Below, in pieces: positions 1 to 39,973 of a stretch of DNA of 39,973 nucleotides (position 1 is the first letter of the stretch; each line of letters begins with the position of its first letter). A program made the position numbers and the translations under genes. The stretch lies in the NCBI GenBank assembly GCA_017446685.1, contig JAFSQI010000071.1:1-39973 (forward strand), read 5' to 3'. This DNA comes from Butyrivibrio sp. Its GTDB lineage: Bacteria; Bacillota; Clostridia; Lachnospirales; Lachnospiraceae. The notes under the pieces were generated by a model. It saw nothing but the letters and a program-made list of their open reading frames with translations. It searched no databases and was not told where the DNA came from.

Positions 1-80
1 AGAAACCTCCGGTTAGCATAAGATGTTTTTTCATCCGCCAAGATGAACACCTTTATCTTACTTTGAGGTTTCTTTTTATT
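1..80 (+). terminator. Possible terminator or leader element at window edge
   Basis: AGAAACCTC (1-9) can pair with GAGGTTTCT (65-73), and TTTTTATT follows directly on the plus strand. The loop is about 55 bases and contains repeated AAGATG and GATGAA words that could form internal helices. This could be the terminator half of a regulatory leader, but the upstream part lies outside the window. Confidence 0.3.
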
Positions 81-260
81 CAATTGGCGTTATTTCTGAA
101 TTACAGGAATGCTCCTATTATATGCTAAATTGTTTTTTACTAATATATTCGTGATATACGGATTGCTCTACTTCGTTTTCGCAATCCTACATCCATTCGG
201 AAATCGATATACTCATTTCATTCGCATATCTTTTTTCCTCATGTCTGTTAGCATCCTGAG

Positions 261-298
261 GTCATGCATCCATTTGTGTAAACACATGTATGCATGAC
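261..298. terminator. Hairpin downstream of kduI copy 1
   Basis: GTCATGCAT (261-269) pairs with ATGCATGAC (290-298), and pairing extends inward through CAT and GTG against CAC and ATG. It begins about 20 bases past the kduI stop. There is no clear U-tract on either strand, so it may be an mRNA 3'-end stabiliser or a weak terminator for the leftward kduI transcript. Confidence 0.4.
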
Positions 299-316
299 TT
301 CTGTCTGCTATATCAC

Positions 317-1180
317 TCACATTAAGTCCTGCATAGCGCAGTCATCCATATCATCGAAATCCTGGTTCTCTCCAACCATTCCCCAGATGAATGTGTAAGC
401 CTGTGTGCCACATCCTGAGTGGATTGACCAGCTAGGGCTGATAACAGCCTGCTCATTTCTCATGATGATGTGTCTTGTCTCTGTAGGCTCACCCATGAAG
501 TGCATAACCATTGCATCCTCTGGAATATCGAAGTACAGATAAACTTCCATTCTACGGTCATGTGTGTGGCAAGGCATTGTGTTCCATACGCTGCCTGGCT
601 TAAGCTCTGTCATACCCATCTCAAGCTGACATGTCTCAACCTGACCTGGAAGGATGTACTTGTTGATAACTCTGTGGTTAGCTCCCTCAAGACTTCCAAG
701 CTCCTTCTTGTTCTCATCCTTGATGATAACAACGTCCTCAGAAGGTGTTCCCTCTCTCTTAATAAGAACTGTAGGATATGTCTTGTGTGCTGGAGCACTG
801 TTAATATAGAATTTAGCAGGCTTAGCTGCATCTACGCTGGCAAAAGAGATATCTTTTGCTCCCATTCCGATGTACATTCCCTGCTTGTAATCTACGTCAT
901 ACTTCTTGCCATCAATTGTGATGACACCTGCGCCACCGATATTGATAACGCCCATCTCTCTTCTCTGAAGGAAATACTCAGCTCTGAGCTCGTCTCCTGC
1001 TGTAAGCTTGAGCTCCTTCTGAACTGGTACTGCTGATCCAGTGATGATTCTGTCGATATGGCTATAAACTAGCTTGATATCATCTGGCTGGAAAAGATCA
1101 TCGATGAGAAATTCCTCTCTAAGTCTCTTGGTATCGTAGTACTTCTCATCTCTTGGTGAACATGCGGTTCTAAGTTCCAT
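317..1180 (-). CDS. kduI: 5-dehydro-4-deoxy-D-glucuronate isomerase, copy 1
   Basis: This cupin-type isomerase converts 5-keto-4-deoxyuronate, the product of unsaturated uronates from pectin or glycosaminoglycan lyases, to 2,5-diketo-3-deoxygluconate in the cytoplasm. The 287-aa length is close to that of the KduI family. The zinc-site motif CHTHDRRMEVYLYF is present, and the third histidine falls in SWSIHSG, which gives the expected His, His, Glu, His set. AAAGGAGAGG lies just before the ATG. The protein differs from copy 2 (3657-4520) at only about 13 of 287 positions, although many synonymous codons differ. This copy stands alone: it has its own promoter (1316-1344), faces away from copy 2 and is not followed by kduD. 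Both copies appear intact. Whether they differ in regulation or substrate cannot be told from the sequence. Confidence 0.95.
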   Translation of the reverse strand: MELRTACSPRDEKYYDTKRLREEFLIDDLFQPDDIKLVYSHIDRIITGSAVPVQKELKLTAGDELRAEYFLQRREMGVINIGGAGVITIDGKKYDVDYKQGMYIGMGAKDISFASVDAAKPAKFYINSAPAHKTYPTVLIKREGTPSEDVVIIKDENKKELGSLEGANHRVINKYILPGQVETCQLEMGMTELKPGSVWNTMPCHTHDRRMEVYLYFDIPEDAMVMHFMGEPTETRHIIMRNEQAVISPSWSIHSGCGTQAYTFIWGMVGENQDFDDMDDCAMQDLM

Positions 1181-1309
1181 ACGTCCCTCTCCTTTGTTAT
1201 TAACTTTTTCCTATATATATAAATGCCTCTATTCAATTCGATTTATCACAGAAAATACTGCATAATCTGCATGACACATTATTTCTATATAGCTATTTAA
1301 TCCTCATGC

Positions 1310-1414
1310 TCTTGTATCATACTGTATAATTTATTCGTTGTCAGTTCATTTTTGTAATAAAAACTTGCAAATCTTGACATAATGTAAGAGCTTTCACATT
1401 TTTTACATTTTACC
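1310..1414 (-). repeat. Conserved promoter block, copy 1 of an inverted pair
   Basis: Read on the minus strand, this block matches 3470-3574 on the plus strand at about nine of ten positions without gaps. It runs from GGTAAAATGTAAAAAATGTG to just past the -10 box. It includes a candidate operator, TGTGAAAGCTCTTACA (1398-1383), an imperfect dyad of the form TGTGA-N6-TTACA, preceded by TGTAAAA words. Similarity ends past the start of transcription, and the two leaders then diverge until the coding regions. Confidence 0.8.
1316..1344 (-). promoter_or_regulatory. Promoter of kduI copy 1
   Basis: On the minus strand, CTGACA (1344-1339), 17 bases, then TATGAT (1321-1316). The same -35, spacing and -10 occur before kduI copy 2 (3540-3568). 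About 130 bases separate the -10 from the kduI start, so the leader is long. Confidence 0.75.
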
Positions 1415-1435
1415 CTTTATTGGCCTTAGAAACAA

Positions 1436-1483
1436 GGCAAAATAAAAGGAACATTCGAAAGTTTTACACTCCCAAATGTTCCT
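1436..1483 (-). terminator. Intrinsic terminator after the Xre regulator
   Basis: On the minus strand AGGAACATT (1483-1475) pairs with AATGTTCCT (1455-1447), and TTTATTTT follows. It ends the leftward operon 1550-2250 and isolates it from kduI copy 1. Confidence 0.8.
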
Positions 1484-1549
1484 AAAAATCATATTTGCAT
1501 CTAATAAAATGAAACCATTTCAAATATCTTGGCCATATAATAAGATCTA

Positions 1550-1741
1550 TCACTCCCAGAACAGCTCATCCAATGTCTTATTGAGGGCCTTACAGATTGC
1601 TATACAGAGATTGATTGTGGGATTGTAGTCCCCTTTTTCAATGGCACTTATGGTCTGTCTTGATACCTGGCACAACTTGGCAAGATCATCCTGCGAGAGG
1701 TCCATGCCAGCTCTGGCAGCCTTCATACGTAAATTCTTCAT
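1550..1741 (-). CDS. Small Xre-family helix-turn-helix regulator
   Basis: This 63-aa protein is almost entirely one HTH_3/Cro-C1 domain. The recognition region is LAKLCQVSRQTISAIEKGDYNPT at about residues 21-43 (shown here for position), and the tail ALNKTLDELFWE is typical of the small YozG/YgzD-like regulators common in Firmicutes. A strong site, GGAGGT, lies 5 bases before the ATG. It follows the membrane-protein gene by 11 bases, so the two are cotranscribed from 2327-2355. In this family such regulators are often paired with a small membrane protein, and autoregulation is likely. The target is unknown. Confidence 0.85.
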   Translation of the reverse strand: MKNLRMKAARAGMDLSQDDLAKLCQVSRQTISAIEKGDYNPTINLCIAICKALNKTLDELFWE

Positions 1742-1752
1742 ACAAGACCTCC

Positions 1753-2250
1753 TTACTCTTCACCGGCATCAATGCGGTTTCTAACAAATATTTCAGCAGC
1801 AACTGCCACAAATATTACTCCGATAAAAAGATTTATAAAAGCAAAACCAAACTTACCATTTTCAAACAATTCACCTGACCTGATAGCAATAAAGGCATTT
1901 AAGAAATTCAAAGCAGCGATCAGTGCACAGACTATAGTATATCTCTTAACATTTGTATTGAGACCTATGTAAGCATTGTGCCAGATAGAATAAGTAGTAT
2001 GTACCACAATGCCTATCAGTATAATAATAAACTGTAATGTTTCATTCTCAAAAGGAAGCTCAACTCCAGTTGTTCCCAAAACCAATACTCCAACTTCAAC
2101 TAAGCAGACTGTCCAGAAAGCATATTTGTACGCCTTACCTCTGATAAGTTCCTGCATCTCATCATACTTGGCTGTGGCCTTATCCTTGTTCATAAAACGC
2201 ATCACGCAAAAAATAATCACAACAATCAATAAATAAGCAGCTATTAACAT
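1753..2250 (-). CDS. Small integral membrane protein, unknown function
   Basis: I do not recognise a named function. The protein is about 165 aa with roughly five hydrophobic segments: the N-terminal IAAYLLIVVIIFCVM, then WTVCLVEVGVLVLG, FIIILIGIVVHTTY, VCALIAALNFLNAFI and FINLFIGVIFVAVAA. A charged cytoplasmic-looking stretch, NKDKATAKYDEMQELIRGK, follows the first segment. I chose the start at 2250 because GGTGG lies 5 bases upstream and the membrane helix begins directly; an ATG at 2280 would add 10 residues but lacks a ribosome binding site. It is the first gene of a two-gene operon with the Xre regulator, an arrangement seen for several DUF membrane families in Firmicutes. Confidence 0.75.
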   Translation of the reverse strand: MLIAAYLLIVVIIFCVMRFMNKDKATAKYDEMQELIRGKAYKYAFWTVCLVEVGVLVLGTTGVELPFENETLQFIIILIGIVVHTTYSIWHNAYIGLNTNVKRYTIVCALIAALNFLNAFIAIRSGELFENGKFGFAFINLFIGVIFVAVAAEIFVRNRIDAGEE

Positions 2251-2326
2251 ATCTACCACCATCCTTTTTCCATTTGCCATTATACATTCGCCAATCTCTA
2301 ATCATTCAAGATCTCTTGATGAGATT

Positions 2327-2355
2327 ATAGTATCACCTCACATGAATAATGTCAA
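2327..2355 (-). promoter_or_regulatory. Promoter of the membrane protein/Xre operon
   Basis: On the minus strand, a perfect TTGACA (2355-2350), 17 bases, then TACTAT (2332-2327). The leader after it can fold around AATCTCATCAAGA pairing with TCTTGA and AGAGATT. The repeat array begins only 46 bases upstream of the -35 box. Confidence 0.8.
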
Positions 2356-2400
2356 CTATATTTTACATTTTATCATCTCACAGTAGCTTTATGCTATTTG

Positions 2401-2695
2401 TTAGCCGCATTTTGGCAAACCATGTCAATGCGGCTAATGGAATTCAGGCACGCTTCATCATTCTATTAGCCGCATATTAACCCATCCCTCTTTTGCGGCT
2501 AATTCAATTGTCTTCAAATTTTTAAGTAATTAGCCGCAAAAAGAAATTTATATGTTTTTCGGCTAATCATCAGGCAAAGCACATTTTCTTTTCATTAGCC
2601 GCATTTGACATATAAGCATGTTTGCGGCTCACCATATAAGAATTTCCCCCTTTTTCCATTAGCCGCATCCAGACATTTCCCTCTCCTTCGGCTAA
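2401..2695. repeat. Array of five TTAGCCGCA-N19-TGCGGCTAA units
   Basis: Five 37-bp units lie at 2401-2437, 2466-2502, 2530-2566, 2595-2631 and 2659-2695. The left arm TTAGCCGCA is identical in all five. The right arm is TGCGGCTAA in units 1 and 2, TTCGGCTAA in 3 and 5, and TGCGGCTCA in 4. Every unit has a 19-bp interior with no obvious conservation. The gaps between units are 28, 27, 28 and 27 bp, also not conserved. Start-to-start distances are 65, 64, 65 and 64. The array sits between the promoters of the membrane/Xre operon (leftward) and rnpB (rightward). I do not recognise it as a known repeat class. Confidence 0.9.
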
Positions 2696-2780
2696 AAAGC
2701 GCCTCAAAATCATAGTAATTTCCTCCACCATGCCTTATTTCCTTGTGTAAAATGAGTTATAATTAATATGCTTGCAAAGA

Positions 2781-2808
2781 TTGACAATGTATGTTAATTT
2801 TTGATAGT
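2781..2808 (+). promoter_or_regulatory. Candidate rnpB promoter
   Basis: TTGACA at 2781-2786, then 16 bases, then GATAGT at 2803-2808. The predicted transcription start is near 2815, close to the start of the RNase P RNA helix at 2834. The -10 box is imperfect. Confidence 0.5.
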
Positions 2809-2833
2809 TCTTATTATAAGAAAAGAATATTTT

Positions 2834-3308
2834 GAGTAGGACAGATGATCGCTGCCATGCAAACGAAAGGGCATGGGAGAGGAAAGTCCGGGCTTCGCAG
2901 GGCAGGATGCCAGATAACGTCTGGTGGAGGTGACTCCCAGGATAGTGCAACAGAAATATACCGCGTCACTAATGAGGTGGGCGACTATGGTATGTTGTGA
3001 CATCTTTACGTTTACGTGAATGATGTCACAGCATACCATAGGCATGCGGCGAGTGCCGCGTAACGAGGAAAGCTTGCTTTCCAAGTGACCGCCCTATGCT
3101 CCTTTTGACGTAAGGGTGGAAAGGCAGTGTAAGAGACTACCGTGCTGGTGGTAACATCAGTAGCCATGTAAACCCCATCCGAAGCAAGACCGAACAGAGA
3201 GCCATGAATCGGCCCGATTCGCTCTCAGGTGGGTCGCTTGAGGCTGTCGGCAACGGCAGTCCTAGATAGATGATCATCCAAGACATAACCCGGCTTACCG
3301 TTCTACTC
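2834..3308 (+). ncRNA. rnpB: RNase P RNA (class A-like)
   Basis: This is the catalytic RNA of RNase P, which removes 5' leaders from tRNA precursors. Universal core pieces are visible in order: GAGGAAAGTCCGGGCT near 2880, AGTGCAACAGAAATATACCG near 2945, GGGTGGAAAGGCAGTGTAAG near 3113, and AACCCGGCTTAC near 3287. The ends pair as P1, GAGTAG (2834-2839) with CTACTC (3303-3308), which sets the boundaries. A long P12-like arm lies at 2985-3041. The GCTTGAGGCTGTCGGCAACG part and the overall layout fit class A, the ancestral type, rather than the Bacillus type. Reading frames across this stretch on the minus strand are spurious. Confidence 0.95.
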
Positions 3309-3417
3309 ATTTTTTCTATTTTCATTTGCAGGTTCTCTGTATTTTTCCCTTTTTCAGTGATATATTACAATGTTACAAATGCACAAAAGAGAGAAGACAT
3401 GATAAAAATGGTATGTT

Positions 3418-3450
3418 GCTTTTGACGTTAAGTCAGAAGCTTTTTTTCTT
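3418..3450 (+). terminator. Intrinsic terminator downstream of rnpB
   Basis: GCTTTTGAC (3418-3426), loop GTTAA, GTCAGAAGC (3432-3440), giving nine pairs with one G-U, followed by TTTTTTTCTT. It is separated from the rnpB 3' end by about 110 bases without other features and lies just before the kduI copy 2 control block. Confidence 0.85.
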
Positions 3451-3469
3451 GTATTAAAGTCAGATAAGC

Positions 3470-3574
3470 GGTAAAATGTAAAAAATGTGAAAGCACTTAC
3501 ATTAGGTCAAGATTTGCAAGTTTTTATAACGAAATTGAACTGACAAAGAATAAATTATACATTATGATGATAGA
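3470..3574 (+). repeat. Conserved promoter block, copy 2 of an inverted pair
   Basis: This is the plus-strand counterpart of 1310-1414 and shares about nine of ten bases over ~105 bp. It contains the candidate operator TGTGAAAGCACTTACA at 3486-3501, resembling a TGTGA-N6-TCACA dyad, and adjacent TGTAAAA words. It begins 20 bases after the rnpB terminator, so the control region is compact. Confidence 0.8.
3540..3568 (+). promoter_or_regulatory. Promoter of the kduI-kduD-eda-kdgK operon
   Basis: CTGACA (3540-3545), 17 bases, TATGAT (3563-3568). It is identical in both boxes and spacing to the promoter of kduI copy 1. The leader then carries a small hairpin, AGGTG-TTGCA-CACCT (3609-3623), that copy 1 lacks. 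Confidence 0.8.
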
Positions 3575-3656
3575 GTCAAAACGAAGAGGAACAATTCATG
3601 AAGAGGTTAGGTGTTGCACACCTGTATATAAATGAGTTGTAAAAGGAGATGACGGT

Positions 3657-4520
3657 ATGGAACTTAGAACAGCATGTTCACCAAAAGACGAAAAATATTA
3701 TGACACCAAGAGACTCAGAGAGGAATTTCTCATCGATGATCTCTTTAAGCCGGATGATATCAAACTGGTTTACAGTCATATTGACAGAATTATTACAGGT
3801 TCTGCAGTACCTGTAAATAAAGAGCTGGTTCTTACTGCAGGTGATGAACTCAGAGCAGAATACTTCCTTCAGAGAAGGGAGATGGGAGTTATCAATATCG
3901 GAGGAGCCGGAGTTATTACAATAGACGGCAAGAAATATGATGTAGATTACAAGCAGGGAATGTACATCGGAATGGGTTCAAAGGATATCTCTTTTGCAAG
4001 CAAGGATTCTTCAAAGCCTGCAAAGTTCTACATCAACAGCGCACCTGCGCACAAGACATATCCTACAGTTCTTATCAAGAGAGAGGGTACACCTTCTGAT
4101 GACGTTGTAATCATCAAGGATGAGAACAAGAAAGAGCTCGGATGTCTTGAGCAGGCTAATCACAGAGTAATCAACAAGTATATTCTTCCCGGTCAGGTTG
4201 AGACCTGCCAGCTTGAAATGGGTATGACAGAGCTCAAACCTGGCAGCGTATGGAATACAATGCCTTGTCACACACATGACCGCAGAATGGAAGTATATCT
4301 TTATTTTGATATTCCTGAAGATGCTTTGGTTATGCATTTCATGGGAGAACCTACAGAGACAAGACATATCATTATGAGAAATGAACAGGCAGTTATCAGC
4401 CCAAGCTGGTCTATCCATTCAGGATGCGGCACACAGGCTTACACATTCATCTGGGGAATGGTTGGAGAAAATCAGGATTTCGATGACATGGATGACTGCG
4501 CAATGCAGGATTTAAAGTAA
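3657..4520 (+). CDS. kduI: 5-dehydro-4-deoxy-D-glucuronate isomerase, copy 2
   Basis: This has the same function as copy 1: isomerisation of 5-keto-4-deoxyuronate to 2,5-diketo-3-deoxygluconate. It has 287 aa with the zinc-binding CHTHDRRMEVYLYF motif and SWSIHSG. AAAGGAGAT lies 6 bases before the ATG. It is the first gene of the uronate operon, and kduD follows after 38 bases. Differences from copy 1 are few and mostly on surface-type positions (for example R10K, Q31K, Q54N, K58V, V115K, M224L and the last residue). Because it is in the operon, this is probably the main copy, and the lone divergent copy may add dose or respond to other conditions. Confidence 0.96.
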   Translation: MELRTACSPKDEKYYDTKRLREEFLIDDLFKPDDIKLVYSHIDRIITGSAVPVNKELVLTAGDELRAEYFLQRREMGVINIGGAGVITIDGKKYDVDYKQGMYIGMGSKDISFASKDSSKPAKFYINSAPAHKTYPTVLIKREGTPSDDVVIIKDENKKELGCLEQANHRVINKYILPGQVETCQLEMGMTELKPGSVWNTMPCHTHDRRMEVYLYFDIPEDALVMHFMGEPTETRHIIMRNEQAVISPSWSIHSGCGTQAYTFIWGMVGENQDFDDMDDCAMQDLK

Positions 4521-4558
4521 AAACTAACTATACATATTTTTTTTAGGAGGGTATTATA

Positions 4559-5401
4559 ATGCAGGATTTTTTGAAAAACTTTTCACTTGAGGGAAAAATT
4601 GCCTGGGTAACAGGCGCTTCTTACGGACTTGGACTTGCTTATGCAGTAGCATTTGCAGAGAGCGGAGCAAAGGTTGTATTCAATGATATCAATCAGGAGC
4701 TTGTTGATAGAGGAATGGCTGAATACAAGAAGCTCGGTATCGAAGCTTTCGGTGCTGTATGCGATGTAACAAAGGAAGATCAGGTTCAGAAGTTTGTTGC
4801 TGATGTTGAAGCTAATGTTGGAACAATTGATATTCTTGTTAATAATGCAGGTATCATCAAGAGAATTCCTATGATTGATATGACAGTTGATCAGTGGCAG
4901 CAGGTTATTGATGTTGACCTTACAGGTCCTTTCATCTGCTCAAAGGCAGTTCTTCCTGCAATGATCAAGAAGGGCAGCGGAAAGATCATCAACGCTTGCT
5001 CAATGATGTCTGAGTTTGGTCGTGAGACTGTATCTGCTTATGCAGCAGCTAAGGGCGGACTTAAGATGCTTACAAGAAATATCTGCTCTGAGTATGGTCA
5101 GTACAACATTCAGTGTAATGCTATCGGACCCGGCTACATTGCAACTCCTCAGACAGCTCCTCTTCGTGAGAAACAGCCTGACGGATCAATGCATCCATTC
5201 GACAGATTCATCCGTTCCAAGACACCTGCACAGAGATGGGGCAAGACAGAGGACCTTATGGGACTTGCTGTATTCCTTGCTTCTCCTGCATCTGATTTCA
5301 TCAACGGTCAGGTTGTTTACATTGATGGCGGTATCTCAGCATATATCGGACAGGATCCTAGCAACCTTGATCCTTCAAAGTTCCAGGATGTTGAGGAATA
5401 A
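4559..5401 (+). CDS. kduD: 2-dehydro-3-deoxy-D-gluconate 5-dehydrogenase (SDR)
   Basis: This short-chain dehydrogenase/reductase reduces 2,5-diketo-3-deoxygluconate to 2-keto-3-deoxygluconate (KDG) with NAD(P)H in the cytoplasm. The dinucleotide motif TGASYGLG is at residues 18-25, NNAG at 95-98, and the catalytic set is Ser148, Tyr161 and Lys165. The C-terminal INGQVVYIDGG is typical of SDRs. AGGAGG precedes the ATG by 8 bases. At 280 aa it is longer than the ~250 aa of classical KduD and resembles the Lachnospiraceae proteins often labelled gluconate 5-dehydrogenase. Its position after kduI favours the KduD role; the gluconate activity is the alternative. Confidence 0.88.
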   Translation: MQDFLKNFSLEGKIAWVTGASYGLGLAYAVAFAESGAKVVFNDINQELVDRGMAEYKKLGIEAFGAVCDVTKEDQVQKFVADVEANVGTIDILVNNAGIIKRIPMIDMTVDQWQQVIDVDLTGPFICSKAVLPAMIKKGSGKIINACSMMSEFGRETVSAYAAAKGGLKMLTRNICSEYGQYNIQCNAIGPGYIATPQTAPLREKQPDGSMHPFDRFIRSKTPAQRWGKTEDLMGLAVFLASPASDFINGQVVYIDGGISAYIGQDPSNLDPSKFQDVEE

Positions 5402-5433
5402 TGCATTTTATGTTTATAAATGTGTGAATTATT

Positions 5434-5461
5434 CTCAGGCGCTTGAAAGCGGGCGCCTGAG
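5434..5461 (+). promoter_or_regulatory. Intercistronic hairpin between kduD and eda
   Basis: CTCAGGCGC (5434-5442) pairs perfectly with GCGCCTGAG (5453-5461) around a 10-base loop. No U-tract follows directly; a T-run occurs about 20 bases later. It may protect the upstream mRNA or partly attenuate, which would give different levels of kduI-kduD and eda-kdgK. Confidence 0.6.
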
Positions 5462-5509
5462 GATTTACAATGCGCATTAGATTTTTTATTGTATGAAAGG
5501 AAATACAAA

Positions 5510-6472
5510 ATGGATAAGATTTGTGAAGAACTTTACAAAATTGGTATTGTACCGGTAATCGCTATTGACGATGCAAAAGATGCTGAGCCACTTGCAGAGG
5601 CACTTATAAAGGGTGGACTTCCTGCAGCAGAGGTTACTTTCCGTACAGCAGCTGCTGAGGAAGCTATCAGAATTATTTCTCAGAAATTCCCTGAGATGAT
5701 CGTTGGTGCAGGAACAGTATTAAATGCAGAACAGGCAGATCGTGCTAAGGCTGCCGGAGCAAAGTTCATCGTAAGCCCCGGCTTTAACAGATCAAATGTT
5801 GAATATATTCAGAGCATTGGTGTTCCGGTTGTTCCCGGTACAGCTACTCCAGGTGAAGTAGAGCAGGCTATTGAACTTGGTCTTGATTGTGTTAAGTTCT
5901 TCCCTGCAGAGCAGAATGGTGGAATTGCCAAGATCAAGGCTATGGCAGCTCCATATACAAAGATGCACTTCATGCCTACAGGTGGCGTAAACAAGAACAA
6001 CTTGAATGACTATCTTGGCTTTAACAAGGTATTCTGCTGCGGCGGTAGCTGGATGGTTAAGAAAGACCTTATCTCAGCAGGAAAGTTCGATGAAATCGAA
6101 GCTATGACAAGAGACGCTGTAAATGCTATGCTTGGATTCACTATGAAGCATGTCGGAATCAATCAGGATGATGCAGCTTCTGCAGAGGCAGTTGCAGATA
6201 AGTTTGATTCACTCTTTGGTTTCACAAAGAAGGTTGGAAATTCTTCTGTATTTGCAGGATCTGTTGTTGAAATCATGAAGGCAAAGGGACGCGGAACATG
6301 CGGACATATTGCTATCGGAACAAACAACGTTGACAGAGCAGTATATCACCTTGGCAAGCAGGGTGTTAAGTTTGATGAGTCTTCGTTCAGCTATGATGCA
6401 GACAATCATCTTAAGGTTGCTTATCTTGCTGATGACTTTGGCGGATTTGCAGTACACCTTACAAAAAACTGA
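5510..6472 (+). CDS. eda: KDPG/KHG aldolase with C-terminal VOC-like domain
   Basis: The N-terminal ~205 residues are a class I 2-keto-3-deoxy-6-phosphogluconate/4-hydroxy-2-oxoglutarate aldolase, which splits KDPG into pyruvate and glyceraldehyde-3-phosphate. Visible landmarks are EVTFRT (Glu41, Arg45), GAGTVL, PGFN, PGTATPGE, the Schiff-base lysine in VKFFPAE (Lys129) and PTGGV. The last ~110 residues (about 212-320: KHVGINQDD, KGRGTCGHIAIGTNN, DFGGFAVHL) are an added domain that looks like a glyoxalase/VOC fold. The family is usually ~210 aa, so this is a fusion. I chose the ATG at 5510 (AAAGGAAATACAAA before it); a TTG seven codons upstream is less likely. It lies between kduD and kdgK in the operon, which fixes the aldolase role. 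Confidence 0.92.
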   Translation: MDKICEELYKIGIVPVIAIDDAKDAEPLAEALIKGGLPAAEVTFRTAAAEEAIRIISQKFPEMIVGAGTVLNAEQADRAKAAGAKFIVSPGFNRSNVEYIQSIGVPVVPGTATPGEVEQAIELGLDCVKFFPAEQNGGIAKIKAMAAPYTKMHFMPTGGVNKNNLNDYLGFNKVFCCGGSWMVKKDLISAGKFDEIEAMTRDAVNAMLGFTMKHVGINQDDAASAEAVADKFDSLFGFTKKVGNSSVFAGSVVEIMKAKGRGTCGHIAIGTNNVDRAVYHLGKQGVKFDESSFSYDADNHLKVAYLADDFGGFAVHLTKN

Positions 6473-6519
6473 TTTGAATATATAAACATTTTTATGATAA
6501 AGAAAAGAGGAAATTAATA

Positions 6520-7545
6520 ATGTCAAAAAAGGTTGTTACATTTGGAGAAATTATGTTACGTCTTCAGCCTGACAATTATCTTAGATTTGTTCAGGTTGAT
6601 CATCTTGAGGCTACTTTTGGTGGCGGTGAAGCTAACGTTTCTGTATCACTTGCTAACTATGGTCTTGATTCAGTTTATGTTACAAAGCTTCCTAAGCACG
6701 AAATTGGTCAGGCTGCAGTTAACTCACTTAGAAAATACGGCGTTGATACATCCAAGATTGCAAGAGGCGGCGATCGTGTAGGTATCTACTACAACGAAAA
6801 GGGTGCTTCACAGAGAGGTTCAAAGTGTATCTATGATAGAGCACATTCTGCAATTGCAGAGGCTTCATTGGAAGATTTCAACTGGGATGAGATCTTTGAA
6901 GGAGCTGAATGGTTCCATTTCACAGGAATCACTCCCGCTGTAAGTGATAATCTTGCAGCTATTACACTTGAGGCTGTTAAGAAGGCTAAGGAGCATGGCC
7001 TTACAGTATCTTGCGACCTTAACTACAGAGGAAAGCTCTGGAGCAAGGAAAAGGCTGGAAAGGTTATGGCTGAGCTTTGCCAGTATGTTGATGTATGTAT
7101 CGCTAACGAAGAGGATGCTGATGATGTATTTGGTATCAAGGCTTCTTCTACAGACGTTACAACAGGTAAGCTTAACAGAGAGGGCTACATCGAAGTTGCT
7201 CAGAAGCTTACAGAGAGATTTGGCTTTAAGAAAGTTGCTATTACACTTCGTGAGTCACTTTCAGCTAATGACAATAACTGGAGCGCAATGCTTTACACAG
7301 ATGGTCAGGCATACTTCTCAAAGAAATATGCACTTCGTATCGTTGACCGTGTAGGTGGTGGCGATTCATTTGGTGGCGGTCTTATCTACAGCTGCGTAAA
7401 TGGTTTTGATCCTCAGGCTACAATTGAGTTTGCTGTTGCAGCTTCTGCTCTTAAGCACTCAATCGAAGGCGACTTCAACCTTGTAACAGTTGATGAAGTT
7501 AACAAGCTTGCAGGTGGAGACGGTTCAGGACGTATCCAGAGATAA
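6520..7545 (+). CDS. kdgK: 2-dehydro-3-deoxygluconokinase (PfkB family)
   Basis: This kinase phosphorylates KDG to KDPG with ATP, the step before the aldolase encoded just upstream. It is a PfkB-family sugar kinase of 341 aa: the N-terminal signature is FGGGEANVSVSLANYG near residue 33, and the C-terminal signature DRVGGGDSFGGG carries the catalytic Asp282. AAGAGGAAATTAATA precedes the ATG. It is the last gene of the operon and a strong terminator follows at 7596-7655. Codon use in kduD, eda and kdgK is uniform (GCT, CTT, AAG, GTT favoured), which suggests high expression. Another sugar kinase activity is possible from the family alone, but the operon makes KDG the likely substrate. Confidence 0.93.
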   Translation: MSKKVVTFGEIMLRLQPDNYLRFVQVDHLEATFGGGEANVSVSLANYGLDSVYVTKLPKHEIGQAAVNSLRKYGVDTSKIARGGDRVGIYYNEKGASQRGSKCIYDRAHSAIAEASLEDFNWDEIFEGAEWFHFTGITPAVSDNLAAITLEAVKKAKEHGLTVSCDLNYRGKLWSKEKAGKVMAELCQYVDVCIANEEDADDVFGIKASSTDVTTGKLNREGYIEVAQKLTERFGFKKVAITLRESLSANDNNWSAMLYTDGQAYFSKKYALRIVDRVGGGDSFGGGLIYSCVNGFDPQATIEFAVAASALKHSIEGDFNLVTVDEVNKLAGGDGSGRIQR

Positions 7546-7595
7546 TTGTATATAACTAAAAAATTGATTGATGGCACTTTAAATAAGTGACAAAC

Positions 7596-7655
7596 AAAGA
7601 CTGATAGGCAATGGCTAAATTATAAAAAGCCACTGTTTATCAGTCTTTTTTTTAT
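7596..7655 (+). terminator. Terminator of the uronate operon
   Basis: AAGACTGATA (7597-7606) pairs with TATCAGTCTT (7639-7648), with an inner pairing of TGGCT and AGCCA, followed by a run of eight or more T. The long stem closes kduI-kduD-eda-kdgK. Confidence 0.9.
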
Positions 7656-7744
7656 TAAAAAATCAGAAAAATATAATAAATAGGGAAATATAGCGGGATA
7701 TAATAAAAATGTAGCCTTTTGACCTGTTCTGAGGATATCGGAAT

Positions 7745-9007
7745 ATGAAAATTGATAAGAGTTCCAACACCATGTTGATGTTTTTGGCTGTGTTAATGGT
7801 GCTTATAACCGGTTTTTTTGCATATGAAAAAGCTATAAACAACACTGTTAATACGGAATTTAATACGAGTTTCAGTCTTACGGGAGCAAAACTTTCAGAT
7901 AAGGTATACGCTACGGTTGACAAGAACTCCGAGAGTTATATTGGTAATACAATTCTTACAGATTATACATTTTCAGTTTTTAATGGAGGAGAAGAAAATC
8001 TGACTAACTGGAGAGTAGAACTAGCTGTTCCAGAAGGAACGAGTGTTGCCAATACGCTTGGTATAGATTATTCCGCAGATATTTCTGATAAAATTCTTGT
8101 TTTCACACCAAATTACTATGTTATGACAATTCCTCCGGGGATAGTAGTTGATTTTGACATAGTTCTAAAGACTACTGAACCGTTTGATCCTGATTCTCTT
8201 GTTTTTTACGGCTATCTGACACATGGAATGTTTGAAAAAACAGGAGTAATATTTGTGATTTTGCTAATTGCATGGATTGTATGCTTTATAGGTTTTCTGG
8301 TTACAAGATTTAATTTGAAAAACTACAAGCTAAAGCAAAAGAATGACGTTAAGATTATTCTTCAGTCAATGAACACTTTCATCAGCTTTATTGATGCCAA
8401 GGATCCTTATACCCGTGGACATTCGAAAAGAGTTGCGATGTATGCTGCTGAAATTGCAAAAAGAATGGGATTATCGGAGGATGAGGTTCAAAACATCTAT
8501 TATGCAGGTCTTTTGCATGATGCCGGAAAAATAAGTATTCCTGATGCTGTTCTGAATAAGCCTGGAAAGCTTACTGATGAGGAGAGGAAACTTATACAGA
8601 ACCATACCGTTGCCGGTGGAAAAATGTTAAAGCAGCTTTCTTCACTTCGGGGTGTCAGGGAAACGGCTCTGTATCATCATGAAAGATTTGATGGAAAAGG
8701 TTATCCTGAAGGACTGATTGGAGAAGCAATTCCTCTTTATGCGAGGATTGTAGGAGTGGCTGATTCATATGATGCTATGTCGAGCAACAGGGTTTACAGA
8801 AGGCATCTTAATAAAGATGACATCATTGAGGAAATTCAGCAAGGATCAGGAACACAGTTTGATCCGGATATAGTCAAGTATATGGTCGATATGATCAATG
8901 ATGGTTATGTCAATGTTGTAAAAATGGAAACTGCAGAGAAAGAGGATGAGAAAAGCGATTTCCACATTACAGAAAATGATATTCCCGGAGTGTATATGGG
9001 GATGTGA
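7745..9007 (+). CDS. Membrane HD-GYP protein with CBM2-like outer domain
   Basis: This is a 420-aa predicted cyclic-di-GMP phosphodiesterase. Helix 1 is at residues 10-28. An outside domain covers about 35-162, helix 2 is at 167-187, and the HD-GYP domain spans about 205-385. The metal-binding HD is in LLHDAGK (258-259), with RGHSKRV upstream and HHERFDGKGYP (311-321) as the GYP motif, so the catalytic residues are intact. In the outer domain, FNGGEENLTNWRVELAVPEG (residues 79-98) and the IPPG turn resemble the beta-sandwich of CBM2-type cellulose-binding modules. This is a pattern judgement, not an alignment. A TGAGGA/CGGA site precedes the ATG. It stands alone between two terminated units. 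It may link a surface or polysaccharide signal to c-di-GMP levels. Confidence 0.85.
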   Translation: MKIDKSSNTMLMFLAVLMVLITGFFAYEKAINNTVNTEFNTSFSLTGAKLSDKVYATVDKNSESYIGNTILTDYTFSVFNGGEENLTNWRVELAVPEGTSVANTLGIDYSADISDKILVFTPNYYVMTIPPGIVVDFDIVLKTTEPFDPDSLVFYGYLTHGMFEKTGVIFVILLIAWIVCFIGFLVTRFNLKNYKLKQKNDVKIILQSMNTFISFIDAKDPYTRGHSKRVAMYAAEIAKRMGLSEDEVQNIYYAGLLHDAGKISIPDAVLNKPGKLTDEERKLIQNHTVAGGKMLKQLSSLRGVRETALYHHERFDGKGYPEGLIGEAIPLYARIVGVADSYDAMSSNRVYRRHLNKDDIIEEIQQGSGTQFDPDIVKYMVDMINDGYVNVVKMETAEKEDEKSDFHITENDIPGVYMGM

Positions 9008-9049
9008 TTTAATTCTTTAAACTAATAGAAAATTGTTTCAAGTTGATGC

Positions 9050-9079
9050 TTGACAAAGGGAAAGATGATAACGTATCAT
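9050..9079 (+). promoter_or_regulatory. Promoter of the LacI-family regulator gene
   Basis: TTGACA (9050-9055), 18 bases, TATCAT (9074-9079). The operator at 9086-9099 covers the expected transcription start, so negative autoregulation is likely. Confidence 0.75.
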
Positions 9080-9085
9080 TAAATT

Positions 9086-9099
9086 TGAAATCGGTTTCA
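9086..9099. promoter_or_regulatory. LacI-type operator O1 on the lacI promoter
   Basis: TGAAATCGGTTTCA is a dyad with a central CG step typical of LacI/GalR-family operators. It lies 7 bases downstream of the -10 box. The same core recurs at 10323-10338 and 10384-10397. Confidence 0.8.
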
Positions 9100-9125
9100 G
9101 ACGGTCCCCTAAGACGGAGTTATCT

Positions 9126-10175
9126 ATGGAATATGATAAATCAAGCGTCGGTAAAACGATTACAATCTATGATATAGCTGAAGAAGCCGGAGTATCTGCT
9201 TCTACTGTTTCTCGTGTCCTTAACGGAAGTGCATCAGTCAGAAAAGAGAAGAAGGATAGAATTCAGAAACTCATCGAAAAATATAATTTTAAACCCAACG
9301 CACTTGCAAAAGGGCTTTCGGATACAGCAACGAATACAATCGGAATAATTGTTGCCGATGTCAGAAATCCATATTATTCGGCTCTTTTTGTTGCATGCGA
9401 GATGGCTGCTGAGAAAGCAGGCTATAACGTTGGTCTTACTAATTCCCTTGGAGAAATTGATAGAGAGTGCCATGAACTGGATCTTTTCGTTCAGCAGAAG
9501 GTTGATGCGATTATTCAGATGGGCGGAAGAGTGGATGATCTGATAACTGATGATGAATATGCCAGAAAAATCAGAAGTGTTTGCACATCAACACCGGTAA
9601 TTGTCACAGGAAAGCTTGATAAAGCGCCTGTGTACAGCGTTGTGATAGATGAAGGCGCAGGCATGAATCTTGTTATGGAGCATCTCATTTCATATGGCCA
9701 TGAAAAAATTGCCTTAGTGGGCGGAAATATGATGGTCACCTCTACTTTTTATAAGTACCGTAGATATCAGGAAAATTTAAAGAGCCGTGGTATTAAAGAA
9801 CGTGGAGAGTATGTAGTTAACAGTGCATACGATCCGGAGTCGGGTTATGAAGCCATGAACAGAATCTTTGAACTTGATGATATTCCAACAGCAGTAATTG
9901 CAATCAACGACTTTGCTGCAAGCGGCATAATCAGAAGTATCAGAGAGCACGGAATGAGAATTCCGGAGGACATTTCCATTGTGAGTTTTGATAATACCTA
10001 TATTGCAGATCTTACTTACCCAAAGCTCACAAGTGTTGATTATAATTACAAAAACTACGGCCAGGCACTGATTGATACTGCAATAGCTGTTTCTATGGGA
10101 AAAGAGTGTCCTGCTTTCCAGACGGTTGAGCCAAAGCTTGTGGTAAGAGAGAGCAGCGGCCCTTGTAAAAAATAG
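9126..10175 (+). CDS. LacI/GalR-family transcriptional regulator
   Basis: This 349-aa regulator has an N-terminal helix-turn-helix (TIYDIAEEAGVSASTVSRVL, residues 13-32), the hinge helix region NFKPNALAKGLS (54-65) and a periplasmic-binding-protein-like sensor domain from about residue 70. GGAG lies before the ATG at 9126. Four matching operators surround it: one on its own promoter and three before the downstream transporter genes. It therefore probably represses itself and the ABC transporter until an oligosaccharide-derived ligand binds. The ligand cannot be read from the sequence; the GH35 and GH31 genes downstream suggest a galactosyl- or xylosyl-containing oligosaccharide. Confidence 0.93.
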   Translation: MEYDKSSVGKTITIYDIAEEAGVSASTVSRVLNGSASVRKEKKDRIQKLIEKYNFKPNALAKGLSDTATNTIGIIVADVRNPYYSALFVACEMAAEKAGYNVGLTNSLGEIDRECHELDLFVQQKVDAIIQMGGRVDDLITDDEYARKIRSVCTSTPVIVTGKLDKAPVYSVVIDEGAGMNLVMEHLISYGHEKIALVGGNMMVTSTFYKYRRYQENLKSRGIKERGEYVVNSAYDPESGYEAMNRIFELDDIPTAVIAINDFAASGIIRSIREHGMRIPEDISIVSFDNTYIADLTYPKLTSVDYNYKNYGQALIDTAIAVSMGKECPAFQTVEPKLVVRESSGPCKK

Positions 10176-10204
10176 AAAAAATAATACTTTGGAAATAATC
10201 ATTT

Positions 10205-10220
10205 TTGAAACAGGTTTCAA
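10205..10220. promoter_or_regulatory. LacI-type operator O2
   Basis: TTGAAACAGGTTTCAA has 7-bp perfect arms around a central AG. It lies 30 bases after the lacI stop and 118 bp, centre to centre, before O3. It is too far from the transporter promoter to block RNA polymerase directly, so it would act by looping or as an auxiliary site. Confidence 0.65.
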
Positions 10221-10267
10221 TTAAAAGTATTAACGTATTAAAGTATAAAAATTAGCAATATTCACAA

Positions 10268-10305
10268 AAATAAGGGAAAGTAGATATAAATACTTTCTCT
10301 TATTT
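10268..10305 (+). terminator. Terminator of the lacI gene
   Basis: AAATAAGGGAAAGTA (10268-10282) pairs with TACTTTCTCTTATTT (10291-10305) over 15 positions with one G-U, around an 8-base loop. The U-tract is short on both strands. It lies between operators O2 and O3. Confidence 0.65.
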
Positions 10306-10322
10306 GTTGTAAATGTACAAAA

Positions 10323-10338
10323 TTGCAATCGGTTTCAA
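10323..10338. promoter_or_regulatory. LacI-type operator O3, upstream of transporter promoter
   Basis: TTGCAATCGGTTTCAA shares the ATCGGTTTCA core with O1. It lies just upstream of TTGACT (10347-10352) in the transporter promoter region and is exactly 60 bp centre to centre from O4. Confidence 0.8.
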
Positions 10339-10346
10339 ATATATTA

Positions 10347-10382
10347 TTGACTATATATGTGCAAGTATGTTTAAATTATAAT
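10347..10382 (+). promoter_or_regulatory. Promoter region of the ABC transporter operon
   Basis: TATAAT at 10377-10382 is a perfect -10 box. The best -35-like word, TTGACT (10347-10352), is 24 bases away, which is too far for sigma-A, so either the -35 is degenerate or a nearer -10 such as TTTAAA (10370) is used. Operators O3 and O4 flank this stretch closely. Confidence 0.55.
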
Positions 10383-10383
10383 A

Positions 10384-10397
10384 TGAAATCGGTTGCA
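10384..10397. promoter_or_regulatory. LacI-type operator O4, at the transporter transcription start
   Basis: TGAAATCGGTTGCA begins one base after the TATAAT box, where a bound repressor would block initiation. It is close to the mirror form of O3. Confidence 0.8.
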
Positions 10398-10466
10398 AAT
10401 AGTAAAAATGCACAAATGGGGACTGTACATGAGATTATGCAATCGCGAGTAATTAGGGAGGAACAA

Positions 10467-11423
10467 ATGAGTAAGAATAAAAACACTTCACCTTCTACAG
10501 GTATTAAAAAGCGCGGAGTACTTGAGACATTGTGGAGATACAGAGTACTTGAACTTATGTGTTTACCTGCAGTAATCTTTTTCTTTATGTTTAGTTACAT
10601 GCCTATGCCTGGTATCTGGGTAGCTTTCGTTAAGTATAATTACAGAGATGGAATTTTCGGAAGTAAGTTTGTAGGACTTGATAATTTTAAGTTCCTTGCT
10701 GAATCTGGTAAGCTCTTTGAACTTACAAAGAATACAGTTCTTTACAATATTGCATTTATTTTACTTGGAAATTTCCTTGCAATCTTTATGGCTATTCTTC
10801 TTAATGAAATGCAGGGCAAGCTTTTCAAAAAGGTTTCTCAGACAATGATGTTCCTGCCTTACTTTATTTCACAGGTTCTTGTAGGTATTCTGGTTTATAA
10901 CCTTTTAAACTATGACTACGGTTTTGTAAATGAGCTCCTTACTGCACTTGGAAGAGAAAAGTGGGGACCATACTCGGATGCATCGGTTTGGCCGGTTATT
11001 CTGGTAATCGTTCATCTCTGGCAGCAGACAGGATATAACTCAGTTGTATACTTTGCAGCTATCATGGGTATTGATGCTGAGATAATTGAAGCAGCCAAGG
11101 TTGATGGCGCGAATGCTTTCCAGAAAATCAGATACATCATTCTTCCGGGACTTAAGCCTACAATCGTAATTCTTCTTTTGTTTGCCCTTGGCGGAATTGT
11201 AAAAGGTAACTTCGGTCTTTTCTATAATATTATCGGTACAAACTCACTTCTTTTCTCAACTACTGATATTATTGAGACCTACGTATACAGAGCTACTATT
11301 ACAGACTTTAACTTCTCAACGGCATCTGCTGTTGGTCTGTACCAGTCAATCATCGGATTTGCAATGGTTATGGGTGTCAACTTTATAGTTAAAAAGATTG
11401 ATCCTGACTATTCACTGTTCTGA
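10467..11423 (+). CDS. Sugar ABC transporter permease (LplB-type, CUT1)
   Basis: This is one of the two membrane subunits of a CUT1-family importer for oligosaccharides. It is 318 aa and has about six transmembrane helices beginning with LPAVIFFFMFSYMPMPGIWVA. The EAA loop that contacts the ATPase is EAAKVDGANAFQKIRYIILP at about residues 209-228. The LplB/YtcP subfamily is indicated by the N-terminal LETLWRYRVLELMCLPAVIF region. I chose the ATG at 10467 (GGGAGG 5 bases upstream). No ATPase gene lies nearby, so the importer would rely on a shared MsmX-like ATPase encoded elsewhere, as is usual for this group. It is the first gene of the operon with 11476-12399 and 12482-14137. Confidence 0.9.
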   Translation: MSKNKNTSPSTGIKKRGVLETLWRYRVLELMCLPAVIFFFMFSYMPMPGIWVAFVKYNYRDGIFGSKFVGLDNFKFLAESGKLFELTKNTVLYNIAFILLGNFLAIFMAILLNEMQGKLFKKVSQTMMFLPYFISQVLVGILVYNLLNYDYGFVNELLTALGREKWGPYSDASVWPVILVIVHLWQQTGYNSVVYFAAIMGIDAEIIEAAKVDGANAFQKIRYIILPGLKPTIVILLLFALGGIVKGNFGLFYNIIGTNSLLFSTTDIIETYVYRATITDFNFSTASAVGLYQSIIGFAMVMGVNFIVKKIDPDYSLF

Positions 11424-11475
11424 TAATTGCGCTGCAACATGATTCGAAAAAATTTTTTTGAAAGAGGAGTTAAGT

Positions 11476-12399
11476 ATGTCTAAGAAAAATCAGGAATTTG
11501 AAATGACCGGCGTAAAAGTTAAGCTCGGCATATCAGATATTATAATCCGTACAATCGGATATGTTTTAACAACATTTTATGCACTTGCCTGTGTGTTCCC
11601 TTTCCTTATAATTATCGGAACATCATTCACAAGTGAAACAGTCATAAGAGCAGAGGGCGTTAAGCTCATCCCTAAGGACTTTACATTAAAAGCATATGAG
11701 ATGGTTGTAAGAGGAGGAATGATCTGGAAGTCTTACGGACTTACAATTACTCTTACAGTTTGCGGAACAGCAGTAGGACTTATGATCATAGCAATGACAG
11801 GCTATGCACTTCAGAGAAAAGACTTTCCGCTTAGAAATGCCATTTCATTCTATATTTACTTTACATCACTGTTCTCAGCAGGACTTGCACCATATTATCT
11901 TCTGATGACACAGACCTATAAGTTAAATGACAGCTACCTTGCTGTATTTTTCCCGCTTTTGATGTCTCCATGGCTCATTATTCTTATGAAGAACTTTGTA
12001 AAAGCTATTCCTCATGAGATCACAGAGTCAGGTAAGATTGACGGAGCAGGAGATCTCAGAATTTTTGCAAGTCTTATTCTTCCTATGCTTAAGCCTGCAC
12101 TTGCTACAATCGGTCTTTTCCTTGCACTTGGTTATTGGAATGAGTGGTATCAGTCATCTCTTTTCCTGTCAAGCCGTGTAGCAGTTAAGCCTCTTCAGTT
12201 CCAGCTTTACAAGGTTGTAAATGAGACTCAGGCACTTAAGAACTCAATCGCCGGTCAGTATATTTCACTTACCGATGTTCCTACAGAGTCTCTTAAGATG
12301 GCAACAGCAGTTATGGCAACAGGCCCTATTATATTCCTGTATCCGTTTGTTCAGAAATACTTTATTGGTGGTATCACAGTCGGAGCTGTAAAGGGTTGA
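11476..12399 (+). CDS. Sugar ABC transporter permease (LplC-type, CUT1)
   Basis: This is the second permease of the same importer, 307 aa with about six membrane helices. The EAA-like loop is ESGKIDGAGDLRIFASLILP at about residues 184-203, and the C-terminus PFVQKYFIGGITVGAVKG is typical of the LplC/YtcP family. AGAGGAG precedes the ATG at 11476. The gene starts 52 bases after the first permease and is followed by an intercistronic hairpin and then the binding-protein gene. Confidence 0.9.
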   Translation: MSKKNQEFEMTGVKVKLGISDIIIRTIGYVLTTFYALACVFPFLIIIGTSFTSETVIRAEGVKLIPKDFTLKAYEMVVRGGMIWKSYGLTITLTVCGTAVGLMIIAMTGYALQRKDFPLRNAISFYIYFTSLFSAGLAPYYLLMTQTYKLNDSYLAVFFPLLMSPWLIILMKNFVKAIPHEITESGKIDGAGDLRIFASLILPMLKPALATIGLFLALGYWNEWYQSSLFLSSRVAVKPLQFQLYKVVNETQALKNSIAGQYISLTDVPTESLKMATAVMATGPIIFLYPFVQKYFIGGITVGAVKG

Positions 12400-12422
12400 T
12401 TTATTGTTCGGGTAATTAAATG

Positions 12423-12441
12423 ATTGAATGAAACGTTCAAT
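12423..12441 (+). promoter_or_regulatory. Intercistronic stem-loop before the binding-protein gene
   Basis: ATTGAA (12423-12428) pairs with TTCAAT (12436-12441) around TGAAACG, and a second CGTTCA copy follows at about 12447. There is no U-tract. Such hairpins between permease and binding-protein genes often help raise binding-protein mRNA, but that is inference here. Confidence 0.35.
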
Positions 12442-12481
12442 GGGAGCGTTCAGATATTTTCTTATTAAAAGGAGGATACAA

Positions 12482-14137
12482 ATGAAGAAAAAGTTATTAG
12501 CAACATTACTCAGCGCAAGCATGGTAATGGGAATCGCAGCATGTGGCTCATCTACAGCAGACAGCACAACAAGTACTGATACAACTGCTACTCAGACTGA
12601 AACCACAACAACCACAACTACTACCACAGAAACAACAACAGATACCCAGGCTACAGAGACAGCAGCTTCCGATATCGATACATCTGAGCATGTTGTTATT
12701 ACTTACATGACAACAGGTGGAGCTCCTGAAGGTAACGCTACACAGGAGATGCTTGATCAGCTCAATGCAATCCTTACAGAGAAGGTTAATGCAGAGCTTG
12801 AAATCTACTACATCGACTGGACAGATTATCTTTCAAACTATAACCTGACACTTGCTCGTATGGATGGAACAGTTGATCTGGTTGGAACAGCTTCTGACTG
12901 GCTTGATGCTTGGCCAAATGCCAAGAACGGTGCCTTCCTTGAGCTCTCTGAGGATATGCTTAAGACATATGCTCCTAAGACATGGGCTTCAGTTTCACCT
13001 GAGCACTGGGATCTTTGCAAATACAACGGTGAAATCTATCTGATGCCTGAAGATAATTACGCACAATGGACAAACCATGGATTTGCTTATCGTCTTGACT
13101 GGGCTAAGGAAGCAGGACTTGCTGACGGTGTTAAGAGCTGGGAAGATCTTACAACTTACTTTAAGTATGTAAAAGAAACATATCCTGATGTTATTCCTTG
13201 GGATTCAGACGGCACACAGTATTCAACAATGGTTGGCGGATGGATCACATCTCACTCCAACTATGTTTCAATCGATGGTATCAATGCAGGCGCTATGTGG
13301 GGCGGTACAAAGGATGATCTCTACACAGTATATTCTCCTTATATGACAGATACAGATTCACTTGTTGAATTTGCAAAGCTTATGAAGGAATGGGATGAGA
13401 TCGGTGTTTGGAAGACAGACGTTCTTAACAACACAGCTTCCGATAACAGAGAAGATTACAAGATTGGCCGTGTAGCTGCAGAACAGCATCACACACAGAC
13501 CTGGACAGATCTTTGCTCACACAAAGATGGTTACACAATCTATGATGATCCTAACGCAGAGACAGGCTTCTTCTACTTTGGTGAAGAGACACAGAACCTT
13601 GTAGCTCTTTCAATTACACACGGTGCAATGGCTGTTTCAGCAGCATCAAAGAATCCTGAGAGAGCACTTATGGTTTATGACCTTCTCAGAAATGATGAAG
13701 AGTGCTACAGACTGATCAACTATGGTGTACTTGGCAAGAGCTATGATATCAACGACGAAGGTATGAGAATTACTCCTGAAGGATACAACTCAGCTACAGA
13801 TGCTATTACAACCAACTTCTGGTGGGGACGTAATGATGACCTTGAGCTTAAAGATGCTACAATGAACTGGGATGCTATTGAAGATCTCTATGCAGAGTAT
13901 GACAAGATTAAGATTGACTATCCATATGGACAGTTCGTTCCTAACGTAGATGATATCCAGTCAAAGATTGATAACATCAACGAGATTCATACTAACTACA
14001 TGAAGCAGATTGCATTTGGTAAGTATACAGGAACAGCAGAAGAAATCGTTGCAGAGTATCAGGCAGCACTTGAAAAGGCCGGCATCAACGATGTAACTGC
14101 AGAACTTCAGAAGCAGTTTGATGAGCTTTACAAGTAA
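12482..14137 (+). CDS. Extracellular sugar-binding lipoprotein (ABC transporter)
   Basis: This solute-binding protein captures the oligosaccharide outside the cell and delivers it to the two permeases. The start at 12482 gives a lipoprotein signal, MKKKLLATLLSASMVMG, with lipobox IAAC and acylated Cys21; AAAGGAGGATACAA precedes it. A Thr/Asp/Glu-rich linker (about residues 24-60) separates the anchor from the folded domain. The body (551 aa in all) is of the LplA-type large binding proteins with many Trp and Tyr residues, such as WGGTKDD and NFWWGRNDD, fitting a carbohydrate ligand. It is the last gene of the transporter operon, and a terminator follows at 14173-14215. Confidence 0.92.
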   Translation: MKKKLLATLLSASMVMGIAACGSSTADSTTSTDTTATQTETTTTTTTTTETTTDTQATETAASDIDTSEHVVITYMTTGGAPEGNATQEMLDQLNAILTEKVNAELEIYYIDWTDYLSNYNLTLARMDGTVDLVGTASDWLDAWPNAKNGAFLELSEDMLKTYAPKTWASVSPEHWDLCKYNGEIYLMPEDNYAQWTNHGFAYRLDWAKEAGLADGVKSWEDLTTYFKYVKETYPDVIPWDSDGTQYSTMVGGWITSHSNYVSIDGINAGAMWGGTKDDLYTVYSPYMTDTDSLVEFAKLMKEWDEIGVWKTDVLNNTASDNREDYKIGRVAAEQHHTQTWTDLCSHKDGYTIYDDPNAETGFFYFGEETQNLVALSITHGAMAVSAASKNPERALMVYDLLRNDEECYRLINYGVLGKSYDINDEGMRITPEGYNSATDAITTNFWWGRNDDLELKDATMNWDAIEDLYAEYDKIKIDYPYGQFVPNVDDIQSKIDNINEIHTNYMKQIAFGKYTGTAEEIVAEYQAALEKAGINDVTAELQKQFDELYK

Positions 14138-14172
14138 TTCAGAGTACATTTTCATAATGTAACAAAAAGGAC

Positions 14173-14215
14173 AAGGGAATACTGTTTCTAAATTGGAGCA
14201 GTATTCCCTTTATAA
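14173..14215 (+). terminator. Terminator of the ABC transporter operon
   Basis: AAGGGAATACTG (14173-14184) pairs with CAGTATTCCCTT (14199-14210), giving 12 perfect pairs with a 14-base loop, followed by TATAATT. The U-tract is weak for the strong stem. Confidence 0.8.
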
Positions 14216-14253
14216 TTAAAAAGTTTTATCACGATATTTTTTCTTTTTATACA

Positions 14254-14295
14254 GGCATTTTTGGATTAAAGTGCTTATATAAGTGGAAAAATGCC
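14254..14295 (+). promoter_or_regulatory. Nested hairpin in front of the GH35 gene
   Basis: GGCATTTTT (14254-14262) pairs with AAAAATGCC (14287-14295). The interior contains the near-palindrome GTGCTTATATAAGTG. No U-run follows, so it is not a plain terminator. It may be a control structure or an operator for the GH35 gene, which starts 42 bases later. Confidence 0.4.
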
Positions 14296-14337
14296 ACTGA
14301 TGATTATTTTTATTATAGCTTGATGGGAGATAAGGTT

Positions 14338-16206
14338 ATGGGAAAATTTGAAATTAAGGATACTTTTTATCTTGATGGTAAGCCTTTTAAAGTGATTTCA
14401 GGTTCTTTTCATTATTTCAGGACTGTTCCTGAGTATTGGAGAGACAGACTTGAAAAATTAAAGGCTATGGGGTGCAATACAGTTGAAACATATATCCCAT
14501 GGAATCTTGTTGAGCCCAAAAAAGGTGAGTTTGTATTTGAAGGCTTTTGTGATATAGAAAAATTTATACAGACTGCGACAGAACTGGGACTTTATATTAT
14601 TATCAGACCATCGCCATATATTTGTGCTGAGTGGGAATTCGGTGGACTTCCTGCATGGCTTTTAAAAGACAGAAATATGCGTCTTCGTGTTAGCTACAAG
14701 CCTTTTATGGAAGCTATAGAAGATTATTATAAAGTTCTTTTGCCAAAGATTACTAAGTATCAGATTGATAACGGCGGAAATATCATACTTATGCAGGTTG
14801 AAAATGAGTATGGATATTATGCCAACGACAAAGAGTACATGAAATTCATGAGAGACCTGATGAGAAAATATGGCGTGACTGTACCGCTTATATCCTCTGA
14901 CGGACCTTACCATGAGAGCTTTAGAGGCGGTAGCCTTGAGGGTGTTCATCCTACAGGAAACTTTGGCTCCAAGACAAAAGAGAGATTTGACGTTCTTAAG
15001 GATTATACAAACAATGGACCTTTGATGTGCGCTGAGTTCTGGGTTGGCTGGTTTGATCATTGGGGAAACGGCGGACATATGAAGGGCAATCTTGTTCAGA
15101 GTACAGAAGATCTTGATAAGATGCTTGAGCTTGGAAATGTCAGCATCTATATGTTTGAAGGTGGCACTAACTTTGGATTTATGAATGGCTCCAATTATTA
15201 TGATGCTCTGACTCCTGATGTGACAAGCTATGACTATGACGGTATTTTGACAGAAGATGGACAAATTACTGAAAAATATAAAAAATATAAGGAAATAATT
15301 TCAAAATATACAGAGATTCCTGAGGTAGAGTTCTCTACGCAGATAAAGAGAAAGAGCTATGGAGAAATTAGCTGCGAAGATAAGGTTAGTCTTTTCTCTG
15401 TGGTAGATGATCTCAGCACTCCTGTGCATCTTCCTTATACAGTGAACATGGAAGAACTTGATCAGAGCTATGGATATATTCTCTATAGAACAAGACTTCA
15501 TTCAGAGGCCGGTATAGCAAAGCTTAGGCTCTGGGAGACTGCAGACAGGGCAAATGTTTTTGTTGAGGAAAATCCGCTTATTACTCTTTATGATCTTGAG
15601 CTTAACAGTGAGCATGATATTCCGCTTGAAAAATATCTTGCTTGTTCATTGCCTGCACAGATGCTTGCCGGAAAGTTCATGATGGAGAGAGGTCTTACTC
15701 CTGAAACAGCACCTGCTGCAATCGGTGAGGCTGGACTTGGAACAGGCTCTTTTGAAGGACTTAATGAGAAGTTTGATATTCTTGTTGAGAATATGGGACG
15801 CGTAAACTTTGGCCCTCGCATGGAAACACAGAGAAAAGGAATTGGCAGATGTGTTCAGATCAATGGCCACATGCACAATGATTGGGATATTTATACACTT
15901 CCTCTTGATAATATCGATAAGGTTGATTTTTCAAAGGAATATAAAGAGAACGTTCCTGCATTTTATAAGTTTACCTTTGATGTTACAGAAAAAGGAGATA
16001 CTTTCCTTGATTTTGAGGGCTGGGGCAAGGGCGTAGCCTTTATTAACGGCTTTAACCTCGGAAGATTCTGGGAAATTGGACCGCAGAAGAGACTCTATAT
16101 TCCTGCACCTTTGTTAAAAGACGGCAAAAATGAAATTGTAATCTTTGAAACAGACGGCAAAGTAAAGGATACAATTAAACTATGCGATGAACCGGATATC
16201 GGCTGA
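14338..16206 (+). CDS. GH35 beta-galactosidase, cytoplasmic
   Basis: This retaining exo-beta-galactosidase removes terminal beta-galactose from imported oligosaccharides. The family landmarks are clear: SGSFHYFR (21-28), RPSPYICAEWEFGGLPAWLL (90-109), the acid/base in QVENEYG (Glu157) and the nucleophile in CAEFWVGWFDHWG (Glu233). C-terminal beta-sandwich jelly-roll parts include FLDFEGWGKGVAFINGFNLG. At 622 aa it is the usual bacterial length. There is no signal peptide, so it acts inside the cell. I chose ATG 14338 because GGAG lies 11 bases upstream; ATG 14323 is less well placed. Terminators lie on both sides, so it may be transcribed alone. It probably works on substrate brought in by the transporter upstream. 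Confidence 0.94.
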   Translation: MGKFEIKDTFYLDGKPFKVISGSFHYFRTVPEYWRDRLEKLKAMGCNTVETYIPWNLVEPKKGEFVFEGFCDIEKFIQTATELGLYIIIRPSPYICAEWEFGGLPAWLLKDRNMRLRVSYKPFMEAIEDYYKVLLPKITKYQIDNGGNIILMQVENEYGYYANDKEYMKFMRDLMRKYGVTVPLISSDGPYHESFRGGSLEGVHPTGNFGSKTKERFDVLKDYTNNGPLMCAEFWVGWFDHWGNGGHMKGNLVQSTEDLDKMLELGNVSIYMFEGGTNFGFMNGSNYYDALTPDVTSYDYDGILTEDGQITEKYKKYKEIISKYTEIPEVEFSTQIKRKSYGEISCEDKVSLFSVVDDLSTPVHLPYTVNMEELDQSYGYILYRTRLHSEAGIAKLRLWETADRANVFVEENPLITLYDLELNSEHDIPLEKYLACSLPAQMLAGKFMMERGLTPETAPAAIGEAGLGTGSFEGLNEKFDILVENMGRVNFGPRMETQRKGIGRCVQINGHMHNDWDIYTLPLDNIDKVDFSKEYKENVPAFYKFTFDVTEKGDTFLDFEGWGKGVAFINGFNLGRFWEIGPQKRLYIPAPLLKDGKNEIVIFETDGKVKDTIKLCDEPDIG

Positions 16207-16259
16207 ATATATCGTAAATGATATTTTAGAGTTTGCAGTAATTACATTAGCATTTTTTG

Positions 16260-16302
16260 AGTGGCGCATTTATTAATATGATAGGTGCGCCGCTTTTTTT
16301 AT
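16260..16302 (+). terminator. Terminator between GH35 and GH31 genes
   Basis: GGCGCA (16263-16268) pairs with TGCGCC (16286-16291), extended by AGT and GCT with one mismatch, then TTTTTTTAT. It closes the GH35 unit. Confidence 0.85.
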
Positions 16303-16340
16303 CGCTATAATAACTGTAACAATATTTTTTGGGGGCAGCT

Positions 16341-18587
16341 ATGTTGAACATAAAGGATGGTGAAATTTTTTTTGCTACAAAAAAAGGAGTGCTTAGACTT
16401 GTTTTGCTGAAGGATGGAATAGTCAGGACTTCTTTTTCTGAGGATGGAGTGTTTGATGAAAGACAGGGCGAAAGTTATAATCAGCTACCTTTGGAGAGTG
16501 ATTTTGAGGTTGTTCAAAATGACAAAGAAAGTGTAATAAAGACAAAAAATCTTACAATTAAGATTGATGAGTCTACGGGTGCTGTGTCATATTTTGATGA
16601 AAGTCAAAATGACCTTCTTAAAGAGCGCTCTTTTTGTCCGAGGGAAATGGAAAAAATAACACTTTATAAAGTTGCTGATGCAGGTAGTGCAGTTGTTGAG
16701 GAAATCCCAACTGCTGATGGAGTTAAGAAAAAAATCAAGGCAGCAGATAAAGTGGAATATGGTAAGGCGTATAAGACAAGAACATATTTTGAATTTGATG
16801 ACAGTGAGATGCTAATTGGCTTTGGACAGGGCGAAAACGGAGAGTGGAATTTAAGACACAGCACTTATTATGCGCATCAGGCAAATAAGAAAATTGCAAT
16901 TCCAATGGCTGTTTCATCAAAAAAATACGGAATTCTTTTAAGTACAAAGTCGCCGTTTCTTTTTGCAGAGAAGAATGAAAAAGCCTATGTTCAGACAGAA
17001 GCGGATTATTATTTGGATTATTATTTTATTCCGGGTAAGTCACTGCATGATGTGGTAAAAGGATTTAGAAAAATTACCGGAAAAGCGTCAATGCTGCCTA
17101 AATGGGCATATGGATATATTCAGTCCAAGGAAAGGTACAAAACTCAGGAAGAAATATTAGACGTTGCAGGAAAGTTCAGACAAAGAAATATTGGAATTGA
17201 TTGTATAGTTTTGGACTGGCTAAGCTGGGAAGATGGAAAATGGGGGCAAAAGAGCTTTGACAAAAGCAGATTTCCCAAGCCTTCAGAGATGACGGAAAAG
17301 CTTCATGAAATGGGAATACATTTTATGATGTCAATCTGGCCAAATATGAGCCCAAATACAGAAGATAACCAGGAATTTAAAGAAAAGAATCTTCTTTTGC
17401 CGGGAACTGATATCTATAATGCTTTTGATAAAAAAGGAAGAGATTTATATTTTTTCCAGGTGAAAAGAAATCTTCTGCCTTCCGGAGTTGATGCGCTGTG
17501 GTGTGACTCCAGTGAACCTATTACACCTGAGTGGGAGCATCTTATTGAGCCTGAGGACGGCGAAAAATATCATGAGTTTAAGACAGATGCGGGAAACATC
17601 ATGCCGCTTGAACTTGCCAATTCCTATGGGCTTTATCATGCCATGACAATATGGGATGGATTAAAGCGTGAAAGAACCGGGAAAAGAGTTGTAAATCTAA
17701 CCAGAAGCGGCTGGGCAGGAAGTCAAAAGTTTGGCACTATTTTGTGGTCCGGAGACATTTCCGCTAGTTGGGAATGTTTAAACAAACAAATAAGGGCAGG
17801 GCTTCAGATGGCTGCAAGCGGGATGCCCTACTGGACTCTTGATGCGGGAGCTTTTTTTGTCAAAAAGGGATTTACATGGTACTGGAATGGAAACTACAGT
17901 GATGGTATTACGGATGATTATAAAAAGCTGTATGTAAGATGGCTTGAGTTTGCGGCTTTCCTACCTGTATTTAGATCTCATGGAACTGATGTGAGCAGGG
18001 AACCCTGGGCATTTGGCGATAAGGGCGATAAGTACTATGAAGCGATAGTTTCCGCAATCAATGGAAGATACAGGCTTCTTCCGTATATTTATTCTGTGGG
18101 CGCGGACGCAAGTCTTAATGATGGAATGATAATTAGACCTCTGTTTTTTGATTATCCAGATGATGAGAAGGCTTGTGAAATAACCAGTCAGTATATGTTT
18201 GGACCAAGCCTTATGGTCTGTCCGGTTGTAAGCCCTGACGATAAGGTTACAGTTTATTTGCCAAAGGGGAAAAAATGGTATGATTATTACACCGGTGAAG
18301 TTTATGAAGGCGGCAGGAGCTTTGAGTACATCTGCCCGCTTGAGAGGATTGCTGTTTTTGCCGCGGAGGGTTCAATTATTCCGCTTACAGAGCCAAAGGC
18401 TTCCACAGAATTTATGAGAGATGGTGAAATTGAGATAAAGCTTTATCCGGGAAAAAATGCAGAGTTTTATCTTTACGAGGATGAGGGAGACGGTTATGGG
18501 TATGAAACCGGAGATTATAAGATAACCAAGCTGACCTGGGATGATACAAGAGGTCAACTTGGTAAAGAAAACTTAAAATGCTTTTGA
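16341..18587 (+). CDS. GH31 alpha-glycosidase (alpha-xylosidase/alpha-glucosidase)
   Basis: This is a 748-aa retaining alpha-glycosidase without a signal peptide. An N-terminal beta-sandwich occupies about residues 1-240. The barrel begins at LPKWAYGYIQSKERY, with IDCIVLDWLSWEDGKWGQ. The nucleophile is Asp389 in WCDSSEP, and the acid/base is probably Asp472 in WSGDISASWE. The RSHGTDVSREPWAFG substrate loop follows. C-terminal sheet domains include MVCPVVSPDDKVTVYLPKG and YLYEDEGDGYGYETG. The WCDSSEP and HGTD motifs are seen in bacterial GH31 enzymes that act on alpha-xylosides or alpha-glucosides. The specificity is not certain, and alpha-xylosidase is favoured by the GH35 and GH9 neighbours. 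GGGGG lies 6 bases before the ATG at 16341. Confidence 0.9.
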   Translation: MLNIKDGEIFFATKKGVLRLVLLKDGIVRTSFSEDGVFDERQGESYNQLPLESDFEVVQNDKESVIKTKNLTIKIDESTGAVSYFDESQNDLLKERSFCPREMEKITLYKVADAGSAVVEEIPTADGVKKKIKAADKVEYGKAYKTRTYFEFDDSEMLIGFGQGENGEWNLRHSTYYAHQANKKIAIPMAVSSKKYGILLSTKSPFLFAEKNEKAYVQTEADYYLDYYFIPGKSLHDVVKGFRKITGKASMLPKWAYGYIQSKERYKTQEEILDVAGKFRQRNIGIDCIVLDWLSWEDGKWGQKSFDKSRFPKPSEMTEKLHEMGIHFMMSIWPNMSPNTEDNQEFKEKNLLLPGTDIYNAFDKKGRDLYFFQVKRNLLPSGVDALWCDSSEPITPEWEHLIEPEDGEKYHEFKTDAGNIMPLELANSYGLYHAMTIWDGLKRERTGKRVVNLTRSGWAGSQKFGTILWSGDISASWECLNKQIRAGLQMAASGMPYWTLDAGAFFVKKGFTWYWNGNYSDGITDDYKKLYVRWLEFAAFLPVFRSHGTDVSREPWAFGDKGDKYYEAIVSAINGRYRLLPYIYSVGADASLNDGMIIRPLFFDYPDDEKACEITSQYMFGPSLMVCPVVSPDDKVTVYLPKGKKWYDYYTGEVYEGGRSFEYICPLERIAVFAAEGSIIPLTEPKASTEFMRDGEIEIKLYPGKNAEFYLYEDEGDGYGYETGDYKITKLTWDDTRGQLGKENLKCF

Positions 18588-18611
18588 CGTCTACTAGAAT
18601 AGATGTTATTT
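18587..18611. terminator. Short bidirectional terminator between convergent genes
   Basis: ACGTCTA (18587-18593) pairs with TAGATGT (18600-18606), followed by TATTTTA on the plus strand and preceded by AAAATGCTTTTG on the other side. The hairpin overlaps the stop codons of both convergent genes, which are only 18 bases apart. Confidence 0.45.
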
Positions 18612-20165
18612 TATAAGAGTTCCATATAAGTGTCCATCGAATTCCTGAAAATAGGTTTCTTCGATTTTACGCATATATACAGTAACATCATCTTTATCAA
18701 AGTAAATCTCAAAACGTACAGAGCCTACACTTTCTCCGATAAGATGAGCTCTAATGTATAAAACATTTTCTCTTAACCATATGGCACCTGCGGTATAGTG
18801 GGTGCCATAAATGGGAAAATTACCTTCACACATTTTTCCGATTCCAAAGCTTATATCAAGCTTTTTTTCACCATCGACATCATCTTTTATAAAGCGCAGA
18901 GAAGATATTCCATCTTCAGAAAGATTTATGTTCATTGCCTTAAAGCCGGACTTATTATCTAAAAGACTGTATTTTAGAGCGGCAAAACGATTATCGCCGT
19001 CGTGTTTTATTTTATCTGAGTTTGTCAGGTCGTTTTCCTCATGTACACTATATCCCCAGAAACGAGGAATGTAGTCGCCGCGCCTTGATATAGGAAGCCT
19101 TGGAGGTGCAATGGCAAGGCTGTCAGACAGCTCTTTCATTGCTTCGTAGGCAGACTGGTTTTCGTCGCTGATATTGTTGATTGGTTCATCACTTATGTAA
19201 GGATAGAGGTATTCGTAAATTGAGTTGTAGATTACCTGATTACCACCCTGAATTCCCTGAGTATCGGCAGTTGTCATGATCAGCATTTTTTTATCAGGGA
19301 TACTGATTGCAAGCTGACCGCCCATGCCATATAGCACAAATCCGCCCTTTTCATTTTGCCAAATCTGCATTCCATAGCCCTGGCATTCACTTGGAAGAGG
19401 ACCTGTGATGCAGGTGTCACTTAAGTTTGAGGTGGCTTTTTTGACAAAATCGGGATTTAAAAGAGTTCTGACTTCGCCATCTGAACATTTTACAGTTCCT
19501 TCGTTATCAAGCACATACAGTACCTTTAAAATATCCATTGGTGTTGCCATAAGACCTGATCCGCCGATTGAAACACCAAAAGGATCTTTTACCATGTATG
19601 AGTCGTCAGAAAAATCCAGATATTTAAGGAACTTTTCCTTCATATAATCAAGCATCGGCATAGAAGTTTCTTTTTCCACAAGTGCGCATAAAACATGAGC
19701 TGCAGAGGTGTCATAATGAAATACTGTTCCGGGCTTGTGAGTCGGAGGTACGGTAAAAAAGCTCTCTACCCAGTTTGATGTCATATTGACCTTATAAGTA
19801 GTGGAAGCGTGGCATGTTCTCATCATGAGCATGTTGCGTATGGTCGTATCTTTGATCCATTGATGAGTTTCTTTATTTACAAATTCCGGAAAATAGGTAG
19901 TTATTGATTCATCTAAAGATATTTTACCTTCGTCAGACAAAAGAGATATAGCCATTGCAGTAAAACTTTTGCTGATGGAAAACATTCTGTGTAGTGTATC
20001 GGCGGTATACGGAGCGTAGTATTTTTCAAGTATCAGTTTATCATTTTTTAAAATAAGAAAGGAATGCATCGGTATTTCTTTTTCGTCGAGAGATTTAAGT
20101 AATTTTTTTATGCAGGAAGATGGTACACCGACTTCCTCCGGCAAAGCTTTTTTAAAGGTAAACAT
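18606..20165 (-). CDS. Beta-lactamase-fold serine hydrolase with C-terminal extension
   Basis: This is a cytoplasmic class C beta-lactamase-like hydrolase of 519 aa. The nucleophile motif SISK (Ser63, Lys66) lies in HRMFSISKSFTAMAISLL, and the second motif reads YDT (151-153) where YxN is usual. The catalytic domain ends near residue 340. The last ~160 residues (from about 360) form a separate beta-rich part not normally found in minimal members. No signal peptide or lipobox is present. Family members include D-alanyl peptidases, class VIII carboxylesterases and beta-lactamases. Next to oligosaccharide enzymes, an esterase that removes acetyl groups is a reasonable guess, but nothing in the sequence proves it. 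A GAAGGA site lies 11 bases before the ATG. Confidence 0.82.
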   Translation of the reverse strand: MFTFKKALPEEVGVPSSCIKKLLKSLDEKEIPMHSFLILKNDKLILEKYYAPYTADTLHRMFSISKSFTAMAISLLSDEGKISLDESITTYFPEFVNKETHQWIKDTTIRNMLMMRTCHASTTYKVNMTSNWVESFFTVPPTHKPGTVFHYDTSAAHVLCALVEKETSMPMLDYMKEKFLKYLDFSDDSYMVKDPFGVSIGGSGLMATPMDILKVLYVLDNEGTVKCSDGEVRTLLNPDFVKKATSNLSDTCITGPLPSECQGYGMQIWQNEKGGFVLYGMGGQLAISIPDKKMLIMTTADTQGIQGGNQVIYNSIYEYLYPYISDEPINNISDENQSAYEAMKELSDSLAIAPPRLPISRRGDYIPRFWGYSVHEENDLTNSDKIKHDGDNRFAALKYSLLDNKSGFKAMNINLSEDGISSLRFIKDDVDGEKKLDISFGIGKMCEGNFPIYGTHYTAGAIWLRENVLYIRAHLIGESVGSVRFEIYFDKDDVTVYMRKIEETYFQEFDGHLYGTLIK

Positions 20166-20246
20166 AACCGTAAAATCCTTCTTTCGTAGTTTTGACTTTA
20201 CAACATAATACCAAAAAAGGCACAGAACTTAAACTTATTTGTAATC

Positions 20247-20276
20247 TTGTTTTACTTGGTGCCACTATGTTATAAT
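20247..20276 (+). promoter_or_regulatory. Promoter of the 130-aa protein gene
   Basis: TTGTTT (20247-20252), 18 bases, TATAAT (20271-20276). The -10 box is perfect and the -35 box keeps TTG. The gene starts 31 bases after the -10. Confidence 0.55.
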
Positions 20277-20307
20277 ATTGTAGCAATATCATTTTGGAGA
20301 GGGAAGT

Positions 20308-20700
20308 ATGTCATCAATTATTCAACATAATCAGGTTTTTAATAATGAAGTTCCTTTTTGCAGGGTATATAGCATGGAGAGCAAGAAGCAGCTTGAAGAG
20401 CGTTTTCTTGCACACAGGATTTCATATTTTATAGAATGGCAGGATAAATCAATTTTGCAGCGCATATTTGACAGAAAAGGCAGCAAAATTGTTTGCACCT
20501 TCAAAATCAATAAGGGTGAGATTTTAAGAGCAAGAGAGCTTGCTCAGGGAATTGAGGGGATTAAGTTCAAGGATTACGGCGACCTCAAAGATTCAGATCG
20601 TATCCGCAGAAGAAGTCAGGCTGTCAAGGATGAAAGCGATGATATGGATATTCCTGAGTTGAAGTTTGAGAACAGTGATGGAACTGACGAAGAAGAGTAA
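20308..20700 (+). CDS. Uncharacterised 130-aa protein
   Basis: I do not recognise the family. The ribosome binding site is strong (GGAGAGGGAAGT before the ATG), it has its own promoter and terminator, and its codon use fits the neighbours, so it is very likely real. The first ~90 residues look like a compact alpha/beta domain (VPFCRVYSMESKKQLEERFL, YFIEWQDKSILQRIFD, KIVCTFKINKGEILRARELA), perhaps a small binding domain. The last ~35 residues are highly charged and mostly acidic (ESDDMDIPE, DGTDEEE) and probably disordered. No membrane segment or signal peptide is seen. Confidence 0.75.
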   Translation: MSSIIQHNQVFNNEVPFCRVYSMESKKQLEERFLAHRISYFIEWQDKSILQRIFDRKGSKIVCTFKINKGEILRARELAQGIEGIKFKDYGDLKDSDRIRRRSQAVKDESDDMDIPELKFENSDGTDEEE

Positions 20701-20745
20701 TTATAAGTAATTATTCACAAGATGGGATGTTCGGGAGATTATAAG

Positions 20746-20773
20746 TAGGGGAACAGTTTTCCCCTATTTTTTT
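20746..20773 (+). terminator. Terminator after the 130-aa protein gene
   Basis: TAGGGGAA (20746-20753), loop CAGTT, TTCCCCTA (20759-20766), then seven T. Textbook intrinsic terminator. Confidence 0.93.
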
Positions 20774-20856
20774 ATGTTTTATAAAAGCTCAAAAAAATTT
20801 GACCCTTTGAAATGATGTTAATATTGCAGCTTTAGTTTATTTAAAGAGGAAAAATT

Positions 20857-22179
20857 ATGTCTTACAACGAAAAAGTAAAAAAATTTGAAAAGATAAATCA
20901 GAAGATGGCCGGAAAAACTTTGAAGAAAAAAGATTCATCAAAAGATAATAAGTTATATAAAAAAGCATCTGTAACAATTGCTAAAGGTGCGAAAACGGAT
21001 AAGAAAACAGATTATAGGGAAGCTGAAAAGAAAGCAAAGAGCCGTTGCCCGTATTTTAAAAAGTGCGGAGCCTGTCAGATGATTGATACTCCTTATGACA
21101 AGCAGCTTAGACAGAAACATGCCCGTGTCCAGGAACTTATCGGAACTTACACCAAGGTTGCTGGTTTTGTTGGAATGGAAGAGCCTGAGCACTATAGATG
21201 CAAAGTTCATGCAGTATTTACCCATGATAAAAAGGGAAATCCGCTTTCTGGAATTTACAGAGAGGGAACACATGATGTTGTTCCGATTGATAGTTGTCTT
21301 TTAGAGGATAAAAAAGCTGATGCTATTATTTCAAGTATCAGAGGAATGCTTAAGTCATTTAAAATCAAGACTTATGATGAAGACAACGGTTTTGGATTAT
21401 TGAGACATGTGCTCATAAGAATTGGTAAAAATACCGGAGAAATAATGGTGGTTCTTGTAACAGTATCACCTGTATTTCCGTCAAAAAATAATTTTGTCAA
21501 AGCTCTTTTAAAAGAACATCCTGAAATAACAACAATTGTTCTTAATGTTAATGACAAGCAGACCAGCATGATCCTTGGCGATAGAGAAAAGCCAATGTAT
21601 GGCCCCGGATTTATCTATGATACCTGTCTTGGGATGAAATTTAAGATAAGTCCTAAGTCTTTTTATCAGGTTAATCCGGTTCAGACTGAGGTACTTTATA
21701 AAACAGCAATTGATATGGCTGATCTAAAGGGCGATGAGGTGGCTCTGGATTGTTATTGCGGCGTAGGAACTATTGGAATAATAGCCAGTCCTCATGTTAA
21801 AGAGGTGATCGGAGTCGAACTTAATAAAGATGCTGTAAAAGATGCCAATTTAAATGCAAAGATAAACGAGGTTAAGAATATCACCTTCTATGAAAATGAT
21901 GCCACCAGATTTATGCAGCAGATGGCTGAATCAGGAGATAAAGTGGATCTTGTATTTATGGATCCTCCCCGTTCCGGATCTACTCCTGAATTCATTGAAG
22001 CGATGGCAACACTTGCACCTAAGAAAGTGGTATACATATCCTGCAGCCCTGATTCACTTGCAAGAGATCTTGAAATTATCGTTAGAAAAGGATTTAAGGT
22101 TGAAAAGGCAATACCGGTTGATATGTTTCCATTCACAAGATCTATAGAAACGGTTGTTTTGTTGTCCAAACTTTCCTAA
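20857..22179 (+). CDS. rlmD: 23S rRNA (uracil-C5)-methyltransferase, RlmD/RumA family
   Basis: This SAM-dependent enzyme makes 5-methyluridine in RNA, by family most likely in 23S rRNA. The Fe-S cluster cysteines are in CPYFKKCGACQ (Cys64, Cys70, Cys73), with a fourth in DSCLLEDKK. The methyltransferase part shows DCYCGVGTIGIIA (SAM loop), DPPRSG and the catalytic cysteine in YISCSPDSLARDLE. The first ~60 residues are a lysine-rich tail (KTLKKKDSSKDNKLYKK) where many relatives have a TRAM RNA-binding domain. AAAGAGG precedes the ATG. Length is 440 aa. Which uridine is modified (position 747, 1939 or both, as in the RlmCD type) cannot be told from the sequence. Confidence 0.88.
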   Translation: MSYNEKVKKFEKINQKMAGKTLKKKDSSKDNKLYKKASVTIAKGAKTDKKTDYREAEKKAKSRCPYFKKCGACQMIDTPYDKQLRQKHARVQELIGTYTKVAGFVGMEEPEHYRCKVHAVFTHDKKGNPLSGIYREGTHDVVPIDSCLLEDKKADAIISSIRGMLKSFKIKTYDEDNGFGLLRHVLIRIGKNTGEIMVVLVTVSPVFPSKNNFVKALLKEHPEITTIVLNVNDKQTSMILGDREKPMYGPGFIYDTCLGMKFKISPKSFYQVNPVQTEVLYKTAIDMADLKGDEVALDCYCGVGTIGIIASPHVKEVIGVELNKDAVKDANLNAKINEVKNITFYENDATRFMQQMAESGDKVDLVFMDPPRSGSTPEFIEAMATLAPKKVVYISCSPDSLARDLEIIVRKGFKVEKAIPVDMFPFTRSIETVVLLSKLS

Positions 22180-22206
22180 GACCTAATAGTGGTTTTGATG
22201 ACTAAG

Positions 22207-22235
22207 CTCAGGCTCCATGTAGCCTGGGTTTTTTT
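22207..22235 (+). terminator. Terminator after rlmD
   Basis: CTCAGGCT (22207-22214), loop CCATGT, AGCCTGGG (22221-22228) with one T-G pair, then seven T. Confidence 0.92.
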
Positions 22236-22267
22236 ATATTATGTGGGCAAACAGTAACATATAATTC

Positions 22268-22297
22268 TTTATTACATTTAAGCTGTAATGTTATAAT
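22268..22297 (+). promoter_or_regulatory. Candidate promoter of the GH9 gene
   Basis: A perfect TATAAT at 22292-22297 with a weak -35 (TTTATT near 22268). The leader holds a small hairpin, TTGGC pairing with GCCAA (about 22302-22320). No LacI-type operator like O1-O4 is seen, so this gene may be controlled differently from the transporter. Confidence 0.45.
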
Positions 22298-22341
22298 ATC
22301 TTTGGCGTTAAAAATGCCAATTATATAATGTTGGAGGGTGT

Positions 22342-23988
22342 ATGGATAAAATTTATTTGAATCAAGTTGGGTATTTTAGTGAAAGTGAGAAGAGAGCAGT
22401 CCTGAATTTCAAAGCAGATGATTTTGAAATTGAAAATGCAGATGGGAACTGTGTTTTCAAAGGCAAAGTTTCTCATTTTGGAACAGATGATATTTCCGGT
22501 GAGGATACTTATGTTGCGAAATTCAGTGATTTTAAGACTGAGGGAACCTATAGGATCAAGGCGCAGGATGGGGTATCTGCAGCTTTTACAATTTCTGATA
22601 AGCCTTACGCTAAGCTTATGAAAGATATATGCAAATGCTTCTATTATTTGCGCTGCGCAGATGCTTTAGATAAAGAGTTTGCAGGGGAGTATTATCACAA
22701 ACCTTGTCATATGACGAAGGCTACTGTTTATGGAGAGGACACAGAACCTGTTGATGTTACAGGTGGTTGGCACGATGCGGGAGATTACGGACGTTATTCT
22801 ACAGCAGGCGCTGTTGCAGTTGCCCATATTTTGTATGGTGTCAGATTTTTTCCTGAATTATTAAAGGTTAAATTCAATATTCCTGCAGTTTCCGCTGAAA
22901 AAGGAATTCTTCCGGATATACTTGCAGAAACAAAGGTCGAGCTTGATTTTCTTATGAAAATGCAAAGAGAAAACGGCTCAGTCTGGCACAAAGTAACAAC
23001 TTTCTGCCATGCGCCTTTTGTTATGCCTGAAGATGATAAAGAAGAGCTTTTCCTTTTCCCGGTTTCTTCGATTGCAACTGCGGATATAGCAGCTGTTATG
23101 GCACTTGCGTACAGTGTTTACAAGGATTATGACAGTGCGTATGCCTTGAAGCTAAAAGAATCATCATTGAGGGCATATAAATGGCTGAAGGAGAACCCTG
23201 ATGAACTTCTTTTCCATAATGCAGAAGGCTCAAATACCGGAGAGTATGATGAAGCTGAAGATATATCAAACAGATTTTGGGCGGCAGCAGCTTTATATGA
23301 AGCTTTTGGAGAGGAAAAATATCTGACCGATGCCATTGATAAGAAAAAGGAACTGGATCTTTTTGATAAAGAAGCAAAGAAAAAAGGTTATCAGGGCGAT
23401 GTGTTTACCTGCATGGGCTGGGCTGAAGTAGCAGGACTTGGCTCTTTATCGTTGTTTTTGAAGAACGAGAAAAACGAAATAACGGAAGAAATGAAAAAAA
23501 GATTTATACTTGAAGCGGACAGACTTGTTGAAAATGCTGGGAAAAATGGCTTCAATCTCTGTATGGAAGCTAAGGATTTTATCTGGGGAAGCAACATGGA
23601 ATTGTTAAAATATCTTATGGTATTGACTGTTTCCAATAAAATGCTTAACGTAAAAGCAGAATACAAGAATGCTATCCAGTCAGGTCTTGATTATCTTCTT
23701 GGGTGCAATAGTATGGACACAAGCTATGTTACCGGTAATGGAGAAAGGGCATTTAAGAATCCGCATCTTCGTCCAACAGCAGTTGATGATATAGAACAGC
23801 CTTGGCCGGGACTTGTCTCGGGAGGACCAAATGTTGGACTTCAGGATGAGATGGCTAAAAAGGTTCCGGCAGATTCAGCACCGATGAAATGCTATTATGA
23901 CCATACCGCTTGTTATTCGCTCAATGAGATAACAATATACTGGAATTCGCCGTTGGTATTTGTTATGGCTGGAATGTTGCAAAGATAA
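22342..23988 (+). CDS. GH9 beta-glucanase, cytoplasmic
   Basis: This inverting GH9 glycosidase is of the endoglucanase/cellodextrinase type. An N-terminal Ig-like domain (residues 1-85, IYLNQVGYFSESEKRAV) precedes the (alpha/alpha)6 barrel. The catalytic base pair is in DVTGGWHDAGDYGRY (Asp145, Asp148), the substrate-binding region is in NPHLRPTAVDD near 474, and the acid Glu529 is in YSLNEITIYWNSP. The 548-aa length and the Ig-plus-GH9 order match theme C/D enzymes. There is no signal peptide, so it likely splits imported cello- or xyloglucan oligosaccharides inside the cell. TTGGAGGGTGT precedes the ATG. It sits apart from the transporter operon but fits the same substrate logic. Confidence 0.92.
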   Translation: MDKIYLNQVGYFSESEKRAVLNFKADDFEIENADGNCVFKGKVSHFGTDDISGEDTYVAKFSDFKTEGTYRIKAQDGVSAAFTISDKPYAKLMKDICKCFYYLRCADALDKEFAGEYYHKPCHMTKATVYGEDTEPVDVTGGWHDAGDYGRYSTAGAVAVAHILYGVRFFPELLKVKFNIPAVSAEKGILPDILAETKVELDFLMKMQRENGSVWHKVTTFCHAPFVMPEDDKEELFLFPVSSIATADIAAVMALAYSVYKDYDSAYALKLKESSLRAYKWLKENPDELLFHNAEGSNTGEYDEAEDISNRFWAAAALYEAFGEEKYLTDAIDKKKELDLFDKEAKKKGYQGDVFTCMGWAEVAGLGSLSLFLKNEKNEITEEMKKRFILEADRLVENAGKNGFNLCMEAKDFIWGSNMELLKYLMVLTVSNKMLNVKAEYKNAIQSGLDYLLGCNSMDTSYVTGNGERAFKNPHLRPTAVDDIEQPWPGLVSGGPNVGLQDEMAKKVPADSAPMKCYYDHTACYSLNEITIYWNSPLVFVMAGMLQR

Positions 23989-24013
23989 TTGTTGTTTTTA
24001 TCTAGGAGGTTTT

Positions 24014-24802
24014 ATGAATTTGACTGTACTGCAGGGACTTATTATCCCGTTTTTGGGAACTTCATTAGGAGCGGCAGGAGTTCTTTTTATGAAAAAAGGG
24101 CTTGGGCAGCAGGTGGAAAGAGCACTTACAGGATTTGCTGCAGGTATTATGGTTGCTGCATCTATTTGGAGCCTTTTGGTTCCGGCTATGGAACAATCAG
24201 GTGAGCTTGGAATGGGAAAACTTTCGTTTGTCCCTGCAGTGGTCGGATTCTGGATCGGCATTGTTTTTTTGCTTATACTTGACTGTATTATTCCTCATTT
24301 ACATATGCATGCAGAAAAAGCGGAAGGTATTCATAGCAAGCTGCAACGTTCAACGATGATGGTACTTGCTGTTACGCTTCATAATATTCCCGAGGGAATG
24401 GCTGTAGGTGTGGTTTATGCAGGGCTTCTTACGGAAAATACGCAGATTACTGCAGGTGGAGCTCTGGCACTTGCACTTGGAATTGCTATACAGAATTTTC
24501 CTGAAGGGGCTATAATATCTATGCCGCTTAGAGCAGAGGGGCAGAGTAAGGGAAAAGCTTTTTTCTACGGTGTGCTCTCGGGAGCTGTTGAGCCGGTAGG
24601 AGCGCTCCTTACTATATTTTTTGCTTCTTTATTGGTGCCTGTTATGCCGTATCTTCTGAGCTTTGCTGCAGGTGCTATGATCTATGTAGTGGTTGAGGAA
24701 CTTATACCTGAGATGTCTGAAGGAGAACATTCAAATATAGGCGTTATCATGTTTTCACTTGGATTCACGGTGATGATGGCTCTTGATGTTGCACTTGGAT
24801 AA
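24014..24802 (+). CDS. ZIP-family metal transporter
   Basis: This is a 262-aa membrane protein of the ZIP (ZupT/GufA-like) family, which moves zinc or other divalent metals into the cytoplasm. About eight helices are expected, starting at LIIPFLGTSLGAAGVLFMKKG. The histidine-rich loop is PHLHMHAEKAEG. The metal-site motifs are HNIPEG (123-128) in helix 4 and QNFPEG (160-165) in helix 5. AGGAGG lies 5 bases before ATG 24014. It follows the GH9 gene after only 25 bases and precedes truA by 29, so it may be cotranscribed with both. No metal-responsive operator is seen. Confidence 0.92.
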   Translation: MNLTVLQGLIIPFLGTSLGAAGVLFMKKGLGQQVERALTGFAAGIMVAASIWSLLVPAMEQSGELGMGKLSFVPAVVGFWIGIVFLLILDCIIPHLHMHAEKAEGIHSKLQRSTMMVLAVTLHNIPEGMAVGVVYAGLLTENTQITAGGALALALGIAIQNFPEGAIISMPLRAEGQSKGKAFFYGVLSGAVEPVGALLTIFFASLLVPVMPYLLSFAAGAMIYVVVEELIPEMSEGEHSNIGVIMFSLGFTVMMALDVALG

Positions 24803-24831
24803 AAAATAGAAATTGGAGATTTATAGTATTT

Positions 24832-25584
24832 ATGAAAAGAAATTATAAGCTGATGATCAGTTACGACGGAACCAGATTTTATGGCTGGGAGAGACAGCCG
24901 GGGAAGGATATGACTATTCAGGGAAAACTTGAAAGTGTTCTTTCCAGAATGACTGGAGCAGAAGGAGAAAAGGCTGTAAATGTTATAGGGGCCGGGCGTA
25001 CTGATGCAGGTGTGCACGCCAGAGGTATGACTGCAAATGTAGTTCTTGATACTGATATGACTGAAGAAGAAATTCAGAATTACATGAACACATATCTTCC
25101 GGAGGATATCAGTGTAAATGAAGTGAAAGTGTGCTCTGACAGATTCCATGCAAGGTATAATGCCCTTGGCAAAACGTACAGATATACCTGTTGGTACGGA
25201 GCTTCCAAACCTGTATTTGACAGAAAATATGTCACAGTTCTTGATAATTGTCCAAACATTGACAAAATGAAAGAAGCTTCAGAATATCTTATAGGAACAC
25301 ACGATTTTAAAAGCTTTTGCGGAAATACACACATGAAGAAGTCGACTGTAAGGTGCGTAGATAGCATAAATATTGAAAAGAGCGGAAATTATATCAGACT
25401 GTATTTTCATGGAAACGGCTTTTTGCAAAATATGGTCCGTATTCTGACCGGAACTCTTTTGGAAGTCGGATACGGCAATATAGAGCCTTCTGAGGTAAAA
25501 AATATACTTGAAGCATGTGACAGACAAAAGGCAGGACCTACTGCAAGGCCTGAAGGGTTATGTATGATGAAAGTGGATTATTAA
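24832..25584 (+). CDS. truA: tRNA pseudouridine synthase A
   Basis: This enzyme forms pseudouridine at positions 38-40 in the tRNA anticodon arm. The catalytic aspartate is Asp58 in GAGRTDAGVHARG. Other family segments are MISYDGTRFYGWERQP at the N-terminus, DRFHARYNALGKTYRY in the middle and FLQNMVRILTGTLLEVG near the end. Length is 250 aa, as expected. The ATG at 24832 gives the standard family N-terminus, although the GGAG site is 13 bases away, rather far. It likely shares a transcript with the ZIP gene. Confidence 0.96.
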   Translation: MKRNYKLMISYDGTRFYGWERQPGKDMTIQGKLESVLSRMTGAEGEKAVNVIGAGRTDAGVHARGMTANVVLDTDMTEEEIQNYMNTYLPEDISVNEVKVCSDRFHARYNALGKTYRYTCWYGASKPVFDRKYVTVLDNCPNIDKMKEASEYLIGTHDFKSFCGNTHMKKSTVRCVDSINIEKSGNYIRLYFHGNGFLQNMVRILTGTLLEVGYGNIEPSEVKNILEACDRQKAGPTARPEGLCMMKVDY

Positions 25585-25908
25585 TCGTTTAAGCCCCCTT
25601 CTTGTAAGCTCAAAAAGGCGATAATTAGTTATTGTTTAAATGATTAAAAAAACATAAAAACAGGTGTCTTCAAACAACCTCAAATTGTTTCGAATTAGAT
25701 AGAAATGCAATCGGTTAAGCACCTCCAACGCCAGTAAACATGCGGTGTTTATTCTTTTTTTATAAAGTTAAAAAAAAGATTAAATAACCCATGATACTAT
25801 CGATTAATTTCTCCGAAATGGGCATAATGTTTTTAAAGATAAATAATCTGATTATTTTACTAGAAGATGTTTAATTATCTTAAAATTATTCGAGCGGAGG
25901 ATGTTGAT
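25585..25908. other. Gene-free AT-rich region between truA and secreted protein
   Basis: No gene is seen in 324 bases. A weak terminator lies at 25735-25761. The word TGCAATCGGTT (25707-25717) equals part of LacI operator O3 but its right half is lost. The last ~50 bases include the leader and the GCGGAGG site of the following gene. Clear promoter boxes are not evident, though TATGAT-like words occur near 25790. Confidence 0.5.
25735..25761 (+). terminator. Weak intrinsic terminator downstream of truA
   Basis: TAAACA (25735-25740), loop TGCGG, TGTTTA (25746-25751), then TTCTTTTTTT. An alternative longer pairing of CAC and CGC with GCG and GTG is possible. It lies 150 bases after the truA stop. 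Confidence 0.6.
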
Positions 25909-26589
25909 ATGAAAAAACGGATTTTTTCATCAGTTGTCGCAGTTGGGGTTTCTTTAATTTCCCTTGTTTTATGTACATTTTGTGATTGCGCCGGACTTAC
26001 AGCTTTTGCTGCGGAAAGTAAAGACATAGGTATTCGTGTCGACTTCGAATATGTTATACCTGATTCTTTTAACTGGTGCACATATTATGTGGTTGTGGCT
26101 ACTAATACTTCCGGAAAAGATATTGCAGTAAGCGCTGATTTCGCTGCTATTGATACAAACGGAAATGTTATTTCCAAGACTCATGATTATGCCGAGGCAG
26201 TAAAAAAGGATCAGCAGTTTATTTTATATGGGCAATTCCAAAATAAGGAAATCGGAAGTGGGGTAAGATATCAGTATCAGTACAAAACATCCGACACTGA
26301 AAACTGTACATATACTTCGGTTGATCTGGATGCATCAAATATTGGTGGATGCGTTGAAGTAAGTGCTACAAATTACTCTGAAAAAGATATTCAGGGAGTT
26401 GGAGTAAGGTCAGTATTTTTCAGAAATGGAAAAGCAGTTGCATTTGATACCGTAAACATAGCAGATGTTGGATATGTCTTTTACGGAGGAAGCACAAATT
26501 CACAGGTTTTAGGCCATAATGCAGGAAGCTTCGACGATTATATAATTACATATACGTCCGCGGGAAATCAGGAAATACGCGATTTTTAA
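25909..26589 (+). CDS. Secreted protein with two internal repeats, unknown function
   Basis: I do not recognise a named family. A Sec signal peptide covers about residues 1-35 (KKR, a long hydrophobic stretch, then AFA-AES). The mature part shows two related segments. Residues 59-92 begin YYVVVATNTSGKDIAVSADF, and 148-182 begin CVEVSATNYSEKDIQGVGV. Each has the pattern of an Asn-[TY]-Ser turn, then KDI, a beta strand, and an [ND]GN/NGKAV hairpin. This looks like a tandem of small beta-sandwich domains of the FxLYD/Ig type. The start at 25909 has GCGGAGG upstream, and a strong terminator follows. The product is likely extracellular or wall-associated and transcribed alone. Confidence 0.75.
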   Translation: MKKRIFSSVVAVGVSLISLVLCTFCDCAGLTAFAAESKDIGIRVDFEYVIPDSFNWCTYYVVVATNTSGKDIAVSADFAAIDTNGNVISKTHDYAEAVKKDQQFILYGQFQNKEIGSGVRYQYQYKTSDTENCTYTSVDLDASNIGGCVEVSATNYSEKDIQGVGVRSVFFRNGKAVAFDTVNIADVGYVFYGGSTNSQVLGHNAGSFDDYIITYTSAGNQEIRDF

Positions 26590-26602
26590 AACAAAAAACA
26601 AT

Positions 26603-26634
26603 GCGCAGGTGCTAAAACCTGCGCTTATTTTTTT
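26603..26634 (+). terminator. Terminator of the secreted-protein gene
   Basis: GCGCAGGT (26603-26610), loop GCTAAA, ACCTGCGC (26617-26624), then TTATTTTTTT. Perfect 8-bp stem. Confidence 0.93.
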
Positions 26635-26715
26635 GAAAAGCGCTTTTTGTGTTGCTAAAACTATGCTATACTATTGACTGGTTAAGAATAATTATGAAAG
26701 AGATAAATGATTTAA

Positions 26716-27729
26716 ATGGCTTCTGGCAAAGACAGAATAAAGTCTAAGAAAGTTTATAGTAAACGTATAACATATCTGCGTCGAATTATCATTATTGTTA
26801 TTGCTGCAGCCATTTTTATTCCAACGGTTGTGTGTCTTTTACTGGCGGTTCGATATGACAGGCTTCGGGTTAGTTATGAACAGACTGAGGCTAATCTTGA
26901 ATGGTACAGAAATAAATACGGGACTGAAATGGAAATTCTCTCGGGTTCAGGTAAATCGACTGGTCTTGCATCATCGCAGGCAACTGATACCGGGGAGGAA
27001 ACTGTTGAAAAAGATACTGATAGCAATGCAGAGTCAGACACAGAGGAATTTGATGTCGATTATGCTACAATTGAAGTGAGTGGGGCGCAGAATCCTGAGG
27101 ATATCGAGGGAACGCGATATGTATATCTGACGTTTGATGACGGACCGAGTTCATCAACGGATGATATTTTGGATATATTGGACAGATACGGAGTAAAGGC
27201 AACCTTTTTTGTATGCGGCAAGCCTGATGCAAAATATACTGAGTTATATCAGAGAATCGTTGAAGATGGACATACATTGGGAATGCATTCTTATAGCCAC
27301 AAATACAATGTTATTTATCAGTCTCTGGAATCATTCAGAACAGATATGGATAAGTTGAGGATTTTTCTTTATGAGACTACCGGAGTATGGCCTAAATTCT
27401 ACAGATTTCCCGGAGGAAGTTCCAATAAAGTCAGCAAGGTTGATATGACAGAGCTATGTTCTTATCTTGATGATTCAGGTATTACTTTTTTTGACTGGAA
27501 TGTTTCCGCAGGAGATGACCGTGGCGCCAATAAGAATGAAATATACAGTAATATAGTTAATAATATTCCAAAATTTAAACATTGCATTGTTCTGATGCAT
27601 GATGCAGCTGACAAGAAGAGTACAGTTGAAGCGCTGCCTGAAATAATAGAAGCAATTCAGGCAATGGATGACACAGTGATAGTCCCGATAACTGACGATA
27701 CGTTACCGGTTCAACATATCAAATATTAA
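26716..27729 (+). CDS. Membrane-anchored polysaccharide deacetylase (NodB)
   Basis: This CE4 deacetylase is probably active on peptidoglycan N-acetylglucosamine or N-acetylmuramic acid outside the membrane. A basic N-terminus and one helix (residues 23-45) anchor it. A low-complexity acidic linker follows (about 75-115). The NodB domain runs from about 134 to 325. The CE4 motifs are all present: TFDDGP (139-144), HSYSH (191-195, metal histidines), RFPGGSS, DWNVSAGD and LMHDA. Length is 337 aa. The ATG at 26716 has only a distant AAAGAGA site, so translation may be modest. It is followed after 33 bases by the bactofilin gene. That pairing suggests a shared role in cell-wall shape or remodelling. 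Confidence 0.9.
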   Translation: MASGKDRIKSKKVYSKRITYLRRIIIIVIAAAIFIPTVVCLLLAVRYDRLRVSYEQTEANLEWYRNKYGTEMEILSGSGKSTGLASSQATDTGEETVEKDTDSNAESDTEEFDVDYATIEVSGAQNPEDIEGTRYVYLTFDDGPSSSTDDILDILDRYGVKATFFVCGKPDAKYTELYQRIVEDGHTLGMHSYSHKYNVIYQSLESFRTDMDKLRIFLYETTGVWPKFYRFPGGSSNKVSKVDMTELCSYLDDSGITFFDWNVSAGDDRGANKNEIYSNIVNNIPKFKHCIVLMHDAADKKSTVEALPEIIEAIQAMDDTVIVPITDDTLPVQHIKY

Positions 27730-27762
27730 AAGATTTAAGAAAGTGAATGGAGGATTTCAAAA

Positions 27763-28797
27763 ATGGGATTTTTTTCTGAGCTGAAAAATGACCTGTCTCA
27801 GGCTGTAAATACTCTTATGCCTGATGATTCGGAAAAAACAGCTACTCCCGATAATCTCAGGACAGAAGAAGGTTTTGAAACTAAAGTGGGGAAGTCTGAA
27901 AAGGTTGATATTGACAGTATGCTTAATCGTCTTGATGACATTAAGCTCGACGATATCAGCAATGAATCCGAAGAGAATGTTGAGGAACCGGAAGAAGAGT
28001 ACGAGGAACCGGAAAGTGTTCAGAACTATCCGGAGCCTGAACCGGTGACTGTATCCAAGCCGGTTAGAACTGAAGCTCCAAAGAGTGCTCTTGAAACTAT
28101 TGCGGAGTTACAGCAGCACAATAATCCGGTAAGTGAGCTGGATGAACTTGAGGAGAAGATAGAGAAACAGACAGAGGCAGAGGTTAAGCGTGAAAAGCCA
28201 CAGACAGCACTAGAGGCTGTAGAGGCATATACTGCACCACACTTAAATGGCTATGTAGCGCAGACAAGTACTGCGCCTGTAGAAAATACAAATTATAATG
28301 GGGGATTTGATACAATGGATTTTGAACAGCTTACACCTACAGATGAGACAGCTAGCATTACCGAAGGAATGATTATTACCGGAAATATTCAGACAACAGG
28401 ATCGCTTGATCTTATTGGTAAGGTGACAGGAAACATTAAGTGTCTTGGAAAACTTAATATAACAGGTGAAATCATTGGAGATTCAGATGCAGCAGAGGTT
28501 TACGCCGAGTCTGCAAGAATAACAGGTGAAGTTAGAAGTAACGGAAGCGTTAAGGTTGGACAGAGCACTGTTATTGTAGGAAATATTTTTGGATCCAGCG
28601 CTGTTATCGCAGGTGCTGTTAAGGGTGATATAGATGTTCACGGTCCTGTAGTTCTTGATACTACGGCTATTGTAATGGGTAACATCAAGTCCCAGTCAGT
28701 ACAGATCAACAATGGTGCAGTTATCGAAGGTATGTGCTCACAGGCTTATGCTGATGTTAACCCTTCAGAGTTCTTTGAACAGCTTAAGAATAGATAA
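27763..28797 (+). CDS. Bactofilin (polymer-forming cytoskeletal protein)
   Basis: This 344-aa protein has a disordered acidic N-terminal part (1-~190, rich in Glu, Pro, Asp: EEPEEEYEEPESVQNYPEP) and a C-terminal bactofilin beta-helix (about 197-330). The helix shows the short-repeat pattern GMIITGNIQTTGSLDLIGKV, GKLNITGEIIGD, SARITGEVRSNGSVKVG and VIVGNIFGSSAVIAG. Bactofilins polymerise without nucleotides and often organise cell-wall enzymes. The neighbour upstream is a NodB deacetylase, and pyrH follows after 28 bases. GGAGG precedes the ATG by 10 bases. The long N-terminal extension is longer than in most bactofilins and may bind partners. Confidence 0.9.
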   Translation: MGFFSELKNDLSQAVNTLMPDDSEKTATPDNLRTEEGFETKVGKSEKVDIDSMLNRLDDIKLDDISNESEENVEEPEEEYEEPESVQNYPEPEPVTVSKPVRTEAPKSALETIAELQQHNNPVSELDELEEKIEKQTEAEVKREKPQTALEAVEAYTAPHLNGYVAQTSTAPVENTNYNGGFDTMDFEQLTPTDETASITEGMIITGNIQTTGSLDLIGKVTGNIKCLGKLNITGEIIGDSDAAEVYAESARITGEVRSNGSVKVGQSTVIVGNIFGSSAVIAGAVKGDIDVHGPVVLDTTAIVMGNIKSQSVQINNGAVIEGMCSQAYADVNPSEFFEQLKNR

Positions 28798-28825
28798 TTA
28801 TTAAATCATTTTTATGGAGAATAAT

Positions 28826-29518
28826 ATGAGAATTTTATTGAAACTTAGTGGAGAGGCACTTGCAGGAGATAAGAAGACAGGTTTCGATGAGGAAACAGTC
28901 AGAAAAGTAGCTCTTCAGGTAAAACAGCTTGTTGATAGCGGAACACAGGTTGGTATAGTTATTGGCGGCGGAAATTTCTGGCGCGGCCGTACCAGTGAGA
29001 ATATTGACAGAGTTAAGGCTGATCAGATCGGTATGCTTGCAACAATAATGAATTGCATCTATGTATCCGAGATTTTTAGATCAGAAGGCATGATGACCAA
29101 TATTCTTACACCTTTTGAATGCGGTTCATTTACAAAACTCTTTTCAAAAGACAGAGCAAATAAATATTTTGCACGTAATATGGTAGTATTTTTTGCAGGC
29201 GGTACAGGTCATCCTTACTTCTCTACAGATACAGGTGTTGTGCTTAGAGCAATCGAGGTGGAGGCTGATTATATTCTTCTTGCCAAAGCTGTTGATGGTG
29301 TGTATGACAGTGATCCTGCCAAGAATCCTGATGCCAAGAGGTATGACACAGTTTCAATTGATGAAGTCATTTCGGGTAATTTACAGGTTGTAGATATGAC
29401 AGCTTCTATACTTGCGAGAGACAATAAGGTTCCTATGCGAGTATTTGCTCTGCAGGAAGAAAACAGCATTGTTAAAGCTGCTACAGGTTCTTTTAATGGA
29501 ACTACTGTTACAGTATAA
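28826..29518 (+). CDS. pyrH: UMP kinase
   Basis: This enzyme phosphorylates UMP to UDP in pyrimidine nucleotide synthesis. It is an amino-acid-kinase-fold protein, 230 aa. It begins MRILLKLSGEALAG, has the GIVIGGGNFWRGR loop and the acidic RANKYFARNMVVFFAGGTGHPYFSTDT stretch (in parts), and ends VRKAATGS-like (IVKAATGSFNGTTV). I chose ATG 28826, with GGAG 6 bases upstream; an ATG four codons earlier lacks a site. It starts the conserved series pyrH-frr-uppS-cdsA. Confidence 0.95.
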   Translation: MRILLKLSGEALAGDKKTGFDEETVRKVALQVKQLVDSGTQVGIVIGGGNFWRGRTSENIDRVKADQIGMLATIMNCIYVSEIFRSEGMMTNILTPFECGSFTKLFSKDRANKYFARNMVVFFAGGTGHPYFSTDTGVVLRAIEVEADYILLAKAVDGVYDSDPAKNPDAKRYDTVSIDEVISGNLQVVDMTASILARDNKVPMRVFALQEENSIVKAATGSFNGTTVTV

Positions 29519-29554
29519 AAATAACACAACTGTTATTTAATAGGAGGCGCATGT

Positions 29555-30106
29555 ATGAACCAGAGAGTAAAAGAATTTAATGATAAGATGCAGAAGTCTT
29601 TTGACTTTTTAAAGGAGGATCTTGCTTCTATCCGTGCCGGAAGAGCTAACCCTCATGTACTTGATAAAATTAAGGTTGATTATTATGGAACACCTACTCC
29701 TATTCAGCAGGTAGGCAATGTATCAGTTCCTGAAGCACGTATTATCCAGATTGCACCATGGGAAAAAACCATGATTAAGGATATTGAGAAGGCTCTTATG
29801 ATGTCTGATCTTGGTATTACTCCAAGTAATGACGGAACAGTAATTCGTCTTGTATTTCCTGAGCTTACTGAGGAACGCAGAAAGCAGCTTGCTAAGGATA
29901 TTCGCAAGAAGGGTGAGGATGCAAAGGTTGCAGTCAGAAATGTAAGACGTGATGGAAATGATTCCTTCAAGAAGCTAAAAGGAACGGAAGTTTCTGAAGA
30001 TGAGATTAATGATCTTAATGACGAGCTTCAGAAAATAACAGACAAGTTCATCAAGGATATTGATGCAGCTGTTGAAGAAAAGAATAAAGAAATAATGACA
30101 GTATAA
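29555..30106 (+). CDS. frr: Ribosome recycling factor
   Basis: This 183-aa tRNA-mimic protein releases ribosomes from mRNA after termination, together with EF-G. Family segments include SIRAGRANPHVLDKIKVDYYG, TPIQQVGNVSVPEAR and LTEERRKQLAKDIRKKGEDA. The usual length is 185 aa. AGGAGGCGCATGT precedes the ATG. It lies between pyrH and uppS as in most Firmicutes. Confidence 0.97.
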   Translation: MNQRVKEFNDKMQKSFDFLKEDLASIRAGRANPHVLDKIKVDYYGTPTPIQQVGNVSVPEARIIQIAPWEKTMIKDIEKALMMSDLGITPSNDGTVIRLVFPELTEERRKQLAKDIRKKGEDAKVAVRNVRRDGNDSFKKLKGTEVSEDEINDLNDELQKITDKFIKDIDAAVEEKNKEIMTV

Positions 30107-30126
30107 AAATTATTCGGAGATAAATA

Positions 30127-30852
30127 ATGGAAGAAAATAGGAAGATTCCTGCTCATGTTGCGATAATTCTGGATGGAAACGGAAGATGGGCCAAGGCAAA
30201 AGGAATGCCGAGAAATTATGGACATATGCAGGGAGCTAAGGCTGTAGAGGATATTTTGGTTGTTGCAAGAGATATGGGAATCAAGTATCTTACAGTTTAT
30301 GCTTTTTCGACAGAGAACTGGAGCCGTCCTGAGACAGAAGTTTCTGCGCTTATGACGATTCTCCGCAATTACCTTAAAACGAGTATTAAGAAGTCAATGA
30401 AGAACAATGTAAGATGTCGCGTTATTGGCGAAAGAAGTAAGCTTTCTTCTGATATTCAGGATGCAATTAATGAACTTGAAGAAGCTACAGCCAGAAATAC
30501 CGGGCTCACTTTTACAATTGCGATAAATTACGGAAGTCGTGATGAAATTACAAGAGCAGTAAGAAAAGTGGCTTCTAAGGTGGAAAGCGGTGAAATTAAA
30601 GCTCAGGATATAACAGAAGATATGATAGCAGCTAATCTTGATACCAGTTTTCTTCCTGATCCGGATTTACTTATCAGAACCTGTAATGAGCAGCGTATTT
30701 CCAATTTTTTATTGTGGCAATGTGCTTATACAGAGTTTTATTACACACCTGTTGCATGGCCGGACTTTGATAAGGCTGAGCTTGAAAAAGCAGTTGATTC
30801 TTATAACACCAGAAATCGTAAATTCGGTGGCTTGAAACAGGATCAGGTGTAA
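30127..30852 (+). CDS. uppS: Isoprenyl transferase (undecaprenyl-diphosphate synthase)
   Basis: This cis-prenyltransferase builds undecaprenyl diphosphate, the lipid carrier for peptidoglycan. The substrate motif HVAIILDGNGRWA carries Asp16. The C-terminal RTCNEQRISNFLLWQ and EFYYTPVAWPDF regions are diagnostic. Length is 241 aa. CGGAGATAAATA precedes the ATG. It sits 20 bases after frr. Confidence 0.96.
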   Translation: MEENRKIPAHVAIILDGNGRWAKAKGMPRNYGHMQGAKAVEDILVVARDMGIKYLTVYAFSTENWSRPETEVSALMTILRNYLKTSIKKSMKNNVRCRVIGERSKLSSDIQDAINELEEATARNTGLTFTIAINYGSRDEITRAVRKVASKVESGEIKAQDITEDMIAANLDTSFLPDPDLLIRTCNEQRISNFLLWQCAYTEFYYTPVAWPDFDKAELEKAVDSYNTRNRKFGGLKQDQV

Positions 30853-30883
30853 TTTTATAAAAAAATAAGGCTGGTACATTTTA

Positions 30884-31708
30884 TTGAAAACTAGAGTGAT
30901 CAGTGGAATAGTAATAGGAATAGTGCTGGCAGCGGTATTGATTCCCGGAGGGAACCTGCTTGCCGGGACTCTGTTAGTGGTTTCTCTCATAAGCTATTTT
31001 GAGCTTACAAGAGCTACCGGTATTCATGAAGAGGGCAAACGCTTTAATTCTCTTGAGCTATGCGGATATGTTTCGGTAGTAGTGCATTATGCGCAGATGG
31101 CGCTGGTTAAAGATTACAGATATTATATTTTTTCTTTGATGTTTGCCTTTTTCCTTATAATGGTGTGTTATGTACTGAGTTTTCCCAAGTATACTTCGCC
31201 ACAGGCCATAACTGCATTTTTTTGTTTTGTTTATGCGCCTGTAAATATGTCGTTTGTGTATCTTTTGAGAATAAGACCACTTGGTATATATTTTGCATGG
31301 ATTCCGTTTATAGCCTGGGTGTGTGACACCTGTGCTTATTTTTCGGGAAGAGCTTTTGGCAAGCATAAACTTGTACCGGTGCTTTCCCCAAAGAAAACGG
31401 TTGAAGGTGCAATAGGCGGAATAATCGGATCTGTGGCTGTTGGTGCTATATTTGGATATGTACTATATACCAATGAAAACCATAATATTATGATAATCAT
31501 TACTATGATGATAATTACTTTGATTGGAAGTATCATTGCTCAGCTTGGAGATCTTTTGGCATCCGGTATAAAAAGAGACCATAACATAAAAGATTATGGT
31601 CATATTATTCCCGGACATGGTGGAATAATGGACAGATTTGACAGTGTGATTTTTGTAATTCCCTGTATTTATTTTTTGGCAGCGGTACTTGTTCCATTGA
31701 TTAAATGA
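30884..31708 (+). CDS. cdsA: Phosphatidate cytidylyltransferase
   Basis: This membrane enzyme makes CDP-diacylglycerol from phosphatidate and CTP for phospholipid synthesis. It has about eight helices. The CdsA signature is seen as SGIKRDHNIKDYGHIIPGHG followed by GIMDRFDS, near residues 225-250. The start is a TTG at 30884, supported by the family N-terminus KTRVISGIVIG. The upstream AAGG at 30867-30870 is a weak, distant site. This is the last gene before a strong terminator, so it ends the pyrH transcript. Confidence 0.94.
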   Translation: MKTRVISGIVIGIVLAAVLIPGGNLLAGTLLVVSLISYFELTRATGIHEEGKRFNSLELCGYVSVVVHYAQMALVKDYRYYIFSLMFAFFLIMVCYVLSFPKYTSPQAITAFFCFVYAPVNMSFVYLLRIRPLGIYFAWIPFIAWVCDTCAYFSGRAFGKHKLVPVLSPKKTVEGAIGGIIGSVAVGAIFGYVLYTNENHNIMIIITMMIITLIGSIIAQLGDLLASGIKRDHNIKDYGHIIPGHGGIMDRFDSVIFVIPCIYFLAAVLVPLIK

Positions 31709-31710
31709 TA

Positions 31711-31742
31711 AAAATCCCTTTTTAAGAAGGGATTTTTTTATT
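31711..31742 (+). terminator. Terminator between cdsA and dxr
   Basis: AAATCCCTT (31712-31720) pairs with AAGGGATTT (31727-31735), loop TTTAAG, followed by TTTTTATTT. It splits the usual pyrH-to-polC cluster into two units here. Confidence 0.92.
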
Positions 31743-31913
31743 TAACAGGAAAGAACGACTCTTTGTTCTTTATGTCTAGGAAAAATAATTCTGTAGTGTT
31801 ATAGTATGATAAGTATTATTTTTTGAAATAAAATAAATACTCTTTTTAAGCGGAAATTGTGAAAAAGGCATATTTGCATCAGTGTTTAAAAATGATTTAA
31901 AAGAGGAAAAGTG
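31743..31913 (+). promoter_or_regulatory. Likely promoter region for dxr-rseP-ispG-polC
   Basis: A new promoter is needed after the terminator. TATAGT (31800-31805) and the overlapping TATGAT (31805-31810) are -10 candidates, but neither has a good -35 at 17 bases. The rest is AT-rich with no clear hairpin. Confidence 0.35.
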
Positions 31914-33056
31914 ATGAACAGAAATATAGTTTTACTGGGGTCTACCGGTTCAATAGGAACACAGACATTGGATGTGGTTAGAAATAATTCTGATGAGCTT
32001 AAGGTTATAGGACTTGCTGCAAATACCAGGACTGCAGAGGTTGAAAAGCAGGTAAGGGAATTTAGACCTAAGTATGTTTGCATGTATGATGAGCATGCTG
32101 CAAAAGAACTTCAGGCAAAAATAGAAGATACCGGTATCAAGGTTATGACAGGAATGGAAGGTCTTTTGGAAATTGTTTCTGTTCCTGAGGCGGATACAGT
32201 ACTTACTGCTGTAGTTGGAATGATTGGAATTCAACCCACAATAAGAGCGATTGAGAGTGGTAAGGATATAGCACTTGCCAATAAGGAAACACTGGTATGT
32301 GCAGGACACATCATAATGCCCCTTGCTGCGCAAAAGAACGTTCAGATTCTTCCTGTTGACTCAGAGCACAGCGCAATATTTCAGTCTCTTAACGGAGAAC
32401 CAAAGGATAAGCTTGAGAAGATAATTCTCACAGCAAGCGGTGGACCTTTTAGAGGCAAAAAGCGCTCAGAACTTGAAAATATGACAGCGGCTGATGCACT
32501 TAAGCATCCTAATTGGAATATGGGACCTAAGGTCACAATTGATTCATCATCTCTTGTTAATAAGGGATTGGAAGTAATGGAGGCCAGATGGCTGTTTGAT
32601 GTTGCTCTTGATAATATACAGGTTGTAATCCATCCGCAGAGCATACTTCATAGTGCTGTTCAGTTCTGTGACGGTGCAGTTATAGGCCAGATGGGTGTGC
32701 CGGATATGAAGCTTCCGATTCAGTATGCGCTTTTTTATCCGGACAGAAGACCAATGAATGAAAAGAGACTTGATCTATTTGAACTTGGAAGCATGACATT
32801 TGAAAAGCCTGATATGGAAACATTTAGAGGACTTAAGCTGGCATTTGATTCAGCAAAAACGGGTGGCAGCATGCCTACAGTATTTAATGCAGCCAATGAA
32901 ATGGCAGTCAGAGCATTCCTTAAGGGTGAGATAAAGTATCTCCAGATTTATGACATGATTCAGCGCGCTATGGAACATCATGTAAAAATTGATAATCCGT
33001 CTGTGGAAGATATCTTGCAGGCAGAAAAAGAAACTTATGATTATCTTGCAAAGTGA
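31914..33056 (+). CDS. dxr: 1-deoxy-D-xylulose-5-phosphate reductoisomerase
   Basis: This enzyme is the first committed step of the MEP isoprenoid pathway, converting DXP to MEP with NADPH. The N-terminal LLGSTGSIGTQTLDVV is the nucleotide loop. The metal and substrate motifs PVDSEHSAIFQ, ILTASGGPFR and the flexible VIHPQSILHSAVQF segment are present. Length is 380 aa. AGAGG lies 8 bases before ATG 31914; a GTG directly before it is an alternative. Together with ispG it provides precursors for uppS. Confidence 0.96.
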   Translation: MNRNIVLLGSTGSIGTQTLDVVRNNSDELKVIGLAANTRTAEVEKQVREFRPKYVCMYDEHAAKELQAKIEDTGIKVMTGMEGLLEIVSVPEADTVLTAVVGMIGIQPTIRAIESGKDIALANKETLVCAGHIIMPLAAQKNVQILPVDSEHSAIFQSLNGEPKDKLEKIILTASGGPFRGKKRSELENMTAADALKHPNWNMGPKVTIDSSSLVNKGLEVMEARWLFDVALDNIQVVIHPQSILHSAVQFCDGAVIGQMGVPDMKLPIQYALFYPDRRPMNEKRLDLFELGSMTFEKPDMETFRGLKLAFDSAKTGGSMPTVFNAANEMAVRAFLKGEIKYLQIYDMIQRAMEHHVKIDNPSVEDILQAEKETYDYLAK

Positions 33057-33095
33057 AACTGAAAAATATATTTGATTTTTAGAAACAGGAGAAGT

Positions 33096-34148
33096 ATGTT
33101 AGTCAGTATTATTATATTTTTTATAATATTTGGAGTGCTTGTCACTTCACATGAATTTGGACATTTTATAATAGCTAAGTCTGGTGGCATAAGAGTTAAT
33201 GAGTTTTTTGTCGGTATGGGACCTACTATATGGAAAAAGCAAAAAGGGGAAACACTGTATAGCCTTAAGCTTCTTCCCATAGGAGGAGCCTGTGTATTTG
33301 ATGGAATGGACCCTGTTGCGGAGGAAAAAGAGGGATATGATGAGCATTCGTTTTTAAATGCCCCTGTTTGGCGAAGAATTGCTACTCTTTTTGCAGGACC
33401 TTTTGCTAATTTTATTATTGCTTACATTCTTGCGGTCATTCTGGTAAGTTTTTCTGCGTGGAATTTTCCGGTTATAAACAATATGACAGAAGATTCTGCT
33501 GCACTTGAGGCCGGAATGCAAATTGGTGACAAATTCATCAGTGTAGATGGCGAAAAAGTATATATGGCAGGAGAAGTTACTCTTATTTCACAATTTGCAG
33601 AGGGAAGCCCTATGGAAGTTGTGTATGAGAGAGATGGTGAGCTTCATACTACAACAATTGTACCCAGATACAGTGAAGAAGCCGGAAGATACTATATGGG
33701 CATTTACCTTGGCGAATATGGGGATATAAAGGGAATCAGTGCTCTTAAGTATGCCTGGTATGAAGTGAGGTACAGCTTTAAAGCTACATATAGAAGTCTT
33801 GCATTATTATTTAAAGGTAAGCTTTCAGCAGATGATGTATCAGGCCCTGTCGGCATGGTAAAAATGGTTGATGATACTTACGAGGAAGTAAGACCATACG
33901 GTATATCTGCAGTGATTCTTACAATGCTTTCATTGACAATACTTTTATCTGTGAATCTTGGAGTGATGAATCTTTTACCTATCCCTGCTCTGGATGGAGG
34001 AAGACTGGTATTCCAGTTTATAGAAGTTATATTTGGTAAGCCTGTTCCCCCGGAAAAAGAGGGCTATGTTCATATGATAGGTATGCTTGCACTTTTGGGA
34101 CTTATGGTACTTGTTCTTTTCAATGATATTACCAAGTTTACCAGATGA
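33096..34148 (+). CDS. rseP: Site-2 intramembrane metalloprotease
   Basis: This RseP/RasP-type zinc protease cuts membrane-embedded anti-sigma factors or signal peptides. The zinc motif HEFGH (19-23) lies in the first helix, and the second motif NLLPIPALDGGRL has Asp300. A PDZ domain covers about residues 120-190 (AALEAGMQIGDKFISVDGEK). Length is 350 aa. CAGGAGAAGT precedes ATG 33096. It lies between dxr and ispG as in most Firmicutes. Confidence 0.94.
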   Translation: MLVSIIIFFIIFGVLVTSHEFGHFIIAKSGGIRVNEFFVGMGPTIWKKQKGETLYSLKLLPIGGACVFDGMDPVAEEKEGYDEHSFLNAPVWRRIATLFAGPFANFIIAYILAVILVSFSAWNFPVINNMTEDSAALEAGMQIGDKFISVDGEKVYMAGEVTLISQFAEGSPMEVVYERDGELHTTTIVPRYSEEAGRYYMGIYLGEYGDIKGISALKYAWYEVRYSFKATYRSLALLFKGKLSADDVSGPVGMVKMVDDTYEEVRPYGISAVILTMLSLTILLSVNLGVMNLLPIPALDGGRLVFQFIEVIFGKPVPPEKEGYVHMIGMLALLGLMVLVLFNDITKFTR

Positions 34149-34197
34149 TAAGTATTTGCAGTGATTAGTTTTTTAACAAATAATAGAGGAAATAATT

Positions 34198-35253
34198 ATG
34201 TCTTATAGAGATGAAACAAAGGTTATACATATTGGAAACAGAGTAATCGGAGGGGGCAATCCTATCCTTATCCAGTCAATGACTAATACCAGAACAGAGG
34301 ATGTGGCAGCTACAGTGGCTCAGATTCACAGACTTGAAGAAGCGGGCTGTGAAATTATAAGATGTACTGTTCCTAACAATGAGGCTGCACTTGCAATTAA
34401 AGAAATCAAGAAAAACATCAGTATACCTCTTGTTGCTGACATTCATTTTGATTATAAAATGGCTATTGCTGCTATGGAGAATGGTGCAGACAAAATAAGA
34501 ATAAATCCCGGAAATATCGGCTCAAAGGAGCGAATCGCAGCAGTTGTAGCCTGTGCTAAAGAAAGAAATATTCCTATCAGAGTAGGTGTTAACAGTGGCT
34601 CTCTGGAAAAAAATCTTGTTGAAAAATATCACGGGGTGACTGCGCAGGGTTTGGTTGAGAGTGCCCTTGACAAGATTGGAATAATCGAAGACCTTGGCTA
34701 TGACAATATGGTTGTTAGTATAAAGTCTTCAAACGTTTTGCTCTGTGCAGAAGCACATACTTTGCTCGCGCAAAAGTGCAAGTATCCTCTTCATGTTGGA
34801 ATTACCGAGGCAGGAACTCTTTACGGAGGAAATATTAAGTCTTCAATCGGACTTGGAATCATATTAAGCCAGGGAATTGGTGATACAATAAGAGTTTCAC
34901 TTTCAGGTGATCCTGTGGAAGAAATTAAGACAGCAAAATTAATTTTAAGAACTCTTGGCCTTAGAAAAGGTGGTATTGAAGTGGTTTCTTGCCCTACCTG
35001 CGGCAGAACAAAAATCGACCTTATAGGACTAGCAAACCAGGTTGAGACAATGGTTCAAAAGTATCCTCTTGATATAAAGGTTGCTGTTATGGGATGTGCG
35101 GTTAACGGTCCGGGTGAAGCAAAAGAAGCTGATATAGGTATAGCCGGCGGAGATGGAGAAGGCCTTCTTATCAAAAAAGGTGAGATTATCAGAAAAGTTA
35201 AAGAAGATGAATTGTTGGATGCACTTAAAGCAGAGTTGGATAATTGGAAATAA
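34198..35253 (+). CDS. ispG: 4-hydroxy-3-methylbut-2-enyl-diphosphate synthase
   Basis: This Fe-S enzyme of the MEP pathway turns MEcPP into HMBPP. The cluster cysteines are Cys265 and Cys268 in [12 protein letters not shown] and Cys300 in [18 protein letters not shown]. The N-terminal barrel begins [22 protein letters not shown]. Length is 351 aa, the short bacterial form. AGAGGAAATAATT precedes the ATG. The polC start follows the stop by only 3 bases. Confidence 0.96.
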
Positions 35254-35256
35254 AGT

Positions 35257-38200
35257 ATGAGCAAGTCTTTTTTTGAAGTTTTTCCTGCGTTGAAACTGGA
35301 TGATCATACCAGAGAAATCATGGAACAGACCATGGTAGAAAAGGTATCGACCACCAGAAAGCAGGATTTTATCAGAATATATATTTCTAGTAACAGATTG
35401 ATTGAAAAGTCAGAAATCATAAAGACAGAGACAAATATTAAAAGACAGTTTTTTAACGATCAGGATCTGACTGTAAAAATATACGAGAAATTTTCTCTTT
35501 CAGCGCAGTATACGCCTTCAAATCTTCTGGATATATACAGAGAGAGCATTGAGATGGAACTAAAAGACTATGACCATATGGAGTATAGTCTTTTTCGTTC
35601 TGCGCAGTTTGTTTATCCTGATGCAGACAACGTAGTTATAAAACTTGAGGATACTGTTGTAGGCAAAAAGAAGGCACCTGATCTTATGCGAGTTCTTTCC
35701 AAAATCATCAATGAAAGGTGTGGCCTTGAAGTTGCCATTTCACCTGAATTTGTCAAGGTTGAAAAAGAAAATTCCGAACCGGATTATTCTACAGAATCTG
35801 CTAAAATGGCGCAAAAGCTCGAAGCTGTAGAATTAAAGTCTGAGGAAAAGAAAAAGCAGAAAGAAGAGAAAAAAGCAGCAAAAGAAAATCAGACTCAGGA
35901 AAAAACATTTCAGGCGAAGGCACCACAGGCAAATACAAAAGAAAGCTCCGGTGGTTTCTCAAAAGGAAACTGGAGTGGGAAAAGAAGCGATTTTGGAAGC
36001 TACAAACGAAGTGATAATCCAGATGTTTTATTTGGACGTGATTTTGATGAGGAAACAATGAAGCTTGTTGACCTTGTGGGTGAACTTGGCGAGGTTGTTG
36101 TTCATGGAAAAATTACAGCCTTTGAACAGAGAGATATAAGAAATGAGAAGAGTATTCTTATTTTTGATATAACAGATTTTACCGATTCGATTACAGTGAA
36201 GATGTTTGTCAAAACTGAGGATGCCCCTGAAATCTGTAAAGATATAAAGCCCGGTGCATTCGTTAAGGTGAAGGGTATTGCGGCTGTAGATAAGTTCGAC
36301 CATGAATTATCAATCCAGTCTGTGGTTGGAGTTAAGAAAATAGCGGATTTCACAACAAAGAGAAATGATACTTCCGAAGTTAAAAGAGTGGAGCTTCACT
36401 GCCATACCAAGATGAGTGATATGGATGGAGTTTCGGAAGTACGCGATATAGTAAAGCAGGCTTATAAATGGGGAATGCCTGGTATCGCAATTACTGATCA
36501 CGGCGTTGTGCAGGCTCTTACAGATGCAAATCATTTGTGGGAAGATCTTTATTCCGGAGAAAATAAACGAAGAAAAGAGGCAGGTGAGCCACCTGTAGAC
36601 AGACAGAACTTTTTCAAGCTTGTGCTTGGCGTTGAAGCATACCTTGTCGATGACCTTAAGGAGATAGTGGTCAATGACAAAGGTCAGCCTCTGGATGATA
36701 CTACATTTGTAGTCTTTGATATAGAGACAACTGGTTTTTCGCCTATAAAAAATAAGATTATAGAAATTGGTGCCGTAAAGATTAAGAACGGAGAGATAAT
36801 CGACAGATTTTCTGAGTTTATTAATCCTGAGGTGCCTATTCCTTATCGAATTGAAAAGCTTACAAGTATAAATGATGAAATGGTAATGCATGCACCTAAC
36901 AGAGAAGTTATAGTTCCCCAATTTGTGGAATTTTGTAAAGGGGCAGTTCTTGTAGGACATAATGTTGCATTTGATATAAGCTTTATCAATCAAAACTGTA
37001 AAGAGCTTGGAATTGATGTGGACTATACAACTGTCGACACACTCTGGCTATCGAGATATTTTTTCCCTCTTCAGGCAAAACATACACTCGATGCGGTTGC
37101 CAAGACTCTTAATGTTGTGCTTGACCATCATCACAGAGCTGTCGATGATGCTGAATGTACTGCACTTATTTTCAATAAGTTTGTTCCAATGCTAAAAGAG
37201 CAGAAGGCTCAAACACTTACAGATGTTAATATTTTGGGTAAGCCTACCCCTGACATGATAAGGCATCTTAGACCTACGCACTGTATTATTCTTGCAAAAA
37301 ATACTTTGGGAAGAGTTAATCTTTATACACTTGTCAGTAAGTCACATATAGACTACTTTAGAAGATTTCCGCTCATACCAAAGAGTGAACTACTAAAATA
37401 CAGAGAGGGACTTATCATAGGAAGTGCCTGCTGTGCAGGTGAACTTTACGGGGCGGTTGTCGAAGGGAGACCGCCTGCAGAAATAGCCAGACTTGTTGAG
37501 TTTTATGACTATCTTGAGATTCAGCCTGTAGGTAATAATCACTTTATGGTTGATTCGGAGAAATACGAGGATATAAACAGCGATGATGATATCAGAGAGA
37601 TAAATAAAGAAATTGTTAAGCTTGGTGAACAGTTCAATAAGCCTGTTGTTGCGACTTGTGATGCTCATTTCTTAAATCCTGAGGATGAAATTTACAGGAC
37701 AATTATTATGGCAGGAAAAGGAATGAATGACGAGGAGCCTGCGCCTCTTTTCTTAAGAACTACAGAAGAAATGATGGCAGAATTTGATTATCTTGGCGCA
37801 GATAAGGCACAGGAGATTGTTGTTGAGAATACCAGAAAAATTCTTGATATGTGTGATTCTATATCTCCGGTGCGCCCGGATAAATGTCCTCCTGTCATTG
37901 AAAACAGTGATGAGATACTTACCAAAATCTGTTATGACAAGGCGCATGAAATTTATGGAGATAATCTTCCGGAAATTGTTCAGGAGCGACTTGAGAGGGA
38001 ACTTAATTCAATTATAAAAAACGGTTTCGCGGTTATGTATATAATCGCGCAGAAGCTTGTTTGGAAATCTAATGAAGATGGATACCTGGTTGGTTCGAGA
38101 GGATCTGTAGGTTCTTCTTTTGTCGCGTTTACGTCTGGAATTACGGAAGTTAATTCATTGAGCCCGCACTATGTTTGCCCAAAGTGCAAGTACAGCGATT

Positions 38201-39801
38201 TTGACTCTGAAGATGTATTAAAATATGCTGGTAATTCCGGCTGTGATATGCCCGATAAAAGGTGCCCTAAGTGCGGAACAATGATGAACAAGGATGGTTT
38301 TGATATTCCGTTTGAGACTTTCCTTGGATTTAAAGGTGACAAGGAGCCTGATATTGACCTTAACTTCTCCGGTGAGTATCAGTCTAAGGCTCATAAATAT
38401 ACAGAGGTTATTTTTGGTTACGGACAGACATTCCGAGCCGGAACAATTGCTTCACTTGCTGACAAGACGGCTTATGGATTTGTGAAAAAGTATTTTGACG
38501 GAATCGGTGCAAGTAAGAGAAAAAGTGAGATAAACCGAATAGTGCAGGGATGTACAGGTATAAGAAGAGGTACAGGCCAGCACCCGGGAGGAATTATAGT
38601 CCTTCCTGTGGGAGAGGACATAAATTCGTTTTGTCCTGTTCAACATCCTGCCAATGATATGACTACAGCGACGATAACAACGCATTACGACTATCACTCG
38701 ATTGACCATAACCTTTTAAAGCTTGATATTCTGGGACATGATGATCCTACAATGATAAGATTTTTGCAGGATTGTACAGGTCTTGATCCAAAGCTTGTGC
38801 CTTTGGATGATAAAAATGTCATGAGTCTTTTCATGAATACCACAGCGCTTAATGTCACTCCTGAGCAGCTTGGCGGTACAAAATTGGGATGTCTTGGACT
38901 TCCTGAATTCGGTACCGATTTTGCTATGCAGATGGTTATTGATGCTAAACCTACATCATTGTCGCATCTTATCAGAATTTCAGGTCTTTCTCATGGAACA
39001 GATGTATGGCTGGGAAATGCGCAGACACTTATTCAAGAGGGAAAAGCAACTATCGATACCTGCATCTGTTGTCGAGATGATATTATGATTTATCTAATTC
39101 AGAAAGGCCTTGATAAGTCAGAGTCCTTCAAGATTATGGAAGCAGTTCGAAAAGGTAAAGTTGCCAAGGGAAAAGAAGGCAACTGGCCTGAATGGAAAAA
39201 AGATATGACAGATCACGGCGTTCCCGATTGGTACATATGGTCCTGTGAAAAAATCAAGTATATGTTTCCGAAGGCTCATGCAGCTGCTTATGTTATGATG
39301 GCATGGAGAATTGCTTATTTTAAAGTATATGTGCCACAGGCCTTCTATGCTGCGTGGTTCAGTATCAGAGCCAAAGCTTTTAACTATGAGCATATGTGCC
39401 TTGGAGAAAACCATCTTCATGCTATTATGAAGGAATATAACAGCAAAAAAGATGAACTTACAAATGCTCAACAGGCAGAATACGGAGATATGAGACTTGT
39501 TGAGGAAATGTATGAGAGAGGAATTGAATTTTTACCAATAGATATTTTCAAGGTGAAATCAAGAGACTTCCAGGTTATAGGAGATAAGATCATGCCTGCT
39601 CTTACCAGTATAGATGGTATGGGTGAAAAAGCTGCAGATCAGATTGTTGAAGCAGCAAAGGATGGTCCGTTCCTTTCTAAAGATGACTTTAAGCAAAGAA
39701 CCAAATGCCCTCAGACTGTAATGGAAAAAATGGCAGATATGGGACTTTTGGGAGATATTCCTGATTCAAACCAGATTAGTATTTTTGACTTGATGAAGTA
39801 A
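35257..39801 (+). CDS. polC: DNA polymerase III alpha subunit, PolC type
   Basis: This is the replicative polymerase of low-GC Gram-positives, 1514 aa. Domains in order: an N-terminal domain (1-~190), a Lys/Glu-rich linker (~180-245), an OB-fold (~265-360), the first PHP part (RVELHCHTKMSDMDG near 378), an inserted DEDDh proofreading exonuclease (VVFDIETTGFSP near 483 to ~650, with HHRAVDDAE), the rest of PHP, and the polymerase core with catalytic PDIDLNFSGEYQ. A zinc-finger segment CPKCKYSDFDSED...CPKCG lies before the core; the helix-hairpin-helix part is near the end (SIDGMGEKAADQIVEAA). The ATG follows ispG by 3 bases with GGAAATAAAGT as its site, so they are translationally close. All expected parts are intact. 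Confidence 0.97.
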   Translation: MSKSFFEVFPALKLDDHTREIMEQTMVEKVSTTRKQDFIRIYISSNRLIEKSEIIKTETNIKRQFFNDQDLTVKIYEKFSLSAQYTPSNLLDIYRESIEMELKDYDHMEYSLFRSAQFVYPDADNVVIKLEDTVVGKKKAPDLMRVLSKIINERCGLEVAISPEFVKVEKENSEPDYSTESAKMAQKLEAVELKSEEKKKQKEEKKAAKENQTQEKTFQAKAPQANTKESSGGFSKGNWSGKRSDFGSYKRSDNPDVLFGRDFDEETMKLVDLVGELGEVVVHGKITAFEQRDIRNEKSILIFDITDFTDSITVKMFVKTEDAPEICKDIKPGAFVKVKGIAAVDKFDHELSIQSVVGVKKIADFTTKRNDTSEVKRVELHCHTKMSDMDGVSEVRDIVKQAYKWGMPGIAITDHGVVQALTDANHLWEDLYSGENKRRKEAGEPPVDRQNFFKLVLGVEAYLVDDLKEIVVNDKGQPLDDTTFVVFDIETTGFSPIKNKIIEIGAVKIKNGEIIDRFSEFINPEVPIPYRIEKLTSINDEMVMHAPNREVIVPQFVEFCKGAVLVGHNVAFDISFINQNCKELGIDVDYTTVDTLWLSRYFFPLQAKHTLDAVAKTLNVVLDHHHRAVDDAECTALIFNKFVPMLKEQKAQTLTDVNILGKPTPDMIRHLRPTHCIILAKNTLGRVNLYTLVSKSHIDYFRRFPLIPKSELLKYREGLIIGSACCAGELYGAVVEGRPPAEIARLVEFYDYLEIQPVGNNHFMVDSEKYEDINSDDDIREINKEIVKLGEQFNKPVVATCDAHFLNPEDEIYRTIIMAGKGMNDEEPAPLFLRTTEEMMAEFDYLGADKAQEIVVENTRKILDMCDSISPVRPDKCPPVIENSDEILTKICYDKAHEIYGDNLPEIVQERLERELNSIIKNGFAVMYIIAQKLVWKSNEDGYLVGSRGSVGSSFVAFTSGITEVNSLSPHYVCPKCKYSDFDSEDVLKYAGNSGCDMPDKRCPKCGTMMNKDGFDIPFETFLGFKGDKEPDIDLNFSGEYQSKAHKYTEVIFGYGQTFRAGTIASLADKTAYGFVKKYFDGIGASKRKSEINRIVQGCTGIRRGTGQHPGGIIVLPVGEDINSFCPVQHPANDMTTATITTHYDYHSIDHNLLKLDILGHDDPTMIRFLQDCTGLDPKLVPLDDKNVMSLFMNTTALNVTPEQLGGTKLGCLGLPEFGTDFAMQMVIDAKPTSLSHLIRISGLSHGTDVWLGNAQTLIQEGKATIDTCICCRDDIMIYLIQKGLDKSESFKIMEAVRKGKVAKGKEGNWPEWKKDMTDHGVPDWYIWSCEKIKYMFPKAHAAAYVMMAWRIAYFKVYVPQAFYAAWFSIRAKAFNYEHMCLGENHLHAIMKEYNSKKDELTNAQQAEYGDMRLVEEMYERGIEFLPIDIFKVKSRDFQVIGDKIMPALTSIDGMGEKAADQIVEAAKDGPFLSKDDFKQRTKCPQTVMEKMADMGLLGDIPDSNQISIFDLMK

Positions 39802-39806
39802 AATAA

Positions 39807-39838
39807 AGCTCACAATCCGCGTGATTGTGGGCTTTTGT
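39807..39838 (+). terminator. Terminator of the dxr-polC operon
   Basis: AGCTCACAATC (39807-39817) pairs with GATTGTGGGCT (39823-39833) with one T-G pair, loop CGCGT, then TTTGTTA. It closes the unit right after the polC stop. The remaining 135 bases to the window edge show no gene, only a weak dyad CACTAAGC/GCTAAGTG near 39908-39938. Confidence 0.85.
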
Positions 39839-39973
39839 TACAATTCAGTTGTCAGCCAATATATAAGCGGACATAAATGCTTGTTTTCGTCTACGCTGTA
39901 TGACATTTCACTAAGCTCGAAAAAACCTCGCTAAGTGATCTGCACATGCGTCGTAATTCATAAAGATTCAAAT

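Follow-up and report, generated by a model that had tools for sequence, protein, structure and literature searches.

Helically phased arrays of inverted half-sites in Butyrivibrio and their association with an orphan PD-(D/E)XK nuclease-like gene family

Introduction

The BIMEs of Escherichia coli are alternating inverted repeats that lie between genes, often near gene 3' ends, and are built of REP palindromes with conserved bodies. CIRCE, the operator of HrcA, has the form TTAGCACTC-N9-GAGTGCTAA. In REPIN-RAYT systems, as described in PMC3116915, short inverted-repeat units are intergenic, dispersed and family-specific, cluster by the gene of a cognate enzyme, occur as several families per genome and may also stand in tandem; compensatory changes are common in their hairpins (PMC3116915).

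Here we analyse an array of alternating 9-bp half-sites upstream of rnpB in the window, by which we mean the whole 39,973-nucleotide stretch of Butyrivibrio sp. DNA under study, together with its relatives elsewhere. As in REPIN-RAYT systems, arrays lie beside a cognate gene and elsewhere in the genome for several, though not all, arm families. In contrast to those systems, the units keep their phase on the double helix through many tandem copies, the gaps are unconserved between most units of the family with TTAGCC arms, and the enzyme is PD-(D/E)XK-like rather than an HUH/Y1 transposase; because of the enzyme, we do not file the arrays there despite the similar genomic habit. A first-pass annotation had set the array apart from REP/BIME elements and from CRISPR. 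The former distinction is justified in that, unlike in BIMEs, the 7-9-bp arms alone are conserved in most arrays, the spacing is quantised and the associated gene differs, but the genomic habit proved REP-like after all (intergenic position, solo copies, a cognate gene). The latter is borne out: although 37 bp followed by 27 or 28 bp resembles a CRISPR repeat and spacer in length, the interior 19 bp of the unit are unconserved, so that there is no long conserved repeat, and other array families have periods of about 42 to 86 bp. A phage or plasmid origin of the gaps was rejected, as comparison of the array with both collections gave short matches at chance level (best E 0.3). The array shares with CIRCE 9-bp inverted arms that start with TTAGC, but HrcA was likewise rejected because the gap is 19 and not 9 bp, the rest of the arm differs from the CIRCE consensus and sister families have unrelated arms. 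We recognised no description of the arrays or of the gene among the matches listed in the open-access literature; on this search and on the failed assignments to known systems, we count the arrays as a new kind.

Results

Layout and surroundings of the array in the window

The array occupies positions 2401-2695 and consists, exactly as first annotated, of ten alternating 9-bp half-sites in five units of the form TTAGCCGCA-N19-TGCGGCTAA. Its parts are listed below, with their state in the orthologous array of Butyrivibrio sp. RGIG2449 (genome G271).

Unit 1: 2401..2437, no strand, TTAGCCGCA-N19-TGCGGCTAA; conserved in G271 (L013/L059)
Linker 1: 2438..2465, no strand, 28 bp; retained in G271
Unit 2: 2466..2502, no strand, TTAGCCGCA-N19-TGCGGCTAA; absent in G271 together with units 3-4
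Linker 2: 2503..2529, no strand, 27 bp
Unit 3: 2530..2566, no strand, right arm TTCGGCTAA; absent in G271
Linker 3: 2567..2594, no strand, 28 bp
Unit 4: 2595..2631, no strand, right arm TGCGGCTCA; absent in G271
Linker 4: 2632..2658, no strand, 27 bp
Unit 5: 2659..2695, no strand, right arm TTCGGCTAA; conserved in G271
rnpB: 2833-3313, right of the array

The half-sites start at 2401, 2429, 2466, 2494, 2530, 2558, 2595, 2623, 2659 and 2687, and their orientation alternates. The inner gap is 19 bp in all five units, and linkers of 28, 27, 28 and 27 bp place successive unit starts 65, 64, 65 and 64 bp apart. The left arm is invariant (TTAGCCGCA in 5/5) and the right arm carries a single-base change in three units (TTCGGCTAA twice, TGCGGCTCA once), as had been reported, and the gap sequences are indeed unconserved, their pairwise identity being no better than that of shuffled sequences (p 0.23 for the inner gaps, 0.29 for the linkers). 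With up to one mismatch, the 9-mer occurs 13 times in the window, ten times inside the array (100 shuffles: mean 5.6, maximum 11). A generic, sequence-blind detector, which requires two units with common inverted arms, found the array as the sole place in the 40 kb and nothing in 40 shuffles.

The array was said to lie between divergent promoters. TTGACA hexamers do stand on the minus strand 46 bp to its left and on the plus strand 86 bp to its right. Hexamers of this kind, however, are only about twice as frequent as expected by chance (6 against a shuffle mean of 3.0). To the left lie genes for a 63-aa HTH protein and a hydrophobic 175-aa protein. This gene pair (1501-2357), located between the array and kduI, is absent in G271; as the flank beyond it is 99.7% identical, the pair was recently gained or lost. 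Genes of the kduI type flank the rnpB region (317-1180, minus strand; 3657-4520, plus strand). The first matches Pfam KduI, and the second lies in a region whose 86% identity over 875 bp with that of kduI in G271 makes a duplication probable. A Clostridiales-1 RNA (RF01699) lies at 151-316 on the minus strand (82.7 bits).

Related arrays and orthologous loci in Butyrivibrio

The array had been regarded as a feature of a single locus. Its architecture is as exact as was supposed, but the array belongs instead to a dispersed family that is linked to an orphan nuclease-like gene. Allowing two mismatches, we found the pattern in 6 of the 79 genomes of the genus, with 32 matches in G271 and 14 in B. 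proteoclasticus B316 (G261), and a reversed control pattern gave at most one match per genome across the genus; the window array is neither chance nor local. These matches form arrays of 2 to 9 units whose starts are mostly 64-65 bp apart, and 53-55 bp apart in L057 and L098. The linkers of 27 or 28 bp, described as fixed, are therefore present in the window and not universal, since linkers of 16-18 bp also occur. Spacings of 74-76 and 85-86 bp were also seen at unchanged unit length, each about one helical turn away. Beyond the genus, a search with the exact arms matched one of 200 family genomes, namely the window's own. In a collection of bacterial contigs, six of the ten stretches with exact arms came from Butyrivibrio sp. 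RGIG2449; the other four and two viral contigs held one unit and no array, L041 starting at the unit, so that its right side alone was seen. Samples of 100 kb from G241, G254 and G218 held no array.

A comparison between strains, suggested in the first-pass annotation as a check for change by whole units, gave such a change at the rnpB locus, where the G271 array corresponds to units 1 and 5; three whole repeats (193 bp) are missing, with the junction inside a left arm, which indicates that arrays gain or lose whole units. Three of the four TTAGCC arrays of G261 share their intergenic place with G271 arrays. At two of these places (L054/L062 and L056/L060), flanking pieces align at 72-95% and the arrays do not align, yet the inner gap and the spacing of the units are retained, as are most arms, with a few decayed ones in L060 and L062; the third pair still aligns, and growth by tandem copying is visible in it. 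Decay of the motif at orthologous loci had been named as grounds for regarding the array as a chance local expansion; what we found is that arms and spacing mostly persist at two of the three loci while the gaps diverge. In a comparison of G200 with G230, 22 of 378 arm sites had changed, against 131 of 1006 sites in gaps and linkers (p 7e-5), a contrast that falls to 5/306 against 30/808 and is not significant (p 0.08) without one strongly diverged array pair.

Two further observations concern individual arrays. In the array 3' of the nuclease-like gene at L068:6349-6619 and L104:4492-4840, about half of the gap and linker sites differ between G200 and G230, although the gene and flanks are 91-95% identical. 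Two similar TTAGCC arrays lie 4.9 kb apart on contig C64 of G271 (L098/L207), each adjoining a similar open reading frame (319 and 268 aa), apparently as a segmental duplication that includes the array.

Unit length and helical phasing of unit spacing

Among 66 collected units, the inner gap was 19 bp in 57 and 18 or 20 bp in the rest. Across many arm families, unit length is not stepped by helical turns (35-39 bp in 435 of 475 units). The spacing of the units is: values fall at 41-44, 50-55, 61-66, 71-76 and 82-86 bp, start-to-start distances cluster near 43, 52, 64, 75 and 85 bp, and no spacing was found at 56-60, 67-70, 77-81 or 87-91 bp, with outlying values of 25 (three times), 31, 33, 47 (twice) and 48 bp. 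Spacings of 38-100 bp were condensed into 54 distance clusters, which represent 32 groups; their period is 10.65 bp (R 0.74), and none of 5000 uniform or jittered nulls reached the observed value. The groups were set by hand, as four merged families with every other locus its own group, and a few may be unrelated repeats.

Changes within the arms were compared in a set of 57 units picked by similarity to the consensus. Arm position 8 (C or A) varies independently on each side (30 C/C, 16 C/A, 8 A/C, 3 A/A), and position 2 changes on both sides together in 5 of the 57. When positions 2-3 were left free, 48 of 51 forward matches from nine genomes had mutually matching arms, including TCC/GGA, TCG/CGA and TGG/CCA, a result that would be expected from a hairpin and from a species-specific half-site alike. 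The preference of the first-pass annotation for protein binding to DNA over RNA hairpins is supported in this comparison, because position 8 is uncoupled and spacing in helical steps fits double-stranded DNA bound in phase better than RNA. Cooperative binding of a protein dimer along DNA would likewise call for a rigid two-arm unit repeated in helical phase.

An orphan nuclease-like gene beside the arrays

A search for other arms of like architecture yielded a TACTG pattern with matches in 15 of 79 genomes (control pattern: 2). These form arrays in several genomes, some of them in pairs that flank a gene whose protein product has about 270 residues. The C-terminal part of this protein is PD-(D/E)XK-like, matching in PADLOC the end of PDC-S68 proteins (E 1e-24 to 1e-27 in three proteins). 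R159-S160-K161-S162-E163, P192-D193-F194 and E208-H209 (RSKSE...PDF...EHxG) are invariant in 18 sequences. From its conserved acidic motifs and the domain-level profile match, the gene is predicted to encode a member of the PD-(D/E)XK nuclease superfamily. Pfam gave no convincing match and no transposase for 18 members (best E 0.0012), NCBIfam gave no match for four members, and sequence searches of the PDB gave nothing significant (best E 0.3). Viral contigs and plasmids encode long ATPase- or helicase-like proteins that end in similar domains; unlike these and the PDC-S68 candidate defence proteins, with which it shares its C-terminal domain, the protein described here is about 270 aa long, has its own N-terminal region and has no ATPase part. 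Profile matches occur in 70 of the 79 genus genomes at E 0.001, with up to 12 per genome, and in 121 of 397 sampled family genomes at E 1e-20, some of which may be fusions with the domain alone in common. The dN/dS of the gene is 0.08-0.10 in three pairs, indicating purifying selection. In four genomes (L193, L195, L200, L201), the nuclease-like gene of the TACTG clade is followed by a gene whose product contains MKIQQNT near its start.

Arrays were detected at 21 of the 30 best-scoring gene loci of the genus (0/30 shuffled copies) and at 20 of 30 further loci (0/150 shuffled copies), of which 28 are from other genera, one is from the window's genome and one from a phage record. Twenty additional genus loci, hand-picked from the listing of profile matches (L299 holds the gene of L291), gave 12, one of them (L308) doubtful, against 0/20 shuffled copies. 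At control loci, drawn from the genus only, the detector found arrays at 5 of 30 flgM loci, 1 of 28 rnpB loci (omitting the window's own, L003, and its G271 orthologue, L013) and 14 of 200 tiles, the last count retaining unrelated repeats. For the first 60 gene loci, the association gives Fisher values of 5e-11 and 2e-21, with relatedness ignored. No array was found by the detector at 27 of the 80 gene loci. The array lies 5' of the gene at 19 of the 20 loci with a defined arm and on both sides at five, two such pairs being close relatives; the arm families in this count were named by hand, and L226 then yielded no unit.

One repeat that passes the detector, AAATGAGC of G230, which is among the tile matches, was rejected as a family member because its interior is conserved. 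It is a different repeat, dispersed around a conserved body and with double copies 84 bp apart (L141:14414, L142:2520, L142:9406). At L194 (G261 C1:2366453-2369368), two like-oriented TACTG arrays flank open reading frames that resemble a permease and a NUDIX protein, not the nuclease-like gene.

Arm sequence, gene phylogeny and solo arrays

Closely related genes have arms in common, namely TACTG, TTAGCC, GCACCG, TACGGTT or GACACGC, and arms resembling TTAGCC accompany a related gene from another genus (L260). L255 departs from this pattern, combining a TACTG-like arm with a gene far from the TACTG clade. Similarity of protein and arm was correlated in a Mantel test (0/2000 permutations, 41 genes), and after dereplication the observed value was reached by 31/2000 permutations at 60% identity (27 genes) and 57/2000 at 45% (16 genes), which is weak support. 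L231, L236 and L237 are absent from the gene tree, as the motif filter found no gene in them.

Solo arrays, lying away from the gene, have a gene with matching arms in the same genome for TTAGCC and TACCTGC in G200, TGTGCC/TGAGCC in G265, TACTG in G252 and TTAGCC and TACTG in G261. Among the gene copies compared, no cognate was found for the solo arms TGCATCTA (G271), ATGCCTAA (G230) and GGGAACTT (G265). In G271, the TGCATCTA family, or one similar to it, has a period of 61-63 bp and occurs at L058:1183 and L098:12053.

A gene scoring above 200 bits against the TTAGCC gene of B316, a threshold chosen after the scores were seen, is present in 5 of the 6 genomes with the pattern and in 4 of the 73 others. 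The G271 gene above this threshold has other arms, and the true TTAGCC orthologue of G271 is broken in two frames. The window array is a solo copy of the family: its genome has four copies of the gene, of which the two compared (L258, L300) have other arms, and no gene of the TTAGCC clade was found in it, the best match to the B316 TTAGCC gene being 33% identical. As the assembly is 89% complete, the cognate gene may be missing from it or lost.

Dispersal of arrays

Copies of TACTG arrays at different places of one genome (15 pairs in G252, G249 and G261, with L196 left out) align for lengths of up to about 304 bp. In 14 pairs, the alignment ends inside the array or within 28 bp beyond the outer arms. 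The exception is a pair of arrays in L193, whose alignment extends about 130 bp further on one side. At the flgM locus, G271 and G261 carry an array, and G238, G277 and G213 lack it; about 60 and 110 bp take its place in the first two of these, and some 670 bp of different sequence in the third. The arrays compared do not have sharp boundaries, and neither target-site duplication nor excision was seen at them.

Discussion

In our judgement, the window array is very probably a member of this family and a phased array bound on double-stranded DNA. The fixed size of the 37-bp unit and its conserved arms suggest two facing half-sites that together would offer a single protein dimer a rigid site on double-stranded DNA. 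Given the observed period of 10.65 bp, successive units would lie on about the same face of the helix, so that the dimers could touch and coat the array cooperatively. The most likely binder is the orphan PD-(D/E)XK nuclease-like protein encoded beside many arrays; both the adjacency of gene and array and the correlation of arms with gene phylogeny point to it, and we regard its role as probable. The arrays may have spread within genomes as REPIN-like passengers of the gene, perhaps through cutting and repair at the arrays, and the solo copies, including that upstream of rnpB, would be left from this process. For this account as a whole, in which phased arrays are bound by the nuclease-like protein and spread as passengers of its gene, our confidence is less firm, though we incline towards it.

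A tentative extension, which we would put somewhat below an even chance, is that the arrays are an undescribed class of selfish repeat in Lachnospiraceae, in which one type of PD-(D/E)XK nuclease-like protein, with many paralogues that each have their own half-site, would assemble cooperatively on phased arrays and propagate them, as a counterpart of REPIN-RAYT with an unrelated fold and acting on double-stranded instead of single-stranded DNA. Against a purely selfish pair, the arrays of G271 are in good order although its TTAGCC orthologue is broken, a state that such a pair does not require, and a regulatory role in the host would also fit the finding that arms and spacing are conserved across deep divergence.

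The main rival, compatible with binding, is that the arrays are operators through which the nuclease-like protein, or another repressor, autoregulates its own gene, the solo arrays being a regulon or serving local DNA shaping, and regulation selecting arms and spacing. The position of the array 5' of the gene at nearly all loci with a defined arm, the persistence of spacing and most arms at orthologous loci and the slower change of arms than of gaps and linkers between G200 and G230 would all follow from this. However, that last contrast weakens without one divergent array pair, solo arrays adjoin unrelated genes, several of them near gene 3' ends or between convergent genes and not at promoters (L053, L057, L063), their presence is patchy among relatives, and whole arrays of about 304 bp are dispersed as copies. 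We therefore consider operators unlikely as the full explanation, but the strongest of the alternatives.

A defence or toxin-like system, in which the nuclease is restrained or aimed by the arrays as self-marks or decoys and cuts invading DNA, appears improbable. The match of the C-terminal domain to the end of PDC-S68, the similar domains that end long ATPase- and helicase-like proteins in viral contigs and plasmids, and the several paralogues with different arms in one genome agree with such a function; yet the PDC systems are candidates only in PADLOC, arrays also occur far from the gene, and at the loci viewed, in an unsystematic inspection, no constant partner gene was noticed beside it.

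Still less probable, and in our estimate a slim chance, is an element at the RNA level, that is, tandem transcribed hairpins for transcript stability, processing or guides. A 321-nt region with the window array gives better folds than shuffled sequence for either strand (z -7.9 and -5.3), as any palindromic array must. Besides the coupling of arm position 2 in a few units and the agreement of arms at free positions 2-3, which a species-specific half-site would give likewise, pairing was scored in 42 aligned units of 46 non-redundant ones; the four omitted are one that repeats window unit 1 and three whose right arms are poor, a choice that favours conservation. Of 500 shuffles, 45 reached the observed percentage paired, 25 the number of pair types and 28 the covariation score, but 102 and 210 reached the two counts of double changes, in each case with relatedness ignored. 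Moreover, arm position 8 shows no covariation, the unit spacing follows the DNA helical repeat, which single-stranded linkers do not need, and there is no Rfam match over the window array at gathering score. Neutral local tandem duplication starting from a palindrome can be practically dismissed, for although near-identical tandem copies (L055 and others) show that arrays can grow by duplication, most arms and the spacing survive in older arrays whose gaps have ceased to align, the spacing is quantised over 32 groups, and the arrays are tied to one gene family.

The reading that we prefer to these alternatives, phased arrays bound by the nuclease-like protein, links a common uncharacterised gene family with helix-quantised intergenic repeats in a pair open to experiment. 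With their ties to gene clades, the numerous arm families constitute a natural data set on how DNA-binding proteins and their half-sites change together. If selfish, the pair would represent a new class of bacterial repeat-enzyme system; if regulatory, the arrays would be an unusual cooperative operator with built-in helical phasing.
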